From Klenkia terrae (lineage in GTDB: Bacteria > Actinomycetota > Actinomycetes > Mycobacteriales > Geodermatophilaceae), in the NCBI RefSeq assembly GCF_900491935.1, contig NZ_UEXK01000004.1, forward strand, positions 3,736,397 to 3,800,396: 64,000 bases of DNA. The letters are read 5' to 3'. Every line of letters starts with the position of its first letter. Within the stretch, counting starts at the first letter, position 1. This document shows positions 1-64,000 of this stretch, one piece after another. A program made the position numbers and the translations under genes. Below the pieces are notes generated by a model. That model was not told where the DNA came from and searched no databases. It saw nothing but the letters and a program-made list of their open reading frames with translations.

Positions 1-332
1 GGGCGGGGGAGTTCTCGGGGGTCACGATGGTGTCCTCACCATGTCGGTGGCCACCGTCCGTCGCCAGGGCGGGGCCGCCGGGGTGGAAGCACCCTGGTGG
101 CCGCACCGTCCGGTCGGACGTCGGGTCGCCGGCGCGCCTCGGTGGCGCTGCCTCTGCGCCGACGTCGGGTCCACCCGCTCAGGGACGAGCAGGGGGCGGC
201 GCCGGGGATCACCACTGGGCCACGTCGAGGGCGCCGGGACGGCCACCGCGGGGGAGTCGGTGGTCACACGGGGTGGCCCCGGCGGGCGTGGGACGGCGGT
301 GGTGGGGTATCACGGACCCTCGTGACCGCAGC
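1..332. other. Left-edge region without a convincing gene
   Basis: No reading frame here has a recognisable product, and the frames that stay open look like by-products of high GC. It contains a dyad CGTCCG-GT-CGGACG at 107-120, an 11-bp direct repeat GACGTCGGGTC at 117-127 and 161-171, and a small hairpin ATGGTG-tcct-CACCAT at 27-42. These could be regulator sites for the exporter that starts at 333, but nothing ties them to a specific protein. Confidence 0.4.
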
Positions 333-1826
333 GTGACCGCCACCGAGCAGCAGACCGGCTCCGCCGACGAGACCTACGAGCCCGACCCCCGCCGCTGGCG
401 GGCGTTGTCGGTGACCCTCGTCGCCGGGGTCATGACCCTGCTCGACGTCAGCATCGTGTCGGTGGCGCTGCCCTCGATGCGCGAGGCGCTGGACGCCTCG
501 GCCAGCGGGGTGCAGTGGGTGGTGTCGGGCTACGCGCTGACCTTCGGGCTGGTGCTCGTCCCGGCCGGCCGGCTGGGCGACGCCTTCGGCCGGCGTCGGA
601 TCTTCCTGGTCGCCCTGGCCGGGTTCGTGCTGGCCAGCGCGGCGGCCGGGGCGGCCCCGAACGCCGAGCTGCTGGTGGCGGCCCGGTTGCTGCAGGGCGT
701 CGCAGCCGGCTTCCTGGCCCCGCAGAACTCCGCGCTGATCCAGCAGCTGTTCCGCGGCCCGGAGCGCGGCAAGGCGTTCGGGCTCTTCGGGGCCACCGTC
801 GGGTTGTCCACCGCGATCGGCCCGGTCGTCGGCGGGCTGCTGATCGGGCTGTTCGGGGAGGACCTGGGCTGGCGGGCGATCTTCTTCGTCAACGTGCCGA
901 TCGGCGTCGTCGCGCTGGTGCTGGCCGCCCGCCTGCTGCCCAAGGGGCGCCCGACGGGCACCAGCACCGACATCGACGTGGTGGGCACCGTGCTGCTGGG
1001 CCTGGGCGCGGTGCTCGTGCTGCTGCCGCTGGTGCAGGCCGAGTCCGGCGGGCTCAGCCGGCTGTGGTTCCTCTTCCTCCTCGGGGCCGCGGCGCTGGCC
1101 GGCTTCGCCTGGTGGGAGCGGCGCGTGGTGGCCCGCGGCCGGGAGCCGGTGTTCGACGTCCGGCTGCTCACCCAGACCCGCGGCTACGCCGCCGGCGTGG
1201 CCGTCGGCACCGTCTACTTCATCGGGTTCAGCGGCATCTGGCTGGTCTTCGCGCTGTACTTCCAGACCGGGCTGGGCTGGACGGCGCTGCACTCGGGCCT
1301 CTCGGTCATGCCCTTCGCCATCGGGGCGGCGGGCTCCGCCGCGCTGGCCGGGCGGCTGGTCAGCCGGTACGGCCGGCTGCTGACCGTGCTCGGCCTGACC
1401 GTCGTCTCGGTGGGGCTGATCACCACCGCGCTGCTGGTCGCGCTGGTGCCGCCGGACACGCTGACCTGGGCCGTGCTGCCCGCCCTGTTCGTCGCCGGCC
1501 TGGGCGGCGGGTTCGTCATCAGCCCCAACATCACGCTGACCCTGCGCGACGTCCCGGTGCGGATGGCCGGGGCCGCCGGCGGCGGGCTGCAGACCACGCA
1601 GCGGTTCGGCGCAGCGCTGGGCTCTGCCGTCCTGCCCGGGTTGTTCTACGTCGTCCTCGGGTCCACCGGCGGGGACTACCCGACCGCGGCCGGCATCGCG
1701 CTGGGCGTCGCCGTGCTCGGTGCGCTGGGCGCGCTGGTCATCGCCGTCCCCGACTGGCTGCGCGACCGGAAGGCCGACGACGGCGCCCGGACGGCGACCC
1801 GGCACGAGCACGCCGACCTGCACTGA
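333..1826 (+). CDS. MFS transporter, DHA2 (EmrB/QacA) family, drug-export type
   Basis: Predicted proton-driven multidrug exporter in the cytoplasmic membrane, 497 residues. The first helix carries TLLDVSIVSVALPSM, typical of 14-helix DHA2 proteins. The MFS motif A loop GRLGDAFGRRR lies between helices 2 and 3, and about 14 hydrophobic segments follow. The frame stays open far upstream, but the GTG at 333 gives a short polar N-terminus before helix 1, as in relatives; earlier in-frame starts would add a long Arg/Gly-rich stretch with no homology feel. It converges with the truncated regulator downstream, 12 bases apart. Family is clear; the substrate cannot be read. Confidence 0.88.
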   Translation: MTATEQQTGSADETYEPDPRRWRALSVTLVAGVMTLLDVSIVSVALPSMREALDASASGVQWVVSGYALTFGLVLVPAGRLGDAFGRRRIFLVALAGFVLASAAAGAAPNAELLVAARLLQGVAAGFLAPQNSALIQQLFRGPERGKAFGLFGATVGLSTAIGPVVGGLLIGLFGEDLGWRAIFFVNVPIGVVALVLAARLLPKGRPTGTSTDIDVVGTVLLGLGAVLVLLPLVQAESGGLSRLWFLFLLGAAALAGFAWWERRVVARGREPVFDVRLLTQTRGYAAGVAVGTVYFIGFSGIWLVFALYFQTGLGWTALHSGLSVMPFAIGAAGSAALAGRLVSRYGRLLTVLGLTVVSVGLITTALLVALVPPDTLTWAVLPALFVAGLGGGFVISPNITLTLRDVPVRMAGAAGGGLQTTQRFGAALGSAVLPGLFYVVLGSTGGDYPTAAGIALGVAVLGALGALVIAVPDWLRDRKADDGARTATRHEHADLH

Positions 1827-1838
1827 GCCCCCGGCGGC

Positions 1839-2620
1839 TCAGCCGGGGAGGACCGCCGGGGGGACGCCGCGGAACGTGCGGCGGTAGGCCTGCGGGGCCA
1901 CCCCGATCGCGGCGTGCAGGTGCTGGCGCAGCGAGGTGGCCGTGCCGAACCCGGACTGCTCGGCCACCCGGTCCACCCCGGCGTCGGTGGTCTCCAGCAG
2001 GTGCCGGGCCAGCTCCACCCGCTGCCGGGTCAGCCAGCGCAGCGGGCTCAGGCCGGTCTCCTCGCGGAACCGCCGGGTGAAGGTGCGCACGCTGGTGCCC
2101 GCGTGCGCGGCCAGCTGCTCGAGGGTCCACGGCCGGTCCAGGTTCTGCTGCACCCACGCCCGGGTGGCCGCCGTCCCGGTGCCGTCGGGGTCGGGCACCG
2201 GGCGGTCGACGAACTGGGACTGGCCGCCGTCCCGCCAGGGCGCCACCACCCGGCGCCGGGCGATCCGGGTGGCCGTGGCGCTGCCGTGGTCGCGGCGCAC
2301 CACGTGCAGCAGCAGGTCGATGCCGGCGGCGTTGCCGGCGCTGGTCAGCACGTCGCCGTCGTCGACGTAGAGGACGTCGGGGTCCAGCCGGACCTGCGGG
2401 TGCAGCCGGGCGAACCGCTCGGCGTGCAGCCAGTGCGTGGTGGCCGGTCGGCCGTCCAGGCGACCGGCCGCGGCCAGCACGAACGCCCCGGTGCAGATGG
2501 ACACCAGCCGCGCCGGGCCCTGCAGCGCCTGCGCGACGCCGTCGGGCAGCTCGGCCGTGCGCAGCACCGCACCCCCGGCCACCCCGGGGACGACGACGGT
2601 GTCCGCGCCGGCCAGCAGGT
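1839..2620 (-). pseudogene. GlxA-type AraC regulator, N-terminally truncated
   Basis: Remnant of a two-domain transcription regulator made of a DJ-1/PfpI-like domain and an AraC DNA-binding domain. The late part of the DJ-1 domain is present (ADTVVVPG, then SICTGAFVLAAAGRLDG and TSAGNAAGIDLLLH), and the AraC double helix-turn-helix is complete (LEQLAAHAGTSVRTFTRRF and a second helix pair). Family members are about 320 residues; only about 260 can be read here, and the first third of the DJ-1 domain is gone. Reading back through about 2620, the frame leaves the family and enters antisense of the MFS fragment next door. A GTG at 2582 could start a shortened 247-residue protein, but function is doubtful. 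Confidence 0.75.
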
Positions 2621-2816
2621 GGGGTCGGCGATCGCGGCCTACTCCGCCGGCGTCGTCCGCGACGTGACTGGCACCTACGACGCGGCCTGGTACGGCGCGG
2701 CGCTGCTGTGCCTGGTCGCCGCCGGTCTGTCCGTCGCCATCCGCACGGGGCGGGCACCGGAGCCGGCACCCGCCCCCGAGGAGGCGGCCGCGGAGGACGC
2801 GGTCCTCCGCGGCTGA
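2613..2816 (+). pseudogene. C-terminal fragment of an MFS transporter
   Basis: About 67 codons that read as the end of a 12-helix MFS protein. A penultimate helix is followed by a loop DVTGTYDAAWYG, a last helix LLCLVAAGLSVAIR, and a charged Ala/Glu-rich tail. The loop D-x-T-G-x-Y-x-x-x-W before the last helix is typical of MFS C-termini. There is no start codon or N-terminal portion; the sequence begins where the truncated AraC regulator on the other strand also begins. This is best explained as the right-hand remnant of a deletion that removed the 5' ends of two divergent genes. Confidence 0.7.
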
Positions 2817-2820
2817 GCGG

Positions 2821-3024
2821 TCAGCGGCGCCGGGCGTCCCGCTTGGCGCCGCGGCGGCGGGAGTCCAGGAACTCCCCGCCCTTGCGCAGGCCGCGGGACA
2901 GCGAGGTCGGGCCGTTCTTCCGCTCGAGCGAGGTGCCGGCGCGCTGCAGCACCTTGGCCACCAGCGGGGCGGCGACGGTCAGCAGCAGCCAGGTGCGCAG
3001 ACGACGGGTCAGGAACAGCCACAT
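2821..3024 (-). CDS. Small single-helix membrane protein, function unknown
   Basis: A 67-residue protein with one hydrophobic segment near the N-terminus (TWLLLTVAAPLVAKVL) followed by a strongly basic, Arg/Lys-rich tail ending GAKRDARRR. It starts at ATG 3024 and stops 5 bases from the MFS fragment on the opposite strand. I do not recognise a named family. The charge pattern suggests an N-terminal membrane anchor with a cytoplasmic basic tail. Confidence 0.55.
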   Translation of the reverse strand: MWLFLTRRLRTWLLLTVAAPLVAKVLQRAGTSLERKNGPTSLSRGLRKGGEFLDSRRRGAKRDARRR

Positions 3025-3093
3025 GGGGGAAGCACTCCAGGAGGTCGAGGGGGTTCCGGTCGATGCTGCCGTCCCGGGGCCGATCCCGCCCGC

Positions 3094-3483
3094 TCAGTCC
3101 TCGTGGCCGTCGCGCTGGTCGGGGGCGAACGGCCACTCCTCGAACGACCGCACCCGGCCGTCGTCGGCGAACTCCAGCACCCACAGGTCCCGCCACCGGC
3201 CGTGGTTCCCCTCGGCCGAGGCGTAGTCGACCTCGGCCCGGACGACGGCGACCGCACCGTCGACGGCCAGCACCCGGTAGCCGGCGGTGAACTCCTCGTC
3301 CGGGCCGTCCCGCTCGCCCTCCCACCAGGACGCGAGCGCGGGCAGCCCGCGGACCGGCTCCCGCCAGGGGGAGGGGGAGTAGGTGGCGTCGTCGGTGAAC
3401 AGCCCGGCCAGGCCGTCGGTGCCCGGCGAGCGCCAGGCCCGCTCGTAGCCGGCCAGCCAGGCGCGGACGTCGTCGTGGGTCAT
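3094..3483 (-). CDS. SnoaL-like / NTF2-fold protein
   Basis: A 129-residue protein of the NTF2-like superfamily, the cone-shaped alpha+beta fold used by polyketide cyclases, isomerases and many uncharacterised proteins. The N-terminal helix holds YERAWRSPGTDGLAGLFTDD, followed by the W-containing strand region and a C-terminal strand LWVLEFADDGRVRSFEEWPF, all usual for this fold. It lies 30 bases downstream of an SDR gene on the same strand and may be cotranscribed. No catalytic role can be assigned. Confidence 0.8.
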   Translation of the reverse strand: MTHDDVRAWLAGYERAWRSPGTDGLAGLFTDDATYSPSPWREPVRGLPALASWWEGERDGPDEEFTAGYRVLAVDGAVAVVRAEVDYASAEGNHGRWRDLWVLEFADDGRVRSFEEWPFAPDQRDGHED

Positions 3484-3513
3484 GCGCCCCTGCCTACCGG
3501 GGACGACGGCGGC

Positions 3514-4230
3514 TCACCAGGGGAGCGGCCCGTCGTCGTTGGAGTAGGTGCCGGTCGGGCCGCCGTCGGGGAGCGTGGCCAGGCGGATCGGCGTCCGGGC
3601 CCCCTCCTCGGGGGTGCGGGTGCCGCGGTGCCCGTTGAGGTCGGTGGACACGAAGCCGGGGCAGCCCATGTTGACCAGGATCCCGGTGTCCTTGAGCTCC
3701 TTGGCGTACTGCACGGTGACCGCGTTGAGGTAGGTCTTGGACGGCGAGTAGGCCGCCGACAGCGGGCCGGTGGTGCCGTCGTCCGCGCTCTGCATCGTCA
3801 GCGACCCGACCCCGCTGGACACGTTCACGATCCGCGGGGACGGCGAGCGGCGCAGCATCGGCAGCACGGCGTTGGTCAGCCGGATCACGCCCCAGACGTT
3901 GACCTCGACCGCCGCGCGGACGGCCGCCATGTCCACCTCGCTGGGCGTCTGCACCCCGCCGCCGGTGACCCCGGCGTTGTTCACCAGCACGTCGAGCCCG
4001 CCGCGGGCCTCGAGCAGCGCGGCCGCCGCGGCCACGCTGGCGTCGTCGGTGACGTCCAGCGGGACGCCGAACGCGTCCACCCCGGCCTCCCGCAGCCGGG
4101 CCACGGCGGCCTCCCGGCGCTCGTCGTCCCGGGCGCCGACCCCGACCGCCCAGCCCAGCCGGCCGAGGCCGGCCGCGATCTCGTACCCGATGCCCTTGTT
4201 CGCGCCGGTGACCAGCGCTGTCGTCGTCAT
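3514..4230 (-). CDS. SDR family NAD(P)-dependent oxidoreductase, carbonyl-reductase type
   Basis: A 238-residue classical short-chain dehydrogenase. The cofactor loop TGANKGIG near residue 10, the NNAG motif, catalytic Ser in NVSSGVG and the YSPSK active-site Tyr/Lys pair are all visible. The N-K-G-I-G variant of the glycine loop resembles carbonyl reductases that use NADPH. It is transcribed away from the LysR gene at 4326, so it is the likely target of that regulator. The substrate is unknown. Confidence 0.88.
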   Translation of the reverse strand: MTTTALVTGANKGIGYEIAAGLGRLGWAVGVGARDDERREAAVARLREAGVDAFGVPLDVTDDASVAAAAALLEARGGLDVLVNNAGVTGGGVQTPSEVDMAAVRAAVEVNVWGVIRLTNAVLPMLRRSPSPRIVNVSSGVGSLTMQSADDGTTGPLSAAYSPSKTYLNAVTVQYAKELKDTGILVNMGCPGFVSTDLNGHRGTRTPEEGARTPIRLATLPDGGPTGTYSNDDGPLPW

Positions 4231-4283
4231 GCCCCCAGCGTCGTCCCGGTCGGGGTGGTCGCGCCAACACCGATCGGGTGGCC

Positions 4284-4306
4284 ATCGATGCTCGCCGGGT
4301 ATGGAT
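4284..4306. promoter_or_regulatory. Candidate LysR box in the SDR-LysR divergent region
   Basis: ATCGAT at 4284-4289 and ATGGAT at 4301-4306 form an imperfect dyad separated by exactly 11 bases, matching the T-N11-A pattern of LysR-type operators. It lies between the SDR start (4230) and the LysR start (4326), where an autoregulatory site is expected. No binding evidence exists. Confidence 0.4.
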
Positions 4307-4325
4307 CGGCGTACCGTCGCCCGAC

Positions 4326-5153
4326 GTGGAGACCCGGGAGCTGCGCTACTTCGTCGCCGTCGCGGAGGAGCTGCACTTCGGCCGGGCCGCCCAGCGGCTG
4401 GGCATGGCGCAGCCGCCGCTGTCCCGGGCGGTCGCCCAGCTGGAGCGCCGGCTGGGCACCCCGCTGCTGACCCGGACCAGCCGGGTGGTCGCGCTGACCG
4501 GGGCCGGCGAGGTGCTGCTGCGCGAGGGCCGGGCTGCCCTGGCCGCGGTCGAGGCCGCCGAGCGGCGCACCCGTCGGGCCGCGCCGGACCGGGCCGGGGT
4601 CGTGCTGGCGGTGAAGGCCGGGGCGTCGGCGGAGCTGCTGGCCAAGCTGCTGGACGCCTACGCCGCCGAACCGGGCGCTGTGCCGGTCGAGGTGCTGCTG
4701 TGCGGCATCGGCGAGCAGGGTCCGGTGCTGCGCGACGGTCGGGCCGACGTCGCCCTGCTGCACCGGCCCTTCGACGACCTGGCCGGCCTGGACGTCGAGG
4801 AGCTGGGCACCGAGGGCCAGCTCGCCGTCCTGCCGGCCGGGCACCCGCTCACCGGCCGGACCGACGTCGTCCTGGCCGACCTGGCGGACCTGCCCGGTCT
4901 GCCCGCCGCCCGGTGGCCCGGTCACCCCGCCGGGCCCGGGCCGCAGATCCGCGACCACGCCCAGCTGCTGCAGCTCATCGCGCTGGGCCGGACCTACGCG
5001 GTGCTGCCGGACTCGGTGCGGGCGCAGCTCCCCGAGGGCGTGACCGCGGTGCCGGTGCTCGACGCGCCGTCGGTCACGACGGTGGTCGCCTGGCCGCCGC
5101 AGAGCCGGTCCCGGGCCGTCGCCGACCTGGTGCGGACCGCCCTGCGGCTCTAG
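4326..5153 (+). CDS. LysR family transcriptional regulator
   Basis: A 275-residue LysR regulator. The N-terminal winged helix-turn-helix is clear (ELRYFVAVAEELHFGRAAQR, then QPPLSRAVAQLERRLG), followed by an effector domain of two Rossmann-like lobes. GTG 4326 is chosen because it places ELRYF near the N-terminus as in the family; an in-frame ATG at 4278 would add 16 residues and run through the likely operator. It is divergent from the SDR gene and probably controls it. The C-terminal lobe is somewhat short. Confidence 0.85.
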   Translation: METRELRYFVAVAEELHFGRAAQRLGMAQPPLSRAVAQLERRLGTPLLTRTSRVVALTGAGEVLLREGRAALAAVEAAERRTRRAAPDRAGVVLAVKAGASAELLAKLLDAYAAEPGAVPVEVLLCGIGEQGPVLRDGRADVALLHRPFDDLAGLDVEELGTEGQLAVLPAGHPLTGRTDVVLADLADLPGLPAARWPGHPAGPGPQIRDHAQLLQLIALGRTYAVLPDSVRAQLPEGVTAVPVLDAPSVTTVVAWPPQSRSRAVADLVRTALRL

Positions 5154-5160
5154 CTCCGTT

Positions 5161-5254
5161 CGGCGTGGATCAGCTGCGACGAGGGATGTGCATCCTGCGT
5201 TACCGACGTCGGCGGCTGAGGATGCACGGTGGTCGTCGCACCTGATCCACGCCG
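5161..5254. repeat. 94-bp nested palindrome between convergent genes
   Basis: Three concentric inverted repeats share one centre at 5207/5208. The outer arms are 22 bp (5161-5182 and 5233-5254) with a single mismatch, the middle arms are 9 bp (GTGCATCCT at 5188-5196, AGGATGCAC at 5219-5227), and the core is the palindrome CCGACGTCGG at 5203-5212. Short unpaired stretches separate the three tiers. It fills the gap between the ends of the LysR and GMC oxidoreductase genes, so it can act as a bidirectional terminator. Its length and layering also fit a dispersed palindromic repeat element. Confidence 0.75.
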
Positions 5255-5261
5255 TGCAAGG

Positions 5262-6860
5262 TCAGGCTTGGGCGAGGGCGCTCCGGGCGCCCAGGTCGGC
5301 GCGCACCAGGTCGGCGGCCCGCTCGGCGATCATGATCGTCGGGGCGTTGGTGTTGCCGCGGACCAGCGTCGGCATCACCGAGGCGTCGACCACCCGCAGC
5401 CCCTCGATGCCGTGCACCCGCAGCTGCGGGTCGACCACCGCGTCGGCGTCGGTGCCCATCCGGCACGAGCCCACCGGGTGGTACAGCGACTCCAGGGTGT
5501 CGCGCACCGACTGCCGCAGCTCCGCCCGGGTGGACCGGGTACCGCCCGGCGACCACTCCTCGGCGAGCACCTTCGCCAGCGGCCCGACCGCGGCGATGTC
5601 GCGGGCCTTCTCCACCCCGGTGACCAGGGCCTCGAGGTCGCGCTGCTCGGTCAGGTAGCCGGCGTCGATCGCCGGGGCCCAGGTCGGGTCGGCCGAGCGC
5701 AGCCGCACCGATCCGCGCGACTCCACCCGGACCAGGACGGCGCACGCGGTGAACGCGTCCACGTCGGGGTCCACCCGGGCCTGCTGCCAGTACTTCACCG
5801 GCAGGAAGTGGTACTGCAGGTCGGGCTCGGCCAGCGCGTCGTCGGACCGGGTGTACAGCCCGGCCTCGGCCAGGTTGGACGTCAGCGGACCGCGGCGGGC
5901 GCCGAACCACTGCGCGTACCCGGCCGGGGACTCGCCGCGGAACAGCGACTTCCCGCTGCGCACGTGCCAGATCGTGGGCACCAGCGGGTGGTCCTGCAGC
6001 CCACCGCCGACCCCGGGCAGGTCGTGGACGACGTCCACCCCGACCGAGCGCAGGTGGTCGGCCGGCCCGATGCCCGAGAGCATGAGCAGCTGCGGGCTGT
6101 TGATCGCTCCGCCGGACAGCAGCACCTGCGGCGCGTGCACCTGCTGCAGCACCCCGTCGGCCACGTACTCCACGCCGGTGGCCCGGTCGCCGTCCAGCAG
6201 CACCCGGGTGACCCGGGCGCCGGTGCGCACCTCGAGGTTCGGCCGGTGCATCGCCGGGTGCAGGTAGGCGTCGGCGGCCGACCAGCGCCGGCCGCGCTTC
6301 TGGGTGAGCTGGTAGAGCCCGGCGCCCTCCTGCCGCGCACCGTTGAAGTCCGGGTTGCTCGGGTACCCGGCGGCGACCGCGGACTCCACCACCGCCCGGC
6401 TCCACGGGTGCGGCGAGCGCGGGTCCTCCACGCGCAGCGGTCCGCCGACGCCGTGGAACTCGTCGGCACCGCGGCCGTTGTCCTCCATCCGGCGGAACAG
6501 CGGCAGCACCGACTCGTAGGACCAGCCGGGGTCACCGGTCAGCTGCGCCCACTCGTCGTAGTCGGCCGCGGCACCCCGGATGTAGATCATCGCGTTGTTC
6601 GAGCTGCAGCCGCCGAGCATCTTCCCGCGCGGCCAGAACACCCGGCGGTCGGACGCCGCCGGCTGCGGCTCGGTCGCGTAGTTCCAGTCCCGGCGGGTGC
6701 GGAAGGTCTTGTAGAGCGCCGCCGGGATCTGCACCTCCAGCGCCCTGTCCGACCCGCCGGCCTCCAGCACGAGCACCCGCAGCGACGGGTCCTCGGTCAA
6801 CCGGCCGGCCAGGGCGCAGCCGGCCGAGCCGGCACCGACGACGACGACGTCGTAGGTCAC
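5262..6860 (-). CDS. GMC family FAD-dependent alcohol/choline-type dehydrogenase
   Basis: A 532-residue glucose-methanol-choline oxidoreductase. The FAD-binding loop GAGSAGCALAGRL is at the N-terminus. The first GMC signature reads GKMLGGCSSNNAMIYIRG and the second GGAINSPQLLMLSGIGP, and the C-terminus carries the active-site region HPVGSCRMG and NTNAPTIMIAERAADL. It starts at GTG 6860, overlapping the aldehyde dehydrogenase stop by four bases (GTGA). Together they would oxidise an alcohol to an aldehyde and then an acid. It resembles choline dehydrogenases, but related enzymes use alkanols and polyethylene glycol, so the substrate stays open. Confidence 0.9.
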   Translation of the reverse strand: MTYDVVVVGAGSAGCALAGRLTEDPSLRVLVLEAGGSDRALEVQIPAALYKTFRTRRDWNYATEPQPAASDRRVFWPRGKMLGGCSSNNAMIYIRGAAADYDEWAQLTGDPGWSYESVLPLFRRMEDNGRGADEFHGVGGPLRVEDPRSPHPWSRAVVESAVAAGYPSNPDFNGARQEGAGLYQLTQKRGRRWSAADAYLHPAMHRPNLEVRTGARVTRVLLDGDRATGVEYVADGVLQQVHAPQVLLSGGAINSPQLLMLSGIGPADHLRSVGVDVVHDLPGVGGGLQDHPLVPTIWHVRSGKSLFRGESPAGYAQWFGARRGPLTSNLAEAGLYTRSDDALAEPDLQYHFLPVKYWQQARVDPDVDAFTACAVLVRVESRGSVRLRSADPTWAPAIDAGYLTEQRDLEALVTGVEKARDIAAVGPLAKVLAEEWSPGGTRSTRAELRQSVRDTLESLYHPVGSCRMGTDADAVVDPQLRVHGIEGLRVVDASVMPTLVRGNTNAPTIMIAERAADLVRADLGARSALAQA

Positions 6861-8368
6861 CGGTGCCGCCCGTGCACCAGGCCCATGACCCGGGCGAGGC
6901 CGTCGGCGGCCTTCGCCGGCCGGGCGAAGCTCATCAGCGGCACCGGCAGGGCGAACCGCTGCCGGGTGATCGCCTTGGCCCGGGTGAACTCGCGCAGGCC
7001 GTCCTCGCCGTGGATCCGGCCGAAGCCGCTGTCGCCCACGCCGCCGAAGGGCAACGACGGCACGCTGGCGAAGGTGATCACGGAGTTCACCGAGGTCATC
7101 CCGCTGCGCATCCGGCGGGCCAGGTCCATGCCGCGCTTGGCCGAGCCCGAGAACACCGAGCCGCCCAGGCCCAGCGACGTCCCGTTGGCGAGCTCGAGGG
7201 CCTGCTCGGCGTCGGCGACCCGGGTGATGGTGATCGTCGGGCCGAAGGTCTCCTCCTGCACCGCCGAGGACGTCTCGGGCACGTCCAGCAGCACGGTGGG
7301 TGCGACGAACCCGCCCTGCACGGTGCCGCCGGTGACCGCGCGCCCGCCGGTGGCCGCGGCGTCGTCCAGGTGTCGCTGCACCACGTCGGTCTGGCTGGGC
7401 ATGGTCATCGGGCCGTAGGAGGCGCCGTCGTCGGAACCCGGGCGGATGCCGGCCACCTGCGCGGTGACCGCGGCGACGAAGGCGTCGTAGACCGGGGCCG
7501 TGGCGTAGACCCGCTCGATGCCGATGCAGGTCTGCCCGGCGTTGCTCATCGCGCCCCAGACCGCGGCGTCGGCGGCGGCGGCCACGTCGGCGTCGTCGTC
7601 CACGATCATCGCGTCCTTGCCGCCGCACTCCATGAGCACCGGGGTGAGGGTCTCGGCGCAGGTGGCCATGACCTTCCGGCCGGTGGCGGCTGACCCGGTG
7701 AACGCGACCTTGCCGACGCCGGCGCGGCACAGCGCCGCACCGGTCTCGCCGAGGCCGGTGACGACCTGCAGGGCGTCCGGCACGTCGGGGACGGCGGCGG
7801 CCCACGCCTCGGCCAGCCACGTGCCGATGGCCGGGGTGAACTCGCTGGGCTTGAACACCACGGCGTTGCCCGCGGCCAGCGCGTAGGCGATCGAGCCCAT
7901 CGGGGTGAACACCGGGTAGTTCCACGGCCCGATCACGCCGACCACGCCGAGGGGCTGGTACTCCAGCACCGCCTGGTGGTTGGCGGCCAGCAGGCCGGGG
8001 TTCACGTTGCGCGGGCCGAGGGTCTTCCTGGCGTGCGCGCCGGCCCAGGCCAGGTGGTCGACGGCCAGCGTGATCTCCAGGATGGCGTCGGCGTGCGGCT
8101 TGCCGTTCTCCCGGTGCACCAGGTCGGCCAGCTCGTGCATCCGGCGGGCCAGGTAGCCGCGGTAGGCGGCCAGCCGGGTGCGCCGGCCGGCGAAGCCGAG
8201 GTCGCCCCACGCCTGCGCGGCGACCCGGGCCCGGGCCACGGCGGCAGCGACGTCCTCGGGGGAGTGCACCGGGAACTCGGCGACCAGGGCGCCGGTGGCC
8301 GGGTCCGTGGAGGGGAACGTGCCGGCTGCGTCCGGGGCGGCGGTGCCCCGGTCCTCGACGAGAGACAT
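6857..8368 (-). CDS. NAD(P)-dependent aldehyde dehydrogenase
   Basis: A 503-residue aldehyde dehydrogenase. The catalytic Cys lies in NAGQTCIGIERV, the general-base Glu in LMECGGKDAM, and the cofactor region in GPWNYPVFTPMGSIAYALAAG. ATG 8368 is preferred because the family N-terminus begins about there; an upstream in-frame codon at 8422 would lie inside the hairpin at 8383-8435. It is first in a two-gene unit with the GMC oxidoreductase, translationally coupled by GTGA. Probable role: oxidation of the aldehyde made by the partner enzyme, e.g. in alcohol or osmolyte-precursor catabolism. Confidence 0.92.
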   Translation of the reverse strand: MSLVEDRGTAAPDAAGTFPSTDPATGALVAEFPVHSPEDVAAAVARARVAAQAWGDLGFAGRRTRLAAYRGYLARRMHELADLVHRENGKPHADAILEITLAVDHLAWAGAHARKTLGPRNVNPGLLAANHQAVLEYQPLGVVGVIGPWNYPVFTPMGSIAYALAAGNAVVFKPSEFTPAIGTWLAEAWAAAVPDVPDALQVVTGLGETGAALCRAGVGKVAFTGSAATGRKVMATCAETLTPVLMECGGKDAMIVDDDADVAAAADAAVWGAMSNAGQTCIGIERVYATAPVYDAFVAAVTAQVAGIRPGSDDGASYGPMTMPSQTDVVQRHLDDAAATGGRAVTGGTVQGGFVAPTVLLDVPETSSAVQEETFGPTITITRVADAEQALELANGTSLGLGGSVFSGSAKRGMDLARRMRSGMTSVNSVITFASVPSLPFGGVGDSGFGRIHGEDGLREFTRAKAITRQRFALPVPLMSFARPAKAADGLARVMGLVHGRHR

Positions 8369-8382
8369 GGCCCGGATGCTAC

Positions 8383-8435
8383 CCGCCGGTAGCGGTTGGG
8401 TGTTACGTGAGGTAACACCCAACCGCCACCGGCGG
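8383..8435. terminator. Near-perfect 24-bp hairpin upstream of the aldehyde dehydrogenase
   Basis: Arms 8383-8406 and 8412-8435 pair over 24 bp with one mismatch around a 5-base loop; the inner 15 bp (GCGGTTGGGTGTTAC and its complement) are perfect. It lies 8 bases past the stop of the small gene ending at 8444 and 14 bases before the dehydrogenase start, all on the minus strand. There is no U-tract, so it would be an actinobacterial I-shaped terminator. It could equally be an operator or a leader hairpin. Confidence 0.65.
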
Positions 8436-8443
8436 CGGGGCGG

Positions 8444-8806
8444 TCAGAACCAGCGCGGAGCGGCCTGGGCGCCGGGGGCGTGGCCGTGCTTGCTGTCGGC
8501 CTTCCCGCCGCCGCGCTGGGGCACCCCGGCGTGCGGGGTCCCGCTCAGCCGCTGCCACGTGGCGTGCAGCGAGAGCCACTGGCCCGGGGTGAGCGAGGCG
8601 GCGCGGGCGGTGGGCGGCAGGCCCTCGGACCGCAGCCAGCGCACCCCCTCCACGCCGGGCAGCCGGCCGCGGAGGACGGCGCCCAGGGCCTTGCCGGAGG
8701 CGGCGGTGATCGAGTGCACGAGGCGGTCGAAGCCCTCGCGCTCCTCGTCGGGGAGCGTCGCCCGGGCGGTGCCGGCGGCGGACTCGGGAGCGGGGGGATG
8801 GGTCAT
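8444..8806 (-). CDS. Hypothetical protein, about 120 residues
   Basis: ATG 8806 is chosen because a strong GGAGG lies just upstream at 8814-8818; the frame is open further but without a ribosome site. The N-terminus is Pro/Ala-rich. The middle (LPDEEREGFDRLVHSITAAS) is helical, a short hydrophobic stretch follows, and the C-terminus is Gly/His-rich. There are no membrane helices and no family I recognise. A strong hairpin follows the stop. Confidence 0.5.
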   Translation of the reverse strand: MTHPPAPESAAGTARATLPDEEREGFDRLVHSITAASGKALGAVLRGRLPGVEGVRWLRSEGLPPTARAASLTPGQWLSLHATWQRLSGTPHAGVPQRGGGKADSKHGHAPGAQAAPRWF

Positions 8807-8951
8807 GGGGGACCTCCGAGCAGGAGTGGTCCGGGCAGGCTGCTGCCCGGTCGGTCGGGCGGGGACGTCGGCGGAGACGTGAGCGGTCACTCAGCCGAGC
8901 AGCAGCAGGGAACCCATGGCTCGAGAGGCTGGGGACGCCCCGAGCGCGCTG

Positions 8952-9248
8952 TCACGCGCTTTTCCGGTCCGTCCGACGGGCCTTGCGGGCCTTGCCGGCC
9001 TCCCAGCGCTCCCGGTCCTTGGCCCGCTTGCCGGCGTTGGCCTCGAACTTGGCCTTGCGGCGCCGGGCCCGGTCCATCTCGCGCTCCTCGAACGTGCTGC
9101 CCTCGCCCCACCCGCTGGCCAGGTGGCCCATCGCGACCAGCGCCCCGCCGAAGACCAGGACGGCGCTGCCGAGGATCGGGTCGAGGAGGAAGGCGCCGAT
9201 CGTGGCCAGCACCCAGACGACGGCTCCGACCAGCACACGCTTGCTCAT
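8952..9248 (-). CDS. Small two-helix membrane protein, function unknown
   Basis: A 98-residue protein starting ATG 9248. Two hydrophobic segments lie near the N-terminus (LVGAVVWVLATIGAFLL and a second ending LVAMGHLASG). The rest is a highly charged, Arg/Lys/Glu-rich tail, probably a coiled or disordered cytoplasmic helix (EEREMDRARRRKAKFEANAG). It is divergent from the MetE-like gene at 9309 with only 60 bases between starts. Function is unknown. Confidence 0.6.
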   Translation of the reverse strand: MSKRVLVGAVVWVLATIGAFLLDPILGSAVLVFGGALVAMGHLASGWGEGSTFEEREMDRARRRKAKFEANAGKRAKDRERWEAGKARKARRTDRKSA

Positions 9249-9308
9249 GCCCCCGAGTATCCGCCGTCCTGCTGAGCGCGGGCTGGCAGTCTCGGTGAGG
9301 ATCGACGC

Positions 9309-10421
9309 ATGACCAGCCCGCCGTTCCGCGCCGACCACGTCGGCAGCCTGCTGCGCCCCGAGTACCTGCTCACCGCCCGCGCCCGCTTCGCCGCCGGGGA
9401 GCTCGACGCCGACGGCCTGCGCGCCGTCGAGGACGAGGCGGTCGACGAGGTCGTCCGGATGCAGGCCGACCTGGGGCTGGCCACCGCCACCGACGGCGAG
9501 TTCCGCCGGGCCTCCTGGCACATGGACTTCATCTACTCGATCGGCGGGGTCGAGAAGGTGGAGGAGAACATCACCGTCCACTTCCGCAACGCCGACGGCA
9601 CGCTGGACTACACGCCGGCCGGGCTGCGGGTCACCGGGCCGCTCCGGATCGACGAGCCGGTCTTCGCCGACGACTTCGCCCACCTGCAGGGTGCGGTGCA
9701 GCCCGACCAGACGGCGAAGCTGACGATCCCCTCGCCCTCGATGGTCCACTACCGGGGCGGCGCCGCGGCGATCGACCCGGCGGTCTACCCGGACGAGGAC
9801 GCGTTCTGGGACGCGCTGAGCGCGGCCTACCGGCAGCAGGTCACCGGCATCGCCGCCCAGGGCTGCCGGTACCTGCAGCTGGACGACACCTCGCTGGCCT
9901 ACCTCAACGACCCGGCGCAGCGCGCCCAGCTGGCCGCCCAGGGCCGGGACGCCGAGCACCAGCACGAGCGGTACATCCGGCAGATCAACGCCGCGCTGGC
10001 CGGCCGGCCCGAGGGCATGGCCGTGACCACCCACATGTGCCGGGGCAACTTCCGCTCCTCGTGGGCGGCCGAGGGTGGATACGACTTCGTCGCCGAGGCG
10101 CTGTTCGGCGGGCTGGAGGTCGACGGGTTCTTCCTGGAGTTCGACGACGCCCGCTCCGGCGGGTTCGAGCCGCTGCGCTTCGTGCCGCCGGGCAAGCGGG
10201 TGGTCCTCGGGCTGGTCACCACCAAGCGACCGGAGCTGGAGAGCAAGGACGACCTCAAGCGGCGGATCGACGAGGCCGCCCGGTTCGTGCCGCTGGACCA
10301 GCTGGCGCTGTCCCCGCAGTGCGGCTTCTCCTCCACGGTCGAGGGCAACGCGCTCACCCGGGACGAGCAGATCGCCAAGCTCGCGCTCGTGGTCGAGACC
10401 GCGGCCGAGGTCTGGGGCTGA
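9309..10421 (+). CDS. MetE-like cobalamin-independent methionine synthase family protein
   Basis: A 370-residue protein matching the short, single-domain relatives of the MetE catalytic domain. Zinc ligands are evident: His and Cys in THMCRGN, Glu in FFLEFDDARSG and Cys in SPQCGFSS. The opening FRADHVGSLLRPEYL is typical of this subgroup. Full-length MetE is about 750 residues, so this lacks the N-terminal half and probably transfers a methyl group to a thiol other than, or in addition to, homocysteine. It stands alone between a divergent small gene and the STAS gene. Confidence 0.85.
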   Translation: MTSPPFRADHVGSLLRPEYLLTARARFAAGELDADGLRAVEDEAVDEVVRMQADLGLATATDGEFRRASWHMDFIYSIGGVEKVEENITVHFRNADGTLDYTPAGLRVTGPLRIDEPVFADDFAHLQGAVQPDQTAKLTIPSPSMVHYRGGAAAIDPAVYPDEDAFWDALSAAYRQQVTGIAAQGCRYLQLDDTSLAYLNDPAQRAQLAAQGRDAEHQHERYIRQINAALAGRPEGMAVTTHMCRGNFRSSWAAEGGYDFVAEALFGGLEVDGFFLEFDDARSGGFEPLRFVPPGKRVVLGLVTTKRPELESKDDLKRRIDEAARFVPLDQLALSPQCGFSSTVEGNALTRDEQIAKLALVVETAAEVWG

Positions 10422-10436
10422 TCCAGCGCGCGGGTC

Positions 10437-10466
10437 TGGACGCGGAACGTGATCGGCCCGTAATCT
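10437..10466 (+). promoter_or_regulatory. Candidate sigma-70 promoter for the STAS gene
   Basis: A -35-like TGGACG at 10437-10442 and a -10 TAATCT at 10461-10466 are separated by 18 bases, placing the transcript start about 57 bases before the coding sequence. The -10 is close to consensus. This is pattern matching only. Confidence 0.4.
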
Positions 10467-10529
10467 GCGCGGTGAGCGGTTCAGTCCTCGGCCGCCGGTC
10501 CCTCCGTCCCGCGCGAGGTCGAGTCCACG

Positions 10530-10883
10530 ATGACCACCGAGGTCGCTGCCGCCGTCCCCGCACTCCGCATCGAGGTCGCCGACGGCGGTGAGGGGGTGGT
10601 CGTCGTCCGGGTGGCCGGCGAGCTCGACACCGCCGCGGCGCCGGCGCTGTGCGGCGCGCTCGACGACGTGCTGGCCCGGCCCGGCGGCCGGGCGTGCGTG
10701 GTGGACCTGACCGGCGTGACGTTCCTGGACTGCGCCGGGCTGCACCCGGTGCTCCGGGCCCGCGCCGCGGCCTGCCGGTCGGGCCGCACGCTCACCGTCC
10801 GCGGCGGGACCGACCGTGCGGTCGGCCGGTTGCTGGAGCTCACCGGCCTCGAGGACGTGCTGGTCTGGCGGGTGGTCGGGTGA
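10530..10883 (+). CDS. STAS-domain protein, anti-sigma factor antagonist type
   Basis: A 117-residue single STAS domain. The layout of strands (VVVRVAGELDTAAAPALCGAL) and the loop-helix VTFLDCAGLHPVLRARAA fit SpoIIAA/RsbV proteins, which release sigma factors by binding anti-sigma kinases. The usual D-S-S-G phosphorylation loop reads D-C-A-G here, so the phosphorylatable serine is replaced by alanine. It would be a constitutively unphosphorylated antagonist or would be controlled another way. No anti-sigma partner is adjacent. Confidence 0.85.
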   Translation: MTTEVAAAVPALRIEVADGGEGVVVVRVAGELDTAAAPALCGALDDVLARPGGRACVVDLTGVTFLDCAGLHPVLRARAAACRSGRTLTVRGGTDRAVGRLLELTGLEDVLVWRVVG

Positions 10884-10893
10884 GGATGGCGGC

Positions 10894-11811
10894 ATGACCG
10901 CCGACCTGCCCCCGCACCTGACCCGGCTCGCCGACCGCCTGGGCGCGCTGCTGGCCCCGCCCGCCCGCGAGGTCGGCCTGGCCGCGGCGCGCGCCCGGTT
11001 CGGCGAGCTGCTGGCCGCCGGGCTGGCCGGCCCCCCCGAGGTCGCCGTCGGCACCGTCGAGCTCGGCGCCGGGCTGACCGCGGACCGGTACGCCCCGGCC
11101 CGGCCGGGCGGGGCGACGGTGGTCTTCCTGCACGGCGGCGGGTGGACGGTGGGCACCGCGCAGGAGTACGCGGGCCTGGCCGCACGGCTGTGCGCCGGGC
11201 TGGACGCCGTCGTCCTCGCCGTCGAGTTCCGCCGCGCGCCCGAGCACCCGTTCCCGGCCGCGGTGGACGACGCCGTCGCCGCCGTCCGGTGGGCGCTGGC
11301 GCACGCCGACGACCCGGCCCGGGTGGTCGTCGCCGGCGACAGCGGCGGGGGCAACCTCGCGGCGGTGGCCTGCCAGCAGCTGCGCGACGCCGGGGGGCCG
11401 CAGCCCGCGGCGCAGCTGCTGCTGTACCCCTCGGTGGGCGCCGGGATCGACTGGCCGTCGGTCGCCGACCACGGCCGCTCGCCGTTCCTCGCCCTGGCCG
11501 ACATGGGCTGGTACACCCGGAACTACCTGCCCGAGGGCGTCGCGCTGACCGATCCGCGGGTCAGCCCGCTGGGGGCGGCGGACCTGGCCGGGCTGCCCCC
11601 GGCGCTGGTGGTCACCGCCGAGGTGGACGCGCTGCGCGACTCCGGCCGGGCCTACGCCGCCGGGCTGGCGGCCGCCGGGGTGCCGGTCACCGCGCTGGAC
11701 CTGGCCGACGTCCCGCACGGCTTCGCCCACCTGGTGGCCCTGGACCCGACGTGCGCAGCGGCCCTGGACGAGGTGCTCAGCGCTGTCCGCGGGCTGCCGG
11801 TGTTCAGCTGA
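10894..11811 (+). CDS. Alpha/beta hydrolase, hormone-sensitive-lipase (type IV) esterase
   Basis: A 305-residue esterase. The oxyanion motif HGGGW, the nucleophile elbow GDSGGGN and the C-terminal catalytic His in DVPHGFAHL mark the HSL family, which hydrolyses short-chain acyl esters. ATG 10894 lies 10 bases after the STAS stop, so the two genes are probably cotranscribed. A small hairpin follows the stop at 11825. Soluble, with no signal peptide. The substrate is unknown. Confidence 0.9.
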   Translation: MTADLPPHLTRLADRLGALLAPPAREVGLAAARARFGELLAAGLAGPPEVAVGTVELGAGLTADRYAPARPGGATVVFLHGGGWTVGTAQEYAGLAARLCAGLDAVVLAVEFRRAPEHPFPAAVDDAVAAVRWALAHADDPARVVVAGDSGGGNLAAVACQQLRDAGGPQPAAQLLLYPSVGAGIDWPSVADHGRSPFLALADMGWYTRNYLPEGVALTDPRVSPLGAADLAGLPPALVVTAEVDALRDSGRAYAAGLAAAGVPVTALDLADVPHGFAHLVALDPTCAAALDEVLSAVRGLPVFS

Positions 11812-11824
11812 GCCGAACGGCACG

Positions 11825-11844
11825 GCGCCCGGCATAACGGGCGC
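11825..11844 (+). terminator. Short GC hairpin after the esterase gene
   Basis: GCGCCCG (11825-11831) and CGGGCGC (11838-11844) form a perfect 7-bp stem with a six-base loop, 13 bases after the esterase stop. It probably ends the STAS-esterase transcript before the uptake operon. Confidence 0.55.
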
Positions 11845-11886
11845 ATAACGAAACACCTCACCGGATGTCGAAACCGGCTGCGGACC

Positions 11887-11916
11887 TTCCGGAACCTCAC
11901 AGGTGGCACCTAGTGT
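11887..11916 (+). promoter_or_regulatory. Candidate promoter of the branched-chain-type uptake operon
   Basis: TTCCGG at 11887-11892 and TAGTGT at 11911-11916, 18 bases apart, fit a weak sigma-70 promoter and would give a leader of about 70 bases. Within that leader CGTCGTCG (11950-11957) and CGACGACG (11972-11979) can pair just upstream of the start at 11991, so an RNA hairpin could influence translation. Confidence 0.35.
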
Positions 11917-11990
11917 CCCGGATCACGCGCCGGCTGTGAGCTGCTTCACCGTCGTCGCGACGCGCAACCTCCGACGACGAAGGGCGGCAC

Positions 11991-12773
11991 GTGCTCACGG
12001 TCAGCAATCTCGAGGTCGTCTACGACGACGTCGTGCTGGTGCTGCGGGGGGTGAGCCTCGAGGTCCCCGACGGGAAGATCGTGGGCCTCCTGGGTGCCAA
12101 CGGCGCCGGCAAGACGACCCTGCTCCGAGCACTGTCCGGCCTGCTGGACATCCACCACGGGGCGATCACCCGCGGGCAGATCACCCTGGACGGCGAGCGG
12201 ATCGACCACCTGGACCCCCAGCAGGTCGTGGCCCGCGGCATCAGCCAGGTACTGGAGGGCCGGCGGGTGTTCGGCGAGTTCTCGGTCGAGGAGAACCTGC
12301 GGGTCGGTGCGCACACCCGGCCCAAGGAGCGCGCGGCCAACCTGGAGCGGGTCTACGACCTGTTCCCGCGGCTGCTCGAGCGCCGCACCCAGGCCGCCGG
12401 CTACCTCTCCGGCGGCGAGCAGCAGATGCTGGCCATGGGCCGGGCGATGATGAGCTCCCCGCGCTACCTGCTGCTCGACGAGCCCAGCCTGGGCCTCGCC
12501 CCGCAGCTGGTCGGCAGCATCCGCGACCTGATCGTGCAGATCAACGACAGCGGGACGACGGTCCTGCTGGTCGAGCAGAACGCCTCCATGGCGCTGTCGA
12601 TCTCCGACCACGGCTACGTGCTGGAGACCGGCCGCGTGGTGATGGACAAGCCCGCCGCCGAGCTCCTCGACGACTCCGACATCCAGGAGTTCTACCTGGG
12701 CCTGGGCGCCGAGGGCGAGCGCAGCTTCCGCGACGTCAAGCACTACAAGCGCCGGAAGAGGTGGCTCTCGTGA
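11991..12773 (+). CDS. livF: Branched-chain-type ABC transporter ATPase (LivF class)
   Basis: A 260-residue ATPase that powers uptake through the LivH/LivM-like permeases encoded downstream. The Walker A is GANGAGKTT, the signature is YLSGGEQQMLAMGRA, and the Walker B is YLLLDEPSLGLAP. The LivF hallmark of a long helix before the signature is present, and length matches the family. It starts at GTG 11991 with a GA-rich ribosome site. Its stop overlaps the next start by GTGA. Liv-type systems carry amino acids, urea, amides or aromatic acids, and the embedded CoA ligase hints at a carboxylic acid. Confidence 0.92.
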   Translation: MLTVSNLEVVYDDVVLVLRGVSLEVPDGKIVGLLGANGAGKTTLLRALSGLLDIHHGAITRGQITLDGERIDHLDPQQVVARGISQVLEGRRVFGEFSVEENLRVGAHTRPKERAANLERVYDLFPRLLERRTQAAGYLSGGEQQMLAMGRAMMSSPRYLLLDEPSLGLAPQLVGSIRDLIVQINDSGTTVLLVEQNASMALSISDHGYVLETGRVVMDKPAAELLDDSDIQEFYLGLGAEGERSFRDVKHYKRRKRWLS

Positions 12774-13603
12774 CCGCACCCGCGACCGCACCCGTGCTGG
12801 AGGTCGAGGGCGTCACGCTGCGGTTCAAGGGCGTCACCGCGATCAACGGGGCGACCTTCACCGTCGGCGAGCGCGAGCTGTTCGCGATCATCGGGCCCAA
12901 CGGCGCCGGCAAGACCTCGGTGTTCAACGTGCTGTCGGGGGTGTACCGGCCGCAGGAGGGCTCGGTGCGCTTCCGCGGCGAGGACATCCTCGGCCAGCGC
13001 CCGAACAAGATCGCGGCCAAGGGCATGGCCCGCACCTTCCAGAACATCGAGCTGTTCGAGAACCTCACGGTCGTCGACAACCTCATGCTCGGCCGGGCCC
13101 ACCAGGTCAAGTACGGCATGTTGGCCGCGATGGGCTGGGTCGGCCCCGCGCGCCGCAGCGAGCTGGCCGACCGCGCCGCCGTCGAGGAGATCGTCGACTT
13201 CCTGGAGCTGGAGTCCTACCGGCGCTTCCCGGTCGGCCTGCTGCCCTACGGCGTGCAGAAGCGGGTGGAGCTGGGCCGCGCGCTGGCCATGGAGCCCCAG
13301 CTGCTGCTGCTCGACGAGCCGGTGGCCGGCATGAACCTCGAGGAGACCGAGGACATGGCCCGCTTCATCATCGACATCCGCGACGAGCTGGGCCTGTCGA
13401 TCCTCATGGTCGAGCACGACATGGGCCTGGTCATGGACCTCGCCGACCGGATCATGGTCGTCGACTTCGGCGTGCCCATCACCACCGGCACCCCCGCCCA
13501 GGTACAGCGCGACCCGAACGTGATCAAGGCCTACCTGGGCGAGGACCACGACACCGGCGGACGCCGCAAGAAGCAGACCGCCGACGAGGGGACGACGTCG
13601 TGA
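12770..13603 (+). CDS. livG: Branched-chain-type ABC transporter ATPase (LivG class)
   Basis: A 277-residue partner ATPase. Walker A is GPNGAGKTS and Walker B is LLLLDEPVAGMN; the signature loop is degenerate, reading GLLPYGVQKRVELGRALA rather than LSGGQ, which is common in LivG. The Q-loop follows GMARTFQNIELF. GTG 12770 overlaps the preceding stop and sits about 8 bases after AGAGG; an in-frame GTG at 12761 is the alternative. It should pair with the upstream ATPase as a heterodimer. Confidence 0.92.
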   Translation: MTAPATAPVLEVEGVTLRFKGVTAINGATFTVGERELFAIIGPNGAGKTSVFNVLSGVYRPQEGSVRFRGEDILGQRPNKIAAKGMARTFQNIELFENLTVVDNLMLGRAHQVKYGMLAAMGWVGPARRSELADRAAVEEIVDFLELESYRRFPVGLLPYGVQKRVELGRALAMEPQLLLLDEPVAGMNLEETEDMARFIIDIRDELGLSILMVEHDMGLVMDLADRIMVVDFGVPITTGTPAQVQRDPNVIKAYLGEDHDTGGRRKKQTADEGTTS

Positions 13604-15471
13604 CCACCACGCTCGAGCCGAGCACGCGGGGCACCGGGACGACGACGATCGTCACCCGGGTCCGCGACCGGGCGCAGGAGACCCCCAGCGGGGTCGCCAT
13701 GCGGTCCAAGCAGAAGGGCCTGTGGCAGGAGACCAGCTGGGCGCAGTACTGGGACGACGTCCTGGACGTCGCCCACGCCCTGCTGGACCTGGGCGTGCAG
13801 CGCGGGGACCGGGTGGCCATCCAGTCGGAGAACCGCCGGGAGTGGCTGGTCGCCGACCTGGCCACCGTCGCCGTCGGCGCGGTGACCGTCGGGCTGTACC
13901 CGACCAACCCGCCCGCCGAGGTCGTGCACGTGCTGCGCGACTCCGGCGCCCGGGTGCTGCTGGCCGAGGACCAGGAGCAGCTGGACAAGGCGCTGGAGGT
14001 CTCCGGCGAGCTGCCGGCGCTGGAGCACCTGCTCTACGTCGAGCCCCGCGGCATCCGCGGCCGGTACACCGACCCGCGCCTGCTGTTCTGGGCCGACCTG
14101 CTGGCCCGCGGACGGGCGCACCGCGCCGCCCACCCCGGTGCCGTCGAGCAGGCCATGGCGCAGACCGGCAGCGGCGACCTGATGACCCTGATCTACACCT
14201 CGGGCACCACCGGGGCGCCCAAGGGCGCGATGCTCACCGTCGGCAACGTCGAGGCGACCATCGCCGCGCTGACCGGACCCGCCGGGTTGCTCGACCCCCC
14301 GGCCGGGCCGAAGGACCAGTCGCTGTCCTATCTGCCGCTGTGCCACGTGGCCGAGCGGATCTTCACCACCTGGAACAACGCCGCCACCGGCATCCAGGTG
14401 AACTTCGCCGAGTCGATCGACACCGTCCCGGAGAACCTGCGGGAGATCCAGCCGACCTTCTTCTTCGCCGTCCCGCGGATCTGGGAGAAGCTGCTGGCGA
14501 ACGTGCAGATCAAGCAGTCGGCGGCCAGCCCGCTCAAGCGCAACGCGGGCAACCTGGGGCTGAAGCTGTCGGCCAAGGTCGCCACCGCGATGGAGGCCAA
14601 CGGCGGCCGGCACACCGCCGGCAGCCGGGTGCTGCACGGCATCGCCTGGGTGCTGGTGGTCCGCGCGCTGCGCGAGCGGCTGGGCCTGCGCCGGGTGCGC
14701 TGGGCCGGCTGCGGCGCGGCGCCGGTGTCGGTGGACGTGCTGCGGTTCTTCCTCGGGCTGGGCGTGCCCGTCCACGAGGTCTACGGCATGACCGAGAACA
14801 CCGCCTCGGCGACGGCCAACCGGCCCGGCCGGCTGCGGCTGGGCACCGTGGGGGAGCCGCACGACTCGGTCGAGCTGCGCATCGACGAGACCACCGGCGA
14901 GGTGCTCACCCGCGGGCCGGCCACGTTCGCCGGCTACTGGCAGCGGCCCGACGCCACCGCCGAGGCCGTCGACGCCGACGGCTGGCTGCACACCGGCGAC
15001 GTCGGGGTGCTGGAGGACGGCCGGCTGCGGATCACCGACCGGATGAAGGACATCATGATCACCGCCGGCGGCAAGAACGTCGCGCCGTCGGAGATCGAGA
15101 ACGCGGTCAAGGTGTCCCCGCTGATCAAGGAGTGCGTGGTCATCGGCGACCGCCGGGCTTTCCTGACCGCGCTGATCGGCATCGAGCCCGACACGGTCGG
15201 CGACTGGGCCCAGCGCGAGCGGATCGCCTTCACCACCTACCGCGACCTCACCGAGCGCGCCGAGGTGCAGGCACTCGTGCAGGGCATCGTCGACGAGGTC
15301 AACGCCGGGCTGAACCCGGTGGAGCAGATCAAGACGTTCCGGCTGCTGCCCAAGCTCCTCGAGCACGAGGACGGCGAGCTCACGGCCACCCAGAAGGTCC
15401 GCCGGTCCGCGTTGGCCGAGCGCTACTCGCCCCTCGTCGAATCCATGTACTCCAAGGGGGCCCGCTCGTGA
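13600..15471 (+). CDS. Long-chain-type acyl-CoA synthetase (AMP-forming)
   Basis: A 623-residue ANL-superfamily ligase of the long-chain fatty-acyl type that activates a carboxylate to acyl-AMP and then acyl-CoA. The P-loop-like motif reads LIYTSGTTGAPKGAM, the adenine-binding motif is VYGMTEN, the hinge region has GWLHTGDVG, and the catalytic Lys region includes DIMITAGGKNVAPSEIE. It sits between the ATPase and permease genes of an uptake operon and is joined to both by GTGA overlaps, so its product is made in step with the transporter. The context suggests that an imported carboxylic acid is activated on entry. Confidence 0.92.
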   Translation: MTTTLEPSTRGTGTTTIVTRVRDRAQETPSGVAMRSKQKGLWQETSWAQYWDDVLDVAHALLDLGVQRGDRVAIQSENRREWLVADLATVAVGAVTVGLYPTNPPAEVVHVLRDSGARVLLAEDQEQLDKALEVSGELPALEHLLYVEPRGIRGRYTDPRLLFWADLLARGRAHRAAHPGAVEQAMAQTGSGDLMTLIYTSGTTGAPKGAMLTVGNVEATIAALTGPAGLLDPPAGPKDQSLSYLPLCHVAERIFTTWNNAATGIQVNFAESIDTVPENLREIQPTFFFAVPRIWEKLLANVQIKQSAASPLKRNAGNLGLKLSAKVATAMEANGGRHTAGSRVLHGIAWVLVVRALRERLGLRRVRWAGCGAAPVSVDVLRFFLGLGVPVHEVYGMTENTASATANRPGRLRLGTVGEPHDSVELRIDETTGEVLTRGPATFAGYWQRPDATAEAVDADGWLHTGDVGVLEDGRLRITDRMKDIMITAGGKNVAPSEIENAVKVSPLIKECVVIGDRRAFLTALIGIEPDTVGDWAQRERIAFTTYRDLTERAEVQALVQGIVDEVNAGLNPVEQIKTFRLLPKLLEHEDGELTATQKVRRSALAERYSPLVESMYSKGARS

Positions 15472-16355
15472 GGGACGTCCTGCTGACGGTGGTGCGCGGG
15501 CTGGGCTTCGGCTCGGTCTACGCGCTGCTGGCCGTCAGCTTCGTGATCATCTACAAGTCGTCCAAGGTGATCAGCTTCGCCCAGCCGGCGCTCATGCTGG
15601 CCGGGGCGGTGCTGGTCAGCTACCTGGCCGGGCCGGTGGGCTTCTACCTGGCCGTGCCGCTGGCCGCGATCGCCATCGCGATGCTCGGGTGGGGTCTGGA
15701 GCGCACCACGATCCGGCCGATGATCGGCCGACCGGTGTTCGTCGTCGCGATCATCACCCTGGGCCTGGACATCGCGATCCGGGTCGTGGTGAACGTCTTC
15801 ATCGGGCCCGACGTGCGCAACGTCGGCGACCCGTGGGGGCTGTCCACCGTCGAGCTGCTCGGGCTGCCGGTGCAGGAGCGCTACATCGCGATGGCGGTCG
15901 TGCTGCTGGTCGTGGGCGCCGGGTTGTTCGCCTTCTTCCGCTACAGCCGCTACGGCCTGGCGATGCGGGCGTCCTCCCTGGACCAGGAGACCGCGCTGGT
16001 GCAGGGCGTGCCGGTCGGCTCCATGACCGCGCTGGCCTGGGCGATGGCCGCGGGCATCGCGGCGGTCGCCGGCGCCTTCGTCGGGGCCGGCGGCGGCGTG
16101 GACCAGTCCACGTGGGTGATCGCGCTCAAGGCCCTGCCGGCGATCATCATCGGCGGCCTGGACTCCATCGGCGGCGCGGTCGTCGGCGGCCTGCTGGTCG
16201 GGCTCGTGGAGAGCTTCTTCGCCACCTACCAGGGCGAGTACCTGCCGTGGCTGGGCCAGAACTTCTCGCTGGTCTCGCCCTACGTGCTGCTGCTGGTCGT
16301 CCTGCTCGTGCGCCCCTACGGGCTGTTCGGCACCCGAGAGGTGGAACGCGTGTGA
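15468..16355 (+). CDS. livH: Branched-chain-type ABC transporter permease (LivH class)
   Basis: A 295-residue inner-membrane permease with about eight hydrophobic helices. The N-terminal GLGFGSVYALLAVSFVIIYK and the central cytoplasmic loop containing RYGLAMRASSLDQETALVQG (the LivH EAA-like coupling loop, usually R-A-x-x-x-D/N-x-x-x-A) are characteristic. It starts at GTG 15468 inside the ligase stop. It would form the channel with the LivM-like protein encoded next. Confidence 0.92.
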   Translation: MRDVLLTVVRGLGFGSVYALLAVSFVIIYKSSKVISFAQPALMLAGAVLVSYLAGPVGFYLAVPLAAIAIAMLGWGLERTTIRPMIGRPVFVVAIITLGLDIAIRVVVNVFIGPDVRNVGDPWGLSTVELLGLPVQERYIAMAVVLLVVGAGLFAFFRYSRYGLAMRASSLDQETALVQGVPVGSMTALAWAMAAGIAAVAGAFVGAGGGVDQSTWVIALKALPAIIIGGLDSIGGAVVGGLLVGLVESFFATYQGEYLPWLGQNFSLVSPYVLLLVVLLVRPYGLFGTREVERV

Positions 16356-17521
16356 CCGCCGTGGAGAACCAGCCGTCGACCGGCGGGGGGGAGCCCGCAC
16401 CGGCCAAGGGCCGCCGCCCCCTGGGCCGCCCGATGCTCTACACCGCCTACGGCCAGGACATGGCCCTGCTCAACACCGGGGCCAAGAAGGTCGCCGTCGC
16501 GGTGCTGCTGGTGGTCGGCCTGCTGCTGCCCTTCGTCCTGGAGGACGACCTGCTGCGGCTGCTGGCCACCGGCGCGGTGCTGGCGATCGGGGCCATCGGG
16601 CTCAACCTGGTCACCGGGTACGCCGGGCAGGTCAGCCTCGGGCACGCCTTCTTCCTCGGGATCGGCGCCTACACCGCCGCGGTGGTGTCCGGTGACCCCG
16701 AGGACGACCAGCTCTACGGCCTGGGCATCACGTTCCTGCCGGTGTGGCTGATCGCCGGTGGGCTGGCCGCGGCCGCCGTCGGCTTCGTCGTCGCGCCGCT
16801 GGCCAGCCGGCTGCGCGGGCTGTACCTGGCCATCGTCACCCTGGGCCTGGTCTTCCTGGGCACCCACGTCTGGAACGAGTGGGACGCCGTCACCGGTGGC
16901 ATCGGGGTCGGCCGCCCGGCCGCGGACCCGGTGCTGTTCGGGGTCGACCTGTCCCGGCGCACCGAGGTCTTCAGCGCCGACCAGCAGCTGTACCTGCTGA
17001 TGACCGCGCTGCTGGTGGTCTTCGCGCTGCTGGGCCGCAACATCGCCCGCTCGGCCATCGGCCGCAGCTTCGCCGCCGTCCGCGACCGGGACATCGCCGC
17101 GGAGGTGACCGGGGTCGACGTCCGCAAGGTCAAGCGGCGGGCGTTCGTGATCAGCGGCTTCTACGCCGGCTGCGCCGGGGCGCTGCTGTACTCGATCACC
17201 GGGTACCTGGACCCCTCCAGCTTCGGGCTGCTGGTGTCGGTGCAGTTCGTGGCGATGGTGCTGATCGGCGGGGTCTCCACGATCTCCGGCTCGATCATGG
17301 GCGCCTTCTTCATCGCGCTGCTGCCGCGGCTGACCCGCGAGCTGCCGGAGTACCTGCCGTTCCTGTCCTCGTCGGCGACCGAGACGCCCAACGTCTTCCA
17401 GGTGGAGACGCTGCTCTACGGGCTGCTGATCGTCGCCTTCCTCCTGCTGGAACCGCGGGGCCTGTTCGGCCTGTGGGTCCGGATCCGCAACTACTGGAAG
17501 GCCTGGCCCTTCTCCTACTGA
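16352..17521 (+). CDS. livM: Branched-chain-type ABC transporter permease (LivM class)
   Basis: A 389-residue permease with a polar N-terminal extension of roughly 45 residues before the first helix. The conserved LivM segment GLNLVTGYAGQVSLGHAFF and the coupling loop around AVRDRDIAAEVTGVDV are clear. It ends LLLEPRGLFGLWVRIRNYWK, typical of the family. GTG 16352 overlaps the LivH stop (GTGA). It is followed by a strong hairpin and then the binding-protein gene. Confidence 0.92.
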   Translation: MTAVENQPSTGGGEPAPAKGRRPLGRPMLYTAYGQDMALLNTGAKKVAVAVLLVVGLLLPFVLEDDLLRLLATGAVLAIGAIGLNLVTGYAGQVSLGHAFFLGIGAYTAAVVSGDPEDDQLYGLGITFLPVWLIAGGLAAAAVGFVVAPLASRLRGLYLAIVTLGLVFLGTHVWNEWDAVTGGIGVGRPAADPVLFGVDLSRRTEVFSADQQLYLLMTALLVVFALLGRNIARSAIGRSFAAVRDRDIAAEVTGVDVRKVKRRAFVISGFYAGCAGALLYSITGYLDPSSFGLLVSVQFVAMVLIGGVSTISGSIMGAFFIALLPRLTRELPEYLPFLSSSATETPNVFQVETLLYGLLIVAFLLLEPRGLFGLWVRIRNYWKAWPFSY

Positions 17522-17548
17522 GCCGCGCACCGCGCGGTTCCGCAATCT

Positions 17549-17598
17549 CCTGCCCGGCGAGGACGCCGGGCAGGTCGCCCGACCGGCATCGGTGCCGG
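17549..17598 (+). promoter_or_regulatory. Two stacked hairpins between permease and binding-protein genes
   Basis: A perfect 11-bp stem (17549-17559 with 17564-17574) closed by AGGA is followed by a second hairpin CCGGCA-tcgg-TGCCGG (17583-17598) that ends four bases before the AAGGGAG ribosome site. Such structures in ABC operons often stabilise or attenuate the message so that the binding protein is made in a different amount from the membrane parts. The role here is inferred. Confidence 0.55.
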
Positions 17599-17617
17599 CA
17601 CGAAGGGAGCACCACGG

Positions 17618-18946
17618 ATGAGCAGCACACGGACACGACGGCGGGTCGCGGCGGCCGGCCTGGCCGGCCTCGCGGTCTTCGCCGCGGGCTGCCGCGGCGG
17701 CGGCGAGGACCCGGCCGACGGCGGGGGTGGCGAGGGCGACATCGCCACCGACGTCGGCGTGACCAGCGACGCCTGCCCGGAGGCCGTCAACCCGGACAAC
17801 GGGTGCATCTACCTCGGCACGCTGTCCGACCTCACCGTGGGCCCCTTCGCCCCGGCCGGTCCGGTCATCGTGGCCGGCCAGGAGGCGTTCTGGAACCGGG
17901 TGAACGAGGACGGCGGCATCGGCGGCTACGACATCAACGTCACCGAGTACGTGCGGGACAACCAGTACAACCCGCAGGTCGCCAACCAGGTCTACCAGGA
18001 GATCAAGCCCGACATCCTGGCCCTGGCCCAGACCCTCGGCTCGCCCCCCACCGCGGCCATCGTGGAGGACCTCGAGGCCGAGAACATCGTCGCGGCCCCG
18101 GCCGGCTGGACCTCGCTGTACCTGTTCCAGGACGCGATCGTCGAGTCCGGTCCGACCTACTGCGCCGAGGCCATGAACGGCGTCGACTACGCGGTGGAGA
18201 CCAACAACGCCGAGTCGGTCATGGCCGTGCACTACGCCGGTGACTACGGCGGCGACGCCGCCGCCGGCGCCAGCATCGCCGCGGAGGCCAACGGCATCGA
18301 CTTCGCCAACGTGGAGACCACCGCCGGCACCGACAACCAGGCCTCGGCCGTCGCGGCGATCGTCGAGCAGCAGCCCGACGTCGTCGTGGTGTCCACGGGC
18401 CCGGCCGACATGGCCACCATCGTCGGCCAGTCGGTGGCCGCCGGCTACACCGGCAAGTTCCTCGGCTCCTCGCCGACCTGGAACGTCGCCCTGCTGCAGA
18501 GCCCGGCCGCGCCGGCGCTGCAGGCGTCCTACCAGCTGCTCGGGCCGTGGGCCCCGTTCGACTCCGACACCCCCGGCCACGAGGCCATGCGCGCGGCGGC
18601 CGAGGAGTCGGGCTCGACCCCGAACGAGTTCTTCCTGGCCGGCTGGGCCTGGTCCTACCCGCTGAAGGCAGCGCTCGAGGCGGCCGCCGAGAACGGTGAC
18701 CTGACCCGCGAGGGTCTGTACTCCGCGGCGTCCGGCCTGAGCTCGGTCGACTACGAGGGCATCCTGCCGGAGGGCTCGGGTGACTACGCCGACGGCGGGG
18801 ACTCCGCCGCCGTCCGGGTGACCCAGCTGTCCAGCCCCGACCCGGAGGCCTCCACCGGCATCTCGGTCACCGAGGAGGACCTGGCCGGCAGCACGGCCGA
18901 GGGCTACGAGTTCACCGAGCCCTGCTACGAGGCGATCGACCTCTGA
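17618..18946 (+). CDS. livK: Branched-chain-type ABC transporter substrate-binding lipoprotein
   Basis: A 442-residue secreted lipoprotein. The N-terminus has basic residues, a hydrophobic stretch and the lipobox FAAGC with Cys near residue 25, followed by a Gly-rich linker. The mature part fits the periplasmic-binding type I fold (YLGTLSDLTVGPFAPAGP, then the GQEAFWNRVNEDGGIGGYDI region). It delivers ligand to the LivHM channel. It is the last gene of the operon, about 100 bases after livM behind two hairpins and followed by a terminator. The ligand cannot be read. Confidence 0.92.
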   Translation: MSSTRTRRRVAAAGLAGLAVFAAGCRGGGEDPADGGGGEGDIATDVGVTSDACPEAVNPDNGCIYLGTLSDLTVGPFAPAGPVIVAGQEAFWNRVNEDGGIGGYDINVTEYVRDNQYNPQVANQVYQEIKPDILALAQTLGSPPTAAIVEDLEAENIVAAPAGWTSLYLFQDAIVESGPTYCAEAMNGVDYAVETNNAESVMAVHYAGDYGGDAAAGASIAAEANGIDFANVETTAGTDNQASAVAAIVEQQPDVVVVSTGPADMATIVGQSVAAGYTGKFLGSSPTWNVALLQSPAAPALQASYQLLGPWAPFDSDTPGHEAMRAAAEESGSTPNEFFLAGWAWSYPLKAALEAAAENGDLTREGLYSAASGLSSVDYEGILPEGSGDYADGGDSAAVRVTQLSSPDPEASTGISVTEEDLAGSTAEGYEFTEPCYEAIDL

Positions 18947-18968
18947 TCGGCTGATCCCGCACCGGCAA

Positions 18969-19001
18969 CGGCCGGCCATCCCCCCGCGGGGTGGCCGGCC
19001 G
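18969..19001. terminator. Bidirectional terminator after the uptake operon
   Basis: CGGCCGGCCA pairs with TGGCCGGCCG and an inner CCCC pairs with GGGG, with one bulged T. It sits between the convergent ends of the binding-protein gene (18946) and a small minus-strand gene (19011). Confidence 0.7.
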
Positions 19002-19010
19002 CTGTCGTGC

Positions 19011-19346
19011 TCAGGCCACCCGCAGCGGCAGGCCCTCGGCCGCGATGAACTCGGTGACGGTCTCCACGACGATCGCGTGCTCCTCGGGCTGGGCGCCGCC
19101 GGGGGAGTCGAGGTGGGCGCAGAACCAGTCCAGGTCGAGGCTGCCGCCCAGGGTCAGGTACTCCACCCAGAGCACCTTGGTGCTGACCGGGAGCGCGGTG
19201 GCGGCCTGGGCGAGCGAGACCAGCACCGGTCCGGTGGTGGTGGTCCGACCACCGATCGGGATGACGTCGGCCCGGGGGCGGTGGTCCACCGACGGGACGG
19301 GGTAGGAGCGGGGGTGCAGGCCGAACGCGGTCACGGTGTGCTCCAT
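19011..19346 (-). CDS. Hypothetical protein, 111 residues
   Basis: A soluble 111-residue protein starting ATG 19346. It has a central LVSLAQAATALPVSTKVLWV segment and an acidic C-terminal half with one Cys; there is no signal peptide or membrane helix. I do not recognise the family. Upstream, 19347-19519 is non-coding and holds this gene's promoter region. It converges with the uptake operon. Confidence 0.5.
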   Translation of the reverse strand: MEHTVTAFGLHPRSYPVPSVDHRPRADVIPIGGRTTTTGPVLVSLAQAATALPVSTKVLWVEYLTLGGSLDLDWFCAHLDSPGGAQPEEHAIVVETVTEFIAAEGLPLRVA

Positions 19347-19519
19347 GCGCTTCTGGGGGATCAGTGGTTCCCGACCCTATTGCGACCGACCGACCACCGG
19401 CCGTCACCGAAACCGACACGAAACTGTACCGTTCTTGTCAGGTTCCGGCCGACGAGTCGTGCCCCGGCCGGGGGTCGTCAGTGGTCGGGACGGCCTGCGC
19501 CCGGGTCGGCGCAGCCTGC
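19347..19519. other. Intergenic spacer before the small gene at 19011
   Basis: A 173-base spacer, less GC-rich than its surroundings, between the polymerase stop and the small gene's start. It contains A/T-richer patches such as GAAACTGTACCGTTCTTG around 19420-19437, consistent with a minus-strand promoter, but no hexamer pair is convincing. Confidence 0.3.
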
Positions 19520-20563
19520 TCAGAACAGGGTGAGGGGTGCCGCACCGACGGGGGACAGGCCGGCCACGGTGACCCGCAGGCCGGCCAGCGGCGGCAGGTC
19601 CGCCGTGGCGAGGAGGGTCGCCGCCGCGGCCTGCCACGCCGTGACGTCGGCGGTGGCCGGCAGCCCGGCCCGGCGCAGGGTCACCGCGGGCGCCCCGTCG
19701 CGCGGCGCCGCGCTGATCCGCAGCTCCGTGCCGGTCAGCCCGGCCCGCTCGGCGCGCCGGCACAGCCGGGCCACGCAGGTGCCGGCCAGCTCCGCCGGGG
19801 AGCGGTCGGCCCGGTCCCACCCGGTGGTCGAGCCCTCGGCGGACAGCTTGGTGCGGGCGCTGACCGGTCGCACCTGCGCGTCGTCGGTCCCGGTCCGGAT
19901 GCTGCGCAGCCGGCGGGCCATCGCCGTCCCGCAGACCGCCTGCAGCCGGTCGGCCTGGACGCCGTCGACGTCGGCCAACCGGTGCACGCCCAGCACGGCG
20001 AGCCGCTCCCGGGTGGCCCGCCCGACGCCCCACACCTCCTCGACCGGCAAGGAGGAGCGCAGCTCGTGCTCCCGGTCGACGCCCAGCACGTGCAGCCCGT
20101 CGGGCTTGGCGGCCCGCGAGGCCAGCTTGGCCATCAGCTTCGTCCGGCCCACCCCGACGCTCACCGGGATGCCGAGCTCGGCCGCCGCCCGGCGCCGCAG
20201 GTCGTGCCCGGCGGCGACCGCGTCGTCCCAGCCGGCGGCCCCGACGTCCAGGAACGCCTCCTCGACCGACCCCGGCTCGACCGCCGTCGCGCACTCGCCG
20301 AAGAGGTCGAACAGCGCGTCGGCGACCTCCTCGACCTCGGCGTGCGGGACCTCGACCAGCACGAGCTCGGGGCACCGCCCCAGCGCCTCTTGCACCGACA
20401 TGCCGCCCCGCACGCCGCGGGCCCGGGCCGGGTAGGTGGCGCTGGCGACGAACACGTGGGCGACCGCGGCCAGGGGCGCGCCGGCCAGCTCGGGCCGGGA
20501 CCGCAGGGCCACCGAGGCGAAGAACGAGTCCGCGTCCGCGTGCAGCAGCGGCCCGGGCGACAT
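19520..20563 (-). CDS. dinB: Y-family DNA polymerase (DinB / Pol IV-like)
   Basis: A 347-residue translesion polymerase. The first metal-binding Asp lies in HADADSFFASV (D10, with steric-gate Phe15), the nucleotide-binding Tyr/Arg in TYPARARGVRGGM, and the little-finger domain is complete. The second catalytic motif, usually S-x-D-E-A-F, reads SVEEAFLDV (E101-E102), so the first acidic residue is Glu instead of Asp. The last residues APLTLF resemble a sliding-clamp-binding motif. It stands alone, with no LexA box found upstream. Confidence 0.85.
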   Translation of the reverse strand: MSPGPLLHADADSFFASVALRSRPELAGAPLAAVAHVFVASATYPARARGVRGGMSVQEALGRCPELVLVEVPHAEVEEVADALFDLFGECATAVEPGSVEEAFLDVGAAGWDDAVAAGHDLRRRAAAELGIPVSVGVGRTKLMAKLASRAAKPDGLHVLGVDREHELRSSLPVEEVWGVGRATRERLAVLGVHRLADVDGVQADRLQAVCGTAMARRLRSIRTGTDDAQVRPVSARTKLSAEGSTTGWDRADRSPAELAGTCVARLCRRAERAGLTGTELRISAAPRDGAPAVTLRRAGLPATADVTAWQAAAATLLATADLPPLAGLRVTVAGLSPVGAAPLTLF

Positions 20564-20602
20564 CGGACGATCGTACAGGTGTTCGAGGGCTGGCGGGGGA
20601 GG

Positions 20603-21523
20603 TCAGGTGGCCGGGTCGCGGTCGGGGTAGCGGGCCCGGGCGAGCGCGTACACGCCGAACGCGGCGAAGCCGATGGCCACCGCGGTCAGCAGCCAGCGCC
20701 CCTGCGGCACGGCGCCGATGGCGTTGAGCGCGCCGTCCAGCCCGGTGGCCGTGGAGACGTCGGAGGTGACGGCGGCGAAGACGACCAGGCCGCCGGCCAC
20801 CGCGAAGGCCACGGCCTTGGCCAGGTAGCCCACCCGGCCCAGGGCGGCGATGGTGGGCTCGTAGCGGTCCGGGGCGGCGTCCAGGTCGACGTCCTTCATG
20901 AAGCCCGCCGTCCAGCCCCGCCAGGCCAGGTAGGCACCGACGCCCACCACCACCAGGCCGCCGGCCACCAGCAGGGTCGCCCCGCCCGGGATCTCCAGCA
21001 GGTCGTCGGTCAGGTCCTGGGTGCTCTCGGTGGCGTCGTAGCGGGACCCGACGGCGAAGACCAGCGCGACGACGGCCAGCGCCCCGTAGACGACCGCCTT
21101 GGCCAGGCACTTCGCGCAGATGAACGCCGCGTGCAGCCGCCGGTCGGGGTGCAGCAGGCCGGTCCACCAGCGCAGCACCTCCCCGGCCTGCCAGACGGCG
21201 AGGGAGAGCAGGCCCAGCCCGATGACCCACAGCAGCACCAGGCCGCCGGGGGACTCCGACACCGTCCGCAGCGCACCGGCCTGGTCGGCGTCGGCGGCGT
21301 CGGGGGAGATCCGCCAGGCGACGGTGAACGCCAGCCAGGCGATCAGCAGGTGCACCGCGCCGTAGGCGACCAGGCCGACCCGGGCCAGCCGCTCCAGCCA
21401 CGGGTGGTCGGTGACCTCCTGGGCGTGCTCCACGGCCCGGTGCGCGCGGTCCAGCCACCGGTCGGGCACCCGGCCGACGAGCCGGTCCATGGTGCGGGTG
21501 AGGGCAGGGGGCAGAGACGGCAC
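20603..21523 (-). CDS. DUF1206 membrane protein, copy 2
   Basis: About 306 residues with three repeated DUF1206 units, each a pair of helices (VGLVAYGAVHLLIAWLAFTV, then CLAKAVVYGALAVVALVFAV, then VGYLAKAVAFAVAGGLVVFA). The repeated G-Y/V-x-A-K/Y-G pattern defines the family, whose function is unknown. GTG 21523 lies five bases after the paralogue's stop; ATG 21490 is the alternative start, and neither has a clear ribosome site. It is probably cotranscribed with the copy upstream. Confidence 0.82.
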   Translation of the reverse strand: MPSLPPALTRTMDRLVGRVPDRWLDRAHRAVEHAQEVTDHPWLERLARVGLVAYGAVHLLIAWLAFTVAWRISPDAADADQAGALRTVSESPGGLVLLWVIGLGLLSLAVWQAGEVLRWWTGLLHPDRRLHAAFICAKCLAKAVVYGALAVVALVFAVGSRYDATESTQDLTDDLLEIPGGATLLVAGGLVVVGVGAYLAWRGWTAGFMKDVDLDAAPDRYEPTIAALGRVGYLAKAVAFAVAGGLVVFAAVTSDVSTATGLDGALNAIGAVPQGRWLLTAVAIGFAAFGVYALARARYPDRDPAT

Positions 21524-21528
21524 GCGGG

Positions 21529-22356
21529 TCAGGTGCGCTGCGGGTAGCGCGCGCGGAAGAAGCAGAAGACGCCGAACGCGGCGATGCCCACGGCGACCAG
21601 CGACAGAAGCCACTGGCCGAAGGGGGCCTGCAGGATGGTGCGCATCGCGCCGTCCAGCCCGGTGGACTTCTCCGGGTCGAACGTGATCGCGGCGTAGGCC
21701 AGCAGGCCGCCGACGACGACGAAGGCGGCACCCTTGGCCAGGTAGCCGACCTGGCCGAGCCGCTCGATGACGCGCACCTGGCCGGCCGAGGCCGGGGAGG
21801 TGTCGATCTCCTCCATGAAGCTCTTCTTCGCGCCCTTGACCATCTGGTAGACGCCGACCCCGATGACCACCAGCGCCGCGACGCCCACCAGGAACCGCCC
21901 GCCGGGCAGGCCGAAGACCCCCGAGGTGGTCTGCTGCTGCTGGTCCGAGCTCGACGAGCCGCTGCCGGTGGCGAAGCGCAGGGCGGTGAAGGCCAGGAAG
22001 CCGTAGACCACCACCTTGGCCAGGCACTTGACGACCGCGACGACGGCCTTCTTCTTCGCATCGCCGGACCCGGACAGCCCGCCGACGTGCCGGACGATCT
22101 CCGCGGCCTGCCACAGCGCCAGCGCGATCAGCCCGAGGCCGAGCACCCACAGCAGCGGCTTGCCGAACGGCTCCTCGGACAGGGTCTGCAGGGCGCCGGA
22201 CTGGGAGGCCTCCTCGCCGCCACCGCCCCAGGCCAGCTGCAGGGAGAGCCAGGCGATCAGCAGGTGGACGACGCCGTAGGCCACCAGCCCGACCCTGGCG
22301 AGGTTCTGCAGGGCGTCGGACCGGCCGACCCGGTCGGCGGTCTGCTGCGCGCTCAT
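21529..22356 (-). CDS. DUF1206 membrane protein, copy 1
   Basis: A 275-residue paralogue of the next gene with the same three helix-pair repeats and a similar C-terminal segment ending FFRARYPQRT. A loop rich in Ser and Gln (GSGSSSSDQQQQTTS) separates repeat two from the third. It starts ATG 22356 behind a strong GGAGG. The leader can fold into a hairpin that covers this ribosome site (22364-22401). Tandem DUF1206 genes suggest a heteromeric membrane complex. Confidence 0.85.
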   Translation of the reverse strand: MSAQQTADRVGRSDALQNLARVGLVAYGVVHLLIAWLSLQLAWGGGGEEASQSGALQTLSEEPFGKPLLWVLGLGLIALALWQAAEIVRHVGGLSGSGDAKKKAVVAVVKCLAKVVVYGFLAFTALRFATGSGSSSSDQQQQTTSGVFGLPGGRFLVGVAALVVIGVGVYQMVKGAKKSFMEEIDTSPASAGQVRVIERLGQVGYLAKGAAFVVVGGLLAYAAITFDPEKSTGLDGAMRTILQAPFGQWLLSLVAVGIAAFGVFCFFRARYPQRT

Positions 22357-22363
22357 GGGTGGA

Positions 22364-22401
22364 CCTCCGTGCTGGACCTGTGGGACCCCCGTGCACGGAG
22401 G
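22364..22401 (-). promoter_or_regulatory. Leader hairpin masking the DUF1206 ribosome site
   Basis: CCTCCGTGC (22364-22372) and GCACGGAGG (22393-22401) are perfect 9-bp complements 20 bases apart. In minus-strand RNA the arm at 22364-22372 contains the GGAGG of the gene starting at 22356, so pairing would hide it. Confidence 0.45.
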
Positions 22402-22450
22402 GTGGCACACGGTCGGGTGGTCCGCCCGGCGGATGGGGGACACTGGGGTG

Positions 22451-23098
22451 GTGACGTCGCCCGCCGCTGCCTCGACCGCTGGTCCCGCCCCCGCCGCCGT
22501 CTCGGCCACCCCCGACCAGGCCCGCCGCTCGTGGCCGTGGTCGGCCCTGCAGGGGGTCGTGCTGGTCGTGCTGGCCGTCGTGGCCGTGGTGGTCGCCGAC
22601 ACCGGCGTCCGCCTGCTGCTGGCCGGTCTCGGCGTCCTCGGCCTGGTGCGCGGGGTGGCCCTGCTGCGGTCGGCCCGGGCCGGGCTGGTCGAGCGGTCGG
22701 CCGCGGTGGCCGGTGCCGGTGCCGCCTGGTTCGGCGCGGTGGCCGTCGGGCTCGCGTTCTTCCCGCCGGCGGTGGCCGCGTGGACCTGCGTCGTGGTGCT
22801 GGCCGGGGTGCTGGTCGCGCTGGTCGTCCGGGCCGAGCCGGCGCGGCGGGTGCGCGCAGGGCTCGCGGTCGGGCTCGCCGTCGTCGCGCTGGCCGCGGGC
22901 ACGGTGCTGGCCGGACCGACCTGGCTGGCGGCAGCCTCGGTGCTGGCCGTGTCGGTCGCGGTGCTCGCCGCCGGGGTCATGTCGGTGACCGGTGCGCTCG
23001 CCCTGCGCAGGGTGGCGGCGCAGCCCGCGCCGGTCGCGGCCGGCTGCGGTGGCTGCGCGTGCGGCGCCGGTGGGTGCGGCGGTCTGCAGCGCGGGTGA
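22451..23098 (+). CDS. HdeD-like multi-helix membrane protein with Cys-rich tail
   Basis: About 215 residues with seven or eight short hydrophobic helices arranged in pairs (GVVLVVLAVVAVVVADTGV, LLAGLGVLGLVRGVALLRS), similar to DUF308/HdeD proteins of acid-stress membranes; the family call is tentative. GTG 22451 is chosen, with GTG 22448 adjacent. The C-terminus is unusual: CGGCACGAGGCGG has four Cys in 12 residues and could bind a metal. It is divergent from the DUF1206 pair. Confidence 0.65.
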   Translation: MTSPAAASTAGPAPAAVSATPDQARRSWPWSALQGVVLVVLAVVAVVVADTGVRLLLAGLGVLGLVRGVALLRSARAGLVERSAAVAGAGAAWFGAVAVGLAFFPPAVAAWTCVVVLAGVLVALVVRAEPARRVRAGLAVGLAVVALAAGTVLAGPTWLAAASVLAVSVAVLAAGVMSVTGALALRRVAAQPAPVAAGCGGCACGAGGCGGLQRG

Positions 23099-23205
23099 CC
23101 GCTGGGGCGACCGTGTGCCGGGAGTCAACCCGGAGTTCACGGATTCGTCATGATGTGTGGCTAGCGTCATGGGGGCTGGATCACACCTATCCCCCGGAGG
23201 ACCCC

Positions 23206-23307
23206 GTGCGCACCCTCGAACGCGGCGCTTGGACCTGCGCCAACTGCCCCACCACCAACGAGACCCACCGCAAGCGCTGCACCGACTGCGGCACCACCCG
23301 GCACTGA
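23206..23307 (+). CDS. 33-residue single zinc-finger protein, RanBP2-type pattern
   Basis: A very short gene with a strong CCGGAGG ribosome site at 23194-23200, five bases before GTG 23206. After nine residues the protein reads WTCANCPTTNETHRKRCTDC, which matches the RanBP2/NZF zinc-finger pattern W-x-C-x2-C-x3-N-x6-C-x2-C exactly, and ends GTTRH. In eukaryotes this fold binds RNA or ubiquitin; the role in bacteria is unknown. It is flanked by two membrane-protein genes on the same strand, about 100 bases from each, so it may have its own promoter. Confidence 0.7.
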   Translation: MRTLERGAWTCANCPTTNETHRKRCTDCGTTRH

Positions 23308-23399
23308 CGCCGCCGGAGGTCCGCCCGCACCGCGGCGGGCGCACCTCCCCCGCCGGCCGCACGGGTCCACCGTTGCCCGGCCGCACCGGACCCGGCACA

Positions 23400-23861
23400 G
23401 TGACCGCCGTGCGCGCCCTCGCCGTGACCCTCGGGGTCCTGCTGTCCCTGGCCGCGGTCGTGTTCACCGCGGCCGCCGTCGCGCTCTTCGTCGACGGTGA
23501 CGGCGGCGCCGGCGGTTTCGCCACCTTCGTCGCGCTGGTGACCCTGCTCTGCGCGGTGCTGCTGTTCCGCTCGCAGCCCCGCCGGGCGGTCTCGCGCGGC
23601 CGCTCGCCGCGGCGTGCCGACAGCGGCTTCTACGTCGGCGACACGACGCCGTCCTACGGGTACACCGGGGCGGCCGGCGACCAGCGGTGGGGCGGTGACG
23701 GCGGCGCCGACCCCGGCCCCGGCCACCACGGCTCCTCGCACGGTCACGGGTCGGGTCACCACGACGGCGGTGGCTGGGGCGGTTCGGACGGCGGGTCCGG
23801 CGGCTCGGACGGCGGTTCCGGGGGTTCGGACGGCGGCGGTGGTGGCGGCGGGGGCGACTGA
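23400..23861 (+). CDS. Membrane protein with Gly/Ser/Asp/His-rich tail
   Basis: About 153 residues: two hydrophobic helices (TLGVLLSLAAVVFTAAAVAL and TFVALVTLLCAVLLF), a basic linker, then a low-complexity tail rich in Gly, His and Asp. The tail ends with three GGSDGG(S/G) heptads and a Gly run. Such tails are common on actinobacterial surface or membrane-anchored proteins. The start is GTG 23400, or GTG 23409. Function unknown; the His/Asp content could bind metal. Confidence 0.6.
   Translation: MTAVRALAVTLGVLLSLAAVVFTAAAVALFVDGDGGAGGFATFVALVTLLCAVLLFRSQPRRAVSRGRSPRRADSGFYVGDTTPSYGYTGAAGDQRWGGDGGADPGPGHHGSSHGHGSGHHDGGGWGGSDGGSGGSDGGSGGSDGGGGGGGGD
23778..23840 (+). repeat. Three in-frame 21-bp repeats (GGSDGGS)
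   Basis: Three consecutive 21-base units encode the heptad GGSDGGS or GGSDGGG inside the tail of the preceding gene. The units differ at third positions, so this is an old coding repeat, not a recent slippage product. Confidence 0.8.
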
Positions 23862-23866
23862 CCCGG

Positions 23867-24311
23867 TCAGGAGCCCTGCAGCACGAACAACCGGGTGTCG
23901 GCCTGCCCGCAGGCCACCCACGCCAGCAGCCGCGCCCCGTCGGCGGACCGGCTGAGACCGAACGGCTGCGCCCCGTCGCACAGCTCCACCGGGTCGGCGG
24001 CCAGACCGGTGCCGAGGTCGAGGGGGAGCAGCTCCGGGGGTGAGCTCGTGGCGTAGTCGGTGGCGATCAGGTGCACCCAGCCGGCCGGGCCGGCCTGCAG
24101 CTCGTCGACGGCGATGCTGTCCAGGTTGGCCACCGGGGTGACCTCGGTGCTGCCCGGCGCCACCGTGACCACCCGGGTGGCCAGCTGCCCCGAGCGGTGC
24201 GGCCGTGGTCGTCGTCGGCGCCGCCGTGGGCGCGGAGGTCCCCCCGGTGGTGCAGGCGGCGGTGGCCAGGGCGAGCGCCAGCACGGCGACGGAGGGGGTT
24301 CGGAACTGCAC
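23867..24311 (-). pseudogene. Frameshifted lipoprotein gene
   Basis: The start GTG 24311 gives a clean lipoprotein signal (VAVLALALATAAC lipobox, then a Thr/Ala/Pro-rich linker). The frame then runs into antisense-like sequence. The following codons, one base over, continue as a soluble domain (QLATRVVTVAPGSTEVTPVA through WVHLIATDYATSS) to the stop at 23867. Removing one base from the four-C run at 24188-24191 would restore a single frame of about 147 residues. Either the gene is broken by a one-base insertion or the assembly has a homopolymer error. Confidence 0.7.
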
Positions 24312-24360
24312 GGTCCGTGATGGTGCCAGCCCTGGGCGGGCCGGCACGTCGGTGTGACCC

Positions 24361-24390
24361 TTGACACAGCCGGACGTTTCCGACTCACTG
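24361..24390 (+). promoter_or_regulatory. Candidate promoter of the LLM oxidoreductase gene
   Basis: A consensus -35 TTGACA at 24361-24366 is followed 18 bases later by a weak -10 TCACTG at 24385-24390. It would give a leader of about 46 bases for the gene at 24443. Confidence 0.4.
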
Positions 24391-24442
24391 TTTGCCAACG
24401 GCGTCCACCGGGGTGCGTCGTCGATGCAGAGGAGCGCCGCAC

Positions 24443-25552
24443 ATGAGGTTCGGGATCTTCACCATGCCGGAGCACCCGCCGCAGGAGAACTGGACGTTGT
24501 CCTACGACCGGGACATCGACGACGTGGTGCTGGCCGAGAAGCTCGGCTTCCACGAGTACTGGATCGGCGAGCACCACACCGGCGGGTTCGAGAACGTCCC
24601 GGTGGCCGAGTACATGATCGCCAAGGCTTCGGGGCTGACGTCGAGGATCCGGCTGGGCACCGGCGTGGTGAACCTGCCCTACCACGAGCCGTTCCTCGTG
24701 GCGGAGCGGTTGGCCTTCCTGGACCACCTCACCCACGGCCGCCTGGAGTACGGGTTCGGCGGCGGCGGTCTGCCCACCGACAAGGCGCTGTTCCAGATGC
24801 CCGCGGAGGAGGCGACGCCGCGGATGAACGAGGCCATCGAGATCGTCTGGAAGCTGCTGACCAGCGAGGACCCGGTGGACTACGAGGGCGTCTACTGGAA
24901 GTACGAGAACCGGCAGATCCAGGTCGGGCCGTACCAGGACCCGCCGCCGTTCGCGATCGCCGGCCTGACCGGGGTGCACAACTACGCCAAGTGCGGCGAG
25001 CGGGGCTGGAACCCGCTGTCGGTGTACTTCGCCCCGCTGCTCGCGGAGAAGAACGAGTTCACCCCCGACCTGCAGCAGCAGGCGCACGCGATGACGACCG
25101 CGGCCTCCGCGGCCGGGCTCGACCCGGCGGGTGCCCGGGCGAACTGGCGGATCAGCCGCGAGGTCTACGTCTCCGACGACAAGAACCAGGCCATGAAGGA
25201 CATCCGCGAGGGGGTGCACCGGTCCTACGAGTACCTGCTGGGGCTGGGGCTGGGCGCGCTGATGAAGAAGGACATCGAGATGCCCGACGCCGAGCTCACC
25301 TTCGAGTGGATGGCCGAGGAGCTGCCGTGGGTGATCGGCAGCCCGGAGGACTGCGTCCGGCAGATCCGCGAGATCGAGGAGTCCGTCGGCGGGTTCGGCA
25401 CCTTCCTGATCAACAGCCGCGACTGGGTGAGCACGGACAAGTGGAACCGGTCGCTGGAGCTCTTCGCCCGGTACGTGATGCCGCAGTTCCAGCGCAACCA
25501 GCACATGGCCCGCCGGCTCAAGCTCGCCGACGTCGCCCTCGGCAGGGCCTGA
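24443..25552 (+). CDS. LLM-class flavin-dependent monooxygenase
   Basis: A 369-residue bacterial-luciferase-like TIM-barrel flavoprotein. The N-terminal strand (MRFGIFTMPEHPP), the EYWIGEHHTGG loop and the DHLTHGRLEYGFGGG segment identify the family, which hydroxylates or cleaves substrates with reduced FMN and oxygen. ATG 24443 is chosen because AGGAG lies just upstream. It is followed by a hairpin and a TetR gene. The context with P450, thiolase and CoA ligase suggests catabolism of a cyclic or aromatic compound. Confidence 0.88.
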   Translation: MRFGIFTMPEHPPQENWTLSYDRDIDDVVLAEKLGFHEYWIGEHHTGGFENVPVAEYMIAKASGLTSRIRLGTGVVNLPYHEPFLVAERLAFLDHLTHGRLEYGFGGGGLPTDKALFQMPAEEATPRMNEAIEIVWKLLTSEDPVDYEGVYWKYENRQIQVGPYQDPPPFAIAGLTGVHNYAKCGERGWNPLSVYFAPLLAEKNEFTPDLQQQAHAMTTAASAAGLDPAGARANWRISREVYVSDDKNQAMKDIREGVHRSYEYLLGLGLGALMKKDIEMPDAELTFEWMAEELPWVIGSPEDCVRQIREIEESVGGFGTFLINSRDWVSTDKWNRSLELFARYVMPQFQRNQHMARRLKLADVALGRA

Positions 25553-25568
25553 GGGTCGGCCGAGCAGG

Positions 25569-25600
25569 CCCGGCGGGGATGATGGTCCGTCCCCGCCGGG
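25569..25600 (+). terminator. Hairpin after the LLM oxidoreductase gene
   Basis: An 11-bp perfect stem (25569-25579 with 25590-25600) with a ten-base loop lies 16 bases after the stop and 35 bases before the TetR gene. It is probably a terminator; it could also be part of a TetR-controlled leader. Confidence 0.6.
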
Positions 25601-25634
25601 TCCCCGGGCCGGGGCGCGTGGAGAGGACAGGTGC

Positions 25635-26216
25635 GTGCCCCGACCCAGTCGCTGGCCCGAGGTGATGGCCGCCGCGGCCAAGGTGTTCCGCGCGAAGGGC
25701 TACCACGCCGCCACCCTGGAGGACGTCGCCGACGAGGTCGGCATGCTCAAGGGCAGCCTCTACAACTACATCACCAGCAAGGAGGAGCTGCTCTTCGCCG
25801 TCGTCCGACCGCCGGCCGAGCAGCTGCTCGAGCAGACCCGCGCCCTGGTCGCCGCGGAGGGGACCGCGCCGGGCAAGGTCGTCGCGATCGCCCGGGTGCA
25901 CGCCGGCGTGCTGGCCGAGCACTTCGTCTACGCCGCGGTGTACGTGCACGAGATCGCCGGGATGGGTCGGTACCCGGAGTGGGCCGCGATGGACCACGAG
26001 TACGTCGAGCTGGTCCGCGCCGTCCTGGCCGCCGGGGTGGCCGAGGGGTCGCTGCGCGACGACCTCGACGTCCGGACGGCGGGCCACGTGCTGATCGGGT
26101 CGCTGAACTGGCTGACCCGCTGGTGGGACCCCGACGGCCCGGCCTCGGCCGAGGAGATGGCCGACCGGGTCAGCGCGACCTTCCTGGACGGCTCCCGGTC
26201 CCGACCGGCCCGCTGA
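25635..26216 (+). CDS. TetR family transcriptional regulator
   Basis: A 193-residue TetR regulator. The helix-turn-helix (ATLEDVADEVGMLKGSLYNY, then ITSKEELLFAVV) is canonical, and the C-terminal ligand-binding helices carry VYVHEIAGMGRYPEW. The start is GTG 25635. It converges with the CoA-ligase gene six bases away. It is the only TetR in the window and the natural candidate to bind the CAAACGG dyads at 30591 and 31730. Confidence 0.9.
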   Translation: MPRPSRWPEVMAAAAKVFRAKGYHAATLEDVADEVGMLKGSLYNYITSKEELLFAVVRPPAEQLLEQTRALVAAEGTAPGKVVAIARVHAGVLAEHFVYAAVYVHEIAGMGRYPEWAAMDHEYVELVRAVLAAGVAEGSLRDDLDVRTAGHVLIGSLNWLTRWWDPDGPASAEEMADRVSATFLDGSRSRPAR

Positions 26217-26222
26217 CCCGCC

Positions 26223-27629
26223 TCAGGGGCGGGGGCGGTTGTCGACCACCCGGCGGGCCTTGAACGTCTGCGCCTCCTGCGACCCGGCGGCGACCACCTG
26301 CACCGGGATGCGGACGTTGACCGCCCGCTTGACCCGGGCCTCCAGGGCCTCCTGCAGGGCGGGGTCGTCGGCCGGGCTGCGGCCCGCGCCGCGCTCGACG
26401 AGCACCAGCACCTCGTCCAGGTCCCGCGGCCGGTCGACCACGATCCGGAACTCGGCGCCGGCGCCCGGGGTGTCCCGGACCGCCGCCTCGACGGCGGAGG
26501 GGTAGACGTTGGCCCCCCGGATCACCAGCATGTCGTCGATCCGGCCGAAGACGCCCCGGGGGAGCCGCGGGTACGTGCGGCCGCACCGGCACGGGGCGTC
26601 GTCCAGCAGGCCCTCGTCGCCGGTCCAGAACCGGATCATCGGCTGCGACTCCCGCCAGAGGTGGGTGGCCACGACCGCGCCGGGGAGCCCCACGGTGACC
26701 GGCACGTTGGGGTCGTCGCGGTCCACGACCTCGGTGTAGTTCTCGTCCTGGAACAGGTGCACCCCGCCGCCGGGCTCCTGCAGGCAGCCGATGTTGGTCA
26801 GGAACGGGTACATCTCCGACGTCGAGCCGGCCGCCCCGTCGACGACGGCCAGGTCGCCCCACTGCTCGCGCAGCCGGGACCGGACGGCGGGGATGCTGCC
26901 GCCGGGCTCGCCACCGACCAGCGCCAGCTCCACCCGGGTGTCGCGCACCGGCGTGCCGAGCTCCTCCGCCCGGTGCGCCAGGTGCGCGAGGTAGGACGGC
27001 GTCGCGATGACCGCGTCGACGTCGAGGGCGTGCAGGAACTCGATCTGCCGCTCCGTGGCGACCATCGAGCCGGTGGGGAAGCACCCGGCGCCCAGCAGCT
27101 CCAGGGCCTGCACGTTGCCCCAGCCGCCGAAGAACATGGTGAACGGAAAGGTCACCTGCACCATGTCGCCGGGCCGGAAGCCCGCGCACCACAGGCCCAT
27201 CGCCATGGCCTGGCCGCAGCGGGCCCAGTCCCGGTGCGAGACGCCGTACATCGTCGGCACCCCGCTGGTGCCCGACGAGCCGTGCACCCGGGCCACCTGG
27301 TCGCGGTCGACCCCCAGGTAGCTGCCGAACGGCGGGTGCGCGGCCTGGTCGGCCACGAGGTCCTTCTTGGTGATCACCGGCACGAGGGTGGTGAAGTCCT
27401 CCAGCGACCGGACCTGGTCGGGGTGGAAGCCGTGCGCGTCGTAGTGCCGCCGGTAGAACGGCAGCTCGGCGTAGACCCGCTGCAGCTGGTGCTGCACCCG
27501 GGCGAGGACGACGGCGTCGCGCTGCCGGGGCGGCATCGTCTCCCGCTCCTCGTCCCAGAACGGCCGGTGACCGGCCAGCCGCTCGGCGGTCGACCGGCGG
27601 GTGCGGGCCCGGGGGGCTGTCGTCGTCAT
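26223..27629 (-). CDS. Phenylacetate-CoA-ligase-like AMP-forming enzyme
   Basis: A 468-residue PaaK-type ligase. The ATP-binding loop reads VHGSSGTSGVPTMYGVS, a Cys-rich zinc-like patch is present (DDAPCRCGRTYPRL), and the catalytic region includes GRIDDMLVIRGANVYPSAVE; all are typical of PaaK relatives. It starts ATG 27629, overlapping the ferredoxin stop (ATGA). It is last in a coupled DUF35-thiolase-P450-ferredoxin-ligase unit. It probably makes the CoA thioester of an aromatic or cyclic acid. True phenylacetate activation is not supported, as no paa ring-hydroxylating genes are near. Confidence 0.87.
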   Translation of the reverse strand: MTTTAPRARTRRSTAERLAGHRPFWDEERETMPPRQRDAVVLARVQHQLQRVYAELPFYRRHYDAHGFHPDQVRSLEDFTTLVPVITKKDLVADQAAHPPFGSYLGVDRDQVARVHGSSGTSGVPTMYGVSHRDWARCGQAMAMGLWCAGFRPGDMVQVTFPFTMFFGGWGNVQALELLGAGCFPTGSMVATERQIEFLHALDVDAVIATPSYLAHLAHRAEELGTPVRDTRVELALVGGEPGGSIPAVRSRLREQWGDLAVVDGAAGSTSEMYPFLTNIGCLQEPGGGVHLFQDENYTEVVDRDDPNVPVTVGLPGAVVATHLWRESQPMIRFWTGDEGLLDDAPCRCGRTYPRLPRGVFGRIDDMLVIRGANVYPSAVEAAVRDTPGAGAEFRIVVDRPRDLDEVLVLVERGAGRSPADDPALQEALEARVKRAVNVRIPVQVVAAGSQEAQTFKARRVVDNRPRP

Positions 27630-27841
27630 GCGGGTCCTCCCTCGATGGCCTGCACCGGGCAGGACTCGACTGCTTCCTCGACGTCGGCGGCGGTGCGGTC
27701 GTCGTCCCGGACCGCCCGGGACCCGGGCTCGCCGGGGGCCAGCACGCGCGCCGTGCCGTCCTCCAGCACGAAGAGGTCCGGGGCGATCTGGGTGCAGGTG
27801 CCCGACCCGACGCAGCGGGACCGGTCGACCCGGGCGGTCAC
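27626..27841 (-). CDS. [3Fe-4S]-type ferredoxin, P450 partner
   Basis: A 71-residue ferredoxin. The cluster ligands are visible as CVGSGTC near residue 11 and CPVQAI near the end; the Gly in place of the second Cys of C-x2-C-x2-C is the mark of 3Fe-4S ferredoxins that feed electrons to actinobacterial P450s. GTG 27841 overlaps the P450 stop (GTGA), so the two are made together. A ferredoxin reductase is not in the window and must be elsewhere. Confidence 0.92.
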   Translation of the reverse strand: MTARVDRSRCVGSGTCTQIAPDLFVLEDGTARVLAPGEPGSRAVRDDDRTAADVEEAVESCPVQAIEGGPA

Positions 27842-29061
27842 GACCGCCACCGGACCGGCAGCCCGGTCAGGCCGCGGCTGAGCAGCACCGGTGCCCAGGA
27901 CAGCTCGGCCGCGGGGTCGAGCTCCAGGCCCGGCAGCCGGTCCAGCACGGCCGGGATGGCCACCCCGGCCTCCAGCCGGGCCAGCGGGGCGCCGAGGCAG
28001 TAGTGCAGGCCGAAGCCGAACCCCACGTGCGGGTTCTCCCGGCGGGTCAGGTCCAGCTCGCCGGGACGGGCGAAGACCGCCGGGTCGCGGTTGGCGCTGG
28101 GCGGGCAGAGGAAGACCCGTTGCCCGGCCCGCAGCACCTGCCCGCCCAGCTCCACGTCGACGGCCATCTGCCGGACGACGGTCTTGGCCGGGCCGTCGTA
28201 GCGGAGGAACTCCTCGATCGCGGGACCGATGCCGACCTCGCCGGACTCCAGCAGCGCCCGCTGGTCGGGGTGCTGCAGCAGGGCCAGCAGGCCGTTGCCG
28301 ATCAGGTTGGTGGTCGTCTCGTGCCCGGCGAACAGCAGCAGCACGCCGGTGGAGATGACCTCGTCGTGGCTGAGGCTGTCGTCGTCGTCCCGGGCCTGCA
28401 CGAGGGCGGACACCAGGTCGTCGCCGGGGTCGCGGGTGGCCCGCTCGGCCAGGTCGCCGAGGTAGTCGCGCAGCTCGAGCATCCCGTCGGCGGCGCGCTC
28501 GTACCGCTCGGGGGTGCCCAGGCCGGCGAAGACCAACGCGGAGATGGAGTCCGACCAGCCCTTGAACAGGTCGCGGTCGGCGGCGGGCACCCCGAGCATC
28601 TCGGCGATCACCGCCGCGGTGAGCGGGTAGGCGTAGGAGCCGACGAGGTCGGCCCGGCCCGCACCGGCGACGGCGTCGAGCAGCTCGTCGGACAGCGCCC
28701 GGACCCGTGGCTCGAGCGCGGCCACCGAGCGCGGGGTGAACGCGGTGCGCAGCAGCCGGCGCAGCCGGGTGTGGTCGGGCGGGTCCTTGAAGACCATCCA
28801 GTCGGCCAGCACGGCGAAGGTCTGCCGCAGGGCCGGGTCGGCGTCGGGCCCGGACAGCTTGGCGTCGACGAAGGGGCTGATCCGGTCGGAGGAGAACCGC
28901 GCGTCGCGCAGCGCGGCGGACACGTCGGCGTGGCGGGTGACGATCCAGGACCGGTACCGCGGGCTCCAGTGCACCGGGTCGGTGTCGCGCAGGTGGTCGA
29001 ACACCGCGTACGGGTCGGCCACGGCGGCCGGGCTGAACAGGTCGAGCTCGACGGCGGTCAC
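27838..29061 (-). CDS. Cytochrome P450
   Basis: A 407-residue soluble bacterial P450. The haem-binding loop FGFGLHYCLGAPLARLE carries the Cys ligand. The I-helix has FAGHETTTN with the acid-alcohol pair, and the K-helix region is EEFLRYDGP. It hydroxylates a hydrophobic substrate with electrons from the coupled ferredoxin. GTG 29061 overlaps the thiolase stop by GTGA. Related family members act on terpenoids, steroids and fatty acids; neighbours with CoA-dependent functions favour a terpenoid or steroid-like acid. Confidence 0.93.
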   Translation of the reverse strand: MTAVELDLFSPAAVADPYAVFDHLRDTDPVHWSPRYRSWIVTRHADVSAALRDARFSSDRISPFVDAKLSGPDADPALRQTFAVLADWMVFKDPPDHTRLRRLLRTAFTPRSVAALEPRVRALSDELLDAVAGAGRADLVGSYAYPLTAAVIAEMLGVPAADRDLFKGWSDSISALVFAGLGTPERYERAADGMLELRDYLGDLAERATRDPGDDLVSALVQARDDDDSLSHDEVISTGVLLLFAGHETTTNLIGNGLLALLQHPDQRALLESGEVGIGPAIEEFLRYDGPAKTVVRQMAVDVELGGQVLRAGQRVFLCPPSANRDPAVFARPGELDLTRRENPHVGFGFGLHYCLGAPLARLEAGVAIPAVLDRLPGLELDPAAELSWAPVLLSRGLTGLPVRWRS

Positions 29062-30179
29062 CGGGCCAGCACCGCCACGACGCAGCCGTTGCCGTCGATG
29101 CCGCTGACGCCGCCGCCCATCGTCTCGACCAGCCCGGTCCGGGCCCCCTCGACCTGGCGCCCGCCGGCCCGCCCGCGCAGCTGCCACACCACCTCGGCCA
29201 CCTGGGCCAGGCCGGTGGCGCCCAGCGGGTGACCGCGGGAGAGCAGCCCGCCCGAGGGGTTCACCGGCCGCGCGCCGCCGACCGCGGTCACCCCCGCGGC
29301 CGCGGCCGCCCCGCCGTCCCCGGGCGGGACGATGCCCAGCGCCTCGGTGGTGGCGACCTCGCCGACGGTGAAGGCGTCGTGCACCTCGAACACGTCGACG
29401 TCGTCGGGCCCGGTCCCGGCCTGCGCGAAGGCGTCGGCCGCAGTGGCGGCCACCAGGTCGTAGCCCCACACGTGCGCGGAGCGGTGGTCCCACAGCGACC
29501 CCGACCGGAACCCCAGCCCGCGGACGAGGACCTCGTCGGGGGAGCCGTCGGCCGGTGCCAGCACGGCCGCGGCGGCCCCGTCGGAGGTGGGGCAGCACTG
29601 CAGCAGGGTCAGCGGGTCGGCGATCATCCGCGAGGCCAGCACCTGCTCCACGGTGTACCGACCGGCGTACTGGGCGCGGTCGTTGTGCTCGGCGACCGCG
29701 TGGTTCTTCACCGACACCGCGGCGAGCTGCTCGAGCGTGGCGGCACCGGTCTCCAGGTAGCGGTGGGCGGCCATCGCGTAGAGCGCCGGCATGGCCAGGC
29801 CGGACAGGCCCTCGGCGTCGGTGGGCTCCGGGGTGATGGCGCCGTCGAAGGCGGTGCTCATCTGCTCCAGGCCCAGCGCCAGCACCCGCCGGTACCGCCC
29901 GGTGCGCACCGACTCGTGCGCCTCGAGGAACGCCGTCGTCCCGCTGGCGCAGGCGTTCTCCACCGTCACCACGGGCACGTCGGTGATGCCCAGGGCATGC
30001 AGCACGCGCTGCGCGACGCCGGGGGCGCCGAACACGGTGCCCACCCAGACCGCGTCGACGTCCTCGGTCCCGGCGTCGGCCAGGGCCTCCCGGACGGCGT
30101 CCCAGGCCAGGTCGGTGAGGGTCCGGCCCGGCTGGCGGCCGAAGTGCGAGGTGCCCACCCCGTGGACGGCGACGGTCAC
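29058..30179 (-). CDS. Thiolase-family (SCP2/lipid-transfer-type) protein
   Basis: A 373-residue thiolase-fold enzyme of the non-decarboxylating, DUF35-associated class. The nucleophilic Cys is in VENACASGTTA, and the C-terminal active-site segment is NPSGGLLSRGHPLGATG with the catalytic His. The second canonical Cys near the C-terminus is not obvious, reading GIDGNGCVVAVLAR. In steroid side-chain degradation, Ltp2-type homologues with DUF35 partners perform retro-aldol cleavage. GTG 30179 overlaps the DUF35 stop. Confidence 0.9.
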   Translation of the reverse strand: MTVAVHGVGTSHFGRQPGRTLTDLAWDAVREALADAGTEDVDAVWVGTVFGAPGVAQRVLHALGITDVPVVTVENACASGTTAFLEAHESVRTGRYRRVLALGLEQMSTAFDGAITPEPTDAEGLSGLAMPALYAMAAHRYLETGAATLEQLAAVSVKNHAVAEHNDRAQYAGRYTVEQVLASRMIADPLTLLQCCPTSDGAAAAVLAPADGSPDEVLVRGLGFRSGSLWDHRSAHVWGYDLVAATAADAFAQAGTGPDDVDVFEVHDAFTVGEVATTEALGIVPPGDGGAAAAAGVTAVGGARPVNPSGGLLSRGHPLGATGLAQVAEVVWQLRGRAGGRQVEGARTGLVETMGGGVSGIDGNGCVVAVLAR

Positions 30180-30583
30180 CGGACCACCGCCACGCGGACG
30201 TCGCCGGCCGGGTCGGCGGGCAGCAGCCGCACCGGGGTGTCCATCGCCAGCGCCGCGTCGCCCTCGGCGCCGGCCAGCACCCGCGGCCCGTCGTCCAGGT
30301 CCACGTAGGCCAGGGCGTACGGCGGGGTGCGGCCGGGCACCGGGATGCGCACGACGGTGGAGCTCCAGACCCGCCCGGTGGGCCCGAACAGCGCGGGGAC
30401 GACGGGGCCGCGGCAGGCCGGGCAGCGCGGCCGGGGGAAGGCCGACGGGTGCCCGCAGGCGGTGCAGCGGACGCCCGCCACGGCGGGGCCGTCGTCGGTG
30501 CCGACGACCTGCGGGCGCGGGTCGGTCCCGGGGCCGGTGGTCGGGGCGGTCACGAGGGCTGCGTCCCGTGTGGCATGCCCCAC
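30176..30583 (-). CDS. DUF35 (zinc ribbon plus OB-fold) thiolase partner
   Basis: A 135-residue protein with a zinc ribbon (VRCTACGHPSAFPRPRCPAC) and an OB-fold domain (WSSTVVRIPVPGRTPPYALA). DUF35 proteins bind a neighbouring thiolase and channel acyl-CoA; the pairing with the gene directly after it is typical. The start is ATG 30583 by length; GTG 30553 is a shorter alternative. It opens the five-gene unit that ends with the CoA ligase. A 16-bp palindrome lies eight bases upstream. Confidence 0.88.
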   Translation of the reverse strand: MGHATRDAALVTAPTTGPGTDPRPQVVGTDDGPAVAGVRCTACGHPSAFPRPRCPACRGPVVPALFGPTGRVWSSTVVRIPVPGRTPPYALAYVDLDDGPRVLAGAEGDAALAMDTPVRLLPADPAGDVRVAVVR

Positions 30584-30590
30584 ACCGTAG

Positions 30591-30606
30591 GCAAACGGCC
30601 GTTTGC
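30591..30606. promoter_or_regulatory. 16-bp perfect palindrome, probable TetR-type operator
   Basis: GCAAACGGCCGTTTGC is a perfect 16-bp palindrome in the 37 bases between the DUF35 start (30583) and the SDR stop (30621). Its size and symmetry fit a TetR-family operator. The half-site CAAACGG recurs at 31730-31736 inside another promoter. Confidence 0.6.
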
Positions 30607-30620
30607 TGTCCAGGGCGGCA

Positions 30621-31355
30621 TCAGAGCGACAGGCCGCCGTCCACCATCACGGTCTGGCCCTGCACCATCGACGCCGCCGGCGAGGCCACCCACGCGACCG
30701 CGCCGACCACGTCGGCCACCGTCAGGCCCCGCCCGCTGGGGTTGGCGGCGGCCGCCGCGTCCAGCCGGGTCTGCGCCAGGTCGCCGAACATCGTGCGGAA
30801 CGCGGGGGTGTCCAGCGGGCCGGCGGCGACGGTGTTGGCGCGGACCCCGCGCGGGGCGAGCTCGACGGCCAGGTAGCGGACGAGGGCCTCGCCGAGGGAC
30901 TTGGTCGGGCCCAGGGCGACGTAGCTCGGCACATAGGACCGGGCTCCCCGGCTGCTGACGTAGACCAGGCTCGACCCGCGCTGCAGGACCGGCAGCAGGC
31001 TCTGGGTCAGCGGGACCAGCGACGTGCCGTTCACCGCGATGGCCCGGGCGAGCTGGACCGGGTCGATCTCCAGCGCCCTGCCGGTGACCGCCAGGGCGGC
31101 GCAGTGCACGTAGAGGTCGAGGGAGTCGGTCAGGCCGCGGACGGCGTCGGCGATCGAGGCCACCCCGTCGGCGGTGCCGACGTCGGCCTTGACCAGGTGC
31201 GGGGTGCCGCCGGCGGCGGTCACCAGCCGGGCGGTCTCGGCGGCCGCGGCGTCGTCGGAGTGGAAGTTGACGACGACGTCGTGCCCGAGCGAGCCCCAGT
31301 GCTCGGCGACCGCGCGACCGATGCCGGAGGACCCGCCGGTCACCAGGACGGTCAT
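30621..31355 (-). CDS. SDR oxidoreductase with FabL-like Y-x6-K active site
   Basis: A 244-residue SDR. The cofactor loop is TGGSSGIG. The catalytic segment reads SYVALGPTKSLGEALVRYL, so Tyr and Lys are separated by six residues, as in FabL-type enoyl-ACP reductases, not by three as in classical SDRs. The same gene lacks the usual NNAG (it reads CAAL). A 2-enoyl thioester reduction is therefore plausible. Its ATG 31355 overlaps the EthD stop (ATGA). Confidence 0.82.
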   Translation of the reverse strand: MTVLVTGGSSGIGRAVAEHWGSLGHDVVVNFHSDDAAAAETARLVTAAGGTPHLVKADVGTADGVASIADAVRGLTDSLDLYVHCAALAVTGRALEIDPVQLARAIAVNGTSLVPLTQSLLPVLQRGSSLVYVSSRGARSYVPSYVALGPTKSLGEALVRYLAVELAPRGVRANTVAAGPLDTPAFRTMFGDLAQTRLDAAAAANPSGRGLTVADVVGAVAWVASPAASMVQGQTVMVDGGLSL

Positions 31356-31690
31356 GCCGGCGTCAGCTCGGCGTCCTGCTCCTGGCCCATGCCCACGGTG
31401 AGCGTGACTCCGAAGCGCTCGATCATCCCGCCGGCGTCGGCCCGCATCGCCCCCCAGGCGTCGGAGTGCTCGGCGGCCTCGAGCTCGGCCTTGGTGTCGA
31501 AGTGCAGCTCGGCCACGCGCCAGAACGCGGACTCCCCGCCCTCCAGCCCGCTGTCGGTGCGGACGGCGACCAGCCGGGTCATCCCGGGGGTCCGGGCGGC
31601 CGCGGGCAGGTGCACCGTGCGGTAGTGCTCCTCGAACGCCTCGGCGTCCTCGGGGCGGGGGGCGGACCAGATCGCGATGAGCTTGTACAC
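31352..31690 (-). CDS. EthD-family ferredoxin-like protein
   Basis: A 112-residue dimeric alpha-beta barrel protein of the EthD family. The opening YKLIAIWSAPRPEDAEAFEE followed by HYRTVHLP is diagnostic (R/P-x2-F-x2-H-Y-x3-H). EthD is needed for ethyl tert-butyl ether oxidation by an Eth P450 system; homologues recur beside oxidases of unknown function. GTG 31690 has AGGAG upstream. It is coupled to the SDR by ATGA. Confidence 0.85.
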   Translation of the reverse strand: MYKLIAIWSAPRPEDAEAFEEHYRTVHLPAAARTPGMTRLVAVRTDSGLEGGESAFWRVAELHFDTKAELEAAEHSDAWGAMRADAGGMIERFGVTLTVGMGQEQDAELTPA

Positions 31691-31719
31691 GGGCACTCCT
31701 GGGTGAGGTGGATCACAGG

Positions 31720-31748
31720 AGGCTATGAACAAACGGACGGTCGGGCAA
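31720..31748 (-). promoter_or_regulatory. Candidate promoter with CAAACGG site for the EthD-SDR unit
   Basis: On the minus strand, TTGCCC (31743-31748) and TAGCCT (31720-31725) are separated by 17 bases, giving a leader of about 25 bases to GTG 31690. The CAAACGG half-site lies at 31730-31736, between the two hexamers, where a bound repressor would block transcription. Confidence 0.45.
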
Positions 31749-31751
31749 GGG

Positions 31752-32534
31752 TCAGTGCATGGACCAGCCGCCGTCGACGGCCACCGTCGCGCCGGTCATG
31801 TACGACCCGGCGTCCGAGGCGAGCAGCAGCAGCGGGCCGACGAGCTCCTCGGGCCGGCCAACCCGGCCGACGGGGGTGCGGGCCAGCACCCCGGCCGCGC
31901 CCTTCTCCGACCCGAGCAGCGGCGCGGTCATCCCGGACGGGAAGAAGCCCGGGGCCAGCGCGTTGACCCGGATCCCGTACCGGGCGGTCCACTGCATCGC
32001 GAGGTCACGGGTCAGGCCCAGCAGGCCCGCCTTGGACGCCGTGTAGGCGGCCTGCGGCACGTCGCCGACGGCCAGCGCGAGCGCGGAGGACACGTTGACG
32101 ACCGACCCGCCGTGCCCGGCGGCGACCATCGCGCGGGCCACGGCCTGGGCCATGTGGTGCGCACCGGCCAGGTTGGTGGCCAGGACCGCCTCGAAGGCGG
32201 CGGGGTCCTCGGTGAGCGCCCGGGCGCCGTGGCCGGTGCCGGCGTTGTTGACCAGCACGTCGACCCGGCCGGTCTCGTCGAGCGCGGCCTGCACCACGCG
32301 GGCGCAGTCGGCCGGCAGCCGCACGTCGGCCACCACCGGGACGCAGACGGCGCCGGCCGCGCGGAGCCCGTCGGCCACGTCCGCGAGCAGGTCGGCCCGC
32401 CGTCCGGTCACCACGACCGATGCCCCGGCCCCGGCCAGGGCGGCCGCGAACGTCGTGCCGAGCCCGGAGGACGCCCCCGTGACGACCGCCGTCCGGCCGG
32501 TCAGGTCGAACAGCGCAGGCAGGGAGGCGGTCAT
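31752..32534 (-). CDS. Classical SDR oxidoreductase
   Basis: A 260-residue classical SDR. The motifs are TGASSGLG, NNAG, the Ser in NVSSAL and YTASK at the active site, with the C-terminal GATVAVDGG typical of beta-ketoacyl-reductase-like members. It would interconvert an alcohol and a ketone in the adjacent catabolic route. It starts ATG 32534 and ends 19 bases before the promoter region of the EthD-SDR unit. Confidence 0.88.
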   Translation of the reverse strand: MTASLPALFDLTGRTAVVTGASSGLGTTFAAALAGAGASVVVTGRRADLLADVADGLRAAGAVCVPVVADVRLPADCARVVQAALDETGRVDVLVNNAGTGHGARALTEDPAAFEAVLATNLAGAHHMAQAVARAMVAAGHGGSVVNVSSALALAVGDVPQAAYTASKAGLLGLTRDLAMQWTARYGIRVNALAPGFFPSGMTAPLLGSEKGAAGVLARTPVGRVGRPEELVGPLLLLASDAGSYMTGATVAVDGGWSMH

Positions 32535-32547
32535 GCCCGGGATGGTG

Positions 32548-33666
32548 TCAGCCCAGGGTCCAGAGCCGGCTCTCCCCGTCGCAGGTGCCGGCCACCAGGA
32601 AGGTGCCGTCTCCCGCCGCGGCGACGGCCAGCGCGTCGCCGTCCCCGTCGCACAGCTCCAGCGTGGTCGGGTCCCCGTCGGGCGCGGTGACGACCACCGT
32701 GGGGGCCGGCTGGTCCAGGAATGCGGTGACCACGACGGTCCCCGCGCTCGAGGTGTAGGCCGCGACCCCGGCCACCCGGCTGCCGGCACCGAGGTCGCCC
32801 TGCTCGCGCCCGCCCTGCGGCCCGAACAGCCGCAGGGTGCCGTCGGGCGCCTCGACCAGCGCGCGGGCTGTGCCGTCGTCGCCGGTCAGCCCGACCAGCC
32901 GCCCCTCCGGCCCGGTGGCCCGGCCGACGGGCTCCAGGTCGGCGTCGAGCTCGACCAGCCGGGCGACGACGTCCTCGTCCGGGGTGGTGACGCCCAGACC
33001 GGCCACCACGCCGCCGTCCCCGGCCGGGACCAGGCCGACCAGCTCGATCGCGGTGGCGCCGTCGACCTCCAGGTCCAGGTCGGTCGTGGCGAGCACCTCG
33101 GCGGTCGCCGGGTCCACCGCGAGCACCTGCGCGCCCACGCCGTCCGGGGTCTCGGCGAGCAGGAACAGCTGGTCGCCGCCGGTCGCGGCGAGCACCGGCA
33201 GACCCCGGGGTGCGGCGACCGCGGGCGCCAGATCCGTCGGCAGGGCCGTGGAGCCCGCGGCCAGCAGCACGCCGACCGCCGGGTCGGGGTCGACGGCGCC
33301 GGCGGTCAGCGCGGCGGCCACGGGGTCGCCGTCGACCAGGGCCACGTCGGTGAGCACCGTGCCGGTGACGCCCGTGGCGCCGTCCGGTGTGAGGACGGTG
33401 CCGCCCGCCCCGCCCTGCAGCAGGACGGCGTACCCGTCCCGGTCGGCCGCGACGCGGGCACCGGTGACGTCGGCGGCCGACCGCCCGAGGTCGACCTCGT
33501 CGGTGACCGCGAGCGGACCGTCGGCGGTGGTGCTCGTCGCCGTGGGGGTCGTCGTGGCCGTGCCCGACGAGCTGGCCGTGCCGGCGGGTGCGTCGGCGAA
33601 GGAGGTGCAGCCGGCCACCAGGGTCAGCGCCGCGACGGTCAGGAGGAGCCGCACCCGGGTGGCCAC
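32548..33666 (-). CDS. Secreted lipoprotein, possible beta-propeller
   Basis: A 372-residue lipoprotein with lipobox LVAGC near residue 15 after a hydrophobic stretch, then a Ser/Thr-rich linker (SSSGTATTTPTATSTTA). The mature part shows repeats of about 40-50 residues ending in short strands, consistent with a beta-propeller, although no blade motif is decisive. GTG 33666 lies 12 bases after the GST-like stop, so it may be cotranscribed with it. The role is unknown. Confidence 0.65.
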   Translation of the reverse strand: MATRVRLLLTVAALTLVAGCTSFADAPAGTASSSGTATTTPTATSTTADGPLAVTDEVDLGRSAADVTGARVAADRDGYAVLLQGGAGGTVLTPDGATGVTGTVLTDVALVDGDPVAAALTAGAVDPDPAVGVLLAAGSTALPTDLAPAVAAPRGLPVLAATGGDQLFLLAETPDGVGAQVLAVDPATAEVLATTDLDLEVDGATAIELVGLVPAGDGGVVAGLGVTTPDEDVVARLVELDADLEPVGRATGPEGRLVGLTGDDGTARALVEAPDGTLRLFGPQGGREQGDLGAGSRVAGVAAYTSSAGTVVVTAFLDQPAPTVVVTAPDGDPTTLELCDGDGDALAVAAAGDGTFLVAGTCDGESRLWTLG

Positions 33667-33677
33667 CGTGGCCGGCC

Positions 33678-34709
33678 TCAGTACGACGTGGAGCCGCCGG
33701 GGCCCTCGGACTCCGGCACCTCCTCGCCGGCGGCCACCGGGCCGGGCGGGGTGCCGTCGCCGAACGGCGAGCCGCCCAGCTCCTCGCGATGGTGCGGGGT
33801 CAGCCAGACCGAGGTGTCCGGGCCGACCGGTACGATCTGCGTCGGGTTGATGTCCGCGTGGACGATGTAGTAGTGCCGCTTGATCTGCGGGAAGTCGGTC
33901 GTGTCGCCGAACCCGGGGGTCTGGAACAGGTCCCGGGCGTAGGCCCACAGCACCGGCATCTCGGTCAGCTTGGTCCGGTTGCACTTGAAGTGGCCGTGGT
34001 AGACCGCGTCGAAGCGGGCCAGGGTGGTGAACAGCCGGACGTCGGCCTCGGTGATGGTGTCGCCCATCAGGTAGCGGCGGCTCTCCAGCCGCTCGCTGAC
34101 CCAGTCCAGCGCGGTGAACAGCCGGTCGTAGGCGCTGGCGTAGGACTCCTGCGAGCCGGCGAAGCCGCAGCGGTAGACCCCGTTGTTGATCTCGGTGAAC
34201 ACCCGCTTCATGACGTCGTCCATCTCGTCCCGCAGGTGCTCGGGGTAGAGGTCGGGCGCGCCGTCGCGGTGGAACGCCGTCCACTCGGTGGAGAAGTCCA
34301 GCGTCATCTGGGCGAAGTCGTTGGTGACCACGGCCTTGGTGGGCAGGTCGACCATCGCCGGCACCGTGATGCCGCGCGGGTACTCCGGGTCGCGGGCGAA
34401 GAACGCCTCCTGCAGCCGCTCGTAGCCCAGCACCGGGTCCCGGCCGCCCGGGTCCAGGTCGAAGGTCCAGCTGTCCTTGTCGTGGGTCGGGCCGCAGATG
34501 CCCATCGAGAACGCGGACTCCAGGCCCAGCAGCCGCCGCACGATCGTCGCGCGGTTGGCCCACGGGCAGGCGCGGGCGACGACCAGGCGGTACCGGTCGG
34601 CCTCCACCGGCCAGCCCTGGGAGCCGTCGGCGAGGATGCGGTCCTCGATGTAGTTGGTGTCCCGCTCGAAGGACTTGCCGGGCTCGACGTAGCCCTTGTC
34701 GTTGCTCAC
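33678..34709 (-). CDS. Xi-class glutathione-transferase-like reductase (ECM4/YqjG family)
   Basis: A 343-residue protein of the glutathionyl-hydroquinone reductase family. The catalytic Cys48 is in ARACPWANRA, and the thioredoxin-like N-domain is followed by an all-helical C-domain (SERLESRRYLMGDTITEADV). E. coli YqjG reduces glutathionyl-hydroquinones. Most actinobacteria make mycothiol instead of glutathione, so the true thiol substrate is uncertain. It is followed closely by a lipoprotein gene. Confidence 0.88.
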   Translation of the reverse strand: MSNDKGYVEPGKSFERDTNYIEDRILADGSQGWPVEADRYRLVVARACPWANRATIVRRLLGLESAFSMGICGPTHDKDSWTFDLDPGGRDPVLGYERLQEAFFARDPEYPRGITVPAMVDLPTKAVVTNDFAQMTLDFSTEWTAFHRDGAPDLYPEHLRDEMDDVMKRVFTEINNGVYRCGFAGSQESYASAYDRLFTALDWVSERLESRRYLMGDTITEADVRLFTTLARFDAVYHGHFKCNRTKLTEMPVLWAYARDLFQTPGFGDTTDFPQIKRHYYIVHADINPTQIVPVGPDTSVWLTPHHREELGGSPFGDGTPPGPVAAGEEVPESEGPGGSTSY

Positions 34710-34724
34710 GGTCGTCAGCGTCGC

Positions 34725-35687
34725 TCAGTCGGCGTCGGGCCGCTGGGCGAGGTGCTCCTCGCTGACCTCCCAGAGCCGCTGCGCGTTGCCGGGGTCCAGG
34801 GCGTAGGCCCGCACGCCGGCCCGCACGCCGGTCGCGTCGTCGGCGACGGTCGGCGCCTGGACGCAGTCCTCCAGGTAGTGCCCGCCGGTGGCGAACTCCG
34901 GGGCGACGGCGGCGACCAGCGTGGTCGCGGCACCCTGCTCGGTGGTCTTGAAGACGACGGTGCCCTCGCGCTGGGCCTTGTCCCAGCCGTCGAGGACGTC
35001 CTGGGACACGTGCCGCTGCAGGTTGGTCATGATCCCGCCGGGCATGAGCGCGTTGGCCACGATGCCGTCGTCGGCCCAGCGGCGGGTGGCCTCGACCGCC
35101 AGCAGCACGTTCGCCGTCTTGGACTGGCCGTAGGCCTGCCAGGCGTCGTACTCGCGCTGCGCGAAGTGGATGTCGTCGAAGTGCACGGGGGAGCGCAGGT
35201 GGCCCGTGGAGGACACCGACACGATGCGCGCGCCGTCCGAGGCCGCGGCGAGCGCGTCGTGCAGCCCGGTGGTGAGCGCGAAGTGGCCCAGGTGGTTGGT
35301 GGCGAACTGGGTCTCCCAGCCGCGGTCGGTCAGGGTGAGCTGGGGGAGGGCCATGACGCCGGCGTTGTTGACCAGCAGGTCCAGCGGGCCCTCCCAGTCG
35401 GCGACGAAGGCCGCGGCCGAGTCCAGGTCCAGCAGGTCCAGCCGGGCGACCCGCAGCGTGGTGCTGCCGGTGGTGCCGGCGACGTCCTGGGCGGCGCGGG
35501 CCCCCTGCTCGGGGTCGCGCACGGCGATGGTGACCTCGGCGCCGGCCGAGGCCAGCGCGCGGACGGTCTCGACCCCGATGCCGGACCCGCCGCCGGTGAC
35601 GACCGCGCGGGTGCCGCTGAGGTCGTGGCCGGCGACGACGTCGGCGGCGGTGCTGGTGGCGTCGAACGAGGTGGTGATCAGGGGCAT
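34725..35687 (-). CDS. SDR oxidoreductase, retinol-dehydrogenase-like
   Basis: A 320-residue extended SDR of the RDH/WWOX-like group. It shows TGGGSGIG, NNAGVMALPQ, SVSSTGHLRS and the YGQSKTANVL active site. ATG 35687 is chosen by family length. It stops 15 bases before the GST-like start. It probably reduces or oxidises a lipophilic carbonyl; the substrate is unknown. Confidence 0.88.
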   Translation of the reverse strand: MPLITTSFDATSTAADVVAGHDLSGTRAVVTGGGSGIGVETVRALASAGAEVTIAVRDPEQGARAAQDVAGTTGSTTLRVARLDLLDLDSAAAFVADWEGPLDLLVNNAGVMALPQLTLTDRGWETQFATNHLGHFALTTGLHDALAAASDGARIVSVSSTGHLRSPVHFDDIHFAQREYDAWQAYGQSKTANVLLAVEATRRWADDGIVANALMPGGIMTNLQRHVSQDVLDGWDKAQREGTVVFKTTEQGAATTLVAAVAPEFATGGHYLEDCVQAPTVADDATGVRAGVRAYALDPGNAQRLWEVSEEHLAQRPDAD

Positions 35688-35692
35688 GACCG

Positions 35693-36385
35693 TCACTGTG
35701 CCCCTCGCCGGCCGAGGGCAACCGCATGGGTCAGCCGGAGGCTGCCCGACAGCCAGACCAGGACGTCGTGCAGCCGGAGCGGGGTCAGCCCGGACTCCGC
35801 GGACAGCTCGGCGAAGGCGGCCTCGTTGGCCCGCAGTTCGCGGTGCACGACGGCGTGCAGGTCGCTGTCGCCCTCCTCGACGTGCGGGAGGAGCTGCAGC
35901 CGGGTGACCCGGTCGACGTGCGGGACCAGGGCCGGGTGCCGGTGGTGCAGCGCGGCGGACAGGTGCGGGAAGTGCGGCTCGCGCTGCACCTGCCGCAGGG
36001 CGGCGCCGACGGTGCCGGGCTCGCCCAGCACCGACAGCTCGTCGTCGGGCAGCTCCCCGAACGCCCGCCCGGCGGCCCGCTCGACCGCGGCGTCCACCAC
36101 CGGGCGCACCCGGACCAGCGCGTCGGCGACCGCGGCGTGCGCGGTGGGGTCGAGGCGGCCGTGCAGGCCCTCGGCGGCCAGCAGGTCGGCGTCGTCGCTG
36201 CCGCCCGCCGCCCGGTCGAACCGGGCCCAGCCGAACGCCGGCAGCTCGACCCACCGTCCCTCGCGGGTCCCCGGCGGTCGGAACCACAGCGGACGTCGTC
36301 CGCCCTGGTAGCCGCGGACCGCGGCCCGCGCGACGTCCGGCGGCAGCGGGTCCGGGCCGGCGCTGGGCAGCACGAGAGCGCGCAC
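35693..36385 (-). CDS. Hypothetical protein, possibly DUF6308-like
   Basis: About 230 residues, no signal peptide or membrane helix. The C-terminal half carries LHHRHPALVPHVDRVTRLQL and a helical segment ending LVWLSGSLRLTHAVALGRR, reminiscent of DUF6308 proteins; this is a tentative match from memory. It starts GTG 36385, five bases after the transporter stop, and ends 5 bases before the SDR start, so all three are probably one transcript. Confidence 0.5.
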   Translation of the reverse strand: MRALVLPSAGPDPLPPDVARAAVRGYQGGRRPLWFRPPGTREGRWVELPAFGWARFDRAAGGSDDADLLAAEGLHGRLDPTAHAAVADALVRVRPVVDAAVERAAGRAFGELPDDELSVLGEPGTVGAALRQVQREPHFPHLSAALHHRHPALVPHVDRVTRLQLLPHVEEGDSDLHAVVHRELRANEAAFAELSAESGLTPLRLHDVLVWLSGSLRLTHAVALGRRGAQ

Positions 36386-36389
36386 CGGG

Positions 36390-37205
36390 TCAGGCCTCCG
36401 ACTCGGCCTCGGCGCGCTCCTGCTCGAGGAGGTCCTTGCTCCGGACCAGCCGCAGCGCGGTGACCACGAGCAGCCCGCCGGCCATGTTGGCCAGCGCGAC
36501 GTACCAGAACCAGGCCAGCCAGTCGCCGTAGCCGAACGGGGCACCGCTGATCAGCGCCGCGAAGACGATCAGCGAGTCCAGGATGGAGTGGAACAGCTGC
36601 AGCCCGGCCAGCAGGAAACCGGCGGCGACCGCGGCCACGATCTTGGCCGGGTCGGACTCCGTGCCGTGCTGCATGCGGGTCATCAGGGTCAGCACGCTGC
36701 CGGCCAGCACCCCCAGGCAGATCGACTGCAGGTCCAGCGGGGCGTCGACGAAGTGCACGGCCGACTCGACGGCGGTGGCGCCGAGGTCGGGCAGGGCGTG
36801 CACCACCAGCCACATCACCAGCCAGCCGCCGGCGAGGTTGGCGACCAGGGTGCCGCCCCACAGCTTGCCCAGCTGCGCGACGCTGGCCCGCTTGGCCGCG
36901 ACCGCGGTCACCGGCACCAGGAAGCCCTCGGTGAACAGCTCGCTGCGGGCCAGCAGCAGGGCGATCAGGCCGATGCTGAACGCGATCCCGGCCAGCAGGT
37001 GGCTGCCGGTCTCCGCGTACACGGCCAGCAGGGCGAGCACCCCGGTGCCGACCTCCAGACCGCCGGCCAGCCCGGTGGTCAGCACCTCCCGCCAGCTGCG
37101 GTGCAGCCGCTGGCTGCCCTCGGCGACGATCGCGTCGAAGGCGTCGACCACCTGGTCCTCGGCCGGCTCGTCGTGCTCACCGAGGTCTGCCCGGGTGTCG
37201 CTCAT
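36390..37205 (-). CDS. Formate/nitrite transporter family protein
   Basis: A 271-residue FNT-fold channel with six helices. The first helix pair contains VLTTGLAGGLEVGTGVLALL, and LLARSELFTEGFLVPVTAV is the conserved loop before the third helix. The central pore His motif of FocA/NirC is not obvious (LTLMTRMQHGTES instead), as in the YfdC-like branch. It would pass small monocarboxylates or anions. An acidic N-terminal tail is cytoplasmic. Confidence 0.82.
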   Translation of the reverse strand: MSDTRADLGEHDEPAEDQVVDAFDAIVAEGSQRLHRSWREVLTTGLAGGLEVGTGVLALLAVYAETGSHLLAGIAFSIGLIALLLARSELFTEGFLVPVTAVAAKRASVAQLGKLWGGTLVANLAGGWLVMWLVVHALPDLGATAVESAVHFVDAPLDLQSICLGVLAGSVLTLMTRMQHGTESDPAKIVAAVAAGFLLAGLQLFHSILDSLIVFAALISGAPFGYGDWLAWFWYVALANMAGGLLVVTALRLVRSKDLLEQERAEAESEA

Positions 37206-37236
37206 GGGTGCTCCTCGGTGGGTGACGTGCTCGCGG

Positions 37237-37265
37237 GGGCGGGGCCGGTGGGTCCGGCCCCGCCC
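37237..37265 (-). terminator. 12-bp hairpin after the second EthD gene
   Basis: A perfect 12-bp GC stem (37237-37248 with 37254-37265) with loop TGGGT lies 5 bases past the EthD stop and about 30 bases before the FNT gene. It should end the EthD transcript. Confidence 0.7.
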
Positions 37266-37270
37266 TTGGC

Positions 37271-37585
37271 TCAGGGGGTGGCGTCCTGGACCTCGAAGTG
37301 CACCATCGTGGCGCCGCCCGAGGCGAAGGTGGCGACGTCGGCGCCGGCGGCCCGCCCGGCCTCCGAGCTCATCCCGGAGCCCATCGCCTCGGCGGACTCG
37401 AAGTCCAGCTCGGCGACCAGGTAGGCCGGGGACGGCGAGCCGTCCATGGACTCGGCGTGCCCGGTGGAGAACCGGACCAGCCCGGGGATGGCCTGCGCCA
37501 GGCCGGCGTGCACGTCGCGGTAGTGCGCGTCGAACGCGGCGGGGTCGGTGGGCTGGCCGTAGGTCACGAGCAGGCGGTGGGTCAC
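37271..37585 (-). CDS. EthD-family protein, second copy
   Basis: A 104-residue EthD-fold protein (RLLVTYGQPTDPAAFDAHY, then YRDVHAGLAQAIPG), paralogous to the one at 31352. GTG 37585 is preceded by a good GGAGG at 37592-37596. It lies 58 bases downstream of an SDR gene and ahead of a terminator. The function is unknown; usually adjacent to oxidases. Confidence 0.82.
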   Translation of the reverse strand: MTHRLLVTYGQPTDPAAFDAHYRDVHAGLAQAIPGLVRFSTGHAESMDGSPSPAYLVAELDFESAEAMGSGMSSEAGRAAGADVATFASGGATMVHFEVQDATP

Positions 37586-37643
37586 GGGCTACCTCCGGGG
37601 GTGTCCCGGGCGTCGGTGCCCGGGACGCCCATCAGACCACGGG

Positions 37644-38648
37644 TCAGGAGCGGCGGCGGAGCAGCGCGGAGGCACCGGCGAGCAGCCCGGCACCGGCGAC
37701 CGCGGCCACCGTGCCGTGGTACTGGCTGGCCCAGATCTGGGCGTCCCAGGTCCACTGCTGGTCGCTGAACCGGCCCTCGGCGCCGAAGTCCCGGCCACCC
37801 TCGCCGTCGGCGGGCTCGTACAGGTTGACCGGGTCGTCGGCGGAGGCGTCGACGTCGGTCAGCTGGCCGTCGACGCCGCTGCGGGAGAGGTACCAGTCCA
37901 TGAACTGGGGCCAGACCTCGGCGCCGAGCACGGTGTAGACCGTCGGGGTGCCGATCCACCAGGCCCGGCGGCGCGGGTGCTCGGCGGCGTGCACCATCGC
38001 GCGGCCCATCAACTCGGGGGCGTAGATGGGCGCCACCGGCTGCGGGCGCTTGGGCATCTTGTTCAGCACCCAGCTGAACTGGGGGGTGTTGACCCCGGGC
38101 AGGTCGACCCGGGTGATGTGCACGTTGCTGCCCTCGGCCTTGAGCTCGGTGAGCACCGACTCGGTGAACCCCTTCACCGCGTGCTTGGCGCCGCAGTACG
38201 CGCTCTGCAGCGGGATGCCGCGGCGACCCAGCGCCGACCCGGTCTGCACGATGACGCCCCGGTCGCGCGGGCGCATGCGCTTCAGGGCAGCCATCGTGCC
38301 GTGCACGAAGCCCAGGTAGCTGACCTGCGTCACCCGGGCGTACTCGGCCGGGGTCAGCTCGTGGAACGGGGCGAACGCGGCGGTGAACGCCACGTTGACC
38401 CAGATGTCGATCTCGCCGAGCTCGGCCTCGACCCGGCTCGCCGCGGCCTCGACGGCGTCGGCGTCGGCTACGTCCACCGGCACGACCAGAGCCGTCCCAC
38501 CGGCGGCCCGGACCTCGTCGGCGGCGGCGGCCAGGCCGACCTCGCCCCGGGCCAGCAGAGCGACCTTGTCCCCGCGGCGGCCGAACTCGACCGCGGTGGC
38601 CCGTCCGATGCCCCCGCTCGCTCCGGTGACGACGACGGTTCGTGGCAT
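37644..38648 (-). CDS. SDR oxidoreductase with C-terminal membrane segment
   Basis: A 334-residue SDR with TGASGGIG, QTGSALG and the YCGAK active site. The last 25 residues form a hydrophobic, Ala/Gly-rich helix (GTVAAVAGAGLLAGASALL) followed by RRRS, so the enzyme is probably tail-anchored in the membrane. It starts ATG 38648 with AGGAG upstream. It is separated from ctaD by a terminator. Confidence 0.85.
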   Translation of the reverse strand: MPRTVVVTGASGGIGRATAVEFGRRGDKVALLARGEVGLAAAADEVRAAGGTALVVPVDVADADAVEAAASRVEAELGEIDIWVNVAFTAAFAPFHELTPAEYARVTQVSYLGFVHGTMAALKRMRPRDRGVIVQTGSALGRRGIPLQSAYCGAKHAVKGFTESVLTELKAEGSNVHITRVDLPGVNTPQFSWVLNKMPKRPQPVAPIYAPELMGRAMVHAAEHPRRRAWWIGTPTVYTVLGAEVWPQFMDWYLSRSGVDGQLTDVDASADDPVNLYEPADGEGGRDFGAEGRFSDQQWTWDAQIWASQYHGTVAAVAGAGLLAGASALLRRRS

Positions 38649-38696
38649 GCGGGCACTCCTGGGATAGGCGGACGGTGCTCGTCACCTACCCCGGAG

Positions 38697-38720
38697 GGCG
38701 GGGGGCTCACGCCCCCCGCC
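38697..38720 (-). terminator. Terminator of ctaD
   Basis: A perfect 10-bp stem GGCGGGGGGC / GCCCCCCGCC with loop TCAC lies 5 bases after the ctaD stop. It isolates ctaD from the SDR gene. Confidence 0.75.
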
Positions 38721-38725
38721 GCTGC

Positions 38726-40477
38726 TCAGGTGGGGTCGGGGTCGTTCGCGCCGGCGCGCTTGCCGGTGCCCTCGAGGACTTCGCTGGCGTAGGTGCCGTG
38801 CTTCCCGCCGGCGTGGGCCTCGCGGTCCAGGCGGTCCCGCAGGTGGGGGTAGTGCAGCTCGAAGGCGGGGCGTTCGGAGCGGATGCGGGGGATCTCGGTG
38901 AAGTTGTGCCGCGGCGGGGGGGACGACGTGGCCCACTCCAGGGAGTTGCCGTGGCCCCAGGGGTCATCGCGCAGGGCGAGTTGGCCGTACTTCCAGGACT
39001 TCACCACGTTGTACAGGAACGGGATGGTGGAGGCCCCGAGGATGAAGGACCCGATCGTGGAGATCGTGTTCAGCGTGGTGAACCCGTCGGTGGGCAGGTA
39101 GTCGGCGTAGCGGCGGGGCATGCCCTGGTTGCCCAGCCAGTGCTGGACCAAGAACGTGGTGTGGAACCCGATGAACGTCAACCAGAAGTGCACCTTGCCC
39201 AACCGCTCATCCATCATCCGCCCGCACATCTTGGGGAACCAGAAGTAGATGCCGCCGTAGGCGGCGAACACCACCGTCCCGAACACCACGTAGTGGAAGT
39301 GGGCGACCACGAAGTAGGAATCGTTGAGCTGCCAGTCCAGCGGCGGGGACGCCAGCAGCACCCCGGTCAACCCACCCAGCAAGAAGGTGACCAGGAACCC
39401 CATCGCAAACAGCATCGGGGTCTCGAACGTCAACTGCCCGCGCCACATGGTGCCGATCCAGTTGAAGAACTTGATCCCGGTCGGCACGGCGATCAGGTAG
39501 GTCAAGAAGCTGAAGAACGGCAGCAGCACCGCCCCGGTGGCGTACATGTGGTGCGCCCACACCGTCAACGACAACGCCCCGATCCCGATGATCGCGAACA
39601 CCATGCCCTTGTAGCCGAACAACGGCTTGCGGGCGAACACCGGGATGATCTCGGAGATGATCCCGAAGAACGGCAACGCGATGATGTAGACCTCGGGACG
39701 GCCGACGAACCAGAACAGGTGCTGCCACAGCATCGGCCCACCGTTGGCCGCGGAGAACACCAACGCACCCAGGTGCCGGTCGGCCAGCAACGCCAACAAC
39801 GCCGCAGTCAGGATCGGGAACGCCAACAAGATCAAGATGCTGGTGACCAGCGAGGACCACCCGAAGATCGACATCCGGAACATCGTCATCCCCGGCGCCC
39901 GCAGACACACGATCGTGGTGATGAAGTTGACCGCACCCAAGATCGTGCCCAGACCACTGACGGCCAGCCCGGCGATCCACAGATCAGCCCCGGCACCGGG
40001 TGAGTTCGTCACATCCGACAACGGCGAATAGGCATACCACCCGAAGTCCGCAGCACCACCAGGGGTGGCGAACCCCGAGATCATGATCAACCCGCCGAAC
40101 AGGAACAACCAGAACGAGAACGCGTTCAACCGCGGGAACGCCACATCCGGGGCACCCAGCTGCAACGGCAGGATCAAGTTCGCGAACGCGAAGAACAACG
40201 GCGTCGCGAAGAACAACAACATCACCGTGCCGTGCATGGTGAACAACTGGTTGTACTGCTCGTTGGACAAGTACTGCAACCCCGGCCGGGCCAGCTCACC
40301 ACGCATCAACATGGCCATCAGGCCACCGACCATGAACCACGTGAACGACACAGCCAGGTACATCAAGCCGATCGTCTTGTGATCAGTGGTCCGCAGCAGC
40401 ATCGACAGCCGCGAACCCTTCTCGGCCACGTGCACCGGACTGGGACGGCTCACGATCGGAGCGGGGGCGATCGTCAC
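38726..40477 (-). CDS. ctaD: Cytochrome c oxidase subunit I with Cu(B) His replaced by Arg
   Basis: A 583-residue aa3-type oxidase subunit I. Haem ligands (H82 in TMHGTVM; H393 and H395 in VAHFHYV), the Cu(B) pair H309-H310 in WAHHM, D111 of the D-channel and K335 of the K-channel are all intact. The third Cu(B) ligand, normally His in G-H-P-E-V-Y, is Arg260 (codon CGT at 39698-39700); Tyr264, its crosslink partner, remains. It is stand-alone with its own terminator; no ctaC, ctaE or ctaF is in the window. The N-terminal two thirds use many TTG leucines, unlike neighbours. With Arg260 it may be inactive or altered, and a second ctaD elsewhere would be expected. Confidence 0.93.
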
Positions 40478-40527
40478 GGTGGGGACATCCTCGAGTCGTC
40501 GAACGTTGCTCCCGCCAGACTAGGCGG
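40478..40527. other. Divergent promoter region, ctaD and DUF202 pair
   Basis: Only 50 bases separate the two divergent starts, so the promoters must overlap. A GAGGA ribosome site for ctaD lies at 40486-40491. No clear -10/-35 pair or dyad was found. Confidence 0.3.
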
Positions 40528-40887
40528 GTGCAGCGACAGGCGGCGGAGGTCCCCGAGGAGTCCGAACCGGACTACCGGTTCACCCTGGCCAACGAGCGCA
40601 CGTTCCTCGCCTGGCTGCGCACCGCGCTGTCCCTGCTTGCCGCCGGCGTCGCCCTGGACCAGTTCGTGCCGCAGCTGGGGGCCGACGGCGTCCGGACCGC
40701 GCTGGGCGTCGGGCTCGGCGTGCTGAGCGTCGTGGCGGCGATCGCCGGGCTGGTCCGCTGGCGGCAGGTGCAGCGCGCCATGCGCCGCGGCCAGGCGCTG
40801 CCGGTGGCGCGCACCGTCGTGGTGCTGGCGGTGGGGTTGGCCGTCGTCGCCGTGGGGGTCTGCGTGCTGCTGGTGGCCGGCGGGTGA
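40528..40887 (+). CDS. DUF202 membrane protein, copy 1
   Basis: A 119-residue DUF202/YidH-like protein with three helices. The family N-terminus [20 protein letters not shown] is clear. The function is unknown; it is found near respiratory and envelope genes. GTG 40528 lies 50 bases from the divergent ctaD start. The stop overlaps the second copy (GTGA). Confidence 0.88.
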
Positions 40888-41189
40888 CCTCGGGACCCAC
40901 CCTGCCGGCCGAGCGCACGTCGCTGGCCTGGACCCGGACCGGGCTGGCCGCGGCGACCAACGGCTCGCTCCTGCTGCTGCGCACGCTGACCGGCGAGGCG
41001 TCGGTGCTCGACCGGGTGCTGGTCGTGGCCGCGTTCGCCGTGGCCGGGGTCGCCGTCGTCCTCGGGCAGGTGCGCAGCCGGGCGCTGGTGGCCGGACGGC
41101 GGCCCGGTGACCGCGCGCCGGCGGTGCTGGGCGTGCTGGTCGCCGTGCTCTGCCTGGCGACGGTGGTCGTCGTGCCCACCGGCGGCTGA
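40884..41189 (+). CDS. DUF202 membrane protein, copy 2
   Basis: A 101-residue, three-helix DUF202 protein starting [20 protein letters not shown], the same family pattern as copy 1 in a diverged form. It is translated from GTG 40884 inside the previous stop, so the two are probably made one-to-one and form a heteromeric membrane complex. Confidence 0.87.
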
Positions 41190-41222
41190 GCGGCGGACCC
41201 GCCGGGGTGCCAGGGTGCGGAG

Positions 41223-42746
41223 GTGAACGGTGCCCAGGCAGTCATCCGCACGCTCGTCGACGCCGGGGTCGACGTGTGCTTCGCCAACCCGGGTACCTCG
41301 GAGATGCACTTCGTCGCCGCGCTGGACGACGTCCCGGACATGCGGGCGGTGCTGACCCTCTTCGAGGGCGTGGCCACCGGCGCGGCCGACGGCTACGCCC
41401 GGATGGCCGGCCGGCCCGCGGCCACGCTGCTGCACCTGGGGCCGGGGTTCGGCAACGGCTGGGCCAACCTGCACAACGCCCGCCGCGGCCGGGCGCCTCT
41501 GGTGGTCGTGGTGGGCGACCACGCGCTGGCGCACAAGCGGCGGGATGCCCCGCTGGAGTCCGACCTGGACGCCCTCGCCGGCGCCGTCGGCTGGGTGCGC
41601 CGGTCGCTCACCCCGGGCACCGTCGGGGACGACGTCGCCGACGCGGTGGCCGCCGCGGGCCGGGGGCAGGTCGCCACCCTGGTGCTGCCCGCCGACGTCT
41701 CCTGGTCCACCGGCGCCTCGCCCGGGGTGGCACCCCGGCCGCGGGCCCGGCCGCACGTGCCGGACCCGACCGCCCTGGCCGGCACGCTGGACGGCGACAC
41801 CGTGCTGTTCCTGGGCGGGGACGCGTTGACCGCCGACGCCCTGCTCGCCGCGGCGCGCGTCGCCGCCGGCACCGGGGCGCGGTTGATGGCCGAGACCTTC
41901 CCGGCGCGGATGGCCCGCGGTGCCGGGTTGCCCGACGTCCCGAAGCTGCCGTACCCGCCGGGGCCGGCGCTGGCCGCGCTGGACGGCGTCTGGCAGCTGG
42001 TGCTCGTCGGCGCGCCGGCCCCGGTCGCGTTCTTCGCCTACCCCGACGTGCCCGGCACCTTCGTGCCCGAGGGCTGCCGGGTCGACGTGCTCACCGAGCC
42101 GGGGGAGTCCGCCCTGGCCGCGCTGACCGCGCTGGCCGACGAGGTGGGCGGTGCCCCGGTGCTCGCCCCGGCCGCGGTGCCGGCGGTGCCGGCCCGGCCG
42201 TTGGACGCCCAGGTGCTCGCCGCCGTCGTCGCGGCGGTGCTGCCGGACGGGGCGGTGCTGGTGGACGAATCGCTGACCAGCGGGTTCGCCCTCTTCCCGG
42301 CGACCGCCGGGGCGCCCCGGCACGACGTGCTGTCGCTGACCGGCGGCGCCATCGGCGACGGCCTGCCGATGGCGGTCGGCGCGGCGGTCGCCTGCCCGGA
42401 CCGGCCGGTGCTCGCGGTGCAGGCCGACGGCTCGGCCATGTACACGCTGCAGGCGCTGTGGACGATGGCCCGCGAGCAGCTCGACGTCACGGTGCTGGTC
42501 TGCGACAACGGGGCCTACGCGATCCTGGCCGGCGAGCTGGAGAACGTGGGCGCCGCGGCCGGCGGGGCGCGGGCCGGGCGGCTGCTGGACCTGGGGTCGC
42601 CGTCGCTGGACTTCGTGGCGCTGGCCGCCGGCATGGGCGTGCCGGGGGAGCGGGTGACCACCGGCCCGGAGCTCGCCGACGCGCTGCGCCGGGCGTTCGC
42701 CGCACCGGGGCCGCACCTCGTGGACGCCGTCCTCCCGCGGCCCTAG
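41223..42746 (+). CDS. Thiamine-diphosphate enzyme (acetolactate-synthase/benzoylformate-decarboxylase-like)
   Basis: A 507-residue ThDP-dependent enzyme. The cofactor-activating Glu48 sits in TLFEGVATGAADGYARM, and the ThDP/Mg motif reads ADGSAMYTLQALW then VCDNGAY; the first Gly of the usual GDG is Ala, as in a subgroup of ALS-like proteins. It probably decarboxylates a 2-oxo acid or condenses two. There is no regulatory subunit or ilv genes alongside, so it is not the biosynthetic acetolactate synthase. Confidence 0.85.
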   Translation: MNGAQAVIRTLVDAGVDVCFANPGTSEMHFVAALDDVPDMRAVLTLFEGVATGAADGYARMAGRPAATLLHLGPGFGNGWANLHNARRGRAPLVVVVGDHALAHKRRDAPLESDLDALAGAVGWVRRSLTPGTVGDDVADAVAAAGRGQVATLVLPADVSWSTGASPGVAPRPRARPHVPDPTALAGTLDGDTVLFLGGDALTADALLAAARVAAGTGARLMAETFPARMARGAGLPDVPKLPYPPGPALAALDGVWQLVLVGAPAPVAFFAYPDVPGTFVPEGCRVDVLTEPGESALAALTALADEVGGAPVLAPAAVPAVPARPLDAQVLAAVVAAVLPDGAVLVDESLTSGFALFPATAGAPRHDVLSLTGGAIGDGLPMAVGAAVACPDRPVLAVQADGSAMYTLQALWTMAREQLDVTVLVCDNGAYAILAGELENVGAAAGGARAGRLLDLGSPSLDFVALAAGMGVPGERVTTGPELADALRRAFAAPGPHLVDAVLPRP

Positions 42747-42791
42747 GGTCGCGGTCAGGTCGCAACGGCGCGGCCGGCTCGGAGGTGCTCC

Positions 42792-44105
42792 GTGGTGGAT
42801 CCGCTCGCGCACGTGCCCGGTGACCGGGGGTGGCCGCTGGTCGGCCACACGCTGATGTTCGTCCGGGACGCCCGGGGGCTGACCGAGCGCAACCGGCTGC
42901 GCTACGGCGACGTCTACCGGATGCGGGTGCTCGGCCGCGAGGGCATCACCTTCCTGACGCCGCAGGCCACCCGCGAGGTCTTCCTGGACCCGGGCAAGGT
43001 GCTCTCCAGCGAGCAGGGCTGGTCGAACACGATCGGCGAGCTGTTCCGCAACGGGCTGATGCTGCGCGACTTCGACGACCACCACCGGCACCGCCGGGTG
43101 ATGCAGCAGGCGTTCAGCCGGGCGGCGCTGACCGGGTACGTCGAGGCCATCCACGAGGTCACCGACCGGCACCTGCGCGAGCTCCCCGACGGCGACGTGG
43201 ACGTCTACCTGCTGATGAAGCGGTTGACCCTGGACATCGCCGCCGAGGTGTTCGTCGGGGTGTCCCTGGGCGAGGAGTCCGAGCGGGTCAACCGGGCCTT
43301 CGCCGACGCCGTGGCCGCCTCGATCACCCCGCTGCGGGTGCCGTTGCCGGGCACGCCCTGGCGGCGCGGGATCCGCGGCCGGGCCGAGCTGGTGCGGGTG
43401 TTCGGCGACCTGGTGGCCGCGCGGCGGCGGGAGTCGGAGCCGCGCACCGACCTGCTGTCCCGGCTCGCCCACGCCACCACCGAGGACGGCGAGCTGCTGC
43501 CGGTGGACGACGTCGTCGACCACATGGTCTTCCTGATGCTCGCCGCGCACGACACCACGACCTCGACGCTGGCGGTCATGCTCTGGCAGCTGGCGCTGCA
43601 CCCCGAGGAGCAGGACCGGGTGGCCGCCGAGGTCCGTGCGCTGGACGGCGCCCCGGTCACCCCGGCCGACCACGGCGACCTGGTGCACACTTCGCGGGCG
43701 ATGTCCGAGGCGCTGCGGCTGAGCCCGCCCGTGCCGTTCTCCCCGCGCCGCGCCCTGGCCGACGTGGAGATCGCCGGCGTGCACGTGCCGGCCGGCACCG
43801 GGGTCAGCGTGTCCAGCCTGGCGCTGCACCGGCACCCGGACTGGTGGACCCGCCCGGACGCCTTCGACCCCGACCGCTTCGCCCCCGGCCGCGAGGAGCA
43901 CAAGCAGCACAGCCACCTCTTCGTGCCCTTCGGCGGCGGGGCGCACCTGTGCATCGGCAACCACGTCGCCGAGGTGATGGTCAAGGCGATCGTCGCCCGG
44001 CTGCTGGCCACCCGGCGGGTCACCGCCGACCCGCGCGCCGGCGTCGTCATCTCCCCGATCCCGATCCCCAAGCCGAAGGGGCCGATGCTGCTCACGGTGC
44101 GCTGA
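42792..44105 (+). CDS. Cytochrome P450, second
   Basis: A 437-residue P450 with haem loop [19 protein letters not shown]-helix AAHDTTTS and K-helix SEALRLSPP. The N-terminus ([19 protein letters not shown]) resembles CYP120/CYP51-like bacterial P450s more than the one at 27838, and it has no ferredoxin beside it. It is followed by two acyl-CoA dehydrogenases 19 bases on, which suggests oxidation of a fatty-acid-like or terpenoid acid. Confidence 0.92.
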
Positions 44106-44123
44106 GGTGCTTCCATCGCCGGC

Positions 44124-45275
44124 ATGCCGTCGACGCTGACGCTCGCCCCCGCACCACCCTCCGAGGCCGCCGAGGCGGTGCGCCTGGAGGTCCGCGAGTT
44201 CCTGGCCGCCGAGCTCGCGGCCGGGTCCTTCACGACGCACGTGGACACCTGGCTGTCCGGCGTGGACCCGGACTTCTCGCGCAAGCTCGGGGAGCGCGGC
44301 TGGCTGGGCATGACCTGGCCGAAGGAGTACGGCGGGCACGAGCGCACCGCGATGGAGCGCTACGCCGTCACCGAGGAGCTGCTGGCCGCCGGCGCGCCGG
44401 TCGCCGCGCACTGGATCGCCGACCGGCAGTCCGGGCCGAACCTGCTGCGCTACGGCACCGAGGCCCAGCGCAAGGACATCCTGCCCAGGATCGCCGCCGG
44501 CGAGTGCTTCTTCGTGATCGGCATGAGCGAGCCCGACAGCGGCTCCGACCTCGCCTCCATCCGCACCAGGGCCGTGCGCAACGCCGACGGCGACTGGGTG
44601 GTCAACGGCGCCAAGGTCTGGACGTCGAACGCCCACCACAGCCACTACGCGATCACCCTGGTCCGCACCGCGCCGCTGGACACCGCGCACCGGCACGCCG
44701 GGATGAGCCAGCTGCTGGTCGACCTGTCGACACCGGGCATCACGATCAACCCGATCCGCATCCTGGACGGCGGGCACCACTTCAACGAGGTCGTGTTCGA
44801 CGACGTGGTCATCCCCGGCGACATGCTGCTGGGCGAGGAGGGGGCCGGCTGGCACCAGGTGACCGCGGAGCTGGCCTTCGAGCGCAGCGGTCCCGAGCGC
44901 TTCCTGTCCACCTTCCCGCTGGTCGCCGAGTTCGCCCGCCGGGCGTCGTCGCCGGCCGAGCTGGCCACCCTGGGCCGGCTGAGCGCCCGGCTGCTGGCGC
45001 TGCGCCAGCTGTCCCTGCGGATCGCGGCCGCCCTGGACCGCGGCGAGCTGCCCGACATCCCGGCCGCGCTGGTCAAGGACGTGGGGACGACGTTCGAGGC
45101 CGACGTCGTCGAGGCGATCCGCGAGGTGGTGGACGTGCCCGCCTCGCTGGACTCACCGGACCCGCTGGGGCGGGCGCTGGCCGAGGCGCAGCTGCACGCG
45201 CCGGGCTACACGCTGCGCGGGGGCACCAACGAGATCCTCCGCGGGATCGTGGCGCGCGGGCTGGGTCTGCGATGA
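44124..45275 (+). CDS. Acyl-CoA dehydrogenase, first subunit of a pair
   Basis: A 383-residue flavin acyl-CoA dehydrogenase. The FAD/substrate loop MSEPDSGSDLASIRTRAV and the C-terminal RGGTNEILRGIVARG are present. It is joined to a second, shorter acyl-CoA dehydrogenase by ATGA. In mycobacterial steroid catabolism such pairs (FadE heteromers) form alpha2beta2 enzymes for branched or ring-attached acyl-CoAs; a similar arrangement is inferred here. Confidence 0.92.
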   Translation: MPSTLTLAPAPPSEAAEAVRLEVREFLAAELAAGSFTTHVDTWLSGVDPDFSRKLGERGWLGMTWPKEYGGHERTAMERYAVTEELLAAGAPVAAHWIADRQSGPNLLRYGTEAQRKDILPRIAAGECFFVIGMSEPDSGSDLASIRTRAVRNADGDWVVNGAKVWTSNAHHSHYAITLVRTAPLDTAHRHAGMSQLLVDLSTPGITINPIRILDGGHHFNEVVFDDVVIPGDMLLGEEGAGWHQVTAELAFERSGPERFLSTFPLVAEFARRASSPAELATLGRLSARLLALRQLSLRIAAALDRGELPDIPAALVKDVGTTFEADVVEAIREVVDVPASLDSPDPLGRALAEAQLHAPGYTLRGGTNEILRGIVARGLGLR

Positions 45276-46285
45276 GCGACCAGGACCTCGTCGTCTCCAC
45301 CGTCCGGGAGATCCTGGCCGGGCACGAGCCGACCCAGCTGACCCCCGACCGCCGGTGGGACGCCGAGCTGTGGGCCGACCTGGCCGAGGCCGGGCTGACC
45401 GGCGTCGGGCTGCCCGAGGAGGCCGGTGGCTCGGGCGGCGAGCTGGCCGACGCGGTCGCCGTCGTCGCCACGCTGGCCGCGGGTGCCGGGGCGGTGCCGG
45501 TGGCCGAGCAGCTGCTGGTGGCCGCCCCCGCCGTCCTGGCGGCCGGGCTCGAGCTGCCGCCGGTCGACCAGCCGCTGTCGGTGTCGGTGGCCGGGGCGGT
45601 CCGGGTCGAGGACGGCCGGCTCACCGGGACGGCGACCGACGTCGCCTGGGCCGGGGTCGTGCACTGGCTGGCCGTGGTCGCCGCGGGTCCGGACGGCGAC
45701 GTCCTGGCGCTGGTCGACGTGTCCGGCCTGGAGGCGACGCACGCCGCCAACCTGGCCGGCGAGCCGCGCGGCTCCTACGTCCTCGACGGGGTCCCCGCCC
45801 AGGTCGGCCCGCTGCCGGCCGACCTGCGCGCCCGATACGCCCTCGCCCGGGCGGTGCAGCTGTCCGCGGCGGCGGAGACGGTGCTGGCCTGGACCGTGCA
45901 GTACGCCGGTGAGCGCGTGCAGTTCGGCCGCCCGCTGGCGAAGTTCCAGGGCATCCAGATGCAGCTGGCGCAGATGGCCGGCGAGGTCACCGCGGTCACC
46001 GCGCTGGTCGACGCGGCCGTGCAGCGGTTGGACCGCGGCGAGCCGGTCGAGCTCGCCGCCGCGGCGGCCAAGGTGCGCGCGGGTGCGGCGGTGGACGTCG
46101 TCGCCCGGCAGGCCCACCAGGTGCACGGCGCGATCGGCTTCACCCAGGAGCACCGGTTGCACCACCTGACCAAGCGGATGTGGTCCTGGCGGGACGAGGC
46201 GGGCAACGAGCTGACCTGGGCGCGCGTGCTGGGCGCCGCCGTCGCCGGTGAGGACCCGTGGCCGGTCCTCACCGGGCTGGTGTGA
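45272..46285 (+). CDS. Acyl-CoA dehydrogenase, second subunit of a pair
   Basis: A 337-residue, shorter dehydrogenase. The middle domain is reduced, with the usual S-E-P motif not evident. The C-terminal helical domain keeps YAGERVQFGRPLAKFQGIQ and HQVHGAIGFTQEHRLHHLTK. This asymmetry fits a heteromeric enzyme in which one partner binds FAD and the other supplies catalytic residues. It starts ATG 45272 in the partner's stop and ends with GTGA into the glycosidase gene. Confidence 0.9.
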   Translation: MSDQDLVVSTVREILAGHEPTQLTPDRRWDAELWADLAEAGLTGVGLPEEAGGSGGELADAVAVVATLAAGAGAVPVAEQLLVAAPAVLAAGLELPPVDQPLSVSVAGAVRVEDGRLTGTATDVAWAGVVHWLAVVAAGPDGDVLALVDVSGLEATHAANLAGEPRGSYVLDGVPAQVGPLPADLRARYALARAVQLSAAAETVLAWTVQYAGERVQFGRPLAKFQGIQMQLAQMAGEVTAVTALVDAAVQRLDRGEPVELAAAAAKVRAGAAVDVVARQAHQVHGAIGFTQEHRLHHLTKRMWSWRDEAGNELTWARVLGAAVAGEDPWPVLTGLV

Positions 46286-47535
46286 GCGTGCCCGACTGGG
46301 TGCAGGACGCGATCTGGTGGCAGGTGCACCCGCTGGGGTTCGTCGGCGCCGAGCGGGAGGCCGTGGAGACGGTCACCCACCGGCTGCCGCGGATCAGCGG
46401 GTGGCTGGACCACCTGGTGTCCCTGGGCTGCAACGGCCTGGCGCTCGGGCCGGTGTTCGCCAGCAGCACGCACGGCTACGACACCGTCGACCACCTGCGG
46501 ATCGACCCCCGGCTGGGCGACGAGCAGGACTTCGACGAGCTGGTGGCTGCCGCCCACGACAAGGGCGTGCGGGTGCTGCTGGACGGCGTGTTCAACCACG
46601 TCGGCCGCGACCACCCCGCGTTCGCCGACCCGGCCCGCCGGCACTGGTTCCGGTGGGACGGCGACCAGCCCGCGGTCTTCGAGGGCCACGGCGCGCTGGT
46701 GGAGCTCGACCACACCCAGCCCGACGTGGTGCAGCTCGTCGTGGAGGTGATGTGCCACTGGCTGGAGCGCGGGGTCGACGGCTGGCGGCTGGACGCCGCC
46801 TACGCCGTCCCGCCGGAGTTCTGGGCGCATGTGCTCCCCGCCGTGCGCGAGCGCTTCCCCGACGTCTACGTCGTCGGCGAGGTCATCCACGGCGACTACG
46901 CCGGGGTCGTGGCGGCCTCGGGCATGGACGCGGTCACCCAGTACGAGCTGTGGCAGGGCATCTGGCACGGCCTGGCCGAGGGCAACCTGTTCGAGACCGC
47001 GCACGCGCTGCAGCGGCACGACGGGTTCCTCGACGCCTTCGTGCCGTGGACCTTCGTCGGCAACCACGACGTCACCCGGATCGTCGACCAGGTGGGGGAG
47101 GACCGGCTGCCGCACGCCCTGGTGCTCTGGGCGACCGTCGGCGGGACGCCGGCCGTCTGGTCCGGCGACGAGTTCGGCTGGCACGGCATCAAGGAGCACC
47201 GCGCCGGCGGGGACGACGCCATCCGGCCCGAGTTCCCCGCCGACCCGCTCGCCGTCGAGGGCGGGCCGGTGTTCGCCCTGCACCAGGAGCTGGTCGGGCT
47301 GCGCCGCCGGCACCGCTGGCTGCACCGGGCCCGCACCGAGCAGCTGCACCTGACCAACGAGCAGCTGGTCTACCGGACGGCGGCCGACGGCGAGGCGCTG
47401 CTGGTGGCGCTGAACGTGGCCGGCGAGGCCGCCACGGTCCCGGCGGCGGGGGAGCTGCTGGCCGGGTCCGGTACGCCGCGGGGCGCGGGCTTGGAGCTGC
47501 CGGCCCACGGCTGGGCGGTGCTGGCCGCGGGCTGA
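46282..47535 (+). CDS. GH13 alpha-amylase-family glycosidase
   Basis: A 417-residue GH13 enzyme. The barrel motifs are in order: LLDGVFNHVG, GWRLDAAYA with the Asp nucleophile, VVGEVIHGD with the Glu acid, and TFVGNHDVTRI. It is short for the family and has no signal peptide, so it is cytoplasmic; it may act on trehalose, maltodextrin or glucosides. GTG 46282 overlaps the dehydrogenase stop. The insertion element begins seven bases after its stop. Confidence 0.9.
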   Translation: MSVPDWVQDAIWWQVHPLGFVGAEREAVETVTHRLPRISGWLDHLVSLGCNGLALGPVFASSTHGYDTVDHLRIDPRLGDEQDFDELVAAAHDKGVRVLLDGVFNHVGRDHPAFADPARRHWFRWDGDQPAVFEGHGALVELDHTQPDVVQLVVEVMCHWLERGVDGWRLDAAYAVPPEFWAHVLPAVRERFPDVYVVGEVIHGDYAGVVAASGMDAVTQYELWQGIWHGLAEGNLFETAHALQRHDGFLDAFVPWTFVGNHDVTRIVDQVGEDRLPHALVLWATVGGTPAVWSGDEFGWHGIKEHRAGGDDAIRPEFPADPLAVEGGPVFALHQELVGLRRRHRWLHRARTEQLHLTNEQLVYRTAADGEALLVALNVAGEAATVPAAGELLAGSGTPRGAGLELPAHGWAVLAAG

Positions 47536-47541
47536 GGCGTC
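47534..47541. repeat. Left 8-bp target-site duplication
   Basis: GAGGCGTC immediately left of the insertion element; an identical copy flanks the right end. Its first two bases are the last two of the glycosidase stop codon. Confidence 0.85.
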
Positions 47542-47567
47542 GGTAGCGTCAAGCAGCGTTGAACTTC
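47542..47567. repeat. Left terminal inverted repeat of the insertion sequence
   Basis: A 26-bp end starting GGTAGCGTCAAGCAGCG; mismatches with the right end fall at positions 8, 9, 10, 15 and 23. It lies past the transposase stop except for its inner part, which overlaps the 3' end of the gene. Confidence 0.85.
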
Positions 47568-48901
47568 AGGGTGTGGATCTTGAAGTCGATGGTGTTGGTC
47601 GGGCGTAGAGCTTGGGTCAGTGTGGTCCAGGCGGGGTGGTCGGTCATCCGGGCCAGTTGGATGGTGACCAGGTCGCGTAGGCCCTCGACTGACCAGCGGG
47701 TGCCGCCGATGTCGGTGCGGGCGTTGAGTTCGCGCATGACGCGCTCGATGACTCCGGAGCCCAGTTCGGGTCCGCCCAGGGGTGCCAGTCGTTGTCGGAG
47801 TTCGGGGCGCAGGCAGGTGAAGACCTGGTCGCGGGCGCCGGTGAGCAGCTGTGCGGCGGCGTGGTGGTCGGCGTCGGTGATGGTGTCGACGAAGGCGTCG
47901 TAGAGGTCCAAGGCCTGGGCGTGGGTGAGTCGTTCGCGGGCCACGCGGTGCAGGAGGTCGACCAGTCCGGCGCGCTGGGCGTTGGCCCAGGGGTGCGGTG
48001 CCTTGTCGGCGTAGAGGGCCCAGCGCAGCGCACGGGGCAGGTGCCACCAGCAGCGCTGGATCGGGGCGTCGGGCCACACGTCCTGGGCCAGTCGGGTGAT
48101 CGCCAGCTCCCCGTCCACGACGACCATCGCCGGTGGGTCCACCGCACGCAGCTGGGTGGCCATGGCCGACCACGGCTGGCCCAGGGTCAGCCCGAGCAGG
48201 TTGACCGTGGCGCGGCGGCGGCGGCGTGGGCCGGTGCGGGCGGTGAGCCCGATGGCGATGTTGGTGTCCACGCCCAGCCTGCGGCGACCGGCGCGCATGC
48301 CGGTGCCATCCAGGATCACCACCTCGGCCCGCCCGGGGGCACCAGGTAGGTCTGCGCACCCCACCCCATCAAGCATCGGGGCCAGGTCGGCCACAGCCGA
48401 GTGCGCTCGCCCGGCCGTCCCGGGTGCCCCGAACTGCGCGGCCACAGCCCCGGCGCGGGCGAAGGACATCTGGGTGGCCAACTCGGCCAGCTCGACCATC
48501 AACCGATCAGTGCGTCGCCGGCCCGACAGGTCCAACAACAACAGCAGCGGGGCGAACACCCGCCCGCACGACCGGCACCCCACGTTGGCCAACTGGATGC
48601 GCACGATCCCGGTGGCGGTGTCCAGCCGGCGCGGACGGGTGCGCTTGCCCTTGCGGGCGAAGTCGCTCATCACCCCGCACCCCGGGCACCCGAACGGCGC
48701 CGGCAGGTCCCACACCGGCAGCCATCTGGGACCACACACCCGGTCGATCAGCCTGTCCTGCAGCTCCTCCACAGCCGCCGCTACCGCGGCGGCGGGCACC
48801 TCATCGCGCATCGCCACCGCCCACGCCTCCAGCTGCGACCAGGTCAACGAACCACCCAGCTCAGGCAGCTCAACGGTCAGGGCAAGGGTAGTGACAACCA
48901 C
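47549..48901 (-). CDS. DDE transposase of the insertion sequence (ISH6-like)
   Basis: A 450-residue transposase. An N-terminal zinc ribbon (FGCPGCGVM and VGCRSCGRVF) precedes a DDE catalytic core with DGTGMRAG, VVDGELAITRLAQ and a C-terminal GSGVIERVMRELNAR, giving a plausible D-D-E triad. The start GTG 48901 lies 49 bases inside the right repeat, and the frame is uninterrupted. It is transcribed from the right end toward the glycosidase. Base usage is milder in GC than flanking genes, which fits recent arrival. Confidence 0.87.
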   Translation of the reverse strand: MVVTTLALTVELPELGGSLTWSQLEAWAVAMRDEVPAAAVAAAVEELQDRLIDRVCGPRWLPVWDLPAPFGCPGCGVMSDFARKGKRTRPRRLDTATGIVRIQLANVGCRSCGRVFAPLLLLLDLSGRRRTDRLMVELAELATQMSFARAGAVAAQFGAPGTAGRAHSAVADLAPMLDGVGCADLPGAPGRAEVVILDGTGMRAGRRRLGVDTNIAIGLTARTGPRRRRRATVNLLGLTLGQPWSAMATQLRAVDPPAMVVVDGELAITRLAQDVWPDAPIQRCWWHLPRALRWALYADKAPHPWANAQRAGLVDLLHRVARERLTHAQALDLYDAFVDTITDADHHAAAQLLTGARDQVFTCLRPELRQRLAPLGGPELGSGVIERVMRELNARTDIGGTRWSVEGLRDLVTIQLARMTDHPAWTTLTQALRPTNTIDFKIHTLKFNAA

Positions 48902-48949
48902 CAGGAACTCCTCGGATCAGGCGACCCCCACCTCAAGCCCAAGATCCGA

Positions 48950-48975
48950 GAACTTCAACGATGCTCTGCGCTACC
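48950..48975. repeat. Right terminal inverted repeat of the insertion sequence
   Basis: Complement of the left end over 21 of 26 positions, reading GGTAGCGCAGAGCATCG inward from 48975. The transposase promoter should lie between here and 48901. Confidence 0.85.
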
Positions 48976-48983
48976 GAGGCGTC
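48976..48983. repeat. Right 8-bp target-site duplication
   Basis: GAGGCGTC, identical to 47534-47541. Its last two bases are the start of the cupin gene's stop codon (TCA at 48982-48984). Confidence 0.85.
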
Positions 48984-49434
48984 AGAAGAACCGACGCACG
49001 AGGTCGATCATCTCCTCCCGGCTGCCGCCCGCCTCCCGCGCCCGGAAGAACTCGTCGAGGTGGCCCAGGGTGACGACGAAGAGGAACGTGGCCGGCCCGT
49101 CGACGGACCGGAACGTGTGGGTCAGCCCGCGGGGCAGGAAGATCGTGCTCCCGGCGTCCCCGCGGAAGACGTCGTCCCCGCACTCGGCCTCGACGGTGCC
49201 CTCGAGCACGATGATCGTCTCGTCATCCAGGCGGTGCTGGTGCGGCGGCGGACCGGCACCGTCCAGGACGCTCCGGTAGACGGCCAGGCTGCCGCCGGTC
49301 GACTCGTTCGAGGCCTTCACCTCGGGGCCGCGACCGGGCACGCCCTCGTCGGCCCCGAGCAGGTAGCCGCGGCCCGGCCGGGGGACCGCCTCGGCTTCTG
49401 CCCGGCTCGGTCGGGCTGGTGGGACGACGGACAC
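48982..49434 (-). CDS. Cupin-domain protein
   Basis: A 150-residue single cupin. The two motifs are PPPHQHRLDDETIIVLEGTV with His ligands and the later LPRGLTHTFRS. It may bind Fe, Mn or Zn; the role is unknown. GTG 49434 is used, as upstream codons lack homology. It is divergent from the acyl-CoA synthetase at 49514 and convergent with the insertion element, whose right duplication preserves its stop. Confidence 0.82.
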   Translation of the reverse strand: MSVVPPARPSRAEAEAVPRPGRGYLLGADEGVPGRGPEVKASNESTGGSLAVYRSVLDGAGPPPHQHRLDDETIIVLEGTVEAECGDDVFRGDAGSTIFLPRGLTHTFRSVDGPATFLFVVTLGHLDEFFRAREAGGSREEMIDLVRRFF

Positions 49435-49513
49435 CCCGCCGACCGTAGGGCCCGCGTGCCGGACGGTCCAGACCCTGCGGGCCGTGCCCAGCCGACAGGT
49501 GCAGGATGCAACG

Positions 49514-51010
49514 GTGGTCTTCAACAGCACGGGCATCCAGCGCGGCGCGGACGGCATCGCCCGGTACGAGGGCCTGCTGCCCAACGTGGTCCGCGGGTTC
49601 GCCGACACCGTCGCCGCGCACCCCGACCGCACCGCCGTCGTCGAGCTGGGCGGGGGCACCGCCACCTACCGCGAGCTGTGGGACAGGGCGCTGCGGGTGG
49701 CCGGTGGCCTGCGCGCCGCGGGGGTGGGACCGGGCGACCGGGTCGCCGTCGGGCTGCCGAACGGGCTGGCCTGGATGCTCGGGTTCTGGGGCGCCCAGCT
49801 GGCCGGCGCCGTCGTCGTCCCGCTGAACACCCGGCTGGCCCCGGCCGAGACGGCGTTCGTGCTGCAGGACTCCGGCGCCGCCGTCGTCGTGGACTCCGTC
49901 GACCTGCCCGACGGTGACCCGGTCGAGCCGGCCGACCCGGCACTGGGCGACGTGGCCGCGCTGTTCTACACGTCGGGGACCACCGGCCGGCCCAAGGGCG
50001 CGATGCTCACCCAGGAGTGCCTGGTCAGCTCGGCGGAGAACGTGCAGCGCTGCCGCGAGCTGGACGTCGAGCAGAGCAACGTCTCGCTGATCTCGGTCCC
50101 GCTGTTCCACGTCACCGGCTGCTGCTCGCAGATGATCACCCAGGTGCTGATGGGCGGCACCACGGTGCTCATGCCCAAGTTCTCGCCGGCCGCGTTCCTC
50201 GCGGCCGTCGCCGAGCACCGGGTCACCCTGCTGACCAGCGTGCCGACGATCTACGAGCTGGTGCTGCGGCACCCGGACCTGGCGACCACCGACCTGTCCA
50301 GCGTGCGGGCGCTGTCCTACGGCGGCGCCCCGATGGCCCCGGAACTGGTGCACCGGCTGCGGCTGGCCTTCCCCGGCGTCCGGTTGGGCAACGGGTTCGG
50401 GCTGAGCGAGACCAGCGCGCTGGCCACCTTCCTGCCCGACGCCTGGACCGACGCGCACGCCGACTCGGTGGGCTTCCCGGCCCCCGTGGTCGACGTCGCC
50501 GTCGACCGGCCCGACCCCGACAGCGGGATCGGCGAGCTGCTGGTCCGCGGGCCGAACGTCGCCGTCGGCTACTGGGGGGACGCCGCCCGTACCGCCGAGA
50601 CCTTCGTCGACGGCTGGCTGCACACCGGCGACCTGGCCACGGTCGACGGCGAGGGCCTGGTCCGGATCGTCGACCGGGCCAAGGACATGATCAACCGCGG
50701 CGGGGAGAACGTGTACTCCGTCGAGGTGGAGAACGTCCTGGCCGAGCACCCCGACGTCCTCGAGGTCGCCGTGGTCGGCGTGCCCGACGACGTGATGGGG
50801 GAGAAGGTGGGCGCCGTCGTCCTCACCCGGCCGGGCACCGTGCTGGCCGTCGCCGACCTTGCCGCGTTCGCCCGCGAGCGGCTGGCCGACTACAAGGTGC
50901 CGCAGTACGTCCGGGTGCTGGACGGGCCGCTGCCGCGCAACGCCGGCGGCAAGGTGCTCAAGGGCCCGCTGCGGACGGCGACGGACTGGACGCCCGTCCC
51001 GCGCCGATGA
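49514..51010 (+). CDS. AMP-forming acyl-CoA synthetase
   Basis: A 498-residue acyl-CoA synthetase of the FadD3/CaiC-like class. The P-loop is LFYTSGTTGRPKGAML, the adenine motif GNGFGLSETSA, the hinge is GWLHTGDLATVDGEG and the catalytic Lys region is PRNAGGKVLKGPL. GTG 49514 follows a GCAGGA ribosome site; an ATG-type start at 49484 would add ten residues. It is followed by a VOC protein. Probably activates a cyclic or medium-chain acid. Confidence 0.92.
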   Translation: MVFNSTGIQRGADGIARYEGLLPNVVRGFADTVAAHPDRTAVVELGGGTATYRELWDRALRVAGGLRAAGVGPGDRVAVGLPNGLAWMLGFWGAQLAGAVVVPLNTRLAPAETAFVLQDSGAAVVVDSVDLPDGDPVEPADPALGDVAALFYTSGTTGRPKGAMLTQECLVSSAENVQRCRELDVEQSNVSLISVPLFHVTGCCSQMITQVLMGGTTVLMPKFSPAAFLAAVAEHRVTLLTSVPTIYELVLRHPDLATTDLSSVRALSYGGAPMAPELVHRLRLAFPGVRLGNGFGLSETSALATFLPDAWTDAHADSVGFPAPVVDVAVDRPDPDSGIGELLVRGPNVAVGYWGDAARTAETFVDGWLHTGDLATVDGEGLVRIVDRAKDMINRGGENVYSVEVENVLAEHPDVLEVAVVGVPDDVMGEKVGAVVLTRPGTVLAVADLAAFARERLADYKVPQYVRVLDGPLPRNAGGKVLKGPLRTATDWTPVPRR

Positions 51011-51076
51011 GTCCGCGCCGATGAGTCCGGGCCGGCCCGGCGGTCTCCTCCCCGACACCCCTACCGAGGAGGCACC

Positions 51077-51463
51077 GTGCCGCTGCGCGACCTGCAGGCC
51101 ATCACCCTGTTCGTGGACGACCTGACCGCTGCCCGCCAGTTCTACGCGGCCGTGTTCGACGGTCGCGAGCTGTTCACCGACGACGTGTCCACCGCGTTCT
51201 CGATCGGCAACACTGTGGTGAACCTGCTGCAGGCCGACCAGGCGGTCGAGCTGGTGGAGCCGGGCACCGTCGCCGACGCCGGGCCGCACCGGTTCATGCT
51301 CACCGTCGGGGTGGCCGACGTCGACGCCGTCTGCGCGGAGCTGGCGGGCCTCGGCATCGCGCTGCGCAACGGTCCGCAGGACCGGCCGTGGGGCGTCCGG
51401 ACGGCGGCCTTCGCCGACCCGTCCGGCCACCTCTGGGAGATCGCCGCGCCGCTGGCGGGGTGA
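51077..51463 (+). CDS. VOC (glyoxalase-fold) family protein
   Basis: A 128-residue VOC-fold protein (ITLFVDDLTAARQFYAAVFD, then the TAAFADPSGHLWEIA end). The metal-ligand pattern is partial. Such proteins include glyoxalases, extradiol dioxygenases and resistance proteins. It is 66 bases after the CoA synthetase and might be cotranscribed. Function unknown. Confidence 0.85.
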   Translation: MPLRDLQAITLFVDDLTAARQFYAAVFDGRELFTDDVSTAFSIGNTVVNLLQADQAVELVEPGTVADAGPHRFMLTVGVADVDAVCAELAGLGIALRNGPQDRPWGVRTAAFADPSGHLWEIAAPLAG

Positions 51464-51470
51464 GCCCGGG

Positions 51471-51905
51471 TCAGCGGGGAGGGACGTCGCCGGGGATCCG
51501 GACGGCGTCCTCGGCCTGCGGGGCGACGGCGAGCTGCAGCGCGAGCGCGACCCCGGAGACGGCGGCGCTGACCCCGGCGGCCTGCCGGTAGCTCGGCCAG
51601 ATCAGCGCCGCGGGCGCCATGCTGGCCAGGTGCAGGGCGTCCATCGCGGCGCCGGCCTGCATCGCCTGCCGGGTGGGGTTGGCCAGCAGCACCGCGCTCT
51701 GCACCACCGTCCGGACGCCGAGCACCCGGACCAGCCAGCTGCGCGGCGCCCGAGCGCCAGGGGCCAGGTGCCGCACGGTCCAGGCCGGCGCCAGCAGCAT
51801 CCCCAGACCCAGGCCGCCCAGGGTCGCGGACACCGCGCGGCTGCGGGCGTGCCGCTGGCTGCGGCTGGGGGCTTCGTCCTGGCGGTCCGGGCTGCTGGAG
51901 GTCAT
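51471..51905 (-). CDS. Multi-helix membrane protein, function unknown
   Basis: A 144-residue protein. After a polar, Ser/Arg-rich N-terminus it has about four hydrophobic segments (VSATLGGLGLGMLLAPAW, LGVRTVVQSAVLLA, AALIWPSYRQAAG and the last helix). The stop lies seven bases from the VOC gene stop on the other strand. I do not recognise the family. Confidence 0.6.
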   Translation of the reverse strand: MTSSSPDRQDEAPSRSQRHARSRAVSATLGGLGLGMLLAPAWTVRHLAPGARAPRSWLVRVLGVRTVVQSAVLLANPTRQAMQAGAAMDALHLASMAPAALIWPSYRQAAGVSAAVSGVALALQLAVAPQAEDAVRIPGDVPPR

Positions 51906-51943
51906 GGCGGGGCGCTACCCGGTCGCGACCAGGGGGAACCGGA

Positions 51944-52717
51944 TCAGCGCTCGCGCACCAGCAGCGGCTGGCTGACCTCGCCGTAGACCCCGGCGGTGTC
52001 GGAGATCGTGCCGGTGCACAGGCCCAGGCCGTTGCCGCCGAGCCGGGTCGCGCAGGACAGGTGCACCCACTCGCCCTCGGCCTCCCGGGTCAGGTGGCAG
52101 GTCATCCCGGGCGGGATGGACAGCCAGCGCTCCAGCGGCAGCTCCACGGAGATGCCGTTGGCCGCGTCGGCGGCGATCAGCGTGCGGTCGGTGCCGGTGA
52201 GCTCCTGGCCGGCGACCAGCGGGATGCGCACCCGGGTCCAGACGTCCGCGGCGCCGAGCTGCTCGGGGGACCCGGCCGTGTACCGCCAGTCCAGGGCCTC
52301 CTGGTAGCCGAAGTCCGGCAGCCCCGGGAACACGACGGTGCCCTCCGCGGGCACCGGGGGCGGGACGACGGCCGGGGTCACCACCGGCGGCGTCGGCCCC
52401 GGCGCCAGCGACCACACCCGGGCCACGGCGACGGTCCGGCCGCCGACGGTCATCACCGCCTCGGTCAGGTCGATCCGGCGGCCCGGGCGGACCGGCGACA
52501 CCTCGACGGTCAGCTCCTGGCGGGGGATCGCGCCGAAGAAGTCCACCGACACCCGCGCCGGCTGCTGGTCCCCGGCGGCCGCGGCCAGGTGCGCGAGCAG
52601 GGCCGACGGCGGGCCGCCGTGCTGCGCCCCGACGTCCCACGGGCTCTCGGTCGCGCGGGTCGGGGTGAACCGGCCCTCGCCCAGCGGCAGGTAGAAGGCC
52701 TCGGCGATCTCGTCCAC
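51944..52717 (-). CDS. Thioesterase-superfamily (TesB-like double hot-dog) protein
   Basis: A 257-residue acyl-CoA thioesterase-like protein of TesB type. The N-terminal hot-dog (WDVGAQHGGPPSALLAHL and SVDFFGAIPRQELTVEVSP) and a C-terminal repeat with VELPLERWLSIPPGMTCHL are visible. It would hydrolyse acyl-CoA and balance the ligases around it. It is 24 bases downstream of the smaller thioesterase gene and likely in its operon. Confidence 0.82.
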   Translation of the reverse strand: MDEIAEAFYLPLGEGRFTPTRATESPWDVGAQHGGPPSALLAHLAAAAGDQQPARVSVDFFGAIPRQELTVEVSPVRPGRRIDLTEAVMTVGGRTVAVARVWSLAPGPTPPVVTPAVVPPPVPAEGTVVFPGLPDFGYQEALDWRYTAGSPEQLGAADVWTRVRIPLVAGQELTGTDRTLIAADAANGISVELPLERWLSIPPGMTCHLTREAEGEWVHLSCATRLGGNGLGLCTGTISDTAGVYGEVSQPLLVRER

Positions 52718-52741
52718 GGGGCCGACGCTAGAGCAGCCCGG

Positions 52742-53233
52742 TCAGGGCACCGCCGTCCGGATCTCCTGCGTGCGGGCCTCGATCTCCCGGCGCAGCTCGC
52801 GCCGGGACACCGCCGCGGCGTGCCGGCGCCGCTGGTCCTCGGTGACCACCTCCAGCGGCGGGACGGCGACCGGGCGGCGGTCGGCGCCCAGCGCGACCAT
52901 CGTGAAGTAGCAGCTGTTGGTGTGCCGGACGATCCCGGCCCGCAGGTCCTCGGTGGTGACCTGGATGCCGATCTCCATCGACGTCCGGCCGGTGTAGTTC
53001 ACGCTGGCCCGGAAGGTCACCAGCTCGCCGACGTGGACGGCCTCGCGGAACACCACCTGGTCCACGCTCAGGGTCACCGCGTAGGTGCGGCTGTACCGGC
53101 TGGCGCAGGTGTAGGCCACCTGGTCCAGCAGCTTGAGCAGCTGGCCGCCGTGCACGTTGCCGGAGAAGTTGCTCATGTCCGGGGTCATCAGCACGGTCAT
53201 GGACAGGCGGTGCAGGTCGTCTTCCCCGGTCAT
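52742..53233 (-). CDS. Acyl-CoA thioesterase, YciA-type hot-dog
   Basis: A 163-residue hot-dog thioesterase. The catalytic region NFSGNVHGGQLLKLLDQVAY (Asn/His/Gly then helix Asp) is typical of the YciA/BFIT group that hydrolyses medium-to-long acyl-CoA. It starts ATG 53233, upstream of and probably cotranscribed with the larger TesB-like gene, and divergent from the secreted nuclease gene. Confidence 0.9.
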   Translation of the reverse strand: MTGEDDLHRLSMTVLMTPDMSNFSGNVHGGQLLKLLDQVAYTCASRYSRTYAVTLSVDQVVFREAVHVGELVTFRASVNYTGRTSMEIGIQVTTEDLRAGIVRHTNSCYFTMVALGADRRPVAVPPLEVVTEDQRRRHAAAVSRRELRREIEARTQEIRTAVP

Positions 53234-53308
53234 GCCGGCAGATCCTGGCAGAACCGGGGGCGTGTCGGCCCCCGTCGGCCGCCGCCCCGCCCAGCCCCCT
53301 GGACGGCG

Positions 53309-54214
53309 ATGAGCCGCGACCCGCTGAAGGTGCCCTCGACCAGGCTGACCGGCCCCCGCCGCGGCCTGTCCCGCAGCGGGCGGCGGACCCTGCTGGCGGT
53401 CGTCGCCGCGGTCGCCGTCCTGCTCCGCGTCGGGGTGGGCACGCTCGGCGCCGACCCGGGCCCGGCGCCGACCCCGACCGCCGCCACCGCCCCGGCGACG
53501 TCGAGCGCACTGCCGTCCCCGACGCCGCCGCCGACGACCCCGGAACCGGTCACCCAGGCGCCAGTCACCATCGACCCGGACACCGGCCTGCTCGGCGAGG
53601 ACGCCGCCGCGACCGCCGTCGCCGGGGCCGACCCGGGCACCGCGCTGGCCGCCCTGGCCGGGCTGCCGGTCCGCGGCCGGGCGCCGCAGACCGGCTACGA
53701 GCGCGACCGGTACGGCAGCGGCTGGGTCGACACCGACCGCAACGGCTGCGACACCCGCAACGACGTGCTGGCCCGCGACCTCTCCGCCGAGCAGTTCCGG
53801 CCCGGCACCCAGGACTGCGTGGTGACCAGCGGCGTCCTCGTCGACCCGTACTCGGGCACCACGATCTCCTTCCTGCGCGGACAGGGCACCAGCGAGCAGG
53901 TGCAGATCGACCACGTCGTCGCGCTGTCCAACAGCTGGCAGACCGGCGCCCAGCAGTGGGACGAGGCCACCCGAGTCGCCTTCGCCAACGACCCGCTCAA
54001 CCTGCTGGCCGTCGACGGACCGCTCAACCAGCAGAAGGGCGACGGCGACACCGCGACCTGGCTGCCGCCCAACCAGGCCTACCGCTGCGCCTACGTCGCC
54101 CGCCAGGTCGCGGTCAAGCTCACCTACGGCTTGTGGACGACGGCCGCCGAGCACGCCGCGATGGCCACGGTGCTCACGCAGTGTCCGCAGGAGCCCCTGC
54201 CCGTCGCGGGGTGA
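53309..54214 (+). CDS. Secreted HNH nuclease (DUF1524 family)
   Basis: A 301-residue protein with a basic N-terminus and a hydrophobic signal/anchor (LLAVVAAVAVLLRVGVGTL), a Pro/Thr-rich linker, then an HNH fold: VQIDHVVALSNSWQTGAQQW, NLLAVDGPLNQQKGDGDTAT and the Cys pair in the final third. Such DUF1524 proteins are extracellular nucleases. ATG 53309 is chosen for the signal. It may feed on DNA or defend; no immunity gene is adjacent. Confidence 0.85.
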   Translation: MSRDPLKVPSTRLTGPRRGLSRSGRRTLLAVVAAVAVLLRVGVGTLGADPGPAPTPTAATAPATSSALPSPTPPPTTPEPVTQAPVTIDPDTGLLGEDAAATAVAGADPGTALAALAGLPVRGRAPQTGYERDRYGSGWVDTDRNGCDTRNDVLARDLSAEQFRPGTQDCVVTSGVLVDPYSGTTISFLRGQGTSEQVQIDHVVALSNSWQTGAQQWDEATRVAFANDPLNLLAVDGPLNQQKGDGDTATWLPPNQAYRCAYVARQVAVKLTYGLWTTAAEHAAMATVLTQCPQEPLPVAG

Positions 54215-54303
54215 CGCCCGACCGGGTGATCCGGGACCGCCGACGGGGTGACGCTGCGTCACCGGGACGTCCGGATGGCCGCCGGGTCACCTAGACACGG
54301 CAG

Positions 54304-55008
54304 GTGCCCTCCACCCCACGCCGCCGCCGTTCGCGGATCCGGTTCGCCGCCCTGCTGCTGGTCGCGGTCGAGATCCCGCTGTTCGCCGGGCTGCTGGTCG
54401 CCCAGGTCGCCGACCCGACGCCGGCCCGCGCGGCCGGGGACCACGCCTTCCTGAACCAGGCCGCCGACGGCGCGCCGGTGACCTGGGACCCCTGCAGCCC
54501 GGTCGGCTACGTCGTCGACTGGACCGACGCGCCGGATGGCGCGCTGGCCCTGGTGACCGATGCCGTCGCGACGGTCGAGGAGGCCACCGGGCTGACCTTC
54601 ACCGCGCTGGGGTCCACCCAGCTGCGCCCGGACCAGGGCGGCGCGACCGACCCGCTGCCCGGCGGTGCCGAGGTGCTGGTGTCCTGGGTGCCGACCGCGC
54701 AGGACGAGCTGTTCGCCGCCGGCGAGGCCATCGGGTGGGCCCGCCCGATGGTGGTCGGCGGCCGGTCCGGCGGCCAGGTCTACGGCCGCGGCCAGGTCGT
54801 GCTGGACGCCGGCTGGTTCGCCGACGCGAGCCCGGCGCGGGCGCGCGGGGTGCTGCTGCACGAGCTGGGCCACCTCGTCGGCCTGGACCACGTCGAGGAC
54901 CCCAGCCAGCTGATGGACGCCGGTGGGTCCCTCGGGCGGGAGTACCAGCAGGGCGACCTGGAGGGGCTGGCCCGGCTCGGCCCGCTCGCCGGACCCCGCT
55001 GCAGCTGA
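54304..55008 (+). CDS. Secreted matrixin-like metalloprotease, copy 1
   Basis: A 234-residue protein with a signal-anchor helix (IRFAALLLVAVEIPLFAGLL) and zinc motif HELGHLVGLDH at 186-196 (HExxHxxGxxH). After the zinc site a Met-turn (SQLMDAGG) is visible. It lacks the propeptide Cys-switch seen in eukaryotic matrixins; residues before the catalytic domain contain a CSP segment. GTG 54304 start. Paralogue two genes on. Target unknown. Confidence 0.83.
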   Translation: MPSTPRRRRSRIRFAALLLVAVEIPLFAGLLVAQVADPTPARAAGDHAFLNQAADGAPVTWDPCSPVGYVVDWTDAPDGALALVTDAVATVEEATGLTFTALGSTQLRPDQGGATDPLPGGAEVLVSWVPTAQDELFAAGEAIGWARPMVVGGRSGGQVYGRGQVVLDAGWFADASPARARGVLLHELGHLVGLDHVEDPSQLMDAGGSLGREYQQGDLEGLARLGPLAGPRCS

Positions 55009-55037
55009 CCGGGGGCGCGGTCGGATAGACAGTGCAC

Positions 55038-55571
55038 ATGACCGAGGCGACCACCCTGTCCGACTCCGGCTGGCTCTCCGGCGAGGAGATGGACGCCGCC
55101 CGCGAGCGGCTGCCGATCCTCTACGTGGACGCCGTCCCGGTCCGGGTCGACGAGCACGGCACGGTGACCAAGGTCGGCCTGCTGCTCCGGGTCGGCAGCG
55201 ACGGGCAGATCAAGCGGGCCCTGGTGTCGGGCCGGGTGCTGTACCACGAGCGGGTCCGCGCGGCGCTGCTCCGGCACCTGGAGAAGGACCTCGGCCCGCT
55301 CGCCCTGCCCCGGGTCCCGCCGGCCCCGCAGCCGTTCACCATCGCCGAGTACTTCCCGACCCCCGGGGTCACCCCGTTCCACGACCCGCGTCAGCACGCG
55401 GTGTCGCTGGCGTACGTGGTGCCGGTCGAGGGCGACTGCGAGCCCCAGCAGGACGCGCTGGAGCTCACCTGGTTCGCCCCGGACGAGGCCCGCGAGCCCG
55501 GCGTCCTCGCCGAGCTGGCCAACGGGCAGAGCGCCCTGGTGGTCCAGGCCCTCGCCCACCTGGGCGTCTGA
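55038..55571 (+). CDS. DUF4916 (NUDIX-fold) protein
   Basis: A 177-residue NUDIX-superfamily protein of the DUF4916 type (ILYVDAVPVRVDEHGTVTKV, later EYFPTPGVTPFHDPRQHAVS). The Nudix box G-x5-E-x7-REUXEE-x2-U-G is not intact, so hydrolase activity is doubtful. ATG 55038 is chosen over GTG 55032. It lies between two matrixin-like genes, 29 bases after the first. Cytoplasmic. Confidence 0.8.
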   Translation: MTEATTLSDSGWLSGEEMDAARERLPILYVDAVPVRVDEHGTVTKVGLLLRVGSDGQIKRALVSGRVLYHERVRAALLRHLEKDLGPLALPRVPPAPQPFTIAEYFPTPGVTPFHDPRQHAVSLAYVVPVEGDCEPQQDALELTWFAPDEAREPGVLAELANGQSALVVQALAHLGV

Positions 55572-55644
55572 CCCTGCCCCCTCCGGGGGGCCGGACCGGC
55601 GCGGCGCGGGACACCGTCGGTGCCGCACCGGACACTGGACGGCG

Positions 55645-56547
55645 ATGAGCGAGCCCCACCCCGACGAGGCCCCCACCCAGCGGTACCCCGTGCCGCAGTG
55701 GGGCCCGCCGGTGCTGCCCCCGGTTCTCCCGTCGCGTCGCCGGCGCGCGTGGCCGGGCCTGCTGACCGTCGTCCTCGTGCTGGTCGTGGCCGCAGCGGGC
55801 TGGTACCTGGGCAGCGGCCGCACGCCGTCCCTGCCGCTGGTCACCGCACCCTCGGTCGCCCCGGTGGAGGCGCCGCGCACGGTGCCCACCCCGGGCGGCG
55901 AGGAGTCCGACGAGCCGCTGGGCACCCCGCCGACCGCGCCGGACAGCGACGTCTACGCCTTCGTCGCCGAGCAGGCCGACGGCGTGACCCCGGTGGCCTA
56001 CGACCCGTGCCGCCCGGTCGCGGTGGTGCTGAGCACCGACGGCGCGCCCGAGGGCGCCGAGACGATGCTGGTCGACGCGCTGGCCCGGATGACCGCGGTG
56101 ACCGGCCTGCAGTTCCGCTACGACGGACCCACCGACGAGGTGCCCGGCGGCGGCCGCGCGGCCTACCAGCCCGACCGCTACGGCGACCGCTGGGCGCCGG
56201 TGGTGGTCGGCTGGCGCACCCCCGAGCAGGAGCCCGGCCTGGCCGGGGACGTCGCCGGCCTGGGCGGCAGCGCATCGGCCGGCCCGGACGGCGGACCGGT
56301 CGCCTACGTCACCGGCAGCGTCACCCTCGACGGCCCCGAGTACGCCACCCTGCTGGCCGACGGCGACGAGGCCCTGGCCCGCGCGATCCTGCTGCACGAG
56401 CTGGGCCACGTCGTCGGGCTGGCCCACGTGTGGGACGAGGACCAGCTGATGGCCTCGACCACCAGCGGCGACGTCCTGGACTTCGCCGACGGCGACATGG
56501 CCGGCCTGGCCCGCCTGGGCGCCGGGGCGTGCATCCCGGAGCTGTAG
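55645..56547 (+). CDS. Membrane-anchored matrixin-like metalloprotease, copy 2
   Basis: A 300-residue paralogue with a 35-residue Pro-rich cytoplasmic N-terminus, one anchor helix (AWPGLLTVVLVLVVAAAGWY), and an extracellular domain with zinc motif HELGHVVGLAH at 251-261 and Met-turn DQLMASTTS. The catalytic domain has the same layout as the 54304 gene: a conserved YDPCRPV near its start, matched there by WDPCSPV. Its stop lies three bases from the jetC stop on the opposite strand. Confidence 0.83.
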   Translation: MSEPHPDEAPTQRYPVPQWGPPVLPPVLPSRRRRAWPGLLTVVLVLVVAAAGWYLGSGRTPSLPLVTAPSVAPVEAPRTVPTPGGEESDEPLGTPPTAPDSDVYAFVAEQADGVTPVAYDPCRPVAVVLSTDGAPEGAETMLVDALARMTAVTGLQFRYDGPTDEVPGGGRAAYQPDRYGDRWAPVVVGWRTPEQEPGLAGDVAGLGGSASAGPDGGPVAYVTGSVTLDGPEYATLLADGDEALARAILLHELGHVVGLAHVWDEDQLMASTTSGDVLDFADGDMAGLARLGAGACIPEL

Positions 56548-56550
56548 CGG

Positions 56551-59500
56551 TCAGGCGGTGACCGACCGGGCCAGCGCCCGGCGGGTGCGGTAGTCCTCGA
56601 CGGTCAGGCACTGCAGCCGGGAGTCGTCGCCCTGCTGGTTGTCCACGTAGCCCAGCGAGGCCACGTAGGGCTCGATGACGTGGATCTTCTGCAGCGGGGT
56701 GACCACGAGCAGCTGCAGGCCCAGCCGGCCGAACAGGTCCAGGGCGAACCGGGTGGAGTCGTCCGAGCCCCGCCCGAACGCCTCGTCGATGACGACGAAC
56801 CGGAAGTTGCGGGCCAGGTGGGCGGCCGGGTCGATGCCGAACTGGTAGGCCAGCGACGCGGCCAGCACCGTGTAGGCCAGCTTCTCCTTCTGCCCGCCGG
56901 ACTTGCCCGCGGCGTCGGTGTGCGTCTCGTGCTCGGCGTCGTCGTGCCGCCAGCGCTCGATCGCGGAGAACACGAACCAGGTGCGGACGTCGGTGACGGT
57001 CCGGGCCCAGCGGCGGTCCTCGGCGGCGTGCCCGGCCCGGCCGCGCAGCCGCTGCACGATCCGGGCGATGCGGGCGAACCGCAGCTCCGGGTCGGCGTCG
57101 TCGACCTCGGTGCAGGACCGCAGGTCCGCCCGGAAGTCCTCGATCTCCGGGGCGCCGCTGCGCCGGGCCTCCAGGGCCAGGTAGCGGCCCGGGTGGTAGT
57201 CGATGTCGTGCAGCGAGCCGTTGATCGCCTCGATCCGCTCGGTCACCTGCGCGGCCCGCCGCTCCAGCTCGGCCAGGAACCCGGCGATGTCGCGCACGGT
57301 GTCCTGCTCCAGGCAGGCGGTGAAGGTCGCCTCGGCGCGGGGCAGCTCGTCGGTGCGCAGCCGCTCGTGCAGCTCGCGGAAGGCGTCCGCGGCGTCCCGC
57401 GAGGCGTCCAGACCGGTCGCGGCGGCCGGGTGCTGGGCGCGGAAGGCGGCCATGGCGCGCACCATCCGGGCCTCGACCTCGGCGCGCACCGAGGTCTGCG
57501 TGGTGCGCTCGCGCTCCAGCGCGGCGCGCAGGGTGCGCTCGCGCTCGTCGACATCGTCCAGGTCGCCGGGCGGGGAGGAGGCGATCCAGCCGCGCCGGTT
57601 CAGCCGCTCGGGTGCGGTCAGCGCGCGGTCGATCCGCAGCGCGCGGGCCACGGCCGAGCCGTCGTCCACGGCCTGGCGGGCGGGCACCGCGTCCCGGGCG
57701 TCGTCGGCGCCGGCCGCGGCCAGCCGGCGGCGGACGCCCTCCAGCACGCGGAAGGTCTCCCCGAGGGCGTGCGCGGCGGCGCCGCGGCGCTGCTGCAGGG
57801 TGGCCTGCGCCGAGGCCAGCGAGACGATGTCGCGGCGCAGGTCGTCCATCGCGCCGTCCAGGCCGAAGAGCACCCCGGAGGCGGCGACCAGCAGGTCGCG
57901 CTCGCGGCCGAGCTCGGCGATCTGCCGGATGGCGCCCTGCCAGTCCAGCGCCTTCCAGTTGTCGTAGGCCGACAGCTGGGCGAGGTCCCGGCCGCGGGCC
58001 ACGGTGCGGGCCCGCTCGGCGCGGACGGCGTCCCGGGCGGCGGAGAGCTCGCCGAGCTGGGGCAGCAGTGCGTTCTCCGCGGCGCCCAGCGCGCGGACCT
58101 TGCCGGCGTTGTCCCAGCCCAGCACCTGGTGCAGCGGGTCGCCCATCGGGTGCCGGTCGTCCAGGGCGTGCCGGCCGGTGCGGTCCTTGACCTGCCCGGT
58201 GCGGGTGACCGCGACCGGGGTGCGGCGGAACTCCTCGATGTCGTCGACCCGCAGGTGCGGCGCGCGCAGCGCCACCTGGGTCTCCACCCAGGCGGCCAGC
58301 GGGCTGGAGCGCACCTCGAGGGTGGCGGCCAGCGACTGCGGGGCCGGCATGGGCGAGGCGGCCGGCAGCTGGGCCGGCAGCGCCAGGTAGGCGAGCTCCG
58401 CGCCCAGGTCCTGCTCCTCGACCCAGGCGGTCACCGCGGCGTAGTGCTCGTGCGGCACGAGCACGGTCAGCGCGAAGTCGCGCAGCACCCGCTCGGCGGC
58501 ACCGGCCCACTCGGCGTGCACGGGGGAGACCCGGACCAGCTCGCCGGCGAAGGGCAGCAGGCCGGCGTCCACCGACAGCGCGGCGGCCAGCCGGTCGCGC
58601 AGCCGCAGGGAGTCCCGGGGGACGACGCCGGTGCGCCCGCGCAGCCCGGTCAGCTCGTGGCCGATCGCGGCCGCCCGGGAGCGCAGCGACGCCAGGGCCA
58701 CCTCGACCTCGGCCAGCCGCTCCTCGACCTGGGCCTCGCCGTCCACCGCGCGGGACAGGGCCTGGGCGATCTCGGTGCGCCGGGCGACGAAGTCCTCGAC
58801 GTCGGTGACCGGGTCCAGGCCGGTGGCCTCCAGCAGGCCGGCGAAGGTGCCGGCCCGGGTGCGCCGCTCGCGGCGGGCGACCTCGAGGTCCAGCAGCTGC
58901 TCGTCGATGTAGCGCAGCCGCTCGCCGCCGTTGCCGGTGCGCTGCATGGTCAGCGACAGCTCGCGGGCGCGGGCGAGGTCCAGGTTGGTGATGCCCTGGC
59001 TCAGCGCCCGGTCGGTGGCCGCGACCTCGGCGCGCTGCGTGGTGGCCTGCGCGGACAGCAGCTTCTCGCGCAGCCGGTCGGCCCACACCGGGAGCGCGCC
59101 CAGGTCGGCGTCCACGGTGACGATCTGCTCGGTGAGCACCGCGTGCCGGTCGGCGTCGGCGAGCACCGGTGCGAGCTGGGCCAGCTGGGTGCGGCCGGTG
59201 ACGACGGCGTCGTGCGCGCGGGTGAGCTGGTCGACGTGGCCGAGCAGCCGGTCCACCCAGCCGGCGGAGTCCCCGGGCTCGAGCAGCAGGTCGCGGACGA
59301 AGCCGTTGAGGTCGCCGACGGCCTTCATCGAGACGGTCTGGTGGAACAGGTCCATCGCCTGCTCCGAGGCGATGCCCAGCCGGTTGCGGTAGACCCGGCC
59401 GTACTCGGTGAAGGTGCCGAACACCTCGACGTCGACCCGGGCGGACAGCCGGCGGCGCAGCGCGGCCGGGTCGCTGCCGAACTCGGCGAGGTCACCGGCG

Positions 59501-60006
59501 ATCGAGAGGTCGCGGTCGGCGACCAGGTGGAACCGGTCGGGCTGGCCGACCTCGCCCGAGCGCAGCCAGAACACCTGGCCGAGGGTGACGGTCTCGTCCA
59601 GGGCCTCGTTGCGGAACACCGCGAGCAGCGCCGTCCAGGTGCTGCCCGGGCGCAGGCCCACGGTGCGGGGGGCGCCGGTGGTGTCGCTGCGCTCGGCCCG
59701 CCAGTGGCCCTGCACGTAGGAGCGCAGGTCGCGCTCGCGGGTGGGGGCGCCGGCGGCCTCGTTGTAGGAGACCCGGGCCGCGGGCAGCAGCAGCGTGCTC
59801 AACGCGTCGACGATGGTGGACTTGCCCGAGCCGATGTCCCCGGTGAGCAGGGTGTTCTGGCCGTCGGCGCGCAGCGTCCAGACCCGGCGGTCGAAGGTGC
59901 CCCAGTTGAGCATCTCCAGGCGGTCCAGCCGGAAGCCGGCGCGGCTGCCGGGGGCGTCGTCCTCGGTGGTGAGCAGCAGGTGCGGCACCGGCGGGGTGGT
60001 GGTCAC
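56551..60006 (-). CDS. jetC: JetC, SMC-like ATPase of a type I Wadjet system
   Basis: A 1151-residue SMC/MukB-like ATPase. The Walker A GDIGSGKST is at 56-64, and a long coiled-coil region follows with an interruption that should be the hinge. Near the C-terminus lie signature GKSGGQKEKLAY and Walker B FVVIDEAFGRGSDDST. Length and motifs are full. Wadjet complexes extrude DNA loops and cleave small circular DNA with JetD. GTG 60006 overlaps the jetB stop. The next gene downstream, three bases away, is convergent and unrelated, so jetD is not in its usual place. Confidence 0.92.
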   Translation of the reverse strand: MTTTPPVPHLLLTTEDDAPGSRAGFRLDRLEMLNWGTFDRRVWTLRADGQNTLLTGDIGSGKSTIVDALSTLLLPAARVSYNEAAGAPTRERDLRSYVQGHWRAERSDTTGAPRTVGLRPGSTWTALLAVFRNEALDETVTLGQVFWLRSGEVGQPDRFHLVADRDLSIAGDLAEFGSDPAALRRRLSARVDVEVFGTFTEYGRVYRNRLGIASEQAMDLFHQTVSMKAVGDLNGFVRDLLLEPGDSAGWVDRLLGHVDQLTRAHDAVVTGRTQLAQLAPVLADADRHAVLTEQIVTVDADLGALPVWADRLREKLLSAQATTQRAEVAATDRALSQGITNLDLARARELSLTMQRTGNGGERLRYIDEQLLDLEVARRERRTRAGTFAGLLEATGLDPVTDVEDFVARRTEIAQALSRAVDGEAQVEERLAEVEVALASLRSRAAAIGHELTGLRGRTGVVPRDSLRLRDRLAAALSVDAGLLPFAGELVRVSPVHAEWAGAAERVLRDFALTVLVPHEHYAAVTAWVEEQDLGAELAYLALPAQLPAASPMPAPQSLAATLEVRSSPLAAWVETQVALRAPHLRVDDIEEFRRTPVAVTRTGQVKDRTGRHALDDRHPMGDPLHQVLGWDNAGKVRALGAAENALLPQLGELSAARDAVRAERARTVARGRDLAQLSAYDNWKALDWQGAIRQIAELGRERDLLVAASGVLFGLDGAMDDLRRDIVSLASAQATLQQRRGAAAHALGETFRVLEGVRRRLAAAGADDARDAVPARQAVDDGSAVARALRIDRALTAPERLNRRGWIASSPPGDLDDVDERERTLRAALERERTTQTSVRAEVEARMVRAMAAFRAQHPAAATGLDASRDAADAFRELHERLRTDELPRAEATFTACLEQDTVRDIAGFLAELERRAAQVTERIEAINGSLHDIDYHPGRYLALEARRSGAPEIEDFRADLRSCTEVDDADPELRFARIARIVQRLRGRAGHAAEDRRWARTVTDVRTWFVFSAIERWRHDDAEHETHTDAAGKSGGQKEKLAYTVLAASLAYQFGIDPAAHLARNFRFVVIDEAFGRGSDDSTRFALDLFGRLGLQLLVVTPLQKIHVIEPYVASLGYVDNQQGDDSRLQCLTVEDYRTRRALARSVTA

Positions 60007-60674
60007 AGGAGGTCCTCCTCGATGTCGGCGGAGAAGGCGGCGGAGAACGAGCCAGAGCCGGAGGCGGCGGCGGGGTGCTGGCCGGCGTACTCGGCGAGCT
60101 TGGCGTCGAACTCGCCGAGCCACTGGGCGTCGACGAAGGCCTTGAGCACGCGGCGCACCTCGAACCCGCCGTCCGGCCCGGGCATGCGGCGCAGGAAGCC
60201 CAGCTCGACGACCTTGGCGATGTGCCCGTCGACCTGCTCCACCAGCCGGTTGCGCCGGCCGGGGTCGGGCAGGAAGTCCGCGAGCAGGTCGACCAGGGCG
60301 GCCCGGGTGAGCACCAGCCTGCCGCCGTCGCCGGCGTCGGCCACGACCAGCTCGCGGCGGAGCAGGGCCAGCAGCAGGCTGACCGGGAAGGACAGCGACC
60401 GGCGGGCGACCAGCCGGGGGAGCGGCCGCTCGGTGCCCGGGTCCTCGGGGCGCTGGCGCAGGAAGGCGTAGCCCTCCCGCTCGTCGACCACCGGGACCAG
60501 CCCGAGGACGGCGACGTGGTCGCGCAGGTCGGACTGCAGGGCGGTCAGGTGCCGCCAGACCTCCGGCGAGCTCTCCCGGTACAGGACACCGCGCATCAGC
60601 GTGGTCACCACCAGGGGCAGGTCGAGCTCGGCGCGGGCAGGAGCGGCGTCGAGCTCGGGCAGCAGGGCGGTCAT
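60003..60674 (-). CDS. jetB: JetB, DUF4194 kleisin-associated subunit
   Basis: A 223-residue DUF4194 protein, the KITE-like (winged-helix) subunit that binds the JetA kleisin. Characteristic segments are TLMRGVLYRESSPEVWRHL and ARRSLSFPVSLLLALLRREL, then an acidic C-terminus (FSADIEEDLL). It starts ATG 60674 within the jetA stop (ATGA) and overlaps jetC by GTGA. Its order between jetA and jetC matches type I Wadjet. Confidence 0.9.
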   Translation of the reverse strand: MTALLPELDAAPARAELDLPLVVTTLMRGVLYRESSPEVWRHLTALQSDLRDHVAVLGLVPVVDEREGYAFLRQRPEDPGTERPLPRLVARRSLSFPVSLLLALLRRELVVADAGDGGRLVLTRAALVDLLADFLPDPGRRNRLVEQVDGHIAKVVELGFLRRMPGPDGGFEVRRVLKAFVDAQWLGEFDAKLAEYAGQHPAAASGSGSFSAAFSADIEEDLL

Positions 60675-62113
60675 CGGGAGTCCTCCACGGGGATCAGCCG
60701 CGCGCGGCGGCCGGCGGGGTGGGTGCTGCCGGCGCGGGGACCGGTGTCCCGGCGGGCGTAGACGACGCGGGGCAGGGTGGCGCTGCGGGGGAGACCGTCG
60801 GGGTCGGTCCAGCTGACGGTGTCGTCGTCGTCCCGGTCGTCGGGGACGTCGTCGTCGGCGGGGAGCGGGAAGACGACGTCGAAGGCGTCGTCGCGCAGGG
60901 ACAGGTAGGCCATCAGCTCGGCCAGGCCGTGCTGCAGGGGGTGCTGCTCGAGGACGGTCGCCAGCTCCACCCGCGGGCGCTGCAGCAGCGCGCGCCGCAC
61001 GTGCGCGGTGAGCGGCACCGGGTCCACCTGGACCTGGCCGAACAGCGCGGTCGCGGCGAAGTCCTCGTCGCCGGCGTCGGGCCGGGCGCTGTCCACCGCG
61101 GCCCGCCGGGGCGGGGCGTACAGCGGGCGCTCGACCGGCAGGACGACGGTGGGGGCCAGGTCGTCCAGCTCCACGGCGAACCCGTCCAGCGGGGTCAGGC
61201 CGGCCGACAACCGGCGGGCACGCTGCTCGATGCCGCCGAGCAGCTCCAGCACCCGGCGGTTCTCCCGCCACACCCGGTCGTCCAGGCCCGAGCGCAGGCC
61301 GTCGGTCAGCCCGCGCAGCACCATCCGGGTGTGCTCGGCGGCGATGACCAGGTCGTGCTGCACCCGGCGCAGCTGCGGGTCGGCGCAGGTGCGCAGCGCG
61401 GGCAGGGCGTGCACCCGGGTGAGCAGGTCGGTGAGCTCCTCCTGCAGGCGCGGGGAGAGCAGCCGGTCGTAGCAGGCGAAGAAGCTGCGGCCCTGGTCGC
61501 CGTCGGCGATCCCGCGGCGACCCGCGGCGACGTCCAGGGCCAGGGCGCCGTCCCCGCCGGCGATCCGGTCGCGCAGCTCGCGGTCGCGCTCGCGGAAGGC
61601 CGCCTCGACCGCGCGCAGGTCGGCGAGCAGGCCGCGGGCGGTGCGGGCCAGGTGCAGGTAGCGGTCGCGCTGGAGGGTCGGCTCTGCGTCCCCGGCGGCC
61701 AGGGAGCGGAGCAGGTCGACGACGGAGTCCAGCCGGGCGGCGGTGTCCACGAACGGCCGCGGGGCCAGCCCGGCCACCCAGGCGATGGCCAGCTCGGCCG
61801 CCGGGGTGGCGTCCATGACGGGCTCGTCGGAGCCGGGCGGGTACCAGGCGCGCAGCCAGCCGCCGTCCGGGCCGGCCCAGCCGTCGAGGTAGCCGCGGGC
61901 GTCCACCTGGGCCCGGGGGGTGCCGTCCAGGTCGGCCAGCAGGTCGCCGAGCCGGTCGGCCAGCTCGCCGGCCGGCAGCCCGTGCGCGCCGCCGGTGACG
62001 AAGACGCGGGACAGGAAGGCGATCACCAAGGGGGCGTCGTCGGCCCGGAGCAGGCGCCAGGCGGCGTGCTGCTGCAGTGCCGCGATGGCATCGACGCTGT
62101 GGTCGACCTGCAT
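60671..62113 (-). CDS. jetA: JetA, DUF3375 kleisin-like subunit
   Basis: A 480-residue DUF3375 protein, the kleisin subunit of type I Wadjet. The N-terminal region (LLRADDAPLVIAFLSRVF), the central RSFFACYDRLLSPRLQEEL and the C-terminal winged-helix region (ELATVLEQHPLQHGLAELMA) are typical. A basic tail ends the protein. ATG 62113 is the first gene of the operon, 95 bases after a GGDEF-EAL gene on the same strand; the spacer has no clear terminator. Confidence 0.9.
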   Translation of the reverse strand: MQVDHSVDAIAALQQHAAWRLLRADDAPLVIAFLSRVFVTGGAHGLPAGELADRLGDLLADLDGTPRAQVDARGYLDGWAGPDGGWLRAWYPPGSDEPVMDATPAAELAIAWVAGLAPRPFVDTAARLDSVVDLLRSLAAGDAEPTLQRDRYLHLARTARGLLADLRAVEAAFRERDRELRDRIAGGDGALALDVAAGRRGIADGDQGRSFFACYDRLLSPRLQEELTDLLTRVHALPALRTCADPQLRRVQHDLVIAAEHTRMVLRGLTDGLRSGLDDRVWRENRRVLELLGGIEQRARRLSAGLTPLDGFAVELDDLAPTVVLPVERPLYAPPRRAAVDSARPDAGDEDFAATALFGQVQVDPVPLTAHVRRALLQRPRVELATVLEQHPLQHGLAELMAYLSLRDDAFDVVFPLPADDDVPDDRDDDDTVSWTDPDGLPRSATLPRVVYARRDTGPRAGSTHPAGRRARLIPVEDSR

Positions 62114-62207
62114 GCCCCACCCCTCCCGCTCGTCGGTCCCGATCGCGGCGACAGTAGGTCGGCACGCGGCGGAATCCGGGGCAGCGCTCCGGGATGTGAC
62201 CAGTGAG

Positions 62208-64000
62208 CTACGTGGGGTTACCGGCTCGCTGCTCGGCGACGAGCTGCTCGGTCGGCACCGGGCGGCCGAACAGCGACCCCTGGCCGGCGTCGATGCCCAG
62301 CCGGGCCAACCGGGCGCACTGCTCGTCGGTCTCCACGCCCTCGGCCAGCACGCTGATGCCCAGCGCACCGGCCAGCCCGACCAGCCCGCTGAGCAGGGCG
62401 CCGGCGGCGTCCGGCCCGGTGATGGACCGGTCGAGCTTGAGCACCGAGACGGGGTAGCGCTGCAGGTAGGCCACCGACGTGTAGCCGGCGCCGAAGTCGT
62501 CCAGGCTGACCCCGACGCCGGCGGCCGCCAGCTCGCGCAGGGTCTGCACGCCCGCGTCGGCCGGCAGCTGGTCGTGCTCGGTGATCTCCAGGTGCAGCCG
62601 GTGCGGGTCCAGCCCGGTGTCGGCCAGCACCCGGCGCACCCGGTCGGCCAGCCGCAGGTCGGACATCGTCGAGCGCCCCAGGTTCACGCTGACCGTCCAG
62701 GTCGGGTCCGGCCAGGCCTGCGCCGCGGCGCAGGCCTCGCGCAGCACCCAGGCGTCCACGTCGGCGCCGTGGCCCAGCTCCTCGGCGACGGGCAGGAAGG
62801 TGTCGGGGCCCAGCAGCCCGCGGCCGGGGTGCGCCCAGCGCACCAGCGCCTCGCAGCCCTGCACGACGCGGGAGGGCAGCGCGACCAGGGGCTGGTAGAG
62901 CAGCACCAGCTCGCCGGCGTCGGGCTCGCCGGCGACCAGGCGGCGCAGGTCGGCGCCCAGCGACAGCTGGCCGAGCACCTCCTCGCGCTGGGCGGTGGCG
63001 AACCGGGTCGCCGCCCCGCGGGTGGCGCCCTTGCTGGTGTAGAGCGCCACGTCGGCGTCGGCCAGGGCCAGGGGCAGCTCGCTGGCGCCGGTCAGGTCCA
63101 CCCAGCCCGCGCTGCAGCGCACCGGCAGGGCCCGGTCGGTCGGCCCGCGGTCGAGGACCACCGGCGCGCGGAAGGCCGAGGCGATCACCTCGGGCACGCC
63201 GACGCCGTCGGGTGGGAGCAGCAGCACGAACTCGTCGCCGCCCGAGCGGGCCACGGTGCCCCGCTCGCCGACCGCGGCGGCCAGCCGCAACGACACCGCG
63301 ACCAGCAGGCGGTCGCCGGTCTCGTGGCCGTAGGTGTCGTTGACGTGCTTGAAGTCGTCGACGTCCAGCACGGCCAGCCGGCCGACCACGACGTCGTCCG
63401 GGGTGCCGGGCGGGACCAGGTCGTCGAAGGCGATCCGCAGCCCGCGCCGGTTGGCCAGCCCCGTGAGCGGGTCCTGCCGGGCCTGCTGCTCGCTGCCCCG
63501 GATGGTCTGCGCGCCGCGGACGATGGCCAGCGCACCGACCACGGCCGCGGCACCCAGGTAGGCGGTGGTCGGCAGGTGGCCGGCGTCGTCGACCAGCCAC
63601 AGCGCGACCGGGACCAGCACCAGCGGGGTCAGCCCGAGCAGGCGGGCGGACTCCGACCGCAGCCGGGACAGCCGGGCGCCGGTGAACGCGGTGCGCATGT
63701 CCGGGTGCAGCGAGCCGGCGACGAACAGGCACATGGCCGCCGTCCAGAGCACGCCGGTGCCGGCCTGCGGGCCGGGCAGCCGGACGCCGTCGGCGGACGA
63801 GAGGCAGTCGTAGGCCGCGGCCGCGACCCCACCGGCCAGCAGCAGCCGCATGCTGGTGCCCAGGTCGGCGCGCGAGGCGGCGAAGCGCAGCAGCAGGCAG
63901 ATCAGCACCAGGTCGAACGGGGCGACCGAGGTGGCCCACGGCACCCCGGGTGTCATCGCCGCGGCCACCGACTGGGCCACGGCCAGGACGACGACGGCGG
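62208..64000 (-). CDS. GGDEF-EAL cyclic-di-GMP protein, 5' end beyond the window
   Basis: At least 597 residues. N-terminal membrane helices continue to the edge, and the frame stays open with hydrophobic residues past the GTG at 63980, so the true start is probably outside. The cyclase domain keeps the RSGGDEF active site and DPLTGLANRRGL. The EAL domain keeps CEALVRWAHPGRG, LEITEH, DDFGAGYTSVAYL and AEGVET, so both synthesis and hydrolysis of cyclic-di-GMP look possible. It precedes jetA on the same strand. Confidence 0.9.
   Translation of the reverse strand, partial: AVVVLAVAQSVAAAMTPGVPWATSVAPFDLVLICLLLRFAASRADLGTSMRLLLAGGVAAAAYDCLSSADGVRLPGPQAGTGVLWTAAMCLFVAGSLHPDMRTAFTGARLSRLRSESARLLGLTPLVLVPVALWLVDDAGHLPTTAYLGAAAVVGALAIVRGAQTIRGSEQQARQDPLTGLANRRGLRIAFDDLVPPGTPDDVVVGRLAVLDVDDFKHVNDTYGHETGDRLLVAVSLRLAAAVGERGTVARSGGDEFVLLLPPDGVGVPEVIASAFRAPVVLDRGPTDRALPVRCSAGWVDLTGASELPLALADADVALYTSKGATRGAATRFATAQREEVLGQLSLGADLRRLVAGEPDAGELVLLYQPLVALPSRVVQGCEALVRWAHPGRGLLGPDTFLPVAEELGHGADVDAWVLREACAAAQAWPDPTWTVSVNLGRSTMSDLRLADRVRRVLADTGLDPHRLHLEITEHDQLPADAGVQTLRELAAAGVGVSLDDFGAGYTSVAYLQRYPVSVLKLDRSITGPDAAGALLSGLVGLAGALGISVLAEGVETDEQCARLARLGIDAGQGSLFGRPVPTEQLVAEQRAGNPT

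Follow-up and report, generated by a model that had tools for sequence, protein, structure and literature searches.

Type I Wadjet systems (JetABCD, MksBEFG or EptABCD) combine a kleisin (JetA), a KITE subunit (JetB) and a MukB-like SMC ATPase (JetC) with the nuclease JetD. The dimeric JetABC motor extrudes the plasmid first and JetD is activated afterwards (PMC12647877). In B. subtilis, suppression of plasmid transformation needs all four subunits (PMC10586767), and in C. glutamicum the nuclease is bound by the kleisin (PMC10123090). The C. glutamicum JetABCD has no part in chromosome organisation (PMC7083940), and a role of the core on the chromosome is therefore not to be taken for granted. 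The Pseudomonas aeruginosa MksBEF also consists of a kleisin, a KITE subunit and a MukB-like SMC protein. It has no nuclease subunit, its host possesses Smc, and its function in chromosome segregation has been shown (PMC7485682). In a review, P. aeruginosa MksBEF was proposed to have arisen by JetD loss. The wider possibility that the MksBEF and MukBEF condensins descend from Wadjet systems that cleave plasmids was raised there too, and it rests on deep, ancient comparisons.

The window analysed here, a stretch of 64,000 nucleotides from Klenkia terrae, a member of a genus of soil bacteria, carries the Type I gene order jetA-jetB-jetC on the minus strand. Sequence and profile searches find all three genes full-length and no jetD after jetC. 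The jetA gene (60671..62113) encodes an MksF-like kleisin of 480 residues which matches PF11855 (DUF3375) with 303.7 bits and is called JetA1 by PADLOC. It overlaps jetB (60003..60674) by ATGA at 60674-60671. The latter gene encodes an MksE-like KITE subunit of 223 residues, assigned to PF13835 (DUF4194; 137.1 bits) and to JetB1 of PADLOC. This protein also exceeds the cut-off of the MksE Pfam family PF21980 (44.1 bits against 27). A GTGA overlap at 60006-60003 links jetB to jetC (56551..60006), whose product is an MksB-like, MukB-related SMC ATPase of 1151 residues (PADLOC JetC1, 1169.6 bits over 1127 residues). The ATPase motifs of JetC are intact: Walker A (GDIGSGKS), the signature (SGGQ) and Walker B (VVIDEA). 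Coordinates, sequence and profile scores thus bear out what the earlier note had read from the letters, namely three full-length, coupled subunits with preserved ATPase motifs.

The operon therefore holds the three core subunits of a Type I Wadjet system. With a kleisin, a KITE subunit of the MksE family, an SMC protein and no nuclease subunit, it equally has the composition of MksBEF. This assignment rests on profiles and, for the kleisin, on AlphaFold and Foldseek. The AlphaFold model of JetA (mean pLDDT 81.6, pTM 0.50) has its best PDB matches in E. coli JetA (8as8, 8q72) and P. aeruginosa JetA (8dk2), followed by MukF. Global TM-scores are low, which is not surprising for a flexible protein of several domains. 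Klenkia JetA is thus predicted to keep the kleisin fold. The model of a JetD-associated JetA is of low confidence (pLDDT 72.8, pTM 0.35) and was left out of the comparison.

The nuclease itself (DUF3322 plus the JetD_C/DUF2220 Toprim domain) is missing from the operon. In JetD-bearing relatives jetD lies directly after jetC; the corresponding site in the window is reduced to three bases (56548..56550). The two Pfam profiles, PF11795 (DUF3322) and PF09983 (JetD_C), have no match in the whole 4.8 Mb genome, which is 99.98% complete, and they are silent in all nine Klenkia genomes, the source genome and eight more. The same searches find JetD in C. glutamicum, which served as positive control. 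A purpose-built JetD profile recovered the nuclease at nearly all other loci having enough sequence. Together with the two Pfam profiles over whole genomes, it rules out a divergent or relocated jetD. The absence of jetD after jetC and elsewhere in the window, as claimed in the earlier note, hence extends to the entire genome, and no jetD travels with the locus from another site.

JetC is 85-92% identical in K. soli, K. marina, K. brasiliensis, K. taihuensis and Klenkia sp. PcliD-1-E, and the JetD search repeated on four of these five genomes found none. In all six species jetABC is located between a GGDEF-EAL gene and a metalloprotease gene. The GGDEF-EAL gene lies upstream of jetA (62208..63980, minus strand; PF00990 and PF00563). 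The protease is a membrane-anchored, matrixin-like (M10) protein (55645..56547, plus strand; PF00413). An assembly gap, which the note had named as a possible cause, is ruled out: the region is contiguous in the six species, sequenced in separate assemblies, and the jetD-less operon occupies the same place in each. In the window and in K. soli nothing stands between jetC and the protease, and in the other four species there is an extra gene. It lies on the opposite strand and encodes an alpha/beta hydrolase, not JetD.

The comparison with relatives that the note had proposed dates the absence. JetC is encoded in 23 of 115 Geodermatophilaceae genomes, seven from Klenkia and sixteen from other members of the family. 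In all sixteen non-Klenkia genomes jetD lies at most about 1 kb from JetC, directly downstream of jetC; none of the seven Klenkia genomes has one there. As the Klenkia species are not independent, this counts as one loss event and not as seven. In the JetC tree Klenkia forms one clade (SH-aLRT 100), sister to the JetD-bearing Geodermatophilaceae. Most likely, then, the loss of jetD took place in situ, in a Klenkia ancestor. In this historical sense the note was right to consider a lost effector. A conserved neighbour gene (55032..55571, plus strand) serves as a marker of the locus, with homologues of 85-86% identity near jetD in two JetD-bearing relatives. The homologue lies beyond jetD, by about 0.2 kb in one of them (G028; L128 7441-7974) and by about 5.4 kb in the other (G025; L124 779-1318). 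The shared marker suggests the same chromosomal site, from which jetD was lost in place. In G028 (L128 9405-14870) jetD is intact and frameshifts interrupt both jetC and jetA.

The named loci which lack JetD and have enough downstream sequence all belong to Klenkia or to Cellulosimicrobium. Every Cellulosimicrobium species examined (L058, L061, L063, L077, L085, L091, L094) carries an intact Type I jetABC without jetD. No JetD was detected in six of the seven Cellulosimicrobium genomes searched, and the seventh has JetD elsewhere. Both operons fall in the SGGQ clade of JetC. The Cellulosimicrobium operon, however, forms a separate clade in the JetC tree and occupies another locus, followed in L058 by a TetR gene and topA. 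The tree rules out a single jetD-less clade across Actinomycetes and implies two or more losses of jetD in the SGGQ clade.

At the level of the class, JetA is found in 65 of 395 genomes and a JetD_C match in 37 of 395. Many of the JetA loci have no nearby JetD, and these mostly belong to a distant JetC branch with an SGGE signature, which spans several families. The SGGE operons of mycobacteria and other Actinomycetes resemble the Klenkia operon in their DUF3375, DUF4194 and SMC genes, in the lack of an adjoining jetD and in their variable downstream genes. Yet they constitute a separate deep branch, and the Klenkia operon does not derive from them. From these comparisons, JetD-less MksBEF-like operons are common in Actinomycetes, and the unusual point in Klenkia is that jetD was lost recently and from within the classical Type I clade. 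The SGGE branch (L130-L163, L169) is deep and mostly without jetD, with a divergent JetD in a few members. In one further genome (G345; L181 3511-20000, L183 1-1130) jetA, jetB and jetC are several kb apart, with ABC-transporter-like genes among those between them; PF09983 finds no JetD in that genome.

Even without jetD, the operon is being maintained. NG86 dN/dS values were dropped, since G+C at third positions is about 98% and these sites saturate. The free omega search of IQ-TREE remained stuck at 1.0 for jetA and jetC, so we used a likelihood profile over fixed omega values (GY codon model, F3X4 frequencies, kappa 1.8). Across the six Klenkia species omega peaks at 0.08 for each of jetA, jetB and jetC, a value to be read as a single ratio per clade from genes with G or C at almost every third codon position. 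An omega of 1 is worse by 360 (jetA), 119 (jetB) and 757 (jetC) log units. In the JetD-bearing sister clade the peak is at 0.05; of the flanking genes, the thioesterase gene peaks at 0.03, the protease gene at 0.10 and the GGDEF-EAL gene at 0.12. The codon likelihoods indicate strong purifying selection on jetABC, with relaxation at most mild.

We consider it fairly probable (about 0.6) that the locus is a Type I Wadjet core which lost JetD in the Klenkia ancestor and has persisted as a functional SMC complex of three subunits, of MksBEF type. The locus shares with Type I Wadjet systems the three protein families, the gene order, the overlaps, the ATPase motifs and the placement in the JetC tree. 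It differs in that Klenkia has no JetD/MksG nuclease in operon or genome and in that its JetA lacks a helix of 31 residues (see below). By the four-gene definition it is not a Wadjet defence system and is best filed as a Wadjet-derived MksBEF-like complex. An ordinary Smc is encoded in all nine Klenkia genomes, so that jetABC would be an extra complex. By its subunit make-up it compares with the P. aeruginosa MksBEF, and the simplest reading is a comparable loop extruder that would not cleave. By analogy with the reported JetABC motors, it would load on DNA and extrude loops by ATP hydrolysis, never cutting the DNA. Its task would be that of an accessory condensin beside Smc, in chromosome folding or segregation; unlike in P. 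aeruginosa, where segregation was demonstrated, this role in Klenkia is inferred. Among the three options of the earlier note (a condensin-like system, another nuclease, a lost effector), the condensin-like role is the best supported.

The locus probably shows a defence machine that has been converted in nature to a condensin-like complex which organises DNA. A broader proposition, to which we give slightly less than even odds, includes Cellulosimicrobium as an independent instance. In both genera a defence SMC complex would be becoming a housekeeping condensin, its nuclease deleted in place and its motor selected for a new task that involves no cleavage, with the chromosome or circular DNA as its target. 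Klenkia offers a recent and polarised case, with jetD in the sister genera and none in the genus, a motor under selection, and one species in which the ATPase motifs are lost. Comparing these close relatives allows the passage from defence to condensin to be tested directly. For annotation, jetABC alone should not count as a Wadjet defence system.

The same intact motor subunits and ATPase motifs under purifying selection would also suit a JetABC that remains directed against plasmids without cutting them. It would extrude and compact small circular DNA and thereby silence or sequester it, as reported for Smc5/6 on viral circles. The core senses DNA shape and size, with JetD merely executing (PMC10586767). 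However, all four subunits were required for the suppression of transformation in B. subtilis (same study), and in C. glutamicum deletion of mksG alone raises plasmid copy number as deletion of mksB does (PMC10123090). We regard such plasmid control as unlikely.

Still more doubtful is the view of the operon as a disappearing remnant, in which jetD went first and jetABC is now decaying under weak constraint. Two Klenkia genomes speak for it. At the same locus of G081 (L121 12023-15981) jetB is missing, and JetA is limited to its middle and C-terminal parts, the N-terminal winged helix being gone. The JetC frame of 1092 codons has lost the Walker A lysine, the signature and the Walker B motifs. 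In the single-contig genome G080 the site is empty, with no jet gene between the GGDEF-EAL gene, whose homologue is kept, and the thioesterase gene. An ATPase-dead remnant in one genome and no jet genes in another indicate that the operon is dispensable, which weighs against the preferred reading as well. Further support comes from the core proteins of the six species. Their JetA lacks, in the alignment, a helical segment of ~31 residues near residues 140-147. This segment (RLAELERRRxxIDxEIxRVRxG) is conserved in most JetD-bearing actinobacterial sequences and kept in Cellulosimicrobium, and the helix is also present in many more distant JetD-bearing sequences. Among the positions conserved at 90% in JetD-bearing sequences, Klenkia differs at 24 of 269 in JetC and at 15 of 67 in JetA, compared with 3 of 253 and 1 of 67 in the JetD-bearing sister clade and 3 in each protein of Cellulosimicrobium. 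This excess, which also counts against the preferred reading, may reflect either a shifted function or an eased constraint. On the alignments, the Klenkia core has diverged in a manner not seen in Cellulosimicrobium. Against progressive decay stand three open frames with intact motifs in six species, and an omega of 0.08, which is near the value for the JetD-bearing sister clade and lower than in two of the three flanking genes.

The order of events within the genus can be partly reconstructed. G081 keeps the JetA helix, and the deletion in the six species therefore postdates their split from G081. On both sides of this split jetD is missing. The JetC frame of G081 is still open, with a three-taxon omega of about 0.1; the protein may be a pseudo-ATPase with some remaining role. 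For JetB, the published IFDR docking motif is missing from JetD-bearing actinobacterial sequences too. At positions that read YRDTH in most actinobacterial JetD-bearing sequences, both jetD-less clades have YRE(S/T). As YRE also occurs in some JetD-bearing sequences, loss of the docking motif was rejected as an explanation.

Least probable is the replacement of JetD by an unrelated, unlinked nuclease that leaves JetABC plasmid-cleaving. It would account for the selection on jetABC, and any genome has other nucleases. But no gene is constant at the JetD position, where the window has three bases and four species have an alpha/beta hydrolase gene. The metalloprotease belongs to the core genes of the genus whatever the state of jetABC, and no HNH or other nuclease domain occurs among the neighbours scanned. 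The secreted HNH protein which the earlier note placed upstream as a conceivable, if unlikely, partner is not supported, as no HNH domain was detected among the window proteins scanned around jetABC. The convergent metalloprotease does end three bases past jetC as described there (stop at 56547). It is a neighbour outside the system, present in all nine Klenkia genomes, even where jetABC is absent or damaged, and was discarded as a partner. It has a paralogue in the window: the M10-like metalloproteases at 54304-55008 and 55645-56547, about 41% identical, flank the marker gene 55032-55571. On the other side of the operon, upstream of jetA, Klenkia carries a tandem pair of GGDEF-EAL paralogues, the gene at 62208-63980 and one further upstream.
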